A stretch of 64,000 nt of DNA from Kalmusia sp. IMI 367209 (taxonomy: Eukaryota; Ascomycota; Dothideomycetes; Pleosporales; Didymosphaeriaceae), in NCBI GenBank assembly GCA_027946365.1, contig JAPEUQ010000004.1, forward strand, positions 1,550,001-1,614,000. The letters run 5' to 3'. Positions within the stretch are counted from its first letter, which is position 1. Each line of letters starts with the position of its first letter. Below, in pieces: positions 1 through 64,000 of the stretch. The translations under genes were made by a program, and so were the position numbers. Under the pieces are notes generated by a model that was not told where the DNA came from, ran no database searches, and saw nothing but the letters and a program-made list of their open reading frames with translations.

Positions 1-207
1 CCGCATCTCTGAAATAGACCTTGAAGCAATGAAAACGCATTTTGATGCATGTATATAGCATTATGACATTTACCATTAGACCAATAAGGGAGGATAAATC
101 TGAACAGAAGAAGTCACGTGTTGCCAAGAATCCCGGTGAACCAGCGGTCGCTAAATATTTAGCGTCAACTTCTCTCACCAGGCAGACGCGTCTTTGTTCA
201 TCCAACA

Positions 208-1290
208 ATGCCATCAAGCGACATGAACCATGAACTATCACATCCAGAAACACACAAAGTTGTACAAGATGCACTGCAGGATCGGAAACGAAAACTCAAC
301 CACGCGCTCGACTGGCAGCCAGATGACAACGCCGCCTTACTGAAACGCCAAGCCACAGGACTCAATAGAGATGAGTTTAACCCTCGTTCATCGCCTTCAA
401 ATGAGCAGAACTCTACGGTCTTTCGATTTCTAGACCTACCAAAAGAGCTACGACTTCTGGTCTATGAGCAGCTCACTCTCAAAATCTCGCACGGCAACAT
501 TGAGCGAGACATGGTCAGTGCCGGTGCTGCACAGTCCTTCTCATTCGCGCTTGTCACCTATTCAATTCCGGGAATCCTTATCTTAGCAACGTGTCGCTTC
601 ATCAATTCTGAAGCCGAGGCGATCATAGAGCGCAAGAAGAAAGAACTACTTGCGGAACCGCCACGAATTTGGGTGCCGTACCGATACAAAGCTCTGCTCT
701 ATGTTGGTGCAGGTCCCGTAGTGGCCCTTGTTGATTACAGCAGGTGGCTGGCAAATGATCCTGGTTTTACTATCGCGGACTACAAAGCTTCAATGCATCG
801 AAACGTTTATCCCCTACTGTATCACGTCCGTGGTGTTGACAAGCATCAAGGCTGGGAATTAGCAGAAGAGATGCTTGAGGAACCGGCATTCCGGAATTTT
901 TTGGTGAAGGCTGCACGGCAACTTCTGCATTGTCAATATACCGTGGGGGAAGAAAGGATACCAGATGCGCGTGTCATCGAGCTAGCCGTGACCTCAAAAG
1001 AAAGGCGAACTCCACGAGCTTTACAGCGGAAGCTGAACCTTTTCCTAGCGAATGATCAGCGTTTTCGAAGTTCTAATATTCGCTTATGTGTCCGCCTTGT
1101 GGATGGAATGTTTCCAACCGAGGAGCAGGTTCCAAATTTTGCTTCGCTTTTTGGTACGCCAGCTTGGGGAAATATCCACCAAAGGACTACCTTTACGCCT
1201 CCAGGGCGATGGTCGCATAGTGGAGTAGTGATGAACAGAATGATTGATCCATGCGAGTGGCGATCCAAGTGGTCTTTAGAAGGTAGCTGA
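208..1290 (+). CDS. F-box/2EXR-like hypothetical protein
   Basis: This single-exon gene encodes 360 residues and I cannot assign it to a pathway. Residues 72 to 90 read RFLDLPKELRLLVYEQL, the type of short helical motif (F-box-like or 2EXR) that opens many lineage-expanded proteins of filamentous ascomycetes. The first 70 residues are polar and probably disordered. No signal peptide or membrane segment is visible. The start is the first ATG; a second in-frame ATG follows five codons later. The rest has mixed hydrophobic and basic composition without a catalytic motif I recognise. If the motif is a true F-box the protein would bind Skp1, but that is inference. The gene is open and uninterrupted, so it is probably functional. 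Confidence 0.75.
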   Translation: MPSSDMNHELSHPETHKVVQDALQDRKRKLNHALDWQPDDNAALLKRQATGLNRDEFNPRSSPSNEQNSTVFRFLDLPKELRLLVYEQLTLKISHGNIERDMVSAGAAQSFSFALVTYSIPGILILATCRFINSEAEAIIERKKKELLAEPPRIWVPYRYKALLYVGAGPVVALVDYSRWLANDPGFTIADYKASMHRNVYPLLYHVRGVDKHQGWELAEEMLEEPAFRNFLVKAARQLLHCQYTVGEERIPDARVIELAVTSKERRTPRALQRKLNLFLANDQRFRSSNIRLCVRLVDGMFPTEEQVPNFASLFGTPAWGNIHQRTTFTPPGRWSHSGVVMNRMIDPCEWRSKWSLEGS

Positions 1291-1647
1291 TAGATACAAG
1301 ACCGAGAATTAATCAACTTTATTAGCTGATAGAAGCACCACGACAGGTTACAAGCTTAAATATAGAAAGATATACTCTACAACGAATAGGATGACCAATC
1401 GACGTTAATATCTAGCTCCCATGCGTCGGGATTTGCTATTTACCCTAGACACACTCACATAATCTTCAGGGCTTAGCATAACACGAGAGGCCACATGCGA
1501 GCGTTCAGCGAAGCACTTCGTGATACTAGAAATCCGCAGGCAAATGTCTATCCTGCATATGAACTCAATCATTCGCCAAATTTTGAAAATGATCGCACGA
1601 ATAAAGCCTTCACCAAGGGTTTCTCTAGCTAGAGTAAGGCCTGATGC
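1291..1647. other. Intergenic spacer
   Basis: This is a convergent space between the 3' ends of two genes. I see no coding sequence, RNA gene or clear repeat. Confidence 0.5.
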
Positions 1648-3013
1648 TCACGAACAATCATCGGAATCTAGCTCACTGACCGCCTTGGCAACAGCGTGTG
1701 CGAAAGCTTCCAAGATGGCAACTAGCACCTTCACGCCAAAATCTCTGAGCCTCATCCCAAGCTCATTGACCGGTGTGAGCAGCACATCAGATGAGCCGTC
1801 CTTGTTCCAACCCGTGAACTGACGGAGAGTTTCGTATGCAAGCAGACATACAGCCATGTTCCATATAGCCCAGAAAAGTTTCTGAGGTCCTTGAATTGCC
1901 TTGATGAGAAGATATATCGTGCCCGTGAACGAGAGCATCTTCTGAATAGTAACTGCTGTCCGGTGATCTTTGATGAGGATTGGGCCTATCTTGGTGGGCA
2001 TTTTCGCGGCTACCTCCGTGTTTGGCGTTGTTCCGAGCTCTGCGAAGATCTTCGCGCGAATGCGGTCTGCGGCGCTCATCTGAGCATTGTTGCTTGCGGG
2101 ACAGTTGTCGTAGTTGGTGAAGCCAAACTGATGGAAGCGGAACTCGTGCTGGTCTATAGCGTCCCTGACTTCTTGTGTGAGACGCTCAGATTTGTACGGG
2201 TTGCCGTGTGTAGTCTCATCCTCGCCATGATCACTCATGTTCGAGGCTGTTTCAGTTGGATCTACTGTACTCAGATCTTCCGCAAGGATTTGGGTCACTG
2301 ATCATTTCGAATACATTAGTTTTTGTTTACCGTTCAGATGGAAAATACTCACAACGTGTAGCAGGGCGAAGAGCGGGATACAATCCTACGACTGGACTGT
2401 TGACTGAACTGGTGACTGGATTGATGACCGAACTAGCATCGTTGAACTTGGAACTGCCAGATTCGGAGCTGGAGCCCTCACATGCCTTGCGCAACGACTC
2501 CGCTTTTGCACTCGTGGCATCTCGCTTTTGCTCCCTACTTCTTCCACGCTCTTCAGCAGCTACGGCTTGTAAACCTTCCAAAATGGCATCTCCAATCCCA
2601 AGCACCTTCATAGCTTTGCTATCGGAATGCCTAGACTTCTCGCTCGCTGGGCTCTCGAGCAGCTTCGCATGAGACGCGTCCTCTCCAAGCTGTTTCATGT
2701 CCTCCTGCCGCTTGTACAGTTGTATCTTCTCTGGGTGGCTCAGATGTTTGTTCTCCTCCTTCAGCTTCTCCCACTCGTCAAGATCTAAGACACGTGAGCG
2801 TTCCGACGGGTGCAGTCCGACCTTTTCGAATCCAGGCTTTTGATTTTCGATACCAAGTGAGGAAGTCCTGGGCGACATGCTGCTGCTATCCGTGCTCAAC
2901 CTTGCGCGTGAATGACCGCTTTTGAAGAGCTTCTTGAAGCGATTCTGTTTCTCGGAACGCTTCTCCGTCGGCGTGCTAGGTGTGGGGTCGTTCTCGGCAC
3001 TGAGACGGGCCAT
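1648..3013 (-). CDS. Hypothetical protein with charged N-terminal half and C-terminal hydrophobic segments
   Basis: Two exons join into one 436-residue protein: 3013-2353 and 2297-1648. The 55-base intron has a GTGAGT donor, a CTAAT branch site and a CAG acceptor, and the frame is kept across it. The start chosen is the ATG of MARLSAENDP; upstream in-frame codons lack an ATG. The first 220 residues are rich in Ser, Lys and Glu with a likely coiled stretch (DEWEKLKEENKHLSHPEKIQ), and contain the basic patch NRFKKLFKSG. The second half has two hydrophobic stretches around SFTGTIYLLIKA and FWAIWNMAVCLLAYETL, so it may be membrane associated. I recognise no family. Each exon alone would look like a separate gene, but the splice junction links them. 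Confidence 0.7.
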
Positions 3014-3966
3014 TGCTACGGGCGCTACGCAGGATGCGGATGACTTTCTGCGGTGTTGGAGACAAAGTTGCTGCGATCTAATTGTTGAACCTGGCAGTTC
3101 GCGTTTGTTTGTTGCCAAGACGCGTTCTCCGTTGAACAGTGAAAGATGAATACATAAGCGAGTGAACATGTGACTGTAAGAGTCACTAGGGCCTCTCAGA
3201 ACCCGACACAAGAAGTCGTATGACTGGTATACATCATTACACTGGTGATAAAATCTTCTGATTATGAGCCTACCTCCACGTAGCCCATCGTGAGAAGAAA
3301 GAAAAGGCTTATAGCGGAATAACCACCGTCTCGCCCAAAATCAAAAGTAGCGATATCTTGTGACATGTCAATTGAGGCGTGTTGCGTAGGTGAGACATGT
3401 TTGGTGCATGGTTAAGCAGGTGGCATACACGATTTCAGCGATAAAGAGTGAAATCTGGCTAGCGCATGAAGGGTGATGACGATGTGAGAAAGCTATCAGT
3501 CGGATGCCCAAAGGATAGGACATGGTTCATCTGTGCCAGAGCTAATATCTGGGGCATGTTCCACCCGAAAACGAACACTCGCCAAGATTCACTAATTGCG
3601 GTGCTAGACAGAGGCCCGACCATGTTTCTAGGTGGTTGGGCACGTATGAACAACATTGCTCATTCGACCACCTTACGATGTGTACAATTCGAATGAAGAA
3701 GCTGTGAAGTTCGTAATTTGCTAGAGTGGCAGATCAAGGATTTGGCCCGAGCGCATACTTGAGTGAAACCATGGAGCCGTCCAACCAGCACGCCGGTACT
3801 GCATCGCTACTTCAACACCAGCATTTCTCTCCCTCATGCCACATTCCCGCATTGGATCGGCCTTGTAGAAGTTGTGTTTCAAAAACCTGCCAAGAACTCG
3901 CTCTCGTCGCCATCGCCATCGCCATCACACTTCTCACCGGATCCACCCGGTCGCTTAATTCGAGAC
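3014..3966. other. Divergent intergenic region
   Basis: This space separates two divergently transcribed genes and should carry both promoters. No confident gene is visible. An open stretch in frame with the next gene extends back to 3763 but begins with GTG, so the true first exon of that gene could lie here. Confidence 0.45.
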
Positions 3967-4470
3967 ATGGTCGCACGCAATCTCGCAAACATGTTCGTTG
4001 CACTCTACTGCTTCATGCGTAACCTCGCCCTAGGGGTCCTTGTCCTAATGATTTTCGTTCACGAGCCGACCTTCCAGTTCCTCCACTGGTCATTACTTCA
4101 AATCCACATCGCTCTGCGACACGCTTTCCTATATCTGCGCGCCAATTTCGCAGATGAAACTTCGATCAACCTGAGCCTAAAGGTGTGGCTCGCTCAGTAC
4201 ATCCGCGTCGCTCTCAGGTACTTCGCGCCACTACTTCGGCCAGTCCTTCCTTGGGTGACGCGGTATGGAACAGACCTAGTTCGCGCATACCCGCGATACT
4301 TGTGTACTCTAAACAATGGCTTGGTGAATGCTGCAAAGTACTTGGTAGATGTGATAATGGAAGAGGATGGAATGGGGATGAACGAGGCTTGGAACGCTGC
4401 TGGGGAAGGCCTGGCAGGTTACTGCACAACAGCAGTGCAGACGGCGGCACAGACAGCACCGCCGGAGTAG
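3967..4470 (+). CDS. Hypothetical membrane-associated protein
   Basis: From the first in-frame ATG the gene encodes 167 residues. A strongly hydrophobic stretch (ALYCFMRNLALGVLVLMIFV, about residues 11 to 30) can form a membrane helix. Several amphipathic segments follow, with aromatic and basic residues in the middle. The C-terminus is Ala/Thr rich. No family is recognised. The reading frame is open for another 68 codons upstream, starting at a GTG at 3763, so a spliced upstream exon or a longer N-terminus is possible. An overlapping ATG at 3771 is in another frame. I treat the 5' end as uncertain and the gene as probable only. Confidence 0.45.
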   Translation: MVARNLANMFVALYCFMRNLALGVLVLMIFVHEPTFQFLHWSLLQIHIALRHAFLYLRANFADETSINLSLKVWLAQYIRVALRYFAPLLRPVLPWVTRYGTDLVRAYPRYLCTLNNGLVNAAKYLVDVIMEEDGMGMNEAWNAAGEGLAGYCTTAVQTAAQTAPPE

Positions 4471-4823
4471 ACTACTTGTGCGGATCGCGTCTATGGTAGA
4501 GCGTGACGACCGCTCTGTTCATTTGGGGCAGACACATGAGCAGATGCATTTCTATAGGATCCAGGTTTGAACTCAGTGACATGTTTTTCAAGTCAGCATT
4601 GGACGGATAATCCTCAAGAATATCATGTTATCAGGCATTCTTCCCGTAATGAATTTGAATGAATGACTGTTACGTATCGTGGGGCTTGGCACTTCGCAGT
4701 GAGATGGTCTGTGGTGAAGACTCTAGCACCTTTCGTTTCACTCGGTACGAAGCAAGCACACACTCTTTGCTACGCTCGCCCTTCAACTTTGTTTGCTTGA
4801 ACTATCAGCCTCCAATTCTCAAT
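4471..4823. other. Intergenic spacer, promoter of the MYND gene
   Basis: No gene is visible. The segment lies between two same-strand genes and must hold the 3' end of one and the promoter of the next. Confidence 0.5.
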
Positions 4824-5768
4824 ATGGCGAAGACGGTCCGCCTCAAATGCGCTAGGTGCGCGCGTGCGCCGGGCCCGAACGAGGATGGCCTCATGCTCTG
4901 CAAGTGCAAAGGTCGCCGCTATTGCAACAAAGCGTGTCGAAAGGCCGACGAGAAAACCCACGCACCTGACTGCAACACAATCGAAATCTTGGCCAAGCCC
5001 GGTAACATGGCCCGCGCAGTAGACATGATCAAGCTGCGCGACAGAAGTTCAAGTGAGGCCGCGAAGCAAGAAAACGTCGTCTTCCACCTCATCCTTGTGA
5101 TTCGAGAACCGCGGCGGCAAAAACAGGCCCGATACATAGGGCCGTTCTTAGAGTTTGACAGTCTGGAGCAGAAAATCCAGGAGACAGTGAGAGACTTCGA
5201 CAGCGTCATCCCGAGCGCCGCCTTCCTCTCGGAACTCCTCAATTCACCAGTCGGTGGCCTCGCTGGTGTCGAAGAGGTCCGGATCCCTCTTGCTGGACTT
5301 CAGAACATCATCTATTTACAGGTTCCGTTTGAGAAGCGGCCATACATCAAATATTGCTACCGAAACACTTTGTGGAGCCTGAGGAAGCTGTTATACGTCG
5401 TCGTGATTGACATACCGAGATCCCAGATGACCAGGCACGAAAAGGAGGATCGATATGTGAGCAAGGTCGAGGTCTTTGGTACATTCGGGAGCTTGCTCGC
5501 TGCAAACGCATGCGTCAGCGCGTTAGTAGAGCGATGGAATAAAGAAAAGGGGTACGAAGCGACGCCAATCCCGGTCAAACCCAACTCGGTACAAGGAGTT
5601 CAGACATCGCGGAGGAAAGGTACGGAAATGAAGCGGGTTCGAATCGTGACGAGGACTCTGTTGCAAGCCGGAGCGACCAAAGGAACGGACGGGGAGACAA
5701 CTGCGATAAGGCCTCAGGGCAGGAACGATTTCGCCAAACGTATACGGGTCGTGGAGCACACGGACTAA
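4824..5768 (+). CDS. MYND-type zinc finger protein
   Basis: The 314-residue protein opens with a MYND finger: Cys 9, 12, 26, 28, 34, 38, His 46 and Cys 50 give the Cys/His pattern that binds two zinc ions and usually mediates protein-protein contact. The start is the ATG at 4824, 15 codons before the second cysteine pair; the open frame runs upstream without a good reason to begin earlier. The remaining 260 residues have no recognised domain. Basic stretches near the C-terminus (SRRKGTEMKRVRIV) could be a nuclear signal. The gene has a single exon. Many fungi hold numerous such stand-alone MYND proteins of unknown role, so function stays open. Confidence 0.8.
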   Translation: MAKTVRLKCARCARAPGPNEDGLMLCKCKGRRYCNKACRKADEKTHAPDCNTIEILAKPGNMARAVDMIKLRDRSSSEAAKQENVVFHLILVIREPRRQKQARYIGPFLEFDSLEQKIQETVRDFDSVIPSAAFLSELLNSPVGGLAGVEEVRIPLAGLQNIIYLQVPFEKRPYIKYCYRNTLWSLRKLLYVVVIDIPRSQMTRHEKEDRYVSKVEVFGTFGSLLAANACVSALVERWNKEKGYEATPIPVKPNSVQGVQTSRRKGTEMKRVRIVTRTLLQAGATKGTDGETTAIRPQGRNDFAKRIRVVEHTD

Positions 5769-7832
5769 TTGCGAGCTGTTACAGAAGAGAGGACATGCAC
5801 AAAGTATGGTTTATACCCGTGACGAGAGCGTCTAGCACGCCAGGATACAACAGACGGCTATGAAATTCTTCTAGCGTTTCTTCGAACATGTTCATGGCAG
5901 CGCTGTTGGGTGTCATTGGTCACGCTATGATTGGACTCACATGTTGACGAATAATAGAGACATACAGCACCATATACAAGTATTAGATTGCCATCTGACT
6001 AATGATTGTAGACATGTTGGATCGCGCGAGGCTGGCAGCAGTGCGCGAGGCTATCACAATGCAATGACGTAACGACGCCCTCGCTTAGTGGCTGGAATAT
6101 AACTGGATGCAACGTCGCAATCTAGCCTTCGGTCCACTCACCGCTCCTCCTTGCATCCCGCCCTACACCCTACACCCTACACCCTACACTGCCTTGCAGC
6201 CTCGCCGCCTTTTCCAAATCGTACACGAGGCTGCAAGCCGACTGCATGAACTGCACGTTGTGTTCCACAAGCGGTCTGCATGCACTCCCACGTTCCTTGC
6301 CTCGCTCCCCGAGGGGCGCACCAACGTGTCATTTCTAATCATACAGACGTCTACATGCCTTTTTCGAGGCATCAAGCAGGCCTGCATTCTGATTGGTCGG
6401 ATTTGTATAGACGACGGTGAGCTGTGGATCTCACGAGCCGCCCTCCGGAAAGCCATAGGGCTGAGTACTAAGGCTTAGAACCTGGTGATCCCACGCGCAA
6501 CGAGTCAGCTTGCAACGTTTCCTGACAGCTTGCATCTACCTGCGCCGAGTTGGGTCCTCAAGTCCAGAAAGTCCAGCGCACGGATCGAATCAGACATGTG
6601 GGCTCGCGTGGTGGTCAGCTCGAGCTCCCACCTTAGCCAGATGATGTCGACTACTGCAGGGACAGCTTCGAGTCAGACCGTTGTGTACTGTGGACCCGGC
6701 TCCAGGGAATGGGTGAGACATTTTCCATTTCGAGTCGTCCGTATCTACGCGGAAGAGCTCGGTTTCGTCGGCTCATTCGTGTTTGACCATCTACCAACGA
6801 CAACCAAGAGTTGCACGTCAGAATTCGGATCTGAGAAAGCCACATTACGACACTCGGCACTCTTCCACCGCTTCAGTTTTTCTTTGAGCATCTCGCCTGA
6901 CCGTTGATCGCGTGTGATGATGCTGCAATGCAAACTATGACTCCTATCATGCCGTCAACTCGAGCCACGATATTCCCCTTGCGTCTCGAGGCAAGTGCTG
7001 CGCCTTTAAACAGAATACGACAAGGCACAATGGTGTGATTTGTGTCACGGCCGAATCATGTTACAGTGTCACAAGAGAGGACTATACACGGCATACCGCG
7101 CAGCCTTTCCAGGAGGTGGTTGTGTGGTACTGCTGGAGGGGAAGTGCTACTTTGCACTCGAGCATATTCGTCGAATTATTGCATAGCACATGGCTACTCT
7201 GCACTGCTTGGTCGGTCTGCAAGGGAAAATTCTTCACCTCCAGACCACCGACAACAACAACATGCCGTCACTACACGGGAACACCAGAAGTCGGTCAGGC
7301 TGGCAGCATTGCCAGCCAGATAAGGTCTAGTTTCCCGCCCCAAAGCCACGCCGAAATGGAGTCCAGCGAACGAGGGCCTCCGCCCGCGGCTCGGCTGCTG
7401 TGTGCCGCTGAACGCTACGGGCGCGACCCACGCCTATTGCTGGGTATGCATCCGTGTACAGCTGGGATGGTTCGGTGCCTTGTCTGCCTGTCCGCCTTTT
7501 TGTAATGGCTGGGCTAGCGCTGCATGCCCGTTCAACGGGTCGTGTTCACCGTTGGAAGATGATTCGCCGTGCCTAATCTGGGCGGGGATTTTGGCGGCAG
7601 AGCCGAGGAGGACCCCCGTGTCTGACCGCCCCACTTAATTCTCACTGGGTGCGGGCTGTTGCTGAAAATACACCACCCGAAAGTCTGAGCTTGTGCCGTC
7701 ACTGCTGCGGCTGAGTGCCTTCATCGCAACGTGCAATCGTTTATTAATGTGCTTTGAGCCCCCAATGGACGCCATCCCCTCTCCACAGTTCTCTCAACCC
7801 CTGGGCACTCTTAGCCAGGCGGACGATTGACC
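5769..7832. other. Long gene-poor spacer upstream of the calpain gene
   Basis: About 2 kb contains no gene I can support; short open frames here lack family resemblance and conserved start context. It holds a four-copy 7-base repeat at 6161-6188. The last few hundred bases are C-rich on the coding strand and may be the promoter and leader of the calpain gene. Confidence 0.5.
6161..6188. repeat. Four perfect CCCTACA heptamers
   Basis: The unit CCCTACA occurs four times in tandem. It resembles the fungal telomere repeat CCCTAA with an inserted C, but the position between ordinary genes argues for a simple microsatellite. Confidence 0.8.
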
Positions 7833-10800
7833 ATGGACTCTCAAATCTCCCATGTCGACATGGTAAACATCACCAGACCGCAATCCAGAGCTCCCAGCAT
7901 GGCCGCCAACGAAGTTCCCATTCCACCTAGGCCCCGGCTTCGCGTGAAGAAACAGCCTCCCCAGAAGAGCATTGACCAATTCTGGGACAAGTTCACCACC
8001 AAACACCCAGGCAAAGTCTTTACCGTTCTACCGGACAACCTCTATGCGAAACGCGCCGCAGCCTACGCGCCTCGGGGCTCTATTCCGGGCCAGAATGCGC
8101 TGGCTTCCTACCAAGAGGCAGTCGATGCCTGTGTCAAAAAAAGGTATACAAGATCGTCAAAGAGTGTCGCCGGTTGAATCAGAAGTACCGGGACCCGCAC
8201 TTTGACATTGAGGCCGACTTCAAACGATCACAGCAATTCCCAGATATCCCACCAGATTGTTTGGCCGCATTGACTGAGGATACGACCACTTTTCAGCCCA
8301 TGTCTGTCAAGAGAATCGAGGTACGCCAACGTTCTGGAGCTGCGCCGCGTATTACCCCGCTAATTGCTTTTGCGAACTGTAGGACATCTTCGATCGACCC
8401 CAATTCTTCATCGAAGGCGCCACCGCGAACGACGTCCGACAAGGCAACGATGGCGACTGCTGGTTCATGTCCGCGCTGGCCACCATAAGCAATAAAGAGG
8501 AATTGATTCAGAGGGTCTGCGTCGCGCGCGACGAACAGGTTGGCGTATACGGGTTTGTGTTCCACAGAGGTAAGGTCCCGAAGGCTGCGCGAGCTGAACA
8601 ACGCGCTGACGTCGCACAGATGGAGAGTGGATCTCGGAAGTTATCGACGATAAGCTATACCTGATCAAGGAGGACTTTGATGAAGCTACACTTGGCCGGC
8701 ACCAATGGCTCGAGCTCCAGAACCGAAAGAGCCCTGAGGACGAATATCGCACAGTGATGCAAACGGGCTCCCGAGCCTTGTACTTTGCACAATGTAGCGA
8801 TCCGAATGAGACATGGCTGCCCCTCCTCGAGAAGGCCTATGCGAAGGCACACGGCGACTACTCGGCCATCGATGGAGGCTTCGTTGGTGAAGGCATTGAG
8901 GATCTCACCGGTGGCGTCACTTCCGAGGTCTTCGCAACGGACATACTTGACAAGGAGAAATTCTGGCGCGAGGAACTTCTCAACGTGAACAAGACATTTC
9001 TCTTTGGCTGTGGACAAATGGGCGGCATTTACGGCCAAAGGAAAGGTATCCAAGAAAAGCATGCATACTCCATCATGGAGGCCCGTGAGATTGACGGGCA
9101 GCGGCTTCTTAAACTTCGTAATCCCTGGGGTCGCACCGAGTGGACCGGCCGTTGGAGTGACGGGTCCGAGGAATGGACGCCCGAGTGGATGCAGAAGCTC
9201 AATCACAAGTTCGGCGACGACGGTGTCTTCTGGATTTCTTACAAGGACCTACTGCGACACTACCAGCACTTCGATCGAACTCGTCTTTTCGGACCCAGTG
9301 GACTGTCTCGCAGCAGTGGACGAGCGTCAACGTCCCCTGGTCGGTCGATTATCTAGACACCAAGTTCAAAGTTCACTTATCCAAGCCTAGCCCTGTTGTC
9401 ATCGTGCTTAGCCAGTTGGACGATCGTTACTTCGAAGGTCTTCAGGGCCAATACGAGTTCAATCTGCAGTTCCGCCTTCACAAAGACGATGAAGAGGACT
9501 ACATCGTACGCAGTAACACTGCTTACTTTATGAAGCGCTCCGTCTCTATGGAGCTGGATCTTGAAGCGGGTAATTATACCGTTCTCCTCAAGGTCAAGGC
9601 GACGAGACTTGACAATCCTACACCCGAGGAAATCATTCGCTTGAACTGTAACAAGCGACGCGAAAAGCTTCTTTCTATCGGCCTGTCGTATGATCTTGCC
9701 CATGCTAAAGGACACTTCAGGGAACAAGAGAAAGAGAAGCTTGTTCGCGAGCGCGAGCAGAAGATTGAGCGTAAGAAAGCGCAGATGAAGCAGTCATACG
9801 AGCAGCGCCAAAAACTCCGCAGGAAAGCTAAGCTGCGGCAGCAGAGGAAGGCTGCAAAGCAATCACACAGGAAGCCAAAGATCAGCGAGCTCCGAGAGGT
9901 CCAAAAGAAGCTTGAAGACCTCACTGGACTGGGAATAAACGTCGAAGATGAAGGGCGTCCCCTCTGACAACGAGCCAGAGATTAAGCCCATGCACCCGAA
10001 TGTGACACGCCATACAAGAGCGGCTAGCACTGGTGGTGTCGACATGGCCCGCAAACGCTCATCGAGCCCGAGTGGCGGATATGGCGGTCGAGGTGGATAC
10101 AATCGTGGTCGAGATGGATATAATGCGGCTCTTCCAGGAGCTCTGCAAGGCCGTGGAGGCTGTAAGTGTTGTCATCCGTAAAGGTTGCCCCAAAATTCAT
10201 CTGTGCTAACACCATTTCCAGACAATCGTGATGCTGGTCAAGGATCAAGCATGGCTGAGGCACTTGCTCAATCAGGTCAGAGCAACCCAACGCCGCGCTC
10301 ATCAAGTCCAAGCCGCGGCTATGGTGGCCGGGGTGGTTACAACCAAAATCCCGGTTTCGAAGGCAGAGGCGGTTATAACCAGAATGCAGCTGGTTTTGAA
10401 GGACGCGGTGGTAAGTACAATCTCTTCTTCTTTTAAGTCTTGATATTCTTCTCTTTCATGGTTATACTGACTTGTTGACAGGCTACAATGCTGATGCATA
10501 TCAAGGCCGTGATGGATACAATGGACGCGACGGGTATAACGGACGCGACGGATACAATGGTCGAGATGGTTATAACGGGCGTGATGGCTACAATGGCCGC
10601 GATGGCTACAATGAGGGCGGTCAAACCGATTCGCCAATCCCTACTCCGATGTCCGAGGAGTTCACCCCTTCGCAACGGCCTTATAGCCCCCGTCCCGATC
10701 GTCGACCCACTCAGCCTTCTCCCGCCCAATCTCGTCGAGCAACTCTCTCGCCTATCCCTGGTATCCGCCCTGGTATTTCTGTCCTACGCAGCCGGGGTGC

Positions 10801-11305
10801 TAGCGTTACCTCCCATCGCGCTCGCCAGGGTGTATACTCACCCTCTGAGATGTCCGACTACTCGTCATGGGACTCTGAGCTCGATGGTCCCGACTCCTGC
10901 GACTCTGATTTCGATCCTTCGGACCAGGAGGAGCTTCCTCGCTTCCTTGAACCTGTTCGCTACCGCAACCGGTACGTATACGATGACGAGGAAGACGAGT
11001 TCGAGCGCGATCCTTGGAACGCTGTGTGCGTGCTCGGGCTGCGCGTGTATTCGAAAGATACCGATGTTACCATCGAAGTGCTCAATGGCGAAGGCGAGCG
11101 CAAGAAGAGCGATGGCGACGATCGTTCTTCCATCATCAGTGTGCCGCGCAAGGAGAAAGAACTAGATGTCGACGACAGTGCGGCTGATGCAACAAGCCCG
11201 CTTAGAACAAGGGGCAACCTGGATTCGGCCCTCGCGCAGCAGGTGCAGCACGTTGGTAGCGCGCCTGCTGGACAAGAAACGGATCGCCAAGGTACACTGT
11301 CCTAA
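7833..11305 (+). CDS. Calpain-family cysteine protease with GRDGYN repeat tail (frame broken in three short runs)
   Basis: This encodes a calpain-type cysteine protease. The catalytic Cys lies in GNDGDCWFMSA (about 8440-8475), His in KHAYSIMEARE and Asn in RNPWGR. Domain III-like sequence, a Lys/Arg/Glu/Gln-rich coiled region, GRGGYN/GRDGYN repeats and an acidic C-terminus follow. Clear introns: 8321-8382, 8570-8619, 10162-10221 and 10411-10481. The family reading frame shifts three times with no usable intron: at an A7 run (8136-8142), at CCC (9294-9296) and near GGG (9953-9955). Each needs one base added or removed. Long intact coding stretches on both sides suggest sequencing indels or very recent damage. 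Substrate is unknown. Confidence 0.85.
10505..10612 (+). repeat. Six 18-base repeats encoding GRDGYN
   Basis: Six in-frame copies of an 18-base unit encode GRDGYN, differing mostly at third codon positions, so the protein repeat is better conserved than the DNA. Looser GRGGYN units precede it in the two upstream exons of the calpain gene. Confidence 0.9.
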
Positions 11306-12842
11306 AGAACTTGATCTGATGTCCTTTTCAACGGTCGTCTTGCTCTTCATGTTTGTTTGATCTCATCTCAACGCTTTAATATTGAATTTTGGTTTGGACC
11401 AGCGTACTAGCGAGCAAGGTGTTCGGTATGTTTTTTAGGCGGACCGGGGCAGGACTTTGGGCCAAATTGTCTGGGTGGGGTTATCTGCATTTTTTTTGGC
11501 GCATCGGTTCACGCACTTGCGCTGGTCTTCGCAGCGCTGAGTATACTTACATATATATAATTCTCATCTTGAATATTTGTCCCTGCGAGTCTCACGCGAA
11601 TGCGGATCCAGAGTATGGATGAGCCTGTATATCGGCACTGTTGGCCAATCAATTATCTCTTAATCAACATATGCGAGAGAGTGATGCGAGTACGTTGTGC
11701 AAGCTTCCCAGACGATGGTCCGCTTGTTCTTGCTCGGTGCGACAGGCGGAGAGGCGACCGAACGTTCTTTGAGATCTATGCTATTCTAGTGAAGCAAAAT
11801 TCAACCAGTAACGCACTCTACAGAGTTGAAAGGAGGATTGGCCTAGAATTGCTGAAATTCGCAATCATCCTTTCTCAGTCCATGCCGCCATTCCACAGCT
11901 CCGAAGACCGTACTTCAAGCTGCGAGCGGCACAATAAATCACTGCAGGACTTAATGCTACCCCGACGAACGCAGCAAAATTTTGTCAGGGCTTCAAGACG
12001 CTTGCATCGTCCAGCATTGACAAGACCTAAGATTGTAAGTCTTCTGAATTCATGAACGTCACATCTTCTCACATATCATTAGCGCAACACATAATTCGAG
12101 TGATTTACCATGTCTTAGCCTTTCCACAGATATTTAGATTCAGAATCGATGTTAAAATGGGGTTAGATGTATGGGAGCTTTACATAATATTAAAGGGTTA
12201 TTTTCCCTCCCAGCTACCCCTTTTCACAGAGCTTGCTGATTTGGAAAGCTCATCACATTGTACTTCATATTTTTCATCTTTAATTCACCCCAAACCGCTC
12301 AAGCTCCACGGACTGCACCAACAGATCTAAATTTAGCCATCGTTCTCAATTAACTTCTTCATGACGAATATGAGGGACAAGGAAGCTCGAAATTCATATT
12401 TATATGATCGGCACGATTTATTTGTGTGCGCGGCGAGCTATCCATCGCCGATGTTGCTATGATCCATAAATAATCACGGTCCTAAGAAGGGTGTGTTACC
12501 CTGGGACGAGCCTTCCCCGCGCCAATAATTGTCAAACCACGACAGGGCTGGGTCTGCATAGTAAGGACACCCGGTGGAGCATCATGTCCCGTGTTACCTT
12601 GGGACTACATTTGCATCACCCACGGTTAACGAAATATGCATGCTTACGCTGTCCATTGTTCATCAGTACGCTATTACCCAGTACCACGTGCTCCTCCAGG
12701 ACCACAGTTACCTTCACCGATAACTTTCATGTCCCTGCATGAATCTCCGATTTGGTCTGCAGATGACCGATACTCCATGACACCCTGTGTGGCCCCAGGA
12801 TTTCTTTTCCATCAACCGAAAGAGGTGGTGGGATCTGCTGAT
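11306..12842. other. Gene-poor, fairly AT-rich spacer
   Basis: This 1.5 kb space between convergent genes contains no credible gene. The part from about 12050 to 12500 is noticeably AT-rich. I see no terminal repeats or transposase remnants. Confidence 0.5.
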
Positions 12843-13769
12843 CTAAGCCACGGTCGCCGGACCCCAGATGCTCTCCTTGATACTGCCCACCGGGTCGCAG
12901 AGTAGAGCGAAGATGTAGCTAGCGAGCTCTCGTGCAATACCTGGCTTGACGATAAAGATGAACGCCATGCTGAACAGGAGGGAGAGGAGAATGACCTTGA
13001 AAGCGGTGGCGGAGTCGTGCTGCTCTGCGCAGGCGCCATCCTTGCCGTTGCGCTTGCGGCTGCTTTTGTTGAGCTCGTTGTCGTTGTCCTCGGGAAGCGG
13101 TATCTTGCTGGGAGATAGCGGCAATTGAAGGGCTAGGGCGTTGCTATGTTTCGTGTTGTGCTTTGGAGTTACGGAGGAGGGCCCGGGCTCCCAGCGAGTG
13201 CGTCGGCGGCCGCGAGGAGTTGACGGCGTCATGTTGACAACGATACCTAGGCACGAAAGTGCTAATTAGTAGGCCCTTTGGAAAGACACAAGGGGAGACT
13301 TACCGCTGGAAGTGCTGGGAGCAGCCGTATGCTTATGGCAAGTCGTTCCACTAAGCATTAACTGCTTGATGTATGTCTCATCGTCGACTTCGTCATCCAT
13401 ATCCTTCATACCCTCACCGTCAACCTGCACGTAGCTCTCCTCCAAACCCTTCACCTTGCTCTTTCCGCTACTCTTCCTGCGCCGCTCATTGCGCAAAGAC
13501 TTGCTCTTCTCCTTGGCATCCGCACCGCTCCCTTTGCTTGACAACGTACCTTTGGTATTGTTTGGGCTAGAACCCGCAGCGGGTGCAGCTGCTGTAGCTG
13601 TGGAAGCAGCATTGATCGCCGCCGCCGTGGCCTTCTCCGCAGCCTCTTCCTCCGCGTCTTGTTTTACGAGGCGCGACATCATTTGGACCTTGGTGCCGCC
13701 GGTGTCGAGGCCGCGGCGTGAGAGCAGCGCGTCGAGCTCGGCGACCTTCATCTTGTTGTAGTTCGGCAT
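12843..13769 (-). CDS. SAP-domain protein with C-terminal transmembrane segment
   Basis: Two exons, 13769-13304 and 13246-12843, join across a 57-base intron (GTAAGT donor, CTACTAAT branch, TAG acceptor) to give 289 residues. Residues 3 to 37 form a SAP motif (YNKMKVAELDALLSRRGLDT), a helix-loop-helix that binds AT-rich DNA. An Ala/Ser-rich low-complexity stretch, a basic cluster (RNERRRKSSGKSKVK) and an acidic patch follow. A hydrophobic helix near residue 240 (FKVILLSLLFSMAFIFIV) looks like a membrane anchor. DNA-binding motif, nuclear-type basic cluster and anchor resemble the plan of inner nuclear membrane proteins such as Heh1/Src1, though similarity to that family is not shown. Exon 2 alone would look like an unrelated small membrane protein. 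Confidence 0.8.
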
Positions 13770-14216
13770 TGTGGCGACGTGGGTTGTGCTGTGTCGCGAG
13801 GTGGATTAGTAGGATTGAGTTCAGAGTGCGTGGATTAACGAAATTGGTGGCTTAATAGTATAAGAACGTGTCGATCGAAGGTGAAGGCGGTGCGCACGGA
13901 TAGGTCATGTGTTGTGGGCAACGACCGTTGCTCTGGTGCTAGAGTGAATGGCGCTAGGTGCCGGTGCGCGTCGTGTAGGCAATTTTGATGAGCAGTATCT
14001 AGGTAAATGAGATTGTAGGGAAACAAGATCGGTTCAATGCAATATGGAAGCGGAGACTGAGCAGTATTGGCTAACAGATAGAGATACCACAAGCGTAAAT
14101 TCATAGTCTGATACTTCGTTGACTCGTTAGTTGCACTGCTCAAAGTGCGTAGCTGGAGCAGTTGCATGGTAACTTCTCGAGAGGCAAGCCTAGAGAAATG
14201 CTACGTAGCTATCTCA
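13770..14216. other. Intergenic spacer
   Basis: This is the promoter region of the SAP gene and the downstream flank of the Myb-like gene. No RNA or protein gene is visible. Confidence 0.45.
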
Positions 14217-16840
14217 TTAGGGCAACACAGGTATCCTATTTATCCATATCGGCACCTCCCAGTCCTGTTCTTGAAATTTTTTTAGCGTCCGCAATCGAAT
14301 ATCCGCCGCTTGTGCCGTTATTTCAGGAACGCCGAACCGTCGCAAGGGGCCATTAGGGCGACAATATTCCTTGAATATCTCATGGAAGACGTAGGGACCT
14401 AGAAAAATTAGATCCTAGAAGGTAAAGTCAGAGAGGAACTAATTGACCTACCCGCAAATTGAGATAGACCCTCAATCAGGGCCGACATCTCCTCATCCGT
14501 CCAATCCTTATTGACGTCTAAAGAGTTCGTAAATGCTGGCGGAGAAAGGCGCTTCTTGAAAACGTCAACTCGCTCAAACGCAACCCCATTAGCGTCTCGC
14601 TCCTCTATACTTCCCGTCTTGGAGTCAAAGTAATCCTGTCGAAGGCCCAACGATCGACGCAGAACTAGATCAGGCTCTACTTGAAGCCGGCAGACATGCA
14701 GATCGATCCAACGATTCATTCTCTTGATCCTGAGAGCTTCGTCATCACGCTCTTGTCTCTCAGCCTCAACGTTCTCCCGAATCTTTCGGCTGGCCTCCTC
14801 ATGCGCAAGTTTCTTCTGTACTGCTTCTTTGAGTCGACTTGAAATAGCACGGTAAGCGTCATCTACCCGTCGAAGTGGGACAATGACTTGAGTTTCGACG
14901 TCTTTCACAAGCCGATCATGCTTATATCGGGCAGGAAGCTTCACTTTCCATGATGTAATTTGATCTTTAAACGAAACAACACCTTGAACAAACGGAGCAA
15001 TGACTTTCATTGCATCTAACGAAGATTCGACGTCGCGATATTGTTCCTCGAGCCAATCGTACAGCGTTTTCAGGTAGCGTACAACAACTCTAAACAAATA
15101 GGCGTATGCGTCAAGCTTGAGCTGTTTGAGGTATTCTTCGCCGCTGCCGGCTCCGTATCTTGACAGCAGGCGTATTATCTTGTTGGTGGCTTTACAAACT
15201 TTCTCCAATGATATATTGGTGTGCATGATGAGTCTACGACCTGCTTGGCATGCTTGAGCGATGGTCGCTGCGTCGTCAGACTGACAATTTCCACCTCGCC
15301 TTTCGCCATTAAGGAAGTTGAAAATTTTATCTATGTCGGAAAGTCGCGCATCGTCAAGCTGCTCAATCGCGTGTGCGTCTTCATCATTATCATGATCCTC
15401 AATAACAGATGCGTCCTCGGCAGTGTTATAGTCTTCCATCGTAGGTTGACGCTCGTTTCGTTCGAAAGAGAGTTGGAGTTTGTTTATATTCATGGCGTCG
15501 TTGCACAAATCGCCTGCTCCACCGTCTTGATCAAAGCTTTGCTCTGGCTGCTCAATCGCATCTGGCTTTTTATGGGCAATTTTGCTGGAAGGTGATTTTC
15601 GGCTTTGCGCACCCTTAGAGGGTACCAATTTGGAGGGTAGTGTAGGAGCGGGGCGTTCATTTCTTATCTTTGAACGTGTTTGCCGGGGAGAAGTAGAGGT
15701 TTCATAAGCATCATTCTCCTGATTAGATGTAGTTGTTTGACGCTCCGGCTTCTTCGATGCTCTCTCTCTCTTACCTTTACGAGGCTGAGGCTGCTTCGAT
15801 ACCTCATGTGCAGATTCGGGTTCGTGTTCGTGTTCTTGTCCTTGTTCATGCTCCTGTTCCCTTCGCGTTTGTAAATCCTCTCTATGAGACCGTCCTGTAT
15901 GAGGCTCTTGTTCCTGGTACTTTTGTAGTTCATGCGTCTGATCCGTTACGTTCACTTCAACTTCCTCTTCATCATTCCATTGGTGATCAGCTCTGCTGAA
16001 TCCTTCGTGATCAATACCCGGGCTTCGCAAGGTAGACGACGCTTCATCCACGAGAAGAGAAGACGCTCGCTCGAGATACCTTGCTCTGGCTCTTGTATTT
16101 CGTTTCGAAGGCTCTCGCATGGGAATGACTACTTGAGGGTGCGTACGTTCGAGCCATGGTGACCGGCTTGGGCTTTTAGCTGTGACTGCACTCGCTATTG
16201 CCTCTCCTTCTACATCAGCTTCTTCTATCCTGATGGACTTCAATGGTCTTCGTCCACCACGTTGTTTGTTGGGCACTTTACGCTTCAGTCTGTTAGTTTC
16301 GGTTGTGCCCACTTCTTCCAGATCATGTTGATTCTTGATAAGCGCAAGCGCAGGGGAAGGTACCGACGTTGATTCGTTGACCGTTCCATTGAAAGCTGAT
16401 ACATCGACAGGTGATTGCGGCTCCTCCCCGTTTTGCGACACAGTATGCTGCACGCGCTTCCTTGTCTTCTTGGGCGGTTTGACTGGCATTTTTTCGGGCG
16501 AGGATGGCTGGAAGTCGAAGGGATCTCCCCTTGGTGCAAGATTCTGGCGCGGCTGTCTCGCTATATCCTCGCGCAAGAAGCTCACTGGCTTCAGCTTACC
16601 AGCGCCGCCTTTCCGTGCCATACCTGCCGGGCTACTCCGAGGAGGCGTGTACGAGATTCGTGATGTGGAAGACGAGAGGAGTGGAAGATCAACGGTGCGT
16701 CGACGGTCAGCGCGAGCTGCGTTCAGGAGGAGTGTGTTTTGAACCGCCGAATCAACGCGGGACTGCTGGGCTTTCTTCGCGGATGCCTGAAATTCGGCGA
16801 AGAGCTGCTGCTCAGCCGATTCGTCATCTGAGCTCGCCAT
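14217..16840 (-). CDS. Large nuclear protein with C-terminal Myb/SANT-like segment
   Basis: Exon 1 is 16840-14452 and exon 2 is 14398-14217, separated by a 53-base intron with a GTAGGT donor and TAG acceptor; the protein has 856 residues. The first 450 residues are disordered, with basic, Ser/Pro and Glu/Gln/His-rich stretches including clusters such as PPKKTRKRVQ that could be nuclear signals. A conserved-looking helical region covers about residues 520 to 740. The segment NKDWTDEEMSALIEGLSQF begins a Myb/SANT-like fold completed by exon 2 (PYVFHEIFKEYCRPNGPLRR). This suggests DNA or chromatin binding. I cannot name a yeast orthologue. The gene lies head to head with the PTPA gene with only about 360 bases between starts. 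Confidence 0.75.
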
Positions 16841-17201
16841 GCTGGCTGTTGTTGCATCCGGAAGCGTGGTGGTTCCGGTGGTGGAAGGGACGAGTGCGCC
16901 GTCTGTCTTGGATGCGGTCGAGTTGGCGACAGACTGCAGGTCTGTTAGCCGCCGAAGCTATGCGTTGCACATTACAGGTGGGAACCTACCTATGCGCTTC
17001 CTTCAAGTCATGGCGGGATATGTTTCATACCGACTGGATGCGGTGCGAATGCGTAGCCAACATGTGTGGAGTGAACATGCGGGGTTGGTGAATTAATTCG
17101 GGAGGTTGGCGCGCGCTCAAGAACCCACCCAACGCGCTGTCACGAGCCCAGACGCAACCACAGAGCCAAGACGTCCACTGCACCACCTCCTAACACCCAA
17201 C
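16841..17201. promoter_or_regulatory. Shared divergent promoter region
   Basis: The 361 bases separate the start codons of the Myb-like gene and the PTPA gene, which point away from each other. Both promoters must lie here. I did not find a convincing TATA box. Confidence 0.5.
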
Positions 17202-18768
17202 ATGCATAGCACCACCATAACTACACCCCTGCCCCTTCGCACTTTGGTGGTACTGGATCGAAATGCGAGCCACACATTCAAGGTGCCTGTCAAGCGCATC
17301 AACGATGGGGACGACGTGACCTTCTTTCTCGCCAGCAAGGCATATGCCGACATCATGACATTTATCTTCCAGCTCAACGTGGCCATGATTCCACGTAAAA
17401 TCGAGGGAGACGGGGCTGCTTCGAGGAATATCAAAGAGTGGACGCTGCGGAACTCCGATGTATCTTTTCCAACTGTTGTTCAAGATCTCGCCAAGCTTCT
17501 AGACGCGCTGGGAAGTATCGTCGACGAAGCTCCTCCAGATCCAGGCCCGCGCAGGTTCGGAAATATCAGCTTTCGAAAGTGGTACGACATAGTCAAAGAG
17601 CGGATTTCAAACTTGCTAGATCAATATCTGCCCCCAATCGTGTTTTCCTGGAATACCGAGTCGGACATCAAGGCTAAGGCAGAGCTCGAGGCATATCTCA
17701 TGGGGAGCTTCGGCAGCTCGCAGAGACTGGACTATGGAACGGGTCATGAATTGAGCTTTCTAGCTTTTTTGGGATGCCTGTGGAAGCTAGGAGCATTCCC
17801 CAAAAGTAACGATGGGGCACAAGAGCGAGCCATAGTGCTGGGCGTCATTGAACCGTAAGTTTCTTTTAGCATCTAGAAATAACCGACTGATGTCCACAGA
17901 TATCTCCAACTCATCCGACGTTTAATCTTAACTTATACCCTCGAGCCTGCAGGGTCTCACGGGGTCTGGGGTTTAGACGACCACTCGTTCATTTCGTACA
18001 TCTTCGGCTCAGCACAATTTTCGCCACCAATATCGACGTCCTCTGAGATCGCGACAGAAGGGTCTTTGCCAAACGCACCCAATCCCGGGGACGTCGCAAA
18101 AGCGAATGCTGTCGAACGAGAACGCAGCCGCAATATGTATTTTAGCGCTATTGGATTCATCTACGATGTTAAGAAGGGACCGTTCTGGGAACACAGCCCC
18201 ATTCTGTTTGACGTATCCGGCGTCAAGGCGGGTTGGGCTAAGATTAATAAGGTATGCTTGTTCCCACCGTGGCATGAAGTACTAATTGGGGTGGCAGGGT
18301 ATGCTAAAGATGTACAATGCGGAAGTGCTATCCAAATTTCCAGTCGTGCAGCACTTCCCCTTTGGGTCATTGTTTGCATGGGAGAGGGATCCCACTGCCC
18401 AGGAGATCCAGGCCAGCGTGCACACAACCAGTCAGCCAAAGTCGACTGCACCCTCGGCAAGACCACAACCAGCGCTGCGAGATCCCCTCGCTGAGCCCGG
18501 CGCGCAAACGAGTAGACCGCCCATGAGCGGAACCACAGCGCCGTGGGCTTCCTCGCGTATCCCCATGCGAGCACAAGGCCCTTCTGTCCCTGCTGGCCCG
18601 AACCAGCCGACAAGAGCACCGTGGGCTTCCGCTACGCCATTACCACCACCAGGGGGCACGACGACTGCGCCATGGGCTCAGCCGGGAGCAGCCGCTTCAT
18701 CGACCACGACGCGGGGTACAGTCCCGGGTGTTCGGGCTCCTTGGGCGGACAAGAAGCCTTCGAGCTAG
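17202..18768 (+). CDS. rrd1: Serine/threonine phosphatase 2A activator (PTPA/Rrd family peptidyl-prolyl isomerase)
   Basis: Three exons, 17202-17854, 17900-18251 and 18298-18768, give 491 residues. The introns are 45 and 46 bases with GTAAGT and GTATGC donors. PTPA proteins are ATP-dependent activators of PP2A catalytic subunits and have prolyl isomerase activity. The family signatures are visible: [20 protein letters not shown] near the N-terminus, [20 protein letters not shown] in the middle, and [20 protein letters not shown] after the last intron. The tail of about 130 residues is Pro/Ala/Thr rich and contains four APWA motifs. Such a tail is typical of the Rrd1 rather than the shorter Rrd2 branch, so the symbol is likely but not certain. 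Confidence 0.92.
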
Positions 18769-19622
18769 CCTCCAGGAGGCGGCGGTTTGATCACGACGAT
18801 ATGCTGACGACTAATGAGGGACGGGTGCATGAGGCGGTGTATCGGAGCATCGAATGGTCAGCAGCCGTCAATCTACTTAGCGGCTGACGGCATTGCAAAT
18901 ACAAAGCGGTTCTGTAGATCGACGGATGCATGTCATGAATATATTGGTAGCGGTTGCGTATCCTGTGCATCGGAGATGGCAACGAGGCAGTGCTCGAGGT
19001 TATCATGCCAGCGCAAATGAGCGGACTAGTGCGGCATGGGGGCAAGGTGAAACACAAGTCTCGAACGGGGCTGCATTTGCACGCACAGGCCGCTATTTTT
19101 GGGGAGATAGCACACTGCACCGTGCTTTTGGCGTGCATGTCTGTGGGGTGTGAGCGCTTGGCAGTGATTGGCCAGATCCTCGCAACTTGCAGCTAGCGGA
19201 CACAGCTACCTCGAGGCCCCTTCTCACCTCACGCACTTTAACTACACCCACGCTCCTTCTTCCTCCTGCATCCTCTGTCCTTTATTGCGTGCTCTCTCCG
19301 TCTCCCACTGCAAGCAGCCACCTTTGGTCAATCGAGAAGAGCTTACTGCTGAGCTTCGTCGCAAACATGCCTGGCGTTCGTGAGTACAGTCTAGCTTCAC
19401 CGCAGCAACCTCACTTCACTTCACTTCACCACTAGCTGTCCCCCGCAATGACCATGTTCTCCTCACATGGCTCTTCCCCGCGGTCCCCTCGCGTGCCTTC
19501 TGCTTTCCTCACATCCCCTCTCTGATCCTTCTGTCTGCAAACATCCCTTCCCGTCCCCACCCCATCCTCCAACCGCAATCGCAGTCCATCCACGCAATTG
19601 ATCCAGGGCATCTCTATCTAAC
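18769..19622. other. Intergenic region with probable 5' leader intron
   Basis: No complete gene is visible. Around 19230-19340 the coding strand is C/T rich, as in promoters of highly expressed fungal genes. A short ATG CCT GGC GTT C followed by GTGAGT at 19367-19385 could be a leader exon or an upstream open frame of the next gene, but I could not join it in frame. Confidence 0.4.
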
Positions 19623-20604
19623 ATGTCTCCTCGAAACAAAGCCCCCGACGCGATCGACAAGGCCAAGACGGTTTTCAAGAACCTCTTCGGCAGAAAGAAG
19701 AAGGCGAAGGACCAGGCGGCCACGCCCACCGCTGCTGCCGACGCGTCTGCCTCCACTACGAAGCCCACCGAGACGGCGCCTGCTCAGCCTGCCCCGGCTA
19801 CGGCTCCCGAGCCCGCGAAGACTGAAACTACTCCGGCAACGGGTAGTGCGCCGCCTGCCCCGGCTGTAGCACCCGCCCAGAGTGACGACAAGAAGGCAGA
19901 GCAGGCTGCTCTTACTGAGGTGAAGAAGGCGACTGAGTGTAGGTCCTTTTCCAATTATACTTCAGACAGCAGCTTCTACGGACACAACGATTGCGACGAT
20001 GGATCAAGACGAAGGCACAAGGTCGGGACGGACTCCAAACCCGCTCCGGTTCTTGGAGAGGATTAATACTTCAATCCATTCCCAGACCCGGCGGACCACT
20101 TGGATGCTCCGACTCCCAATACCGCCTTCACGATCTTTACGACTGCACGGCCGCCTCTACGATCCCAGCTTCACGACCTTTCCTTTCCATGATACCCTTC
20201 CAGCACCCACTCGCTCATGGACGACTTTTCTTTTTCTTTGTTACTCATAGACTGACGTGTTTGTTGCTTCAGCTCCCGAACCCGCTGGCGCTACTGCTCC
20301 AGTGCCGCCAACTGCCACTGCTGCTCAGCAGCCCGCTGCTCCGGCTGCGTCCGAAGCAAAGCCAACCGAGGCTAAGGCAACTGATGCTGCTGCGCCCGCG
20401 CCCGCCGCCCAGGAAGAACCACCTGCGGTTCCCGCGACTAAGCCAGCCCCTGGCATGAGCGCTACGAGCGGTCCATTGAGCGACGAGCCTGACTTCGGCG
20501 CTGAAGAGGAGGCGGCTGCCGCTGCCGCTGCCCCTGCTGCCGCTGCCGCTCCCGCTGCTGAAGCTACTCCTGCGGCGGAGGCTACCTCTGCTGAGAAGAA
20601 ATAG
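19623..20604 (+). CDS. Small Ala/Pro-rich low-complexity protein
   Basis: Two exons, 19623-19938 and 20273-20604, encode 215 residues, with a 334-base intron that is long for this genome (GTAGGT donor, CAG acceptor). The N-terminus has an amphipathic basic patch (KTVFKNLFGRKKKAKDQ). The remainder is almost entirely Ala, Pro, Thr and Glu, ending with alanine runs and SAEKK. There is no signal peptide and no globular domain. The strong C/T-rich promoter and abundant GCC/GCT codons suggest high expression. Comparable Ala/Pro-rich proteins occur in fungal genomes without a known role. Because composition is so biased, the exact exon borders deserve less trust than those of other genes here. Confidence 0.6.
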
Positions 20605-21271
20605 ATTCAGGATGATCTTGTGATCATACTCATGCGAATGTACCTGGACCAAGAGCGTCAAAGCAACATGGCCAACATTCAGCTGCTTCGGTCTCTGGTG
20701 GCAGAGCAATGAGTCGATCGTTGGAAGGTGGATTCTTCCTGCGTTTGTTTTGCATATTAACGATGCGCAACGGAACTCCGTTGCAGTTGAGTTCTCTTTC
20801 CCATAATTCTATACCCCAGAGCTGCTGTTAGCGAGCGACTAGTTATTTGTTTGATGGATGGTGTATACGGAGTCGGAAATCAAGAGCAGTATCCTCGCAC
20901 TCGCTTGTGTGTTCCTCTGTGTTCTTCTGTGTTTCTCTGTGAATGTCTTGAAATGTGAAGAGTTAAACTGCAGACAAGCAGACTCGCTTGACAGGGACTA
21001 GTGCGGGGCAGAACCACGTCAACGACTGTGCTGAAGTGTGCGTGGACCCGCGAATAGCTGCCCCACCATATTGACCTCACGACCTCGACAGCGCTGCGAC
21101 GCTGAAAGATACATTGTCGAGCTCGCCTGCTGCGCGTATATTTCGCGTACTTGCCGCCTTTTGTTTCCTTCTCGCGCCGGCCTACGCTTCCAAACATACC
21201 AGCTCACCCTTCAGGTCGCACTAGAACGCGCTTTCGAGCACGTCAACGTCCATCCCACACCGTCGCCCGCA
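20605..21271. other. Intergenic spacer, promoter of HBS1
   Basis: No gene is seen. The open frame of the HBS1 exon continues upstream to 21038 without an in-frame ATG better than the one at 21272. Confidence 0.5.
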
Positions 21272-23978
21272 ATGCCTCCTAAATCGGGGAACCTGCGTGC
21301 GAAGAACATCGGCTACGACGATGACGATCTATACAGCGATGAAGAGGTATACTCAGAAGAGGAGGCGGGGGATGGCATGACCGACGCGGACAGAGAGCAA
21401 ATGGCGATAGGCACTGCTAAGGTCAAGGAGGCTTTGGGATCAAGCTACAAGGTCACAGATGCACAGATACAGGACGCGCTTTGGAATTACTACTACGACG
21501 TCGGCAAATCCGTGTCCTATTTGAAGAGTACACGCAAAGCCTGCTCTGCTGTCAAAGTTTTGACTGACTTTGTCCCAGACAAATACGCACCGAAACCGCA
21601 GGCGCCACCAAAGGCAAAGGCTGTTTCGCGATTTGATCAGGCCGCAGGCGCTGCCGACGCTAGGACACCCACAATTACTGGTAAGCACACATTGATCTGC
21701 CCTCCAGAGTCAGCCATCCGCACTGCGTCGGGCTTGGGTCCAGGGAGTGAGATATACGGTATTGCTACACACTCCGTCACAACTCATGGCACTCTGTCCC
21801 CCGACTACATTTCTGCGCGTACACGGAACTTTTTCTGGGATACCCCCTGGGGAAACATACCCCACAAGAGGCTGTCTACAATCACCATGCAATCTACTCG
21901 CTGCAAGGGCGGTCTACTCGGTGGCTCGTCCAAGCTGGCAGCACTGGCAGCCAAGCGCAAACAGAAGCAGCAGCAAGAAGAAGCGGCGGCGGCGGCGAAG
22001 TCTACGGGTAACCCTGATGGCGAAACCGCAGACAAAGCTGTAGCGCTTCTCGACAGGCTTAATATCAAAGATAAGTCGTCATCTACTACGTCGCTTCGCG
22101 GTGGTGATGATGCCCCGAGATTTCGATACCCTAGAAAGCGATCTCCATCGCCTCCCCCCACTCAGCCTGAAGAGTCCAAGGAGGATGAGCCCGTTCCAGA
22201 GCCTGAGAGACTTGGGATTCAGTTCCCAAACCTACGCGCAAAGCAGCCATCCATGTTTGGTGCTATTCTGTGTGGTTCTCCACCCGATGAGCCAGAACGC
22301 CAGCTCGTGGGAAACGTGTTGAGTAGCTTCCCGCTACCCTACGCAAACGCCAAAGAATTTAGGGACGGCGATCTTTTCTCTAAGCCGAGCCCTGATGATT
22401 TGGTCCGACAAGCCCAGGCGCGAAGCGCGGGTGCGGGACGCGGTTGACTCTCGAAAATTTGCGATTGAATCTAAGGCTAAACAGGAACACCTAAGGCGAA
22501 AGCAAAGCCTAACTCGGGTGATAAATTGGCGGAGTCAGTAGAGAAACTAGTAGTAGCAGAGACAAAAGTGAAGAGCAAGAACCTTAACGTTGTCGAAGAA
22601 TTTAGAAAAAGTGGCATGAAAAGGGTGGCCAACTTCGTTGTCATTGGTACGTAAAACACTTTGAGTCGTGCCAAGAGACGTAATACTAAGGCCATCTTTT
22701 CAACAGGTCACGTCGATCATGGCAAGAGCACACTCATGGGCCGACTACTATATGATCTCAAGGTTGTCGACGAGCGCTCCGTCGACAAGCTCCGTAAGGA
22801 GGCGGAGACCATGGGCAAATCGTCTTTCGCCCTCGCTTGGGTTATGGATCAGACGAGCGAAGAACGCAGCCGAGGTGTGACCGTAGATATTGCTAAAGAA
22901 CACTTTGAGACGGAGAAGACAAGCTTCACAATACTCGACGCACCAGGACACAGGGATTTTGTTCCAAATATGATTGCCGGTGTCTCACAAGCGGACTTCG
23001 CCATTCTGGTCATCGACGCTCAGGAGAACAGCTTTCAGTCTGGGCTCAAAGGGCAAACCAAGGAGCATGCACTCATCGTGCGGAGTATGGGCGTGAGTTA
23101 CTATACTATACACCATACATATGATACTAATGATCATGTAGGTCCAACGTCTAATCGTTGCTGTCAATAAGATGGACACCGTATCATGGAGCAAAGATAG
23201 ATTCGACAAGGTTCGACAAGGTATGACGGCGTTCTTCGAATCTGCATCTTTCGCACTCAAAAACATCACTTTCGTACCCTGCGCAGGCCTAACAGGCGAC
23301 AACGTTACAAAACGTGTCGACAATACTCAAGCAGATTGGTACACAGGACCTACGTTGATAGAAGCCCTTGATTCCTCCGAACCGAAGCAGCGAGATGTTG
23401 AGAGGCCGCTGCGCCTCACTATCAACGACATTTTCCGAGGGAGCGTCCAAAATCCACTCAGCATCACCGGACAGATAGAAGCAGGCTCACTACAAGTCGG
23501 CGACACCGTTTTGGCTCTCCCGTCAAAAGAAAAGGCAACAATCAAAGGAATTGAAATCAATCAGGAGCCAGTAGATTGGGCGGTCGCAGGACAGATACCT
23601 ACGTTGCATCTCGTCGATATCGACCCTATCCACCTCCGGCTTGGAGATGTCGTCTGCGATCCGAAAGAATCAGTTAGACTTGTCAAGTCGTTCACTTGCA
23701 AGCTGCTAGCTTTTGAACATATTCTCCCACAATACGTCGACGTGTTCAGGGGAAGACAGCAGGCGGTGGGGCTGATTACCAAATTATCAGCGACACTGAA
23801 CAAGACAACGGGAGAGGTAATCAAGAGGAGACCACGCATCTTGAAGCCGCAGGATGTGGCTAGGGTGACAGTCGAGTTGGCGGACAGCAAGGAGTTGCCT
23901 CTAGAAGTAGGGACGCGCATTGTCTTAAGAGAGCGCGGAAAAACGGTTGCCGCAGGACTACTAGAGTCTTATATTTAA
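21272..23978 (+). CDS. hbs1: Ribosome-rescue GTPase HBS1 (eEF1A/eRF3-like)
   Basis: Four exons, 21272-22430, 22485-22646, 22707-23092 and 23142-23978, give up to 847 residues. HBS1 works with Dom34/Pelota to release stalled ribosomes in no-go and non-stop mRNA decay. Residues 1 to 110 hold the acidic start and HBS1 N-terminal helical domain (YKVTDAQIQDALWNYYYDVG). The GTPase begins near residue 440 with GHVDHGKS (G1), then DAPGH (G3) and NKMD (G4), and is followed by two beta-barrel domains ending at LLESYI. All three introns have clear donors; the third has a perfect TACTAAT branch. The stretch 21681-21907 looks unlike the family, starts with GTAAGC and stays open, so it may be a frame-preserving intron. 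Confidence 0.93.
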
Positions 23979-24147
23979 ATCATGTCGTCAAGGGACGTGT
24001 CACTCCAAGATGAGCAATACATAAAGTCAAAAGTTCTCATACGTTACCTAACCATGCTGCTTTCATGCTTGACCGTTTATATTGTTCAATGGCACTGAAT
24101 CCTCTAGAATGTACGCCATCACATTCAAAAAGCAATGCATGTCAGTA

Positions 24148-26258
24148 CTACAAACGCGCCTCCCTATCCCTCTCAACAACAGCAGCCAGCGTCCCCTCGC
24201 CGACGTCCTCCCCCTCGTCTACCTCCAGCACCCACGTCACCACTCCGCTCCGCGGACTCCGTACCTCCAGCTCCATCTTCATCTGCTGCACGACGCACAC
24301 CACGTCGCCCTCCTTGACGGCGTCACCCTCGTCGACGAGCACTTCGACGAGCTTCCCCGCGAACGGGATCCCGACGTGCGAGGCGTCGGACGGGTCAGCG
24401 CGCCGGTGTGCCGCCGTCGTCGCCGCCGCACTGGCCGTCGTGGAACTCAGGTGCACCGTGTAGGCGGTCTGGGGGTGCGACGGCGCGGTGAAGAGGATGT
24501 CTGCGGAGAGGGCGACGGGGAACTCGTTGCGGAGGATGCGGATTATTTCCAGGTGGTGCGTTTGCGGTTGTTCCTTTTCGGTGGTGTTGGGCGTCGAAGG
24601 GGTCAGGGCGAGGGACCAGGCGTCGCCTTTGCGGAGGAGCGTATTCGCGGATGCGAGCGATGGTGTGGATGCTGAGCCGAGTGTGTCTGGGAAGTTGGCG
24701 GGCTGTGAGGAGAGACGTCGGCTTTGGGCGATGAGCTCGGGCTGGTGGCTTTCGAGCCATTGGGTGTCGCATGCGCCGTTGAGGTAGTCCGGGTGTGCGA
24801 CGATGGCGCGGAGCATGGGGAGGCTGGTTTTTACGCCGTGGATCCGCGTGTCGGATAGTGCTCGCTGGGCTTTCTTGACGCAGGCTTTCCATGATGGGGC
24901 GGTGATTATGAGCTTTGCGATTAGGCTGTCGAAGTCGGCGGATATGATGGTCGGAGTGGCATGCGTGAGGTGCGTGTCTATGCGGATGCCGTTACCGGTT
25001 GGGAAGTCGAAGTCTGTTATTTTCCCAATCGAGAGTGTCCAGTCGTTCTCTGTGTTCTCAGCTGTGATGCGGAGCTGGATGGACTGCACTGGAGGTGGAG
25101 TCTTGGGGTCGCGTGTTGCTGCTGGCAGGCCGCAATCAGATAGCCCGGCGCCTTGCGCGAGCAAGAGTTGCGCTTTGACAATGTCGATGGTGGTGAGAGA
25201 TTCGGTGATCGTGTGCTCGACTTGCAGGCGTGGGTTTATCTCGAGGAAATAGTAAGTCCCGCTCGTGGGATTCAACAGGAACTCAAAAGTGCCGAGAGAG
25301 AAGTATTTGATCTTTTCAGACTTAGTGAATAGCGTGATGGTAAGGGGGAAAGGGAAAGTACCGATTTCGCCATGCGGATGGCATCCTCGATAACTTGCGT
25401 GATTAAGGTGCGATCCGATATGGTGCTGGGCGCTATTTCGATGACTTTCTGATAGCGGCGTTGGATGCTGCATTCGCGCTCCCATAGATGCGTTACGTTT
25501 CTTCGGCCGTCACCGACGATTTGAACTTCGATGTGACGGAAGCCGTCTACCGCTGCCTTCTCGGCGAAGAGCTTTTTCGAAGGGCTTTCTTCGACAGCGC
25601 GTTTCACGGATGAGATTAAGGTGGATGGGTCGCGAATGAGGCGTATGCCTCTCCCGGCCCCACCATCGACAGCTTTCACGATGATGGGATAACCGACACG
25701 GGAGGCGAAATCGGTGATCTCTTCGTGGGATGAGGTCGGTGTAAGCAGTGCGGGGGAAACAGGGACATTGCCTGTTGCGTCATAAGCAGATGTGTTTCTT
25801 GCTATAGAATGAGTTGCACATACACCTCTCAGCCAGCTCTCGAGCCTTCAACTTATCCCCAGTCGCTTCAAGAATCTCCCATCCTGGTCCTACAACAACT
25901 GCACTTGCCTCGTTCCACATCCTCTTAGCAAACTCTGCGGACTCGGAGAGGAAGCCATAGCCAGGATGGACTGCATCGATTTCATGTTTCTTCACGATAT
26001 CGATTAGGGCATCGATATTCATGAAAGTGGCAGCAGATGGAAGTTGTATTGCATGTGCAGCGTGAATTACATGAGAAGAGTCTCCAGATACATGAATAGC
26101 ATAGACATCGATGTCAAGTTCGCGGGCTGAAGATATGATGCGGGTTGCTATTTCGCCTCTGATGTTGATCAGCTTAGCTGGAATTTTAGAGAAGGGAGAG
26201 GCAATAACCTATTTGCTACGAGAAGTCGCTTGAAGGGTCGTCGTGACGGGTAAGACAT
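24148..26258 (-). CDS. Acyl-CoA carboxylase biotin carboxylase/biotin carrier subunit
   Basis: Four exons, 26258-26209, 26158-25824, 25771-25362 and 25311-24148, give 652 residues. The enzyme half carboxylates biotin with ATP and bicarbonate. Visible motifs are KRLLVANRGEIATRI at residue 10, HPGYGFLSE, the glycine-rich ATP loop GGAGRGIR, and FLEINPRLQVEHTITE. Near the C-terminus QQMKMELEVRSP carries the biotinylated lysine; the usual A of AMKM is Q. There is almost no N-terminal extension, so no mitochondrial transit peptide is evident. The last three residues are A-R-L, an accepted type-1 peroxisomal signal variant. Its neighbour, 406 bases away and divergent, is the carboxyltransferase subunit. 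Methylcrotonoyl-CoA carboxylase alpha is the nearest well-known family. Confidence 0.9.
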
Positions 26259-26663
26259 TATGTTTATTGGATGTAGTCTAAGTAGTAGACTTTGTGCATA
26301 TAAAAGTACCGATGACGGAGATAGTACGAGCGTGAGCGTCGAGGAAGCCTGTACTCAATGGGCGTGCATCTTCGCTATACGGAAGGAAAACACACGTAGT
26401 TCTTGAAGTCGATCGAAGTACAATCGTTTCATGGGCCAACAATAAGGAACAGAACGCAATGCGATCCAGTGCCTTCTAGCCGAAGTGGTATGGAATGAAC
26501 AAGGTTTAGTGGCGGGGAGCTTCCCACTGCCTCGGCTCGACCCCAACTTCCCCAGATTTCTCCTCCCGCCTCGGCCACCGCGACTCTTCACAATGTGAGC
26601 TTAGGGTGACCTGCTCCATTTGGAGAGCTATTACGCTTCAACACTACACCGAAGAATCCTACG
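26259..26663. promoter_or_regulatory. Bidirectional promoter of the acyl-CoA carboxylase pair
   Basis: About 405 bases separate the two divergent start codons, so co-regulation of the two subunits from a shared promoter is likely. No individual factor site is claimed. Confidence 0.6.
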
Positions 26664-28481
26664 ATGGCAGGCGACGATAGCGCGCCCGATTCCACACCGA
26701 AGGACGCGTCAACATCGTCATCCGAAAGCGCTAAAGACCGCCTTGCCCAGGTTTCCAAGCACATCGCGCCTAATACGCAGAAGAAGCGACGAAGAAGAGC
26801 TGCCGACTCAGATCTCCCTGATGATTACTCGGACATTCTCGGGCAAATTGCCACGCTCCGTAAGAGCGCAGCAACTCCCGATTCGAACAATAGAGGCTAC
26901 GTGCGGCAGAAGCAGGCGGGCAAGCTGTGGGTTCGGGAACGCGTCGAACAGTTACTGGACCCAGGTAGTTTCCAAGAGGTGGGAAGTGTGAGTGGAACGG
27001 TCAAGTGGAAGCAGCTGGGAGGCGTAAAAGAAGAGCCGGAGGAATATGTGCCCAGTAACAACGTGCAGGGATTCGGGAGGTTGAGAGGGAGGAAGATCGT
27101 GTTCACAGCAGACGATTTTTCAATTAGAGCTGGGTATGCTGACGGGGCGTTGGCGGAGAAAACGGTAATTGAGATGCTGACGCATGAAGTTATGGGGGCT
27201 AATGTGGTGGTTTAGATATATATGGAAAAGCTTGCGATTGCTTTGCAGATACCCATCATCAAGCTTGTCGATGGCTCTTCAGGCGGAGGCTCAGTAACGA
27301 CGATACGTACGACCGGCTTTTCCTACGTGCCGCCACTCCCTTCATTCGCCCAAGTCGTGCAACAAATAAATATGGGTATACCAAACCTTGGTGCCGTTCT
27401 AGGTCCAGCGATCGGCCTTGGGGCGGCTCGGGTTGTAGCCTGTCACTTCTCTGTCATGGCTGCCGACATAGGGTCTCTTTTCAATGCGGGCCCAAATGTC
27501 GTTAAAAACGCTACTTTTGAAGAAGGACTATCTTTCACCGACCTTGGAGGTCCTGCCATGCACTGCACCAACGGAACCATAGACAATCTCGCTCCAGACG
27601 AAGCGGGATGTTTTGAGCAAATTCGCACCGTGCTCAGCTATCTACCTGACTCTGGAACAAAGCTGCCTCCGACTATCGAGTCCTCTGATCCCATAGATCG
27701 TATGTCTGAGTCGCTGCGCTCCATTGTGCCCCGAGCGCGGAACAGGATGTATAACCCGAGAAGGATCATCACAGAAGTCGTTGACCAAGGCTCTTTCTTC
27801 GAAATTGGTGCTTTATGGGGCACCACGGCGATTGTCGGTCTTGCTCGATTGGGCGGCCGTCCGGTTGGCATCGTGTCACTCAATTGCGAGGTCAATGCTG
27901 GAGCACTTGACGCACTAGGTTCGCAGAAGATAACACGAATGTTGAAGTTTCTTGACGTGTTCAACATCCCACTCGTCCAATCCGTAGACATTCCAGGGTA
28001 TGCTATCGGTACAGCCGCCGAGCGAACAGCGACGATGCGGCACGGCGTAGCACTTGCAACAACATACTACAGCACGACGATGCCAATATTCTCAGTTATA
28101 GTTCGACGTGTGTACGGCGTTGCTGGCGGTGTCATGCTCGATTGTCGAGATCCTCGCATGCGAGTTGCCTGGCCCTCTGGCATGTGGGGCTCATTGCCAC
28201 TAGAAGGCGGGATAGAAGTCGGGCATTCATTCGAGCTAAAGCAGATCGAGGAGAGAGAAGGGAGTGCAAAGCGCGAGCAGAGATACAAGGAGTTGGAGGA
28301 AGAGTACCGACGGCTAATGAATCCAGTGCGAACTGCCAACCGGTTCGGCGTCGAGGAGATAATCGATCCGGCGCATACAAGGCGGTTGTGCTGCGAATGG
28401 GTCAACCATGTTTATGAAAGTTTGTTGCCGCAGAGAATCATGGAAAGGGTGTCTGGGAAGATTAAGCCCAGCTTTGCATAG
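26664..28481 (+). CDS. Acyl-CoA carboxylase carboxyltransferase subunit
   Basis: Two exons, 26664-27164 and 27216-28481, give 588 residues. A 51-base intron (GTAATT donor, GCTAATG branch, TTTAG acceptor) contains an in-frame TAG that would otherwise look like a premature stop. The carboxyltransferase fold moves the carboxyl group from biotin to an acyl-CoA. Typical segments are VRERVEQLLDPGSFQEVG, DDFSIRAGYADGALAEKT, KLVDGSSGGGSVTT and, in the second half, VDIPGYAIGTAAE with oxyanion-type glycines. The N-terminal 55 residues are polar with KKRRRR and do not look like a mitochondrial signal. It resembles propionyl-CoA/acyl-CoA carboxylase beta chains more than ordinary MCC beta. The substrate remains open. 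Confidence 0.9.
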
Positions 28482-29091
28482 GTACATTGAGCATCGCCTT
28501 CATTCAAAAATCCAGAGCATATCCAGAGCATTCAAACATCGACTGAGTGAATCAATTACGGACTGGTTGCTATTTTCGACGCTGTCTATTTCGGCCTTTC
28601 ATTCAAGCCATTCCTTGCAATGTACTGAAGTAGCTGTCGCACCACTTCATTATGGCCTCGCTTTCAAACAAACATCATGCATTATTGAGGCCTCTCGCAC
28701 CAAGTATCCACATCTGGCAACTATGCGGCTTCAGGAGTCTTTCAAGCTGCGGGCCTGAGTCACGTGCGAACGCCGTTCCCCAACCGGATAACCCTTGGCG
28801 GACTCCGCGGAAGCTGACCAAAATAGACTTTGTAAAAAGTAGTGCAGGTGCCCGCTAGCGGCACACCTCCATTTGTTACACTGGCTTACTGAGCATACGA
28901 GCACGCCCGGCGTCTCAGCCTTCTGCTCCGAGATTACGTTGTGGGGGCTAGCCGAGCAGCTCTTAGCACCGGCTTCCAATGGGCACACTAAACAGGACAA
29001 TTCTAAAGTTGATCCATGCTGCTTTGGCTACGGACTTCGCACGTTTTCAGAAAATCATAGAGCGAAGACGTCAGGTTGCACAGTGAATCGA

Positions 29092-29098
29092 TATATAG
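29092..29098 (+). promoter_or_regulatory. TATA-like element of the mannanase gene
   Basis: TATATAG lies 127 bases upstream of the mannanase ATG, a reasonable distance for a fungal core promoter. This is motif evidence only. Confidence 0.4.
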
Positions 29099-29150
29099 AA
29101 GAGGCATGTCATTCTGAGCTCCATCCATAACAACCTTCTTCTCCATTCAT

Positions 29151-29198
29151 CTCGTTCATACTCTCGTTCATACTTTCGTTGATACTTTCGTTCATACC
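29151..29198 (+). repeat. Four 12-base tandem repeats in the mannanase leader
   Basis: Four adjacent units of 12 bases, consensus CTCGTTCATACT with one to two changes per later copy, end 26 bases before the ATG. They probably lie in the 5' untranslated region. Confidence 0.85.
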
Positions 29199-29224
29199 TT
29201 CATTTACAAGTCACTCGTTTCATC

Positions 29225-30584
29225 ATGAAGTCTACCTTTTATACTGCAGCGCTCGCCGCGATGGCCGCCTCCCTTGGCAGCAGTATGTCTGTTCCACGCG
29301 CTGGCAACTACCCTATCGAAAACAACCAGGACTTCCCGAACAAGGTTAACGGTCAAGTTCACAAACGAGGTAAATTTAGCCATAATATTTCCCAACATCA
29401 ACTTACACTTTTTCAGCTTCTAAAGATCTTGGTCTTCCAAATGACACCCTCAAGACAAACTGCGTTTCCGTCGGCTTCCTTCCCTCTGAAGGCGACAGCG
29501 CATCACCACGCTACACCATGGCCCAGATAAATGGTAAGCTTGGCGCGAAATCTTCAACCTACGGATGGTACGCGCAGATTTCGTCGTCCAACTTCGATGG
29601 ATCGCAACTCCTCGCTGTCAAAGACGATATTGTTGCCTCGGGCGCTGTCTTCGTCGCCTCTGTCATGCCTTCAATCAACTTCAAGGAAGTTACACCCGAT
29701 GTCGCAAAGCAGGTCGCAGCCGTCATGAAGCAATTCACAGACGCTGGTGTGACTGTTTGGCTACGCTACGCGCACGAAATGAACTGGTACGCCACAGACG
29801 GCACCTACCACGGCACATCCGAAGACTTCATCACTTCGTGGAAGAACATCTATGAAGCCAACTGCGCATCTAACGACAAAGTGTCCTGCTTCTGGTCGCC
29901 CAATCAAGCCGGCAGCGCCTCAGATCTCCAACCCTGGTGGCCTGGCGAGCAGTACGTCGATCTCGTCGGCATCGACTGCTACCCACGCGCTGGGGACGAT
30001 GTCGGCGATGCAGAGTTCGAGCGCCTGTACGGCAACTTCTACGATTCGTTCAGCAAGCCGTATGGGCTGCCTTTTGCAATTGGCGAGACGGGTGCGGGTA
30101 CTGGGCAGAAGGAGGGCTGGCTGAAGACGCTGGTTAACCAGGACAAGAGCAAGTATCCGAATTATGTGAGCATGAGCTGGTTTGAGTTTGATAAGGAGGC
30201 GGATTTCAGGATTGTTATGACGGATGATTCGACATTGCAGCAAACCAAGGATATCCTCCTGTCGGGGGGTAACGATTCATGCGGAGGCTCTGGTGGAAAT
30301 GGGACCACGCCGGTTGCGACGCCGAAGCCAAGTGGAACGACTGTGCCTATTGGGACGGCTGTACCTAAGCCAAGTGGGACGGCTATACCCAAGCCAAGTG
30401 GGACTTCGCAGGTTGGGATCTCTCCTGCAAACTCGGGAGCCAGCTGCAATTGGGGGTAAGTGTTCCTGTGCTATCTGACTTGAATTAAATTATACTAACG
30501 TACAATAGATGCTGGGGCTGGGATTGCTCTGCTTCTGTGCCGTGCCAGGAGCCGTGGACTTGCAAGGGCGGATACTGCAAGTAA
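29225..30584 (+). CDS. Secreted GH26 endo-beta-mannanase-like glycoside hydrolase
   Basis: Three exons, 29225-29369, 29417-30455 and 30509-30584, give 419 residues. A signal peptide (MKSTFYTAALAAMAASLGSS) directs secretion. The acid/base glutamate is in RYAHEMNW and the nucleophile glutamate in FAIGETGAG, the pair expected for family GH26, which cleaves beta-1,4-mannan. A linker of PKPSGT-type repeats follows. The last 25 residues, mostly from exon 3, are cysteine rich (CNWG, then CWGWDCSASVPCQEPWTC and a final CK), suggesting a small disulfide-bonded binding module. A dibasic site VHKR near residue 48 could be a propeptide cut. Context does not suggest a cluster. The substrate could be another beta-glycan. 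Confidence 0.92.
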
Positions 30585-30820
30585 ACCAACCCGTTAAGAC
30601 CATGACATGTACTTCTCTTTTCTCTAGACAGCTCCATACTTCACTTCGAAATGCACAACTTTAGATTCCCGATTCAGTGACGAAATTTCTACATAGATCA
30701 ATACCATCATATGTCACTCTTCTAAACCTACAGTATCTTCAGAAGTAACCCCTATGTCCTGACCAATATATAGATATACCCCACCCTTTACCCCCTCAGA
30801 CTAAAAATTATTCAAAGTCT

Positions 30821-31612
30821 TCAACGCCCACTAGGAAGTCTCACGTTTCCCGAAGATGCAGCCGATGCCCTGTACTCTCGATGCCCCCTTCCCGTCCATG
30901 CCTGCATTTTCTCCTCGAATCCCGCAGAGCCATTGTGTGCCTTTCCTGATACCCCTCCTTCTGTTATATCCGCATATGGAACCGCGTTTGATACTAGCAA
31001 CGGTAACTCCTTCGTTCCTCGATGGCGTTTATAGAGCCACACACCAATCATTGCAAACCCTAGGAGTACGAACGGAATACTGATGTACGCGAGGTGATTG
31101 CTGAACTTTGTACTTGGTGACGGATCTGGAGGAGGGGCTGGTATGTGTGAGTTGGATGTATAGGCTGGGAGCTGTGTAGAAAACATGATAGGAAGAGATG
31201 TCGACAGGAAAGCTGAACTAGTGAGTACGGTCTTCGTCGATGGCGCTGCGGTTTTTATCGTTATAGTGGAATCGGAAATAGGTGTGGAGGATGTCATACA
31301 TGTCGTATCAGTGGAACTTCTTATCGCTGTGTCGGACAAAGCCTGTGACGGCGCAGTTGTAGATGTCGGCTTCTCATGGCAAGGAAGTTTGAATGCACAC
31401 AAGTCATCGGGGCAGATGTGAGTCGAGAAACAGGCTGTTTTGCCGGTGGAGGTGTATAGCGGAATGTCGTGTCCAGCTGCAGGATTGCAGTTCGGAGACT
31501 CGGTGTCGCTGCACGTAATAGGCGGTTGACGAGGATCTTCGTTGATGTACTTAGCTCTCAGGGATATGAATGTCGTCGGCAGGAAGGACGTAGAAGTTAG
31601 AGATGTATTCAT
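30821..31612 (-). CDS. Single-pass membrane protein with Ser/Thr-rich ectodomain
   Basis: The 263-residue frame begins at ATG 31612. The outer part has six cysteines within residues 30 to 80 and a long Ser/Thr-rich stalk suited to O-mannosylation. A membrane helix (AYISIPFVLLGFAMIGVWLY) near residue 185 is followed by KRHRG and a cytoplasmic tail with Tyr and Ser. This is the plan of WSC/Mid2-like surface proteins, but no named domain is evident. A TTTTAG acceptor-like sequence lies just before LPAALIA upstream of the ATG, so a first exon with a signal peptide could be missing. The 3' end converges with the mannanase gene with about 240 bases between. Confidence 0.65.
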   Translation of the reverse strand: MNTSLTSTSFLPTTFISLRAKYINEDPRQPPITCSDTESPNCNPAAGHDIPLYTSTGKTACFSTHICPDDLCAFKLPCHEKPTSTTAPSQALSDTAIRSSTDTTCMTSSTPISDSTITIKTAAPSTKTVLTSSAFLSTSLPIMFSTQLPAYTSNSHIPAPPPDPSPSTKFSNHLAYISIPFVLLGFAMIGVWLYKRHRGTKELPLLVSNAVPYADITEGGVSGKAHNGSAGFEEKMQAWTGRGHREYRASAASSGNVRLPSGR

Positions 31613-32537
31613 TGCAATGAGGGCTGCGGGGAGCTAAAATGGTGTGGCTTCAGTCTTGAAGACAATGGTAGACGTGTAGAAATAAAGTGTGAAATTGGGG
31701 AGGTCACGGTCCACCGCAAAGAGGAATCGATAGGACTAGAGGAGGAAGGTTTGTATATTAAAGATGCTTAGGGATGAGGGCGCGGCATGAGTAGAAAGAA
31801 ATAAGTAAGTACTATAGGTAGAGTGGAATCGGTTTGACTAACGGCCGGGATCCGTGATGCGTTTGCTTCATTGAATGTGACGATGTTCTGGCTTCCAAGG
31901 ATGTCTTAATGCTGCTGCAGGATTTGGATGGGGCTCAGAATGGCTGAATCAGTGATGTGTGAATTTTTTTGACCATAGCCGTGTATGCCATATTCGGCAT
32001 CGTCACACTTCACTTTGGTATTATTAATGGGTCGCGATAGTGTGGCATTCACGATCATTGCTATCAATCTCTCTTTGAATATATAACACAATACTAGATA
32101 TAGACGTTTGAAGGAGTAACTCAATATATTTAAGTCCGATGTTTTAAAAGAAATGAATGCGTCTACGGAAGCTACGTTCGTAAACGATGATTCACCACTG
32201 ATCGCGGTCTTGAACCTCATTTTGTAAAGAACGTTATGTGACATGGTATTCGAGATCAGATTGCAGTATGACTGATAATCTATACCTCTAGCATTGTGTA
32301 TTTTCAGCCTCTCACATCATTCATAGGAGAGGTGCGAGGATGGTATATATGTCGCTATACAATGAACACGAACGGTGACGTCATCTCTCCAATCACAACC
32401 AGCGGCTGACATTTACGAACGATGAAGGATTGGCAGGTTCTTATTCGGTCCATAAGCCGGCATGAAACCCTGAATTGTGAAACCATATCATTCACATGTT
32501 GCCCTACAATTCTCTCTTGTAGTCCTTCATTCTCGCC
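31613..32537. other. AT-rich intergenic region
   Basis: No gene is supported. It should contain the promoters of two divergent genes. The part from about 31900 to 32250 is AT-rich. Confidence 0.45.
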
Positions 32538-33577
32538 ATGTTGCCAACTCCACGATCCTTCATCAGCCGCGTTGCACCTGCCGTCCTCGCTCTGATCGGC
32601 CTTGCAGAAGGAAAGGGAATTTCAGAGCTGCTATATCAATATAACGAGCCGACATGGATTGAAAACCTCGCAGTGAGAGGCAATGGTCTCATTCTACCCG
32701 CAACAGCCACTTCCGCGGTTTTAACAGAGCTCAGTCTCGTAGACGGCCATGCGCGGACCGTCGCTAATGAGAGTGGTGTCGGGAACGCTATTATGGGAAT
32801 TACGGAGGTTTTACCGGATTTGTTCGCCATGAATACAATGTACTGCAACTTGACGACACTTTCTGTAGGTATCTATGGTGATCTCGATTGACATATCTGC
32901 AAGCTGATCCAAGTTCGAAGTGCACTGCAGGAACGGGCATCACATGGTCCGTAGACCTTTGCAAGAAGTCACCAATTATTAGAAAGCTTGCTCAAGGTCC
33001 TTCACCAACCAGCGTTTTGAATGGCATGGCAGCGCTAAATGAGAAGACAATTCTCATCGTAGATCAAGCGCTGGGCGGCGTCTGGGCTATCGACCTCTAC
33101 AGTGGCAGCATAAACCTTGTCATTCAGGATGACAGCATGGCGGACCCTTCAAATCAAGCTAATGGTGTTAATGGCATCCGTGTGAGACTAGGCGTGCTCT
33201 ACTACAATAACCCCGCTTTGGGGACATTCGCACGCATTCCAATCGACCCCCGGACTGGGAAGAAGACGGGAGAGGCGGAAGTCATTGCATCTGGTTTGGA
33301 GCCTGACGATTTCGAGATTGATGATCGCAAGAGCGTGGCGTATCTCACGAATGGGGCAGCAAATACACTAGTGAAGATTGATCTGAAGACGGGCCACTAC
33401 GACGTCATTGTAGAGGATCTTCCGGGGCCTACTACAGCGCGATGGATAGATCCGGATGGTGCTCAAAATGAAGCATTATATGTGGCTACTACGGGTGGAT
33501 ACCCACAGTGGCTGGAGGGGAATCCGACGGTTGGGGGTGCTATCTACAAAGTCACTCTCGAAGATTGCTTTACATAA
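32538..33577 (+). CDS. Secreted SMP-30/gluconolactonase-like beta-propeller protein
   Basis: Two exons, 32538-32868 and 32931-33577, join across a 62-base intron (GTATCT donor, GCAG acceptor) to encode 325 residues. A signal peptide (RVAPAVLALIGLAEGKG) precedes a repeated pattern of propeller blades: TWIENLAVRGNGLILPATAT, SVLNGMAALNEKTILIVDQA, ADPSNQANGVNGIRVRLGVL and EPDDFEIDDRKSVAYLTNGA. The N-G-I and D-D-F positions resemble metal-site residues of the SMP-30 superfamily. Such secreted fungal proteins are often near metabolic clusters and may be lactonases, but no activity is proven. A shorter 35-base intron with another AG would also keep the frame; the longer one fits the family and intron size better. 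Confidence 0.8.
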
Positions 33578-34390
33578 TAGTAGATGAATGAGCGAGCTGT
33601 ATAACCCCAAAAGCTCGTTTTGAACTTGACATATACCCCATATAAATGCGCTGAAAATCACCCTTGATCTCGCCCTCCAATCGCAGATGTTTGAGATGGG
33701 CCCGATAATATCTGAGATGGGGTCGCCATGTTGGATGAGCGTATAATGCACGAGATTTCTTACCAGAACTGGAACTCGGCATACGTGTATATAGTGGGTG
33801 TGCTTGCTTGCACTGCCGTAAGAACCGTGCCTCACCACGCCGCTTCGGACAACCGCAAGCGTTCCAGATTTATTGACGCCTTTCCTCATTGGATCTCCTG
33901 ATAGCTTAATAGAGCAATGGTGATCATCTCACAGGCATCCCCTACGTTTTGTAAGCACTGCCACTTGACAAGATAACCCTTATTACGCCGAGATCCTTCT
34001 GAGCCATGCTAAGACGACATAGCCCGGTGTATTTAACATATCATGTATTGGTATCAATTTCATGCAACAAGTATGCCATCTGCAAGGTTCTGGAACAAAT
34101 ATTTTAATTCGCTGAGAAGATGGTTCCAGAGTAATGCTTCGCTGCCTTGCATTTTCCTGTTTTGTATCTAATGTTCGACAACCTAAGCTCTGGTTGTTAA
34201 ACATTCCATTGACAACGATACCGTAACTCTGACGGCAAAAAAAACCTATCATAATGTACAAGAATACCTGGGTCAAGCCAACACTGAAAGATCCTCGCCC
34301 TGTTTTTTGTTGACTAGAAACGGTGCCCCCTTGGACCCGCGGTACCGTGATACGATACTACCTATATAGTATCAACAATCATATCGTACA
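33578..34390. other. AT-rich intergenic spacer
   Basis: This 0.8 kb between convergent genes holds no credible gene. Confidence 0.5.
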
Positions 34391-36878
34391 TCAACTTCTG
34401 CTGCCGCCTAAGAGGGGCTCCGACTCGCCGCTTCCGCTTGCGTTGCCCTTCTTCTTCTTACCTCTCTTCTTACGCTTCTTCTTGCTGTTGCTAGCGCCTT
34501 GCGAGTCGGCATTCGTGTTTCCTTCTGTGTCCGTGTTCGTGTTCGACTTCAGGTCTTGGGCACCGTCAGTTTGAGAGAGCAGTATCTTGTCTTCAGAGTC
34601 ACTCGAACTAGTGGTCTCTAGCACAATCTTCTTCACCCCGTTCACGTCCACGATGTTCTCAGAGATACTACCGCTGCGGGCTGTGTGTCGTTTTTTGGGT
34701 GGACTGCGAGATGGAGATGGAGAACGGCGCAGCGACGCTACGGTGCTAACAGACTGCGACCGCTGCTTTGACTGAGCACGACCATTGCGTTCTGTGGCGT
34801 CGGTATCCTCGACGATGAGATTTGTGTTCTCACGGGCATGGCTAGATTTCGGCGAAGCCGGCTCCTCTTCTGCTGCGTTTAGTCTCGAACTATCATCTTT
34901 CCAAGACAAGCGGTCAGAGGTCATGGTACCGTAACCCACGGCTACACTGTGCACTCCATCACTAGCTTCTCGTCCTGTGGCGTCACTTGTCAGCAGACGA
35001 ACCTGGCAAACGAGCAGGGATGCGATGCACGTACCTGCAGACTCCAACAAGCCCTCTCCTATACCTCCTTGGGGTGCATGCACGGATCTGATACTAACGC
35101 CGTCTGACGGCTTTTGGGTGACTTCGGGAATTGTATTGGGAATACCGTTGGCAACACCCTGTTTGATTTTGACGGTGCCGATGCGAGTTGCTTTCGGTCG
35201 GCTGGCAACATTCGAAGGACCCAGATGCTTAAGATGCTGCCTGATTTCGGGATCGTCCAAGTCGCTGCGGATGCCTCGAGTAGCATTCCGGTCCATGGAG
35301 TGACCAGCACCACCACTACTACGACGACGCAGGAGCAAAGTCGTAGCTTTAGTGCTAGGGGCCTCAGGCAGTGATAACTTCCTCTGTGCGCCGCCCTCAC
35401 TTTGTTCCACATGCAGCTCTCCGTCTTTCACAGCCTCAGAGGGCTTTCGTGAAGAAGGATCGGCGACGATCTCGCCCTTTGGTACGCGTGTACGGGGAGC
35501 AGGATGAATTCGACGAATGGCCTGTCGTTCAGATTAGTAGAAGCAGTAGAGTTAAGTGTAGTAACGCACCTTGTGCACATCGACGAACACATCAGACTCA
35601 TCAATGATTTCTTCGCCGATCAACTCTTCAATGACATCTTCCAGAGTCACGACGCCAACGGCACCGTAAGAATCACCTGGGAAATCCGACACTAGGACCA
35701 TATGCGACTTTCCTTCCTGAAAGAAGTTGATGATGTCTAGACAGCTCGTCTCAGGTCGAGTTTCAGGAAGCGTAGCCAAGGCAAAATCGCGAACGCGCAA
35801 AGCGTCCTCGGGATCGTACGTGATGAGCATCTTAACAAGTAACATGCCAACGAAGTTTTCCTCGTTGTCAGGGCTATGGATGGGAATACGAGAGTAGCCA
35901 GCGGAAAGAATATTCTCCATCATTTTTTCATCTAGGACAGTGTCGGATGACATGGTAAAGACGTCTTCCATGGGGGTCATGATATTCCCAACCGGTTTAG
36001 CCTTCAGGTCCAACACGGCCGAAATAATGGTGACCTCATCCTCGTTAAGGCGCTCGTCCGGGCTGGTGCCAAGCGTCTTGTGAAGAGTGACAAGAGTCTT
36101 CAAGCCAGCCTTTTTGTATGTTGTGCCGTGGTCTTCGCCGAGAAGGTAGTCGAGTAATTTCGCAGTGGGCCATGCAACAGGAGCCATGACATACATGAGG
36201 CCGAGCACAATGGGCGACATCCATGCTCCAATGGGGAGACCGTAACGGACGCATATCGACTGGGGGACGACTTCTCCAAAGATGACTAGGTATGGTAAGT
36301 GGTTTGAGCAGACTTAAGATGGACTGACGGCCTACCGATCAGGACGGTGGAGCTCAGAACAGCTGGCCAGCCACCGCCTAGCGATCTGTCGAGCACGATA
36401 GGCAGAGTCTCGTTAGTGATGACGTTGCTCAGTAGCAGTGTGACCAGGACCCAATGCTTGCCCCTCTTGAGCAAGCGCAACACCTTGGCCGCGCTCTTTC
36501 GCTCCGCGCCTTCACCAGACGATGCGATGACTTGGAGGTAGATCTCATCCTGACCCATTAACCTGTACGGGATGATATCAGCTATTGCGCGTGTTCAATC
36601 CAAGTCCTCGCAGGTACTCACGCTATCGTCAAGCCGGCAAACACGCCTCCAAGCAGCACGAGGGCGATGGCGATGCCTAGGTACACCCACAAGCTCGCAT
36701 CTGCGGGATCCTTGGGTAGGTCATCGTCTTTCAGGGTGCGTATAGCGTTTTCGAAGAGGGGCAGGGCCTTCGCTACGGGCGCAAAGCTGTGAATGAGAGC
36801 GAGCAGTAGCGTGTTGATGCGGGCGTGGCGCGCCCACGAAACGGCATTGGCGCCGCCGGGCGAGCGAACGGAGCGCAT
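34391..36878 (-). CDS. CNNM/MAM3-type transmembrane protein with CBS domains
   Basis: Five exons, 36878-36622, 36562-36336, 36285-35570, 35521-35035 and 34974-34391, give 756 residues. The DUF21 membrane domain opens with [35 protein letters not shown] and includes [20 protein letters not shown] and the conserved [17 protein letters not shown] pair of CBS motifs follows ([55 protein letters not shown]). The 340-residue tail is disordered and ends with a Lys-rich stretch before a dileucine-like GESEPLLGG. Yeast Mam3 and animal CNNM proteins act in vacuolar or plasma-membrane divalent metal handling. The start is ATG 36878; upstream in-frame codons have no ATG. All junctions keep the frame, including a 60-base intron that is itself a multiple of three. 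Confidence 0.92.
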
Positions 36879-37513
36879 GGCCGATGCCACAGCTTCAGAC
36901 GGGCTGGAGACGCGGGCTGGAGGGGGTGCGAAAATGCAGTGGGCGGCGCGTCAGAGCAGTCGAGGCAAATTGAAGACGCAGAGATGAACATGTCGCCAAA
37001 AAAGCGGCCCGTGCGCTATAGTGCGGGTCGGGCGGGACAGCTCCAGAACGAACGCAACAACCATCACACATAACAGCAGGCCAAGCGCTGGGCACGCTCC
37101 CCCATCACTCTGCCAGATGACACAATCTCGTTGGAATCTGCTTGCTTGTGCAAGTGCCGATGCGGACTGCGCACCATAGAAATGTCAGTCGCGCAATGGG
37201 CCCTTCCACGCGAAACACGCCAAAGCGACAACCTTTCGTCATCGTGCCTTTGACGAGAACCACTGGAGCCGTCCTACTAAACCACGCCTTTTGGTCAGAG
37301 CTTCAGTCACGTGCCTCTTGCGGGGATAGATGTCTTGGGCGCACTAAGTCCGACAGGCACGCTGGCCTATGATAAACCCGCGTGTAGCCGTCGGTGTTGG
37401 TCGCTGTCGGCAATGCAACAAACACGTTCAGCTCTCCGAGTCCCGTCAGCCGCCTTCTGCTTCCCGAACACTTCGCTTCTTCTCCATAACATGTAATTCT
37501 GCCAACTTGGACA
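36879..37513. promoter_or_regulatory. Divergent promoter region
   Basis: This segment separates the CNNM gene and the branched-chain dehydrogenase gene, which point away from each other. No RNA gene or clear core element is claimed. Confidence 0.5.
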
Positions 37514-38831
37514 ATGGCCGCTAAAAGCCCCTCCATCCGCTCCCTATCGCGCTACCTCCTCCGTCCCCAGGCGCCCCTCCACCCTCGGTGTCGGCAACAA
37601 TGCCACGGCAAGCGGTACTCTTCAGCAGTAGCCGGAGCACGTCTCAATGGATCGGTAGAATATGACACTACGCCTCTCCTCTACCATACCTCCAAAGCAG
37701 CCCTCGCAAACCCCGAACTGCCTGAGGATGTCCGCAAAGGCCAGACCAAGCGCATCAATCTCTACCAAGCCGTCAATGAAGCCCTCCGCCATGCCCTTCA
37801 GACCGACGAAAGAGTACTCGTGTTTGGAGAGGACGTGCAGTTTGGTGGAGTCTTCAGGGCGACCATGAACCTTGCGACCGACTTTGGGACGGAACGCGTC
37901 TTCAACACGCCGCTGAGCGAGCAGGGACTGGTGGGGTTTGCCATTGGTGCTGCGAGCGAGGGTATGCGGCCAGTAGCAGAGATCCAATTTGCCGACTATG
38001 TCTACCCAGCATTTGACCAGATTGTGAACGAGGCGGCCAAGTACAGGTACATGTCTGGAGCGACAGGTGTGAATTGCGGCGGGTTGACGGTCCGGATGCC
38101 GACCGGTGTGGTAGGTCATGGCGGCCTGTAAGCATTTTCAGACCCCACAAATTTCGATATACTTATATGCATCGTAGCTATCATTCGCAGTCTCCTGAAG
38201 CGCTCTTCACTCATGTACCCGGTCTCCGCGTCGTCGTCCCACGTTCGCCCACCCAGGCCAAGGGTCTGTTGCTCTCGGCCATACGTGCAAACGATCCCGT
38301 CATTTTCATGGAACCCAAGATCCTCTACCGTGCAGCTATCGAACAAGTTCCAGTAGCTCCATTTTACCTGCCACTCGACAAAGCCGAAATATTAAAGCCA
38401 GGGAAAGACGTCACCATCGTCTCTTATGGAACTCCCTTATATACATGCCAAGCAGCGATAACCGCAGCGGAGAAAGATTTTGGATGCAGCGTTGAATTGA
38501 TTGATCTGAGAACAGTATACCCATGGGACAGGGAGACGGTACTTGAAAGTGTCAAGAAGACGGGACGAGCGATTGTGGTCCACGAGAGCATGCAGAACGC
38601 CGGTGTGGGTGCTGAGGTCGCGGCGACGATTCAAGAAAAGGCGTTTTTGAGACTAGAAGCGCCGGTCAAGAGGGTGACAGGATGGGCGACCTTCACAGGA
38701 TTAATGTTCGAGAATCTGATTATACCAGATGTGACGAGTGAGTCCATGTTTCCCCTGAAGCGGTCACCAGTGGGAGCTAATGATGATTACCAGGGGTGTA
38801 CGACGCAATAAAAAAGACACTAGACTACTAG
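37514..38831 (+). CDS. 2-oxoisovalerate (branched-chain 2-oxoacid) dehydrogenase E1 beta subunit
   Basis: Three exons, 37514-38127, 38178-38737 and 38794-38831, encode 403 residues. With E1 alpha and thiamine diphosphate this mitochondrial subunit decarboxylates the 2-oxoacids from Val, Leu and Ile. The first 45 residues are rich in Arg and Ser with no acidic residues, a typical matrix signal. Family segments include [76 protein letters not shown] and the final exon [12 protein letters not shown]. The small third exon follows a 56-base intron; reading through gives a false tail. Pyruvate dehydrogenase E1 beta is less likely because the sequence around [10 protein letters not shown] and the C-terminus match the branched-chain type. 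Confidence 0.95.
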
Positions 38832-39198
38832 ACGAAAAATTTTCTATATATGGATACTGCTGACTGAATTTCTCGCGATCAAGTCGTATTCGAAGATATT
38901 GTTGACTTCGTCGTAGCATAGATGCTCATACCGCCCGCTTATAAGAACAGCTCACAATACAATAGAATGAAGGAAGTAATACAATCAACCAAGATCTAAC
39001 AGGAACACCTTCAGCGGCCATGAATAAAGTGCACACGTTCTCTGACTGCCTATACTAGTGCGCTGCGGCTCCACATTACTACTTCCCGCAAAGTCTCCAC
39101 AGTGGAGCCACAAAGAAGCCCACCCCGAAAAAAGAAAAAAAAGAAAGCCTACAGCTCCCTCCCTGCCAACCAACACAAGTCAAAAAAGAATCCACTGC
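38832..39198. other. Intergenic spacer
   Basis: No gene is visible between the dehydrogenase gene and the tRNA-Phe gene. A short oligo-A rich stretch lies near 39130 to 39190, and the run of A at 39182-39187 could be the Pol III terminator (T run on the minus strand) of the tRNA. Confidence 0.5.
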
Positions 39199-39316
39199 TG
39201 TCGCTTGTGTGGATCGAACACACTACCTCCAGATGTCTCGTTCGATGCGAACCAAAGTTTGCCGCCCGAAGGCGGATTGCTTCAGTCTGGCGCTCTCCCA
39301 AATGAGCTAAAGCGAC
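39199..39316 (-). tRNA. tRNA-Phe(GAA) with 45-base intron
   Basis: The acceptor stem GTCGCTT pairs with AAGCGAC over seven bases. The D arm is GCTC...GAGC, the anticodon stem CCAGA/TCTGG, and the T arm GTGTG-TTCGATC-CACAC. The anticodon GAA follows the usual T33. The 45-base intron begins right after G37, the canonical site, and contains the hairpin CCGCC-TTCG-GGCGG. Mature length is 73 bases, typical for tRNA-Phe. Confidence 0.95.
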
Positions 39317-39730
39317 TTGTATCTACTTGATGACTAAGATTGGACTTGAAAAATATATATCCAGGGAGCAATTGAGCAAAGTGTCGCGTAGAGGAAGCGA
39401 GAAGACTTTGACCCGTGGGTCCAGAGGGGCCGGCGGTGTAAAGATTTTGGGCTACTAGGCGCAAACGGACCCGATCCTCAAGGCTTTGCACTACAGCCCG
39501 TAGTTCTAGGAGAGAACGGTAAGCGAAATATCGCACCGAACGTATAGCCCCTGAGCGTGTTCTATATCCACCGTTTCTCCCCGTCTTACGGAAGGTTTGT
39601 CATAAGGAACTCGTCCCCTTGCGCCCATTCTTAAACCCGTACGCTGTTTCCACATTGTTCGTTCCGCCATCGTTCTACGCCGTTTCTATAGACTTCTTGT
39701 ACGTCAGCGTCAGCTCATCGCGTCGATGAC
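39317..39730. other. Spacer between two tRNA genes
   Basis: No gene is visible. The two tRNA genes point away from each other. Confidence 0.5.
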
Positions 39731-39885
39731 GGCTCAATGGTCTAGTGGTATGATTGTCGCTTCGTAAGTCCTCCGCCACCACCAGCACTATGGAGTTATA
39801 CATCTAACAGCGCATAGGGGTATCTACGCCTGGATTCTAAGGATCTATATGTGACAGGCCCCGGGTTCGAATCCCGGTTGAGCCC
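39731..39885 (+). tRNA. tRNA-Pro, probable anticodon CGG split by a GT-AG segment plus a canonical intron
   Basis: The body is that of a eukaryotic tRNA-Pro: acceptor GGCTCAA/TTGAGCC with discriminator C, TGGTCTAGTGGTATGATT D arm, anticodon stem GTCGC/GTGAC, and T arm CCGGG-TTCGAAT-CCCGG. After T33-C34 comes GTAAGT (39764-39769). A branch-like ATCTAAC lies at 39802-39808, and CATAG ends at 39817. Removing these 54 bases leaves TTCGGG, after which a 29-base segment (39821-39849) sits exactly at the canonical position after G37. Removing both gives the loop TTCGGGT and a 72-base tRNA. Read as one 83-base intron instead, the anticodon would be CGT (Thr) on a Pro body. A tRNA gene is certain; the splicing model is inference. 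Confidence 0.85.
39764..39817 (+). other. Candidate spliceosome-type intron inside a tRNA gene
   Basis: The 54-base segment has a perfect GTAAGT donor, a CTAAC branch-like site 10 bases before the end of the segment, and a TAG acceptor. Length and signals match mRNA introns in this window. Its borders coincide with the point needed to restore a CGG anticodon. Confidence 0.6.
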
Positions 39886-40638
39886 AATCTTTTTTCAATC
39901 CATGTGTAGATGTGAAGTCAAACTGTAGAAACTGGTGATGCACGAGTCCCTTTTTGTCAGCGTCTCTCGAACATAGCCTTAGCTAGAAGCGAAATACAGC
40001 ACCTATGTACTCTTCACCCCATCCACCTTCCCAGCCACAGCAATATAAATCTAAACCGACACCAACCACTCCTTGCAGTCCTATCCGACCAACCCTGTCG
40101 TTCCCATCAAAACAGCCCCACCACCTCCCCAGAGTAAGCTTTCCATCCTTCCATCCACCCGCGCGCGTCGCGCCGTAGATCCAGCGAAATGTCGCACATA
40201 ATCACCATTTCTCCGAACCAAGGGCAAAGTATGCCTCTCGCCCCAAGTGGAGCGACGGTAGCACAGGGCCCCCCGAACCGGCATTTGACGCGCCTGCATC
40301 GGCCAAAGTGCCGATGCACCGCAATCTACGGATCTACCGGGATCCAGCAGCTTCCGCCCATATATGCATGACACCTAGGTGCGGGGAAGGCGATCGACCG
40401 CGATGCATGTGTGTTTGAAGATAGAGTGGATGGGGGGAGCGATTGTAGGCCACGAATCAAGCTTTGTGCTACCTTGGATAACGTGCTGCATGAGTGCGCC
40501 ACACGCCACACACAGCACGATTATCCACGGCGATGGTGAGGAGTTGGACTTTGTTGTTATTGTTGTGAAAATGAGTCGTTGAAACGACTGGGGGTATCAT
40601 TGCTATATAAAATGAATAGTCATATAGGACACGCTCTC
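39886..40638. other. Intergenic spacer downstream of tRNA-Pro
   Basis: A T-rich run (TCTTTTTTC) follows the tRNA at 39888-39896 and can serve as a Pol III terminator. The remainder has no supported gene. Confidence 0.5.
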
Positions 40639-42625
40639 TCATGGCCACCGGCTCCCTCTTCCATCATCGGCCCAACCCCCATCCTCCCATCTCTCGTCGA
40701 TTACCCTGCTTTTGCCGCCACCTATTATTGTCGTTTTTACTCTCGGCATGAGCGGCGTGTCGCTCCGACGATTGACACTCCCCTTGTCAAAGTCGAAGTC
40801 AAAGTCGCCTAGCTCACGCTGTAGCTGCTTTTCGACGCGTTGCCGGACTTCCTCGGCGCGAGCGTCAGCTTCGAAGAGGAAGGCCAGCTCTTCGAGGGTG
40901 CGACCGTAGGTTTCGGGGAACATGAAGTACTGGCGAGGAGGGTCAGTGAGGCATACAGGAAGGAGAGATGGGAGAGACGGACGATGAAGACGATCTCGAA
41001 AGCAAGCCAGCAGCAGTAGGTAATGAGCCAGCGCCAGTTGATGCGGTCGAGACCAATGGGGTTTACGAATGTTGTGAAGAAGCCGGCCCCTCGGCCGAAG
41101 AATTGGAAGATTGTGATGCCTCTTGCGCGTTGAGCGAAGGGGAACAATTCCACCAGAAAAGCTGCTTCTAGTTAGCAGATGCTCCATGAATTCCTTATGC
41201 TTCATGGGGACAGAAGACATACTGTATGTCAGAGCGTTATAGCCAATGTTGTAGCACGGCTGATACGCAAAAATAAAGAAAATCGTGATCTTGGCCGCCA
41301 CTGCACTCTGTTTCTCGAAGAACTGCTGCATCGCTACCGTCCATCCCACGTAACAGCACAGCAGCGCCGTCGCACATGTCAAATACATGACTCTTCTTGG
41401 GAACCGTCTCACTAACAGACTGATACCCACTGCGTTGATCAAATTCCAGCCATTCAATCCCACGTTCAGCTTTCCTTTGAAGTTCGGATCTTTGTACCCT
41501 ATGAGTTGCAGGAGGTCCGAAAGATAATATGAAATGAGCGTGTTGCCAGACCATTGGGTAAACAAGCCGAGGAACGAGCCGACCAGGACGCGCTTGCGCA
41601 TGCCGGGCGTAGACACCATGTCGAACCATGAGCGTTGCGAATGCGCGAGTTCAAGGCGGATTGTGGATTCGATTTGGGCCATTTCGGCGAGGGCGAAGTC
41701 GGACTGGGAATTGCCTTCGGCGTGATAATGGACGAGGATGCGGTAGGCTTCGTCGCGTTTGTCCTTGGAGATGAGGAAACGTGGGGATTCGGGAATGAAA
41801 CTATGTTCTGTTAGCTTATGTCATGTACTGAATTGCTTTATTGTGAAAAGAGATTGGTATCGTACAAGATGAAGATGATTTGTAGCAGTGACGGCCCTGC
41901 CTGCAATAGACTAGGTATTCTCCACGCCCAATCCGAATTCAGGTGTTGTGTGCCAAAGGATACGCCAGCCGCAATTAGTGCGCCAACGAAGTAAAGAGCG
42001 TTGAAAAGCGAGGTCATAATGGGTCGTTCTTTCGGGTATGCAAGTTCACCCATGAGAGATGAGCCAGCGATAATACAGAAGGGAATTCCGAAACCGAGGA
42101 TCCAGCGCGCTATGACGTACATTGCAGCTACAATCAATTAGCACAACCCGGTGAAGATGGTTGGTGTTGGGCACGTACCGCTGATAGAGAAGGCTTGAAT
42201 GAGGGAGCCAACTACCATTATCCAGCTCCCAAAGAAGATGGCCCATCGTCTTCCAAATGTATCATTGACGTAAGGTACGAAAGGTAGTGCACATATTGCA
42301 CCGAGATTATATGCTGCCGAGATGATGCCAAGCAGAGGTCCGGAGGGATGGCTGAAGTCTGGTATTGTCAGTCTATCAATCTTTTATCATCATTACTGAA
42401 AGTTTGCTCACAGGCTTGCCATGCTGGAGATATCTGGACAGTGTTGATCATCTGTGAGTCGAATCCACTCGTCATCTCGATACCGATACAACACGGCAAC
42501 AACAACGCGTAAAGCACTCTCAGATTCCTCTTCTGATACCACGGCACCCGATCCTGTTGTACGATCCGCGTCAATACCGGATCCGCTTGGTGTGCCTTCG
42601 CCGCATTGCCTATGGGCGGCGCCAT
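40639..42625 (-). CDS. Major facilitator superfamily sugar transporter (lactose permease-like)
   Basis: Six exons, 42625-42412, 42358-42179, 42127-41866, 41800-41223, 41164-40983 and 40929-40639, give 568 residues. The sugar-porter signatures are NDTFGRRWAIFFGSWIMV in loop 2-3, PESPRFLISKDKRDEAYRIL after helix 6, LFPFAQRARGITIFQFFGRG after helix 10 and PETYGRTLEELAFLFE at the end of the membrane core. About twelve hydrophobic helices are evident. This subfamily takes up disaccharides or hexoses with protons across the plasma membrane. The fifth intron needs a weak GTCCGT donor; the other four have ordinary donors, and every junction keeps the frame. The C-terminal tail is charged and carries FDFDFDKGS. 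The true substrate cannot be told from sequence. Confidence 0.9.
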
Positions 42626-44417
42626 GTTTGTAAAGCCCCGATCTCTCTTCACTTCGTTCAGTTCAAGTGGGTATGCGCATCCAATGCCTCCAGGCCATAC
42701 AGGCCTCGAGTCCACGACGGTAGGTCGACAATGTGATTGAATAGGTAAGGTGGAAGTCGACGCACACGCGCGAGCGAGGCATCCGACGCTTCTTAATAAG
42801 TTTCCCATCACCGGGGGCCTGGAGCAATCAATGCATCCATCTGGCGTGCGCAGGATCTACGCCGGGGAGAGCGCGCACGACGGTCATCTGCTTTGGTGCG
42901 CGCTGAACCCTGTCGAGTAAGCATATTACGCATATACGCGGGTATTGACCAATGGGTGCCGAGCTGGTCCCGAGATGGGGCGTATGCGGGTAAAGTGAAC
43001 AGGACTTGAAGGGGGTTGGGACGCCGTATTGCTACGCCGCCCTGAGGGATATGTTGGATAGTGGTGTGAAGTGGCGGCGTGGTTGATGCAGTCATCTCGT
43101 GCCGCACTGCAGCTGCGACGAGAAGCAGCAGCACACTCGACGTCCGCTGATGCGAAGGATGCGACCCGACTCTTGTTCTCTTGTTGTTGTTGTTGCTGTC
43201 TGCGCTCCCCCGGGCTCCCCTTCGGCATTGCTCGCAGGATCCAAGTCGGCGATCCGGACATGGCCAATCCTTTCGCTACCCAATCACGCAGGCTCCCCGC
43301 AATCCTCCAGGCTCTTAACCCCAAGCATCACCATAACATGACATATAAATACTCGCTGGAGGCTCGCTGGGGCAACCATGCCACTTGGGTACAGGCATCC
43401 AGAGATCTGGTTCGCTCGCGTGCGCTCTCATGCGATTCAGCTGCTAGCCACCTCGGGCCGGATAAATTAAACGTGGAAGGTGTAAAGAACATCGCTTGCG
43501 CATTCGCTCCGCATTCGCTCCGCATTGGCCGTGCCGTCGTGTGTTCCCCGCATTTGAGGGCTGGAGCATGATTAATGCTGCTGCTGAGGCCTGGCGTCGT
43601 GGGCCCGTCTCGACGCTGAGCGCCTCGAGGGGGCCAGAGAACCGCAGGCGTGTGCGGTGGATCACGAGGTGCGCGTTGGTGGGTTGCCTGTCCTTGTCTG
43701 AGGTGAAATGAGCTTGGTGGTGTGGCAGAGCTATTTTGGGCTGGCTTGTACCTGCTTACGTATGGCAGAACTACATGTGCACGTCTGCGAACACGCCTAC
43801 TGATACACATTGCCCTGGACCTGCATCCTCGCATGATGTGCACTACCCAATCAGCTGGGTCAAGACGGTAATCGAGTCACTCAACTGTCCCCGCGGGTGG
43901 ATTAAGTTTGTGGGATCTGGCTTGAAACGAATCGCGAGGATGATGACGAGAGCAGGAGCACGAGCCTGAACCATAACGTCGGTCATAACGCAGGGTGATA
44001 GGAATGGGAAAGTTTCCGCGCACAGTTGGTGTATATGTGTGGCTGCCGGGCGTCGAAGAGTGCATGCATCATTATCGACGTTATCAGCTGGAACAGGCAC
44101 GTTCCTGCAGCCACAGCACATTTCCCATGGTCTCGTTCAGTCGATACGAGCTGTTTTGTAATCATCTCAGAGCTCGCGGAAATGAGCTGCACGGTCAGAT
44201 TCAGCTCCTAGTCTGCATTCACTCGACACTATCAGCGTTGCGAGCCGGCGTCGTCCCGTCCCGTTCCGTGCCCATATTTGTCTCCCACGTTTCAAGCCGC
44301 TTATGCAGTGCACCCTCCTAATAAAAAAAGCATTAACGCTTTTTCGAGAGACGTACAGTATCCGAATGTTATTCTATCATATCCATCACACAGAATTTCG
44401 CATATCGGTCGAGCCAG
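42626..44417. other. Long gene-poor spacer
   Basis: This 1.8 kb holds no gene I can support despite several open frames on both strands, which lack family resemblance. A GTT-rich microsatellite lies near 43183-43200. Confidence 0.5.
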
Positions 44418-46738
44418 TTAAGTCGCAAATCGGAAATCAAGGCTATGCTTCTGTCAGTCGCGTGACTCGTGGGCATCGCTGTGGAGTCGACTCACCGTTT
44501 GTTGCCCTCGTCTGTTGTGGTCTTTCTATAATTCTCCTGCTCCTCTTCTGTCATACCGTCCCATTTCTTTGCCTTTTGACTGTTTCGCCAGCGGTAATAG
44601 ATGTATGTACCGGGATATTGTATCACCTACACGGCGTTTAAGCTACTGCAAAGAACAATGTCGCGCTATGAATGGCTAGGGAATCACTTACACACATCCA
44701 AACACAAATCACCAAGAGGCCTTTGTTCGCCTTAAAGTATCGCGGCGCATCGGCAGGCTGGTAGACTGTACATCGTGAGCAAAATCATTATAAGTCTAGA
44801 TAAAAAGCCTTACTGTTTGCACCAATCATGCCGCTTACTTGGACGAACATGTTGTATAGTGAGGCGGACACGGTTCGATTCTGAACAGATCCCGCATTCC
44901 TACTCGTCCAAGCGACCTGTATAGGATGCGTGCTAAGTCTCATCAGCTCCCGCTCAATCTATCATGGCCTGTGCCAGACTTACTAAGGAAAAGAGAGTAG
45001 CACCGTCGCGATCGCAAAGTACGACCAAGCACTGATCGGATCCTTGAGTGCCAGTAAAGCCGCAAAGCAAGGCAGCAGCCAGGCGTCTTCCACCATCGAC
45101 ACAAAGCTTCGATTGTTGACCAGTTCACTGAAGGCAGTCACAAGAAGCATCGTGATGCTGGAACCGACAGTCTTCGGGATAGACAGTAAGTTTGTCTGGA
45201 TGACGTCGAATCCAAGGCCGCGGAATGAAAGCGTCAAGTACTGGTCGACGGGGTACTTAGGAATACCGAAAAGGAGCCCCAAGGCATACAAGGGCCACAT
45301 ATCATAGTCTTTGGAGCATTTCCAGATCTGGCTCACCGAGAGACCTTGGCGATTGTACATGCCTCCTTTGTGTGGGTCGTCTCGGATAACTGAGGTGCAC
45401 TGTTAAAAAAGGATTCTCCACGTAAGACAGAATTTCGGATCGGAGAGCTCTCACCAGAGTTGACAATGATCTTCTCTTCTTCCGTGGTGAAGTATCCTTT
45501 GGGATTCCACCGGCTCTTCGTCCTCGCCGGGCACTGCGGCATGAGAAAGAATGACAGCAGCCCAATCAAGAAGGTAAAAGTGCCTTCAATGAGAAACATC
45601 CATCTCCAGCCCTCGTAGCCCAAAATACCACGCATAGACAAGAGGCCAACAGCTGCAAAGCCAACGCCGATATCGACCATTTGCGACGACATCCAGAACC
45701 AAGCTAGACGAATCGGTAACGAACGCCCAGTGTACCAGTAACTCAGGTAAAGAATAGTATCAGGAATAAATCCTCCCTGGAACGTGGCAATAAGGTATCT
45801 CGTCGCGAGGAACGAGGCCCTCCCCTTGAGGAAGAACTGCATAGCTGATATGAAACTGAAGGCACAGATCTGTATCGGAATCCATAGATCCGGGCCAATT
45901 CGCTTGGAAATCAATTGCGAAGGGAGCTCAGCCACTAGGAAACCAACTCGAGAGATAGTTTGCCCGATGTTGTAGTCTGCACGCGTGATGCCGAGGTCGT
46001 CGAGCATATCGTCGGAGACGGCATTAGAGATGTTGTTACGGTCAATGTTAAGTGCTGCGAACATGACACAGACCCAGACCTGTGAATAGTAAGTAGAGAT
46101 GGTGGGACGTGCGGTTGGACGCTTACCATAATTTTCCCAATCTACCTTCCGTCGCACTGCCCTTTCTTCCCTCCACGTCCATCTAAAGCTCGGGTCGAAC
46201 GCAGACCAGTTTTCCCACTCTTTATGGATATATAATTGTTTGTACTCCTCCGCGTTTTCAGAGTCCCAAATGCTCGGTTGAGTCGCAATCTAACAGAGCG
46301 TTAGTTGCGAAACGCTGACCATCTATCTTAGAAGGTTCACTATTAGGCACATACCGCATCAAGATCGTAGACATCGTTCTTCGGGCCTTTTCGAATCCTC
46401 AAAAAACGAAGTAGAGCATCGCCAAGGACCGACTCCATCCGCTGCGTCTCTACCGTCGCCAGATTGGTCACGGTAGCAGTTTCCTTGACAGGGTGCTTGT
46501 CATCGGTACCAGTCGTCGAGCCAGCATTCTCAGACGAAGCTGTCCGCTTAACGGACTGAGAACTAACCGGCTGCGGCGCAGACATACCTTCTGCCTCGCG
46601 ATGCGATCCCAAAAGACTGGAAACTTCGTCGTCTTCTAGCTCGCTCTGGTGAATCGGAGCACTTGAAACTCCGTCGCGAACACGTCCTGGGTTTCTACGC
46701 CAGGCGCGTAGGCGCTTATATATCGTATCAATATCCAT
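44418..46738 (-). CDS. DAL5-family (allantoate/anion) major facilitator permease
   Basis: Eight exons: 46738-46355, 46289-46127, 46079-45455, 45389-44984, 44932-44814, 44765-44692, 44626-44496 and 44442-44418, for about 641 residues. A 180-residue cytoplasmic N-terminus leads to twelve membrane helices typical of the anion:cation symporter branch ([90 protein letters not shown]), ending NKRLDFRFAT. Family members carry allantoate, pantothenate, nicotinate or similar acids. All junctions keep the frame except exon 2: family sequence (VDWKIMVW) needs one base fewer in the CCC run at 46136-46138. An alternative donor earlier in exon 2 avoids the shift but deletes those residues. Confidence 0.88.
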
Positions 46739-48127
46739 GCAGCCCTACAAGAAATTTATCACCGGTTCACAGGTTGGCACCTTAGCATGCCCCCCTCTGG
46801 CGAGCAGATCAAGTGGATTCTTTTAGCAATCTGCCCGAAGTTCCATGTCTAGCGGAGAGCACGTAAGGGAAAGGAGCTGTTTTAGAGTGCGTGTGCCGAG
46901 GAGATTGTTGAAATGGAGATGGGACATGACACGCGCCAAGCATATCGCCATCTGCGCCAACTTATCGCCATTTGGAAATCCACTTTGCGCGATTGAGTCC
47001 CCATAATACAAGCGAATGAACTAGGAAAACACCTATCTTAACCCATATTTCCTATGATAAGTGTGACAATGGTTGCTTGAGCTCTGTATAATTGGGAAAT
47101 AGTAGCCGAGAAGATCTAAACAATATTCCGATTCCCTTGCAAGAGTAAATAGTTGGTATCGTTGGAATTCACCTGAATACCAACTCTACAACACATAGGC
47201 CTAATCTTTTCTAAATTATACAGGCAGAGTTTTATTGGCCCATATATGGTATAGGAAAATCGTGAATGAATCGTTGATGTAATGCATCCTACACGAAATT
47301 GTGATGCTGGATCCATCACATTGTATTACACTATGACCTGGTAACAGATTCAATGATTCGATACTGCGACATAACTGATCATAATGCACGCTTGGATTTT
47401 ATTGCTTGACGTTTGCAACACAAATCCGTCCAAACAAAGAAAGAACCAGACCACTGCTATGCCAGAAGGAAGCGTGGTTAACCAACTGTTTCCCTATCGA
47501 GAACATACCCTTCCTAGATATGACAAAACACTCATTTTTCCGTCCACCACTTCGTTTAAAAAGCGCAATGCGACTATGATGATATCAATACATGTCGGTT
47601 TCGGCTGCGCTTGGCACTGTGAAACGACGAATCGAAATTGGGGTGCGCGGGGTCGATAATCTCAATCCAAAAACTATCATACTTAACATGAATAGCTCAA
47701 AGTGCAAACAAGGTTCAATTGATAATTAAACATTAGTATCAATTGAAAATAGAGCAAATTGCTTTGCATAATTCGAGATTTGCGTCTCGATCTCATTCAT
47801 TAATGAGATCGTTCATCCGTGCACATAAAACCTCAGATAGCATGTGCATTGTATTCATTGAGCTTTGTGCATAGCACTTGATGCCTATAGAATTAAGAGT
47901 ATATCGGTAGCAGCGACGTTTCAGCGGCGGGAGTGTTGAAGGGTGGTCCTAGGGCCGCGCGCGCATGTCGCAACGGAACTAAAAATTGCGCCTAGGGGCA
48001 GTACTGATCGAGGGAACGGATTGAGATTGAAGTGATACCGGCCTTCCTTAAGGAATTGAAGGTAACGGGTATTTACAGTAAATCTGTCTTCTGTTGTACC
48101 TGATATCGATGCACTGCCTGAGATGCA
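46739..48127. other. AT-rich gene-poor spacer
   Basis: About 1.4 kb, very AT-rich between 47000 and 47900, contains no supported gene. It lies between an intact permease gene and a decayed hydrolase. Confidence 0.5.
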
Positions 48128-48960
48128 CTATAGAAAGGTGATCTTTCTGCCTTTACCGCCGACAACGGTGATAAGGTCTTGAAACAGCAGCGACAGGCGC
48201 CCCTTCGTTCCTTTCGTCCTATCCCAGCTCACCGAAACCTTCCCATCATAGTGATCAAATTGGTATAGAAAGTGCCTAGCTTGGTGGTGAAGCCAGCCCG
48301 TGCGGTAGTCAGCTGATCCAAAGCCGCCGGTGCGAGCTCCCACGTTTTACCCGCGGGTTGCGTCACGCGCAGTCCAGCAGCGTACTCAGTCAACATCCAC
48401 GTCGTTCCGCGGCCCGGGAGTGCGCCTTATACGGCGCACCGTTTGCGTAACCCTGGTTGTAGCTGTAGCGCCAGCCGTCTATGAGCCAGCCCTCGGTGAC
48501 AGTGGATGATGTTCCGTTCGGGTGGTCAAGGTACCTATAGCGCACGCATCAGGTTCAGAGAACGGGAGGATTAAGATACCTGAAAGTGAGCGAGAAGCTC
48601 GATGCTACTTATGAATGGGGATACGTTGTTCGGTAGCTCTGTGCACGAGGAACCAACATCAGTCCAAAGGGATGCTAGATAGTTCGATACTCGAAGAGTG
48701 TCTAAACTATTCGAAGCGATGACGCCATATGCGAGAGCCATGCTGTTTGCATCTTGCGGGTAGAGTCTCGCATTATCAGGGCTCTCAGTAAAAGCTCCGG
48801 CATCGTCGTCCTAAAATTGCTTAATTATAGCGGTCCGGAGATCTGAGGCTTGAGCCGAATACTTCGACGATCCATTCGTGTCGACCGTCGAAGGGAGTCA
48901 GGACGCCATATTGGCCATAGTGTTGAGCACGTTATACGATCTTGCGAAACAATGTGTTAG
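48128..48960 (-). pseudogene. Decayed alpha-L-rhamnosidase-like (GH78 type) gene, C-terminal part
   Basis: Reading the minus strand gives a broken copy of the C-terminal half of a six-hairpin hydrolase. Recognisable pieces are YPQDANSMALAYGVIASNS, then NNVSPFISSIELLAHFQ, NGTSSTVTEGWLIDGWRYSY, WMLTEYAAGLRVTQPAGKTW and ARAGFTTKLGTF. These match, in order, the catalytic barrel end and C-terminal beta domain of fungal alpha-L-rhamnosidases. They lie in different frames. About 15 codons are missing between the AHFQ piece and NGTSSTV, and a frameshift with loss of the conserved HGWSTGP segment precedes WMLTEY. No N-terminal half is recognisable upstream. Pectin side-chain degradation would have been the role. 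The family call is moderately sure; the decay is clear. Confidence 0.7.
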
Positions 48961-49685
48961 AGATGCGTGATGTGGGTGTGAAAGACTGAAGTCCCAAAAT
49001 GACTCCCCCGACGTTCCAGGTAGTCAGCGTATACTGGCTCACTACATTTGTCCTTCTATCTTCTTATCCAGGTATAGTCAAGTCTCTAGCGCCTAATGAA
49101 AGCCCTCGATATTCGCCACAGCGGGACCGTCTTCATAGTTGCTGGCGCTTCTGGCGCTCCGAAACAATCCCTGACAGCCTGATCTATGAAAAGATCAGAT
49201 GCAAACTTGGATGAGCTCACCGAAATAAAATCGTGGATTCTACCGTGCAGGATAGTTGAGGTCGCCAGAACATGCTAGCAAAAAGATCATATACCCAATA
49301 TATGGTCCGAATACGTACTAGGTTAGGAAAAGGTCTTCAGAAACTCCGGAGCTTCTTCTGCGCCTGTTAGCGGTCTGCCTCATACTCGTGGTAGAGCGCC
49401 AAATTCTATCCTTTTGACAGTGCAGTCCATTCAATATACGGTGGCAGTCCGGAACGTCAGCTTCATGCGAGACTTTGTCAAAGCAGTAGCGTAATGTTTG
49501 GTCGCTTATGATCGCCCTGCGCTAGGATCTAGATCTTTCATGCTTTGACGCAAGCTTTTGCTTCATTCATAATATTAAAAGGCCAGGGTCCGAGGAAGAG
49601 GAAGAAGAAGAAGAAGAAGAAGAAGAAGAAGAAGAAGAAGAAGGTGAAAGTGCCGCAATGTTCATTGGAGAAGCGATACATTGCA
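48961..49685. other. Gene-poor spacer with degraded sequence
   Basis: No gene is supported; part may be the unrecognisable N-terminal remains of the rhamnosidase-like gene. A GAA microsatellite lies at 49592-49643. Confidence 0.45.
49592..49643. repeat. (GAA)n microsatellite
   Basis: A run of GAG/GAA triplets, about 17 units and nearly pure GAA from 49601, lies just downstream of the homeobox gene stop codon. Confidence 0.95.
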
Positions 49686-52201
49686 CTACCATAGATTGAA
49701 TACACCTGTGCTCTCCGATACAGCCGTATTCTGAATGATTCCGACGTCCTTCTTGAACTGCCACAGCCATTCTGCATGATCAGCCGCAGTCTGATTCCAT
49801 GGATCGTCGGATTCATAAACGATCCATCTCGCATGGTGTTGAATCTCTTCATCTGAGGGTACATGTCGATCTGGGTTGTGGGGAGACATTGTCGCTAAAG
49901 TCCATCGCCTTAGGTCACTGACGAGCAGACGAAAGAAATTCGAGTCGATTGCCGAATGACCAAATCGAAACCTATCGTCGATTCCTAGGCGTATCGGGGG
50001 TGTATTTGAAGGATGCATCGATGTAAATGTATTTCCGGAAGGAGAAGTAGCCGGGTGCTGGATCTGGACTGTCTCCGGTACTGAAAGATCTGACGGCAAC
50101 GAAGTAGCTGTCTGAAAATGAGCAAATGGCACAGGCAGAAGTTGCGGTGTTGGTATGAGCTCGACCTGGCTCTCAATAGATATGCCTGCGCGTATCTTGA
50201 ATGCTGAAAGCCAGTCAGTACTGCCCTCGATGAGACGAATTGCACAACCGGCGAAACCTTCCAATGTGCTGTTAGAGTCCTTCTCAACACGACGGATGAT
50301 TTCGCAAGCTTCTCTCTGGAGCTCGCAGTCTAGAAGACCTAGGCGAATGAGTTTCCCTATGTCAACGAACGTGCGAAGTTGAGCTTCAAATGGACATCGC
50401 TCGAAAAGCTGATCTTGACCATTGATTTTCAACGTCGAAACTCCATCAGCAACGAATCTGATTGGTCCAAATCTGGATTCTTGCAGCACCTCTAACGATG
50501 ACATGACCAAGTCGCGAAGCCAAGAGTCGCATCGATGTCGCTGTGTAACGGATAAGACTTCTTCTGCTAGCGCTTCTGCTGCGAAGATAATGCGACATGC
50601 TTCGAGATGAATGGAGCGGCTGCTTGGTAGTTGCCCGTACTGGTCGAGCCATTTCTGTTGGTAATAGTTTATCTCGAGCTTTAAAAGCTCGTAGGCATTG
50701 ATGGGTGTCGCTGTTGGTGCGTTGCTCGCACGCATAGGGAACGGTGTACTTCGCTCAAAATGAATGAGGTCTGTCACCCGTCTTAGGAAAAGACATTCCG
50801 TTTAATCGAAACAGCGACGATCACTTACAGGGTGGAATACCGTTCTCCACAAGCCTCAAGACTTTATCCTCGAATCCCCAATCCCCCTTCCAATGCGACA
50901 TTGTTGCGCCTGCTTTGAAATGGTCGGCTAGGTGATCCACTCTCTCCATCCATGTGCTCATGATTAGCATGCAGAATCCACACCTGGATACGACATTCAT
51001 AGTAGGTCTTCTCCACCGTACTACCGGCAGGCACTTACAGTCAGCTTTGTGAACAAGCCGTAAGTGTTGAATAAGATGGTCTTTTCGGTGGAATGTGCGC
51101 TCTCCGAAATTACGTGCTTGACAAGCCGAGTATTGATGCGCTTCTACGTGAACGTCGTCGGGCGATGATTTGCCACAGAATACGCAGCAGATATCCTCCG
51201 AATTGTCTGCCACAGGGACCCGAGGTCCGTCAGGTGCGCATATCCACTGGTCAAGAGAGAGGTGCAGTGTCTTTTCGTGGCGTTGCCAATCGTACTTAGT
51301 CTTGAATGTTTCTGTGCAAAATGTGCATTGGTAAGGTAGCTCAGGACTGACAGGAGCCTTATCAGGCTTACGGTGCTTGATAAGACGTCTTTTATTGATT
51401 CTTCGGGTGCGACTGTAAGACTTTTGAGAATCCGATGAACAGCAGTCCGATTGAGCAATCGAGCACGACGTTCCCGCGCTACTCGCTGACGATGAGGGGC
51501 ATAGCATTCCCGAACAATTGTCGGCCGTGAAACCAGAGTCATGAAGATTATGATGCTCTGGCGGAAAAATCAGTCCGAGTAAGTGAATTAGGATACGTTA
51601 GACACGCTAGACGCTAGGACGTACGAAGGAAGCCGTCCCAGCCTGTCGCTACAGCGCGGGTGATATCGCTGACAGCCGCAGGCTCATTCTCTGGTGGTGA
51701 CTCAACCCATCTTTGCAAGGGGTTTTTGTGCGGAGCCCTCTGCTGGACAGCTGGAGTACCTGGTCTCGCAATTTTACTAGCAGAGTCCGCTGCTTTGATG
51801 CGTATCGGCATCGATCCAGATCGAATACCATGTACTTGGTCGCGGCGGCGAGCATTTGCAAACCAGTTCGTGATCTGCTTGCGATCGAGGCCAGTCTGCT
51901 CCTGTAAGAATTGTAAGTCTTCGGACTTGGGATAAGGACTGCTTCCGTGCGCATTGAGCCATGTCTTTAAGACGCGAATCGCATTCTTGCTAAAGCGACC
52001 ACCCTGTTTCGGTGGTATAGCAGGAGTGATCGGACAAGTGGTTGACGGAGAAGCAGAGCAGGTACTCGAGTAGCTGGAAGACTCCGCGTTCGGTGCTCGC
52101 CGGTAATCCAATGGTATCAGCGATGGAGCCTCCGCCAGTGCCAGAAATAGCGCATCGAAGCTGGCATCTTCGAAGGCGTCATGGGAGCTCAAATCATACA
52201 T
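49686..52201 (-). CDS. Homeobox (TALE/KN type) and C2H2 zinc-finger transcription factor
   Basis: Three exons, 52201-51625, 51557-50829 and 50770-49686, encode 796 residues. The homeodomain covers about residues 67 to 125: FSKNAIRVLKTWLNAHGSSPYPK then LQEQTGLDRKQITNWFANARRR, with the W-F-N-R recognition helix of TALE proteins. Exon 2 adds C2H2-like fingers, YQCTFCTETFKTKYDWQRHE with later His, CVFCGKSS...H, and HRKDHLIQHLRLVH. The last 370 residues are a helical regulatory region without a named domain. This homeobox-plus-finger layout is known in filamentous ascomycetes and is thought to regulate development, but no target is evident. It is intact although decayed genes flank it on both sides. 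Confidence 0.92.
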
Positions 52202-53169
52202 GCTCGATACGAGTCAGTGGGACTGAGACTGCAAGTTCGAAGGTAGTACTTACTGATGAAGAGAGCATTGACGTTCGAATACACCCAGGATGTCGAAGTT
52301 ATAGGCGCGGAGACCGCTACGTGGGCTCAATTCAGACATTTCTGTCGACACTAGAGCTATATAGGCAAAGTTTCGCGGTTGGGACTTCATCACGTGATGG
52401 TTTCCGTTCTCAGTGTGGTAGCACTTTGCAGATAAGCCTGCCACTTGGGCCCTTGAGAGTGCAACGCGGTTTGATTGGCCGAAGAGAAGATATGGTGGCA
52501 ATAAGACCAAGTGTTTGGCTTGGACCGTCCATATACCTACTTACCAGAAACCAAGATGACAAAAGCAGTGCAGAAGACGACGGTTAGCGCACAGATTTCC
52601 TAGTGCCGTCACTGCAAGGTGGAGCTTTTCGACCCAACGCTAGACCGAATTGATCAAAGCGCCTTGTCATCTACGCCTTGCGAGACCGGCAGACGTCGTC
52701 TGATCTTCTAGTCACCACTTGAACGCGTGAGGAGCGCGGCTCAAGACTCGCGCATCTGTCATCTGGGTTAGAGCGTCCTCCATACCAATCCCACTATTGG
52801 GGTATTGGGAAGTATACAGTAGATTCCAGCAGGCTTGCCGCATGACGTTGAGATGATGATCCGACGAGATGCTTGTGAGGCTATGGTTAGTAATGGCTCT
52901 CATGACCATGATCGGAACTCTTCTTTTGGTCGCTCAAATCGCAGCTCCATAGCTCCAGTAGACTGGCATGCCTCCAATGGTACTCAATCATAAAACGCAA
53001 AAATTCCTTGGAGACTCCAGCGACATAATTTTGTAGATATATAGCCTAGCATATCAACTTTTGCCTCCCATCGAGAGAATATTTTATCTTTCCACTTTAC
53101 TCGATTTGATTACAAGGAACTCTGTCTGAGAGTCGAGGAACAAAACAACGAAAATTACCCGACAACGGA
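52202..53169. other. Intergenic region, promoter of the homeobox gene
   Basis: No gene is supported. It separates the homeobox gene from a divergent decayed gene. Confidence 0.5.
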
Positions 53170-54209
53170 ATGTGCTCACCATATTGGATCAAAGCTGAGG
53201 ATTGGCACACAGCTGGTGAACCATTCCGGATCATCCAATCCATCCCTCGGGATCACCTCCTTGAAGGAATCACGGTAGCCCAACGTCGTCTTAGCATCAT
53301 ACAAATCCACGAGCATCCTCTGGATACCCTTCGTCGAACATTATGCCATGAACCTCGTGGCCACGCTGATATGTACAGCGACTTCATCACACAGCCTGAC
53401 GACCCCGGGCCAACTTTCGTGTTCTCTTCTTTCACAAGGACAGATTTGCGACAATCTATGGCCAGCACCATAGCTTTGGGTCACCGGGCTGTCAAGAAGG
53501 GGCTCGTAAAAGTCCTGCAGAGAACGGCACGGTAGAAGTAGTCGTCGATCTAACCCCTAGACGCGTTGTAGCATTTGTGACGGTGAAGCAAGGGAAACCT
53601 ATACATACCGACTTTATCAATGTTCTGAGCTATCAGTTGGCCAGTCATGTTCCGATCACTCTCTCGTCATGACAGAGTACTATTGACGTGGATCTGGCAT
53701 ACTCCGGTGCCCTGTTCGCTGCTGGAGACACCTTACAACTGGGCGTGTGGATCAAGCCTCAAAACTTGGGCGAATTCATCAAGCTAGGATGAGAAGTCAA
53801 GGCACTAGTGCAGCAGGGATCGCGAAATTAAGATTACAATCGCTCGTACGGGGTCGTTTTCTTTCACATAGATAGCGAGTCGGCGGGTCGCTCTATGGCC
53901 ATCTGAGAGACAAACGTCGTAGTATTTGCTGATGGACAGGTCGATCGCTCCCCATGTGGTAATGGGACGTGTGCTAGGCTTGCAATCCTACTGGCACAGC
54001 GAAAGCTGGTATTGGGAATGACCAAGTCGTTCCATCGATCAAACGTTGGCACACAGTCCGAAGGACACATTGTGTCTGAAGAGGCGGGTGCGAATGAAGG
54101 TTTTCTGTCGTGCATTCCGCGTGTGCGGGCAAGTGCCAACCTTATCGTGCGCATGGATTTCTTCATCAATCCGTCCGATCCGGTACATCCAGGTTTCATA
54201 TTTTGTTGA
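53170..54209 (+). pseudogene. Decayed proline racemase/hydroxyproline dehydratase-family gene
   Basis: The start reads EDWHTAGEPFRII and later LCHEPRGHADMYSDFI, hallmarks of the proline racemase superfamily. From 53532 a second frame continues: VEVVVDLTPRRVVAFVTVKQ, DLAYSGALFAAGDTLQLGVW, VFADGQVDRSPCGNGTCARL and NPSDPVHPGFIF. The Cys of SPCGNGT is the second catalytic cysteine position. Within this frame stops occur at 53670 (TGA), 53790 (TGA), about 53829 (TAA) and 53904 (TGA), and the two frames are out of register, with material missing near 53440-53530. Two TGA stops sit where the family often has Arg, consistent with CGA to TGA changes. Active relatives isomerise proline or dehydrate trans-3-hydroxy-L-proline. 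This copy cannot make an enzyme. Confidence 0.85.
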
Positions 54210-54734
54210 AAGTCAGTCGAGAGGCAGTAGTGCTCGGGAGCACGCAAAAATGCGAGACACTTAATTCTATGGTCATCGGGCCACAGTCCTGGAGTCTCAT
54301 TTGTCATTTCAAGAACTCGTATGTATTGAGTTCAGCGTGTTGAATGTATGTTAACGTCACTTTGTTGTATATGCAAAATCTGCTCATTCCTTTCACTATC
54401 ATCCGACTTCAATCGCAAATCTGACTTCCAGAGACCGATCGTATGGCGGTGGCGTCGCATCATCTGCCTTTAGAGGTGCACGTCATATCGGCTACAGTAG
54501 CCATGGAAGAATGGGGCGTGTACACGCTGCTTTTCTAGTTTACTGTTCAGTACCTCTACTTCGCTTTGTAGAGTCATGGGATTACTAGTTGTATAGAAAG
54601 AGTATTGTACTACAATTTGGTGTGTTGCATCTGAAGTGCTGAATACTCGCTTTCTAAGGCAGAAAGAGATAGTAAGAAGTAATCATTTCTGACATTGTCT
54701 GCCCATAGCTGTTCACATAGATAGGTGCAGTCAT
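54210..54734. other. Intergenic spacer
   Basis: This lies between the end of the decayed racemase-family gene and the 3' end of the transporter gene. I see nothing else in it. Confidence 0.5.
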
Positions 54735-56233
54735 TCATTTACCAGTTCGGAAGGTAAGCATCTTCCCTGAAATGTATCCGCGCGATATGATGAAGCATAT
54801 ACCGCCCAAGACGACAGCAGCAAGATACAGTCCGGACGATGCAGCTGCAGATGTTCCCTGAAGCAACTCTCCACCGATCGGAAGAGCAACCAGTCCAGCA
54901 AAACTGACTGCCCAATTTAATGTACCGTAGAATCGCCCGTACTCCTTGGGTTCGCAAGTTGTACCCACACATACGGGCATGATAGACAGCCAGGAGCCTG
55001 ATCCGAAACCCCAGAATGCTGCGAAGGAATAAAGAACAGCCGTTGAGCTCGTGCCGAATGGTACGAATAAGGCCGCCGTGATGCCAGCAGTCGTCAGAAT
55101 CATCAAGATGATTACATCGAAGTGACCGAGACGGTCTGCCATGAAGCCTGGGAGCACGCGTCCAAGACATGAACAAGCGTTCAAAATCGCGACGAGATTG
55201 TAGCCTAATTCCTTCGTGAAACCGGCGGTGATTGCGAATGTAGGAAGTAGGCCGCTGATACCGATGATGGCAAACTCCAACAGCACCATGCCCCCCGCGA
55301 TGTAGGAGAAGGGCGCGGAACGGAATGCTGTCAAGCTCATGACCGCGAACTTCTTCCTTCTTTCTATCAATTCGACTGTCTCTGATGCGCATTGTCTCTC
55401 GTAGAGTCGGGGGAAAGGCAGCAAGCAAATAGCCCCGACGATGGCAAGTCCACTCGCCATCGCTCCAATTGCGCGGAAAGCTCCCTTGAAGCCCGTCGAT
55501 GCCAGTAACTCGCGGAGCATGATCGGATACACAACACCACCCAAGCTAGATCCAGATAATGCAAGTCCCATCGCCAGACCCTTTTTTCCTACGAAAAGCT
55601 TCCCGATGCAAGCAATGCCTAACGTTCCGCTAAGGGCAGCCTGGACGCCACCGAGCACTCCTAAGCATAGCATAAAGTGCCAGTATTCAGTGCATTCGGC
55701 CAGAAGAAAGTAGAAGGCTGCCGTGAGGAGGACTGCGATAGGAGCAAGCGGACTTGGCCCATACATGTCGATCAGAGGCCCAGCCTGTACGCCGAAGAAA
55801 AGGCCCAAGAATATGTAGAGACCTGATATCCAGCCGATATCCCGTGTGGAATATTCCTGGAGGCGATTCTGAGCAATTGAAGATTGTGTGGAGCCGACAG
55901 ACTGCATGAAGCCTTTGGGAGACTGTGAGTAAAGAACATCGATGAAGGCGGCTTTCGCCCCCAGTAGAGAATGAAGGTTGATGGGAATATAATTTACTTA
56001 CCCCACGAAGAAGCCAAGAGCAAGGAGCAGCCCAGACAACACAACCACCCTTGCATTGTCGACTCTGGTGCGCGGCAGGCAGAGTGCGGAGTGATTGAAT
56101 GTTCATCCGCAGAAGTTCTTGCGGCAGCCACCGTGGATGATGCTGGCACAGCTGCTGCCAACCGCAGTATGCTTACGGCCTGTTCCTGCTGGCCACGTGG
56201 GAATATGCTGTTTGATGATGCGGCGGCGGTCAT
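54735..56233 (-). CDS. Monocarboxylate-type major facilitator transporter
   Basis: Two exons, 56233-56002 and 55912-54735, join across an 89-base intron (GTAAGT donor, AAAG acceptor) to give 469 residues. Exon 1 supplies an Ala/Ser-rich N-terminus and helix 1 (GWLCCLGCSLLLASSWG). Exon 2 follows with the family pattern STRDIGWISGLYIFLGLFFG, GPLIDMYGPSP, VGKKGLAMGLALSGSSLGGV and, in the second half, ACSCLGRVLPGFMADRLGHF. Eleven to twelve helices are visible. Fungal members of this branch move monocarboxylates or secondary metabolites. The alternative AG acceptor further upstream breaks the frame, so AAAG was chosen. It lies beside a decayed proline racemase-family gene, with which it may once have shared a role. 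Confidence 0.88.
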
Positions 56234-57146
56234 GATACTGACCTTTGAATTATTGCTGCTTTAATGTGCCAAATCCGGGAACGTCGCAACCTATTTGGAT
56301 GCACAATATCACGGCAACAACCATCTCTAATTAATATGAACATCATGTCGTGCGTATCCACTTCACCTTGGAGCTTTTCATGATCATTTCATACTTGTGT
56401 GGGTACTCCAGCGAATAACACAACAATGATCACAGTTCCGAGGTCGCAGGGCGTGAATGACATAGCGCTTTACCTTATTGGCTCTAGCGCCACACAACCA
56501 AGGGTCTCACAGAATTCCCGGACAGGGTGCTCGTTGATCACATGGTGTGCGATTGGAGGCAGCCTTATCTACGCAGATTAGTTAAAAATTCGATGGGCTT
56601 GGCACTCTTGTGGATGTTGTTATATGGGTCAAGTTTCTGTAATTCTGCTCATGGTCCAGACTCGCGGCCGAGCTCTTCGTTCCATGGAAACTCGAGTACA
56701 GTCCCGTAGCAAGCCCCAAGCCACGAAGCAACACCTCACATGAGACAAACCGTGATATGGTTTTCTCGAGTAGATAGAGGACGGCTATCTGCTTTTAGAA
56801 GTCCCATCGCAGGCAAATCTCATTTTTCTGACCGGTCCCTATGCAAGACCGGCTGGGTCTCCAATTTGTTTCCCTATGCATTGCTGGCTTGATTTCCTAT
56901 TAGTAATTACTAAGCTAGGTTACTGATCTACCTGAGATATCCGCTAGGTTTCCAATTTGTTTGCAATCCCACCCCTGTTGGCTTGGTCCTGACGCTGCTG
57001 CCCAAGGTTTGCCAACATCACTTGTGCACTCTAAACAGCATTGCTCGCAGCGAGCTTGAAGTGCTGATTACGTAGATCCATAATCGGGCATCGGAATATC
57101 ATTTTCTCCCATCACTGTACAACTCCACGTATTCATTCCCTTCACC
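56234..57146. other. Gene-poor AT-rich spacer
   Basis: No gene is supported. The phrase CCAATTTGTTT occurs twice (near 56859 and 56951) about 90 bases apart, but no larger repeat was seen. Confidence 0.45.
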
Positions 57147-57383
57147 ATGCCTGCATACTTTGTCTCATTTTTCAGAAACCTTAACGGTTTGCGAAATCGT
57201 AGCAACACAAAGACGACTCAGCCGCTGATCACGATCCGTATCGACGATAATTGTTGCAACGGTGACGACGATACATCTTATTCTACCGCAGACATCATAA
57301 AAGGCACCGTTCTTGTGACCGCCAAACAAGACACGCCCATCGAGGAAATCGATCTTGCATTTGCTGGTAAGTATCCACCGTAA
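57147..57383 (+). pseudogene. Truncated arrestin-like N-terminal fragment
   Basis: A 78-residue open frame begins MPAYFVSFFRNLNG and contains IKGTVLVTAKQDTPIEEIDL, the first beta strands of the arrestin N-domain found in fungal hypothetical proteins. It ends at a GCTG-GTAAGT donor-like sequence at 57366, yet nothing after it continues the arrestin fold; the next gene on the other strand starts its 3' end 160 bases away. Either the downstream exons were deleted or it is a pseudogene fragment. Arrestin-like proteins usually adapt membrane cargo to ubiquitin ligases. Confidence 0.55.
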
Positions 57384-57540
57384 AGTAGGCAACCGTATGT
57401 GAAAGAGTCTTGCTGACCGAAGATATGAACCTCGTTACATCTCTCGGCGAGCAATGACGCGCCTTGGTATGGCTTGACGCTTCCTGGATTTGCTCAAAAA
57501 ATTGGCTAAAACAAAAGCAATAATCGTTTCTACATGTAGC

Positions 57541-58492
57541 TTATATATATTCTCTCCTAAAAGAGATACTGATTTGATCCCATTCTTTCTCGTTCAATGC
57601 GGCCCACTCCCGAACGGTGTATACACCACGGATGTCCTCTTCCATATGCTTAGAAGAAGTGGTTCCGTTCAATACAATAATCCCTTGATCCATGACTAGA
57701 GTATATAGTGAGATTGGCACAGACACCCGAGCGGACTCAGCGAGCCGCGTAACAGGGTAAGCTTTGAGGAGGTTTGGATTGCCTGTCAATGTCCAGAATG
57801 ATTGGTAAGAAATATCATGCTGCCTACAGAACGAGCGGAGTGAAACATCGTGACGAGTCTGCGGGTAGAAACGATTCTGCACGACTGATGGTTGGATAGT
57901 GGAGTTCTCATGAATGGCCTGAAGAACTTGTAGATCCGTATTGGAGATACCGAGTGCTCTGATCTTGTGAGGAACATACGATTCCAATATTTTCCAGGCT
58001 TGGAGGGTCTGCTCGATAGTTGGAAGAGGTGAATGTAGAAGTAGGCAGTCGATGTACGCGCCTTCTTCGGACCCATCTTCAGGTCGCAAATTCTTCAGCG
58101 AGGATGCTACGGAGGTATCGATTTGCATATTTAACGGTGCCGATGGATCGTAAGGCATGTTGTTTAGGTCTTGTCCGGCAGGAGTGGTATACTTGGTTTG
58201 CAGCTTGAAAAGTTAAACTTCGAAGAAAGTGTGATTGAACAGTTCTCACATAAACATCCTCTCGCCTCAAGCTCCCTTTGCTGAACAACTCTCTTAATGC
58301 ATCGCCCACCAGTGGTTCTTGATAATGTCTTGGCTGGGCTGCTGTATCCACCTTCCTAAATCCTTTCGCAATCGCAGTTTGTACTAGCTCTTTGGTCTTA
58401 TCTTTCTTCCATGCTGTGCCGTATATAAATGGCAGGTCCCAATTTGGCTCATTGGACAACAATTTTGAGGCAGCCTTGGCTGATGAGCCCAT
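57541..58492 (-). CDS. Aldo/keto reductase family oxidoreductase
   Basis: Two exons, 58492-58250 and 58203-57541, encode 301 residues; the 46-base intron has a GTGAGA donor and CAAG acceptor. The barrel enzyme reduces aldehydes or ketones with NADPH. Visible family parts are IYGTAWKKDKTKELVQTAI, the catalytic-Asp segment VDTAAQPRHYQEPLVGDAL with its Tyr, the catalytic Lys in LQTKYTTPAGQD created by the splice junction, YIDCLLLHSPL, and RALGISNTDLQVLQAI. The start at MGSSAKAASKLL matches usual family length; an in-frame ATG at 58600 would add 36 residues. The C-terminal region lacks the usual Lys-Ser-x-x-x-x-R NADP motif of classical members and has NGTTSSKHMEED instead. Confidence 0.88.
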
Positions 58493-58600
58493 CTTGCGAT
58501 TGAATGATGAAAAGACACCCACACCGGTCGGAATAACGGTCGGAAGAGAATGCTCTCTAATGGCGGCACGTGAGACCCGAATGAGACCAGCCGGGTGCAT

Positions 58601-59668
58601 TACAGTGCGAAGAGATCATTGAACAGTGATGTTCATTTACAGAGATGCTTGACGGCACTGACGTCGCTTCGAGGGAGCCAAGGGGCTTTGCTTAGTCATA
58701 GACGAATTCGGTCTAGCCTCTTAGGGTTCACAATCATGGGAGGACTGCCTTTCACCTTTCCCCTTTCACCGTTGAAAACTATCAGCGGCTTGAAATGAAA
58801 CTTTGTCTATAGCGTTTAATACCTAATGACTCACACAAATTTCTTGAGAGAAGCGATCGGAGAGCCTTATCTATCGCATAAGAGTTTGCCTTCCCTTATA
58901 GCACCAGCTTTAGGCCTTTCCTACATGTGGCATGTATGAAGAGGGCATCGCCTAGTTCTTGTTGGGTATTCCGTGTTTTAGATGTATCTGAGGAGAGACC
59001 TTGCCCCGATATCTAGCTAGCTCGGTCCATTTCTACGACTGTGGTGATACGGAACCCCAGAAGCAGCTACTAGGCCGGCGCGACGGACAGAGACAGCTGA
59101 CAACCACAAACGTCACTATAGGCTTTTTAAACGAATAAATTCGGATGTATGTTCTTCAAGAGCTGAGTACCTTGATAAAGGAAGAACTCTCATTTCCTAA
59201 CGTAATATATCCAATGAATGCTCCGAATTGGGAATGTCGCAGACAGCCGTGTAGCAGCAGAAGTGTAAGCATATGCAGATTTGCATTCTTTGCAAAGAAA
59301 GATCGACAGTATGAACCAAGCTCGCTGTATTCTTTAGCTGCACACATGTTTCATATTTTCATAGCTCTTTTAAACTACGCTCTACAGCCACTCAGTTACT
59401 CAACGCCCAATACTCCTCATACCTAAGAATTATCTTAGCATGACCGTCTACTACCTATTCTCAACAGAGCACAGCTTTATATCACGACAGGGTTTCTTAG
59501 TCCAGCACCAACGTGGGCCTCATCACTTCTAGACTCAAAAGGGCAACTCAAATCCTACATGCCCGCCTTCAACATATGGACCCAAAGATGCTAGGTTATA
59601 GTTAGAGACTCTGTCGCATAGAAGACCTTGAACTATGCGTGCACAGCTACAGTTCATTGCGCTAAGTC
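58601..59668. other. Gene-poor spacer
   Basis: About 1.1 kb with small open frames but no recognisable gene or RNA. Confidence 0.5.
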
Positions 59669-60199
59669 TTACTCCCATCCAACCTTTATAAATTCCCAGA
59701 CGATTCCCTCGGATAACTTATTACCAGTCCTCCCTATCTTTTGTAGCCCCTTTTCTGCATTAATCACTATGGGTCGAAGTGTCCACCAGTCCAACATCTG
59801 CATGATATAACCACCCTTTGGTACCGGAGTGATGGTAAAGTGCCTCCATGCGTCATGCTGTTCTGCAGAGCACTTTAGTCTTCCGTTCCAATCGTGACAT
59901 AGAAACTTATTCGAAACGCAATTTCGGAAACCCATCCAGCCTTCGGTTTCCACACACGCCCAGTGGATGGAGCCACGGCCGCCCGGTGAGGCCAGCACAA
60001 CCTGTCCGTCAAGCAGTGTAATTACATGTCCGGACGAGATAGAGCGGATGATGACGGTGGAATTCTGCGAAGGGACACCGCTGCATGAATCGTTATCTTC
60101 TGCGAGGTCTGAAGTAACGGTCCCGGAGGTATTAGGCGTGTAAACGGTGGAGTCGTCGGGATCGAATACGGTTTCAGAGTCGAACTGGCTGACGCTCAT
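59669..60199 (-). CDS. Beta-trefoil/fascin-like hypothetical protein
   Basis: A single exon encodes 176 residues. After an acidic, Ser/Thr-rich N-terminus of about 45 residues, the sequence shows repeated short strands with the pattern VIIRSISSGHVITLLDGQVV, GWMGFRNCVSNKFLCHDWNG and HDAWRHFTITPVPKGGYIMQ, then IVWEFIKVGWE. Gly-x-x-x-G-h-D repeats with aromatic residues suggest a beta-trefoil or fascin-like fold seen in small fungal proteins of unknown role. No signal peptide or membrane segment is visible, so it is likely cytosolic. The ATG at 60199 is the first in frame. Function is not known. Confidence 0.75.
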   Translation of the reverse strand: MSVSQFDSETVFDPDDSTVYTPNTSGTVTSDLAEDNDSCSGVPSQNSTVIIRSISSGHVITLLDGQVVLASPGGRGSIHWACVETEGWMGFRNCVSNKFLCHDWNGRLKCSAEQHDAWRHFTITPVPKGGYIMQMLDWWTLRPIVINAEKGLQKIGRTGNKLSEGIVWEFIKVGWE

Positions 60200-61125
60200 G
60201 ATGATGTATTAGCCGGCGGAGAGTCGTTCTGTTTTCGAAGGTTAATTCTTCAGAAGGTAGCTTTATCAGGTGTTTAAACAAACCTCAAGCAGCTCGCAGC
60301 CTTCTTCGGACGTCGTTGTCGTGTGTTTGTAGGACGAATGAAGTTGGTTATGGAATGGGTGATAACCTGAGTCGACCAGACCCTGGCTGTCTTTGGATTC
60401 TAGCTAGCGTGGCGCCAAAGCGGTTTTCCAAACTTCTGAGCCAATCAGAGGCTGTAGCATTTATGTCTCCGCCTCCTTCTGAGCCAATTACAGTTTTAGT
60501 CTTAGCGTCGCGCTTAGCGAATACTCATGCGGAGCGTCTAACTCATAGGCTAGGCGTGGACGCCGTTACATGGAACCGCCCACAATCCAAATGGGGCTGG
60601 TTAAATAGCTAATCATCTAATGTTAAACTCTTAATAAGCCAAGCTACGCGCCTACTCTTCGTTCACGCTATTGGCTATATTTTTCAGCGCTGATTCTTAA
60701 CTACCTATAAAGGTAACGATATGAACATAAATTCTTGTATTATAAGGGTGAGATATGTCTTTTAGAAGGTCTTATATATTGGTCCCTCTAGAAATCACAA
60801 ATTATTAAACTAGCATCAAGGTGAGTTATTTCCAAAATACCTGTCATTTGTTTCGTTACGATGTGTGTCTCGCGACGTAGTGAGGGACGTTAGCCATCCA
60901 TGTCGTCAATATGGTCAAAGATACGATTGCAAGATATATGAACTAAAGATGTATGATTATGATTAAGGACAGTAGATGTTTCAGCAGCCATGGAGAGAAT
61001 GCTGAGAACGCCAATACAAATTACCAAAACCCCACGCTATGCATAACCCGAAAAGGACCGATTGATTACCGCTTTGCCAACGCTGTTATCTCTCCACATG
61101 CTCCAGATCGTTGATTGCCTATCGT
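60200..61125. other. Gene-poor spacer with possible relic sequence
   Basis: No gene is supported. The part from about 60400 to 60700 has mixed GC- and AT-rich patches and a single 98-codon open frame that resembles nothing I know; it could be an old repeat relic. Confidence 0.4.
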
Positions 61126-61512
61126 TTAGGCTTCGCACTGCAGCGTGAATGCAGAGACATCCGTTTCCACAGCACCTTCCTGTCCGTCCAGATCTACAAA
61201 TGTCTTCTTCTCGTTCAGAAGGCCCACCTGGTTGCCCTCACCATCGTTGATGATACAGAAGATGCCCGCACCATTGGAGGTGGATTGAATGCTGGTGGCG
61301 ATGATGGCGCCGTCACGGTCGAGGGCTGTGCCTTGGAAAATGTGGCCGAAGGTGACAGCCTGTCCGTCAGCGACGATGGAGCTGCCGACTTGAGCACCAG
61401 AGACGTCGTTGGACACGGCGAAGTTGAGGGTTGGGAGGGCGTCGCGGGCTTGCCTGGCAGGAGCAGCCAGAGCAGCGGCGAAGAGGGTAGTGAGGGTGAT
61501 GAAGGAGTACAT
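61126..61512 (-). CDS. Small secreted protein
   Basis: The 128-residue protein starts with a signal peptide (MYSFITLTTLFAAALAAPA) and a possible dibasic-like cleavage context (RQARDALPT). The mature part of about 105 residues is hydrophilic and probably beta-rich (NFAVSNDVSGAQVGSSIVAD), with only two cysteines (GIFCIIND and the final LQCEA) that could form one disulfide. No known domain is evident. Size and secretion fit the broad class of fungal effectors or surface-layer proteins. A TATA box about 120 bases upstream suggests regulated or strong expression. It is a single exon with a clear ATG. Confidence 0.82.
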   Translation of the reverse strand: MYSFITLTTLFAAALAAPARQARDALPTLNFAVSNDVSGAQVGSSIVADGQAVTFGHIFQGTALDRDGAIIATSIQSTSNGAGIFCIINDGEGNQVGLLNEKKTFVDLDGQEGAVETDVSAFTLQCEA

Positions 61513-62627
61513 TTTGATTGTTGGTATTGGTAGGTTTGAAGGTGAAAGATCTGAAGAGATGGAAATGGGCTGTTGAGATGAGATGCGATGAGATGCTGTG
61601 ATGATGGAAGAATGAGTGAGGATGCCAGCGTGCTTTATATCACTGCCATCACCATCAGAACCGTCATCAAAACGACCAAAGTGAGCCCATTCCTCAGCTT
61701 TTTTCTCTTCTTCGCACGATCTGTCCCGGCTTCAACCTTCCCCGGTGTTACATCGTCATCCATGGCAAGACATCCAAGACCACGATATCAACTCCGCCCT
61801 CTCATAATCTGACCGGGCCTCAATCTCATCACAAAACTCACAGAACCAATTCGTCGCTTTCCCTCCCATCTGACTTAGTCATGTCAGTAGTGGCACTTCA
61901 GCCCTTCACGCCGCAACAACACAGCCGCAGCCAAGCCAACCACGTGCCTTTCGTTTTTTACCCTCCTAATACGGCTTGCGGGACAACTTTCACGCGGCTG
62001 ATTCATTTGCTGCCGTATTTGATGAGGTGTGTACGATTGGTTGGCCAAGCGAGACATTTGCCTGCCTCAGGGCTATTTGTAGGTTCGCTGACGCTTGGCC
62101 AGAATGTCTGAGATGACGTAGTCACGTTTTCTTAATTCTTAGTGAGATGGCATTTTTCAGGTCGTGGAGAAAGATGTGCGATTGGAATAAAGACTGGGGC
62201 GCAGATGCGCGTGTGTATACGCCCAGCTGAAGTTGCGGGGTGCATTGGGATGCAACGCTGGGGCTTGGATATTCAGGTAATCTGGGGAGTTCATTCTTGG
62301 AGTCGGCGTTTTAAGGGAACGTGACCAAAAGCAGACCTTGCTTAGAGAAACACAAGAGAAACAAGGAAAACCACTCCAACCTTGATTAGCATGAACGAAA
62401 GTCTAAACGAGGAAGTAGTTTGCTTGCGATGTACCCCGCGCTCAACTACGCTTTACCAAATCTTACGAATGACTAATAATGAGGATTACCAAGCAGACGA
62501 TCATTTGATCTGTATACATCACTACGGAAAAACTCACAACGGTAAATTCTAATCCTCAAACCGATGTGAAAGCTACATTGTGCACTTCATTACTTGATAA
62601 TAATCGTTGAAAGATACGAGGCCCATT
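61513..62627. other. Divergent intergenic region
   Basis: This 1.1 kb holds the promoters of the small secreted protein gene and the HAD gene. Apart from the TATA box I see no feature; short open frames here are not credible. Confidence 0.5.
61634..61639 (-). promoter_or_regulatory. TATA box of the small secreted protein gene
   Basis: TATAAA on the minus strand lies about 122 bases upstream of the ATG at 61512, a normal core-promoter spacing for fungi. Confidence 0.5.
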
Positions 62628-63347
62628 ATGCCAATTAAAGCTGTCCTTTTCGATTTTATGGGCACATGTCTCGATTGGCATGCCAGTGTACTCGCTGCTT
62701 TCCCTTCCTCTATACATTCTGTGGAAGCATCGTCTCTCGCCCTTCAATGGCGCCAGCAATATTTTGATCTGAACCGCGTCCGTGTTGAAAAGAACCAGGC
62801 GGTCCAGTCCTTTGACGTCACACTCGCTCGTGCTCTCGATCTAGTCCTCAGCAATGAGTTCTCCCACCTTGCCTCCCATTTCGACTCAACATCTCGGCAG
62901 AAGGCAGTCCGCGCCTTTCACACCCAAGAAGCATGGCCTGATGTCTTACCCGCCATGCAATCTCTTCGTTCTGCAGGATTGGAGACATTCGTCCACGCAA
63001 ATGGTAGCACGCGCCTGCAGCTGGACATAGTTTCCTCCTCCGGTCTTTCGTCCTCATTCGACATGCTCTTCTCGTCCGAACTACTTGGGGTATACATGCC
63101 GAATGCAGAGGCGTACCACAAGGTCCTCCAGCTTATCGATGCAAAGCCAAGCGAAGTGGTCAAGGTTGCGGCACATGCGTGGGATTTACGGGGCGCAAAG
63201 GAGGTGGGAATGAAGACAATATATATAAGGAGATGGACAGACGATGTAGAGGAGGATATGAACACACTTACAGAAGAGTTCGATGTCTTTTTGGAGAACA
63301 TGGATGAATTGGCAGCTGTCATCAACAGACTAGGTAATGAAGAGTAA
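62628..63347 (+). CDS. HAD-superfamily hydrolase (haloacid dehalogenase-like)
   Basis: A single exon encodes 239 residues. Motif I is VLFDFMGTCLDWHAS, with the nucleophilic Asp followed by F-M rather than the D-x-D of phosphatases. This departure is seen in haloacid dehalogenase-type members, which lack the second Asp. Motif II is the Asn/Ser region FVHANGST, motif III the Lys near YHKVLQLI, and motif IV is altered to VAAHAWDLRGAKEVGM, retaining an Asp. The cap domain lies between motif I and II. The start at MPIKAVLFD is the usual family start. The product could hydrolyse 2-haloacids or another small substrate; a phosphatase is less likely because the second Asp is missing. Confidence 0.85.
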   Translation: MPIKAVLFDFMGTCLDWHASVLAAFPSSIHSVEASSLALQWRQQYFDLNRVRVEKNQAVQSFDVTLARALDLVLSNEFSHLASHFDSTSRQKAVRAFHTQEAWPDVLPAMQSLRSAGLETFVHANGSTRLQLDIVSSSGLSSSFDMLFSSELLGVYMPNAEAYHKVLQLIDAKPSEVVKVAAHAWDLRGAKEVGMKTIYIRRWTDDVEEDMNTLTEEFDVFLENMDELAAVINRLGNEE

Positions 63348-64000
63348 CTTTGGACGTCATAAATTTTAAGGCAGAACCTCCATGTAGTTGATCTCATGTT
63401 CGTAGTATATGACTCGAGTAAGATTCGTGTGGTTCATTTGGAAGGAACTCGGTCGCCTCTATGCCACTTTCCAGATCGATCAAGGTAGATTTGAACCTGA
63501 ACACAAGTAGTCGGATAGTTTTACCGTGAAACCAAAAAATATCATGTTGAAACCCTAACGTGTCCTGATCCCGCGGCCTCGACCAACCCCAACCACTGTT
63601 ATCCTCACATCCTATACCTTACCAAGTTCTCATTGCTCTAGCTACTCGCCTACTTTTTGCAATACCTACTCATGCCTCAATGCTCTGAATATGTCCTAGA
63701 TTGCTCTGCAATAGGGCTCAAGCGTCGACCAAGAGCTTCTTCATCACAGATCTATTTTTTTAGGGTACATTGACCATCAAACCTCAATGCTGACTCGAAC
63801 GTATAATACTGGGCATGTTTCCCCCGCCAAATTTGGCAATATATAGGGGAAAATAGTGCCATGCTGGTGCAGTGTGAAGTCACGTGTCGTGATTTTCAGG
63901 TTGGCTTCTGGAAAGCTAAGCGATACATGAAATAAGACGACGTTAGTCGATCATTTAAACGTAGATATGATCGCATTCTTTTCGTCTATTCAGTTCATGG
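63348..64000. other. Downstream flank of the HAD gene
   Basis: No gene is visible up to the window end. Confidence 0.5.

Follow-up and report, generated by a model that had tools for sequence, protein, structure and literature searches.

The window analysed here is a 64,000-nt stretch of contig JAPEUQ010000004.1 from Kalmusia sp. IMI 367209 (Pleosporales, Didymosphaeriaceae). Positions 39731-39885 of its plus strand hold a tRNA-Pro(CGG) gene with two inserts, whose neighbour is an ordinary tRNA-Phe gene with a 37/38 intron on the minus strand (39199-39316). The parts of the tRNA-Pro(CGG) gene and its 3' flank are listed below.

39731..39763, plus strand: exon 1, comprising the acceptor 5' strand, D-arm, anticodon stem 5' strand, U33 and C34; identical to the sister gene on contig C2
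39738..39749, plus strand: A box TGGTCTAGTGGT, matching the consensus at 11/12 positions
39764..39817, plus strand: 54-nt GT-AG intron that separates anticodon base 34 from base 35, absent from the C2 sister
39764..39769, plus strand: 5' splice site GTAAGT of the 54-nt segment, by sequence
39804..39808, plus strand: branch-like site CTAAC, by sequence, with its A at 39807, 10 nt before the intron end
39815..39817, plus strand: 3' splice site TAG, by sequence (segment end CATAG)
39818..39820, plus strand: 3-nt middle exon GGG (G35, G36, G37), contiguous with exon 1 in the C2 sister
39821..39849, plus strand: 29-nt canonical tRNA intron at 37/38; the corresponding intron of the C2 sister measures 30 nt
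39850..39885, plus strand: exon 3, comprising base 38, the anticodon stem 3' strand, T-arm, acceptor 3' strand and discriminator C, as placed by the Rfam match and exon joining
39864..39874, plus strand: B box GGTTCGAATCC, matching the consensus at 11/11 positions
39890..39895, plus strand: T6 run, resembling a Pol III terminator

The gene thus carries the signals of a Pol III gene (A box 11/12, B box 11/11, T6), and the 54-nt segment can be placed in only two equivalent junction registers. When both segments were cut out, ARAGORN called a 72-nt tRNA-Pro(CGG), in agreement with the conserved loop, anticodon CGG and 72-base product that the sequence-only reading had derived from a two-part removal. 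The unspliced gene, with one anticodon-loop intron allowed, was called tRNA-Thr(CGT) with an 83-nt intron, as that reading had also foreseen for a single long excision, which places a Thr anticodon on a Pro body. Its central claim, that a tRNA-Pro gene contains a 54-nt GT-AG intron besides an ordinary tRNA intron, was borne out: the coordinates were exact, a sister gene lacks the segment, and 14 further segments were found in 12 other genes. Standard searches missed the locus. Neither ARAGORN without introns nor Rfam with fast filters returned any gene or match across the whole window, and a permissive Rfam scan of 38500-41000 recovered RF00005 at 39731-39885 (41.9 bits; gathering threshold 29), the match covering the gene with a gap of 86 nt placed in its anticodon loop.

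A BLAST search of the own genome (42.8 Mb, 30 contigs) revealed one sister of the window gene, at C2:56510-56611. Its exons are identical to those of the window gene (72/72), and it has the 37/38 intron only, the 54-nt segment being absent. The canonical introns of the two genes (29 nt in the window, 30 nt on C2) agree in 22/30 alignment columns and the flanks in 25/71 and 24/64 columns. Given identical exons beside differing flanks and canonical introns, neither gene is a recent copy of the other, and each has preserved its body intact. The window gene had been considered as a possible sole decoder of CCG, which the second, normal tRNA-Pro(CGG) gene on C2 contradicts. A normal second gene, with the window copy unexpressed and drifting in relatives, had been named as grounds for rejecting the interpretation; such a gene does exist, but the exons of the window copy show no drift against it. 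Given the segment-free sister, the window gene could be dispensable. As a candidate introner, a multi-copy mobile intron, the 54-nt segment was rejected: it had one match in the genome, itself.

The trait is genome-wide and not confined to one odd locus. We found 15 GT-AG segments, which are spread over 13 tRNA genes representing eight isotypes and occupy ten non-canonical sites; they lie after exon base 13, 18, 24, 31, 33, 50, 51, 55 or 56, and none at 37/38. Two tRNA-His(GTG) genes were exposed by an A-box pattern search for tRNA-Pro; their T-arm is split at 53/54 by segments of 71 and 69 nt of the form GTAGGT..TACTGAC..TAACAG. The remaining genes came from low-scoring tRNA family matches or from a pattern combining B box and terminator, as given here.

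C11:717554-717688: tRNA-Ser(AGA), 54 nt in the variable arm (low-scoring family match)
C26: tRNA-Lys(TTT), 51 nt in the T-loop (low-scoring family match)
C25:2183426-2183607: tRNA-Leu(CAG), one segment in the D-loop and another in the anticodon stem (low-scoring family match)
Four genes: tRNA-Asp(GTC), a segment at 52/53 in the T-stem plus a 37/38 intron (B-box-plus-terminator pattern)
C1 and C3: tRNA-Ala(CGC), one gene each, a segment at 25/26 plus a 37/38 intron (B-box-plus-terminator pattern)
C28: tRNA-Glu(TTC), segments at 13/14 and in the T-stem plus a 37/38 intron (B-box-plus-terminator pattern)

Once the exons were joined, the ARAGORN call agreed with the isotype and anticodon expected in every gene (13/13). 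In tRNA-Leu(CAG) the pairing of CTAGC with GCTAG is possible only after loss of both segments. Canonical 37/38 introns are themselves common in this genome and occur also in Ala, Asp, Glu and Gln genes. The B-box-plus-terminator pattern gave 31 + 70 matches against 4 + 3 for the control; the 100 listed of these 101 matches represent 55 distinct places, long T-runs giving nested matches. C18:94077 is also among these places, while C1:3872659 and C14:226222 were judged background and left out. No tRNA was called by ARAGORN at ten B-box places, no new tRNA gene was found at 15 new places matching A-box patterns, and yeast tRNA bodies used as BLAST queries gave no match. Viral and prokaryote collections were also empty of matches, an uninformative result. 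Altogether about 84 nuclear tRNA genes were seen, by a hand tally in which some isotypes were assigned by eye; this census is incomplete, and elongator Met, Val-AAC/CAC and Leu-TAG were not found in it, the genome searches scoring best candidates only.

Interrupted genes behaved poorly in automated calling elsewhere too. With introns allowed, ARAGORN made no call for nine unspliced genes (two His, Ser-AGA C11, Lys-TTT, four Asp and Glu-TTC C28), named Leu-CAG as Cys and named one Ala-CGC as Val. tRNA genes interrupted by GT-AG segments can therefore escape tRNA finders or be misnamed by them.

All 15 segments have GT..AG ends, 14/15 start with GTNNGT, in line with the fungal consensus, and 15/15 have CTRA[CT] with its A 9-12 nt before the segment end. 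Their lengths are 49, 50, 50, 51 (six times), 52, 53, 54, 54, 69 and 71 nt. The six-base starts are GTACGT (6), GTAAGT (4), GTAGGT (2), GTTAGT (1), GTGAGT (1) and GTAAGA (1), and the ends are TAG (6), AAG (5) and CAG (4). Weak signals are the start GTAAGA in Ala-CGC on C1, the AAAAG ends in Asp, the AAG end of one Glu segment, and the branch motifs CTGAT/CTAAT in Ala-CGC on C3 and one Glu segment. For comparison, 14 coding donors in the window, chosen by GTRNGT and reading frame with the branch ignored, gave introns of 45-83 nt by first acceptor; in this small and noisy sample, 6/14 have a close branch motif (CTRAY, A 9-13 nt from the acceptor). Three coding introns derived from predicted proteins measure 50, 53 and 84 nt; the close motif is present in 1/3, one has no CTRAY and one has it only far from the end. 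The tRNA segments fit the branch motif better than this noisy coding-intron sample does.

A B box lies at the 3' border of the T-arm segments in Asp and Glu, where it matches the consensus at 11/11 positions, and in His, where it does so at 10/11. Ser-AGA has a 9/11 B box both with and without its segment, and in Lys-TTT the only candidate is TGTTCGAATAC inside the segment, whose 9/11 agreement may well be chance. The A box is split only in Glu on C28, where the match falls from 10/12 to 9/12. This pattern suggests that the insertions that survived may be the promoter-sparing ones.

We then considered whether the interrupted genes are needed. Among the complete nuclear copies found, interruption affects Asp 4/4, His 2/2, Ala-CGC 2/2, Lys-TTT 1/1 and Leu-CAG 1/1; BLAST with uninterrupted bodies, scored for best candidates only, gave no uninterrupted complete nuclear copy for these five. 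Since every complete copy found of five anticodons is interrupted, the genes are unlikely to be dead, and a pseudogene reading of the whole set was ruled out on the same ground. Only a single anticodon was found for Asp and a single one for His, and within the census their codons therefore depend on interrupted genes. Pro-CGG (C2), Ser-AGA (C3 and C12) and Glu-TTC do have uninterrupted copies; of the two Glu-TTC genes one is interrupted and the other (C27:1207458) has no GT-AG introns; the segment-free sisters provide an empty site for Pro-CGG (C2) and Ser-AGA. The Ser-AGA body on C11 is 95% identical to the C12 copy, and the Glu-TTC body on C28 is clearly unlike the one on C27; judged by sequence, both could be drifting.

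Paralogous genes for His, Asp and Ala-CGC have identical exons (71/71, 72/72), whereas their segments differ. Segment identity is 57/71 columns (80%) for His and 41-47 of 51 for the six Asp pairs; the Ala-CGC pair agrees in 24/53 columns (45%; shuffled 31%), with GTAAG, CTRAY and TAG kept in both. Such a contrast between exons and segments would fit introns that are selected for their splice signals only. The Asp genes on C23 and C26 share their 3' flank (56/60 columns) and hence represent a recent duplication, which counts against fully independent histories of the copies.

Several further sequences were observed. At C23:298925-298955 and C26:487047-487077 lie the 3' 31 nt of tRNA-Asp, segment-free, each following GCAGTATCTGTTTTTATACG and situated 0.3-0.7 kb downstream of a full tRNA-Asp gene, with no 5' half recognised; they may be remnants of a gene that lacked the segment, or may have arisen by copying of spliced RNA. 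C29:314465-314506 is a truncated tRNA-Ser(AGA) of 42 nt from the 5' part, for which no 3' half was seen by eye in the next 0.4 kb. A tRNA-like gene at C23:1747440-1748180 contains a long hairpin (arms of about 34 nt, by eye), and part of its motif recurs in the long intron of a neighbouring tRNA-Trp gene. Finally, an AT-rich repeat family whose members share GT[AG]TAGTGGTTACTA is present at C4:14946, C4:1295542, C12:1908814 and C25:2507462, where no tRNA was called.

mRNA-type introns of U6 snRNA in fungi have reportedly been described by Tani and Ohshima in 1989 and by Canzler et al. in 2016. In the Kalmusia genome RF00026 marked four U6 places, of which C25:1482098 and C23:1905492 are uninterrupted. 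The gene starting at C28:670233 (minus strand) has a 77-nt first part, a 50-nt GTGAGT..ACTGAC..CGCAG intron and then TCAAAGAGAAGC. A partial U6 lies at C28:665708-665780, with an unrecognisable 5' part and an intact 3' end and T-run. In fission yeast, mRNA-type introns in U6, a Pol III RNA, are established, and reverse splicing near the catalytic nucleotides is given as their likely origin (PMC10484740). The fungal U6 introns resemble the segments described here in being short GT-AG introns with a branch site in a small structured Pol III RNA, but U6 belongs to the spliceosome and tRNA does not, and in Kalmusia ten sites in eight isotypes are affected. Some of the tRNA genes, moreover, carry two GT-AG introns, or one or two together with a canonical one. 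According to a 2017 article, frequent interruption by an intron is known for no small structured RNAs other than U3 and U6; the U3 snoRNA introns of fungi are likewise mRNA-type and lie in a non-coding RNA (PMC5832005), but U3 is not a tRNA and does not combine them with endonuclease introns. U6 is thus the known precedent for spliceosomal introns in a small Pol III RNA, and for tRNA our search of titles and abstract openings in open PMC found no report.

Among tRNA introns proper, the canonical nuclear type, cut by the Sen endonuclease at 37/38, is matched by the second segment of the window gene. The GT-AG segments differ from it in their positions, in being longer in most cases and in their mRNA-type signals. 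The GT-AG segments might instead be unusual tRNA introns, cut by the tRNA splicing endonuclease at bulge-helix-bulge (BHB) motifs as in archaea and the red alga C. merolae. Eukaryotic tRNA genes with several non-canonical introns do exist: according to PMC4090602, C. merolae, nucleomorphs and Crenarchaeota have several introns per tRNA gene outside 37/38, as observed here, the review pointing to BHB recognition in C. merolae and archaea and calling the mechanism in nucleomorphs unknown. The His segments are moreover 80% alike between copies, the predicted fold of the His precursor has a hairpin across the 5' border, and the Ala-CGC segments and one Leu segment score 7/10 for BHB. The segments differ from the introns so described in having mRNA-type signals. 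A strict BHB score at their borders averaged 4.80 against 4.85 of 10 for shuffled segments (n = 15), which is mild evidence against endonuclease removal from a weak test, as canonical introns reached 6.67 against 6.08 (n = 9). Endonuclease cleavage also leaves the GT..AG ends and near-fixed branch distance (15/15) and the U6 intron unexplained, and we regard it as quite improbable.

For the window gene only, one may suppose a defective gene from which the endonuclease takes 83 nt, leaving a Pro body with CGT, or whose precursor is degraded, the C2 gene serving in its place. The segment-free C2 sister and the Thr(CGT) call by ARAGORN speak for this; we nevertheless consider it very unlikely, as the exons have stayed identical to those on C2 despite the differing canonical introns and flanks, the terminator and boxes are intact, and the same signals occur where the search for a complete copy free of segments came up empty. 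A CGT product would also leave the GT-AG and branch signals and the twelve other genes unexplained. Lastly, random insertions in tRNA genes might have happened to start with GT and end with AG. Both dinucleotides are common, segment borders were picked by eye with the tRNA consensus and GT-AG in mind, and paralogous genes are not independent, so that the fair count is ten sites and not 15. In addition, the motif is by itself no rarity in long DNA (GTNNGT..CTRAC..AG of 45-75 nt: 14 matches in the window against 8.35 expected, maximum 18 in 40 trials), and the weight therefore rests on its coincidence with exact tRNA borders. A shuffled insert, however, shows GT...CTRAY...AG with the A 8-13 nt from the end at p = 7e-5 for one register (200,000 shuffles), ten distinct sites are involved, only 1-4 registers are possible per segment, and the exons rejoin to a tRNA in every gene. 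Chance has, in our view, next to no probability.

The 54-nt segment is thus very probably a spliceosomal intron of the U2 type that interrupts a Pol III tRNA gene; with the window gene included, at least 13 tRNA genes of this fungus would need such an extra processing step. A spliceosome-type intron together with a normal tRNA intron is supported as the best account of the window locus, and that reading is strengthened by the 14 further segments, the segment-free sisters and the wholly interrupted isotypes; the similar intron in one U6 gene of the same genome lends it support. What can be read directly from the genome are the segments with their splice signals, the restored tRNAs and, for two sister pairs, the empty sites; from these we infer Pol III transcription, removal by the spliceosome and its precedence over the endonuclease. 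Directed by A and B boxes that are intact, Pol III would transcribe the precursor as far as the T6 run. GTAAGT would be recognised by the spliceosome, which would form a lariat at A39807 and cleave after the TAG ending at 39817, thereby cutting out 39764-39817; joining of C34 to G35 would rebuild the CGG anticodon loop. In budding yeast the tRNA endonuclease sits on mitochondria, and if the same applies here, the spliceosome would act first, in the nucleus, followed by export and by removal of the 29-nt 37/38 intron through tRNA endonuclease and ligase. Action of the endonuclease first on the window precursor would produce a CGT anticodon on a Pro body.

By the usual division of labour, nuclear tRNA introns are left to endonuclease and ligase, and mRNA-type introns occur in transcripts made by Pol II, the exception among Pol III products being U6. 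Essential decoders that need both machines in a fixed order would, if our interpretation is true, break that division. One could then test by what means the spliceosome locates the introns of short precursors that have no cap, how RNAs other than mRNA acquire spliceosomal introns, and whether the loss of T- and D-arm introns is checked at export. The spliceosome is probably obligatory for tRNA processing in Kalmusia, and perhaps in its clade. The introns would have come into tRNA genes repeatedly, for instance through reverse splicing into tRNA and subsequent reverse transcription, a route proposed for U6. There would then be no tRNA-Asp, tRNA-His or tRNA-Lys(UUU) without the spliceosome, and translation would be coupled directly to the capacity for pre-mRNA splicing.
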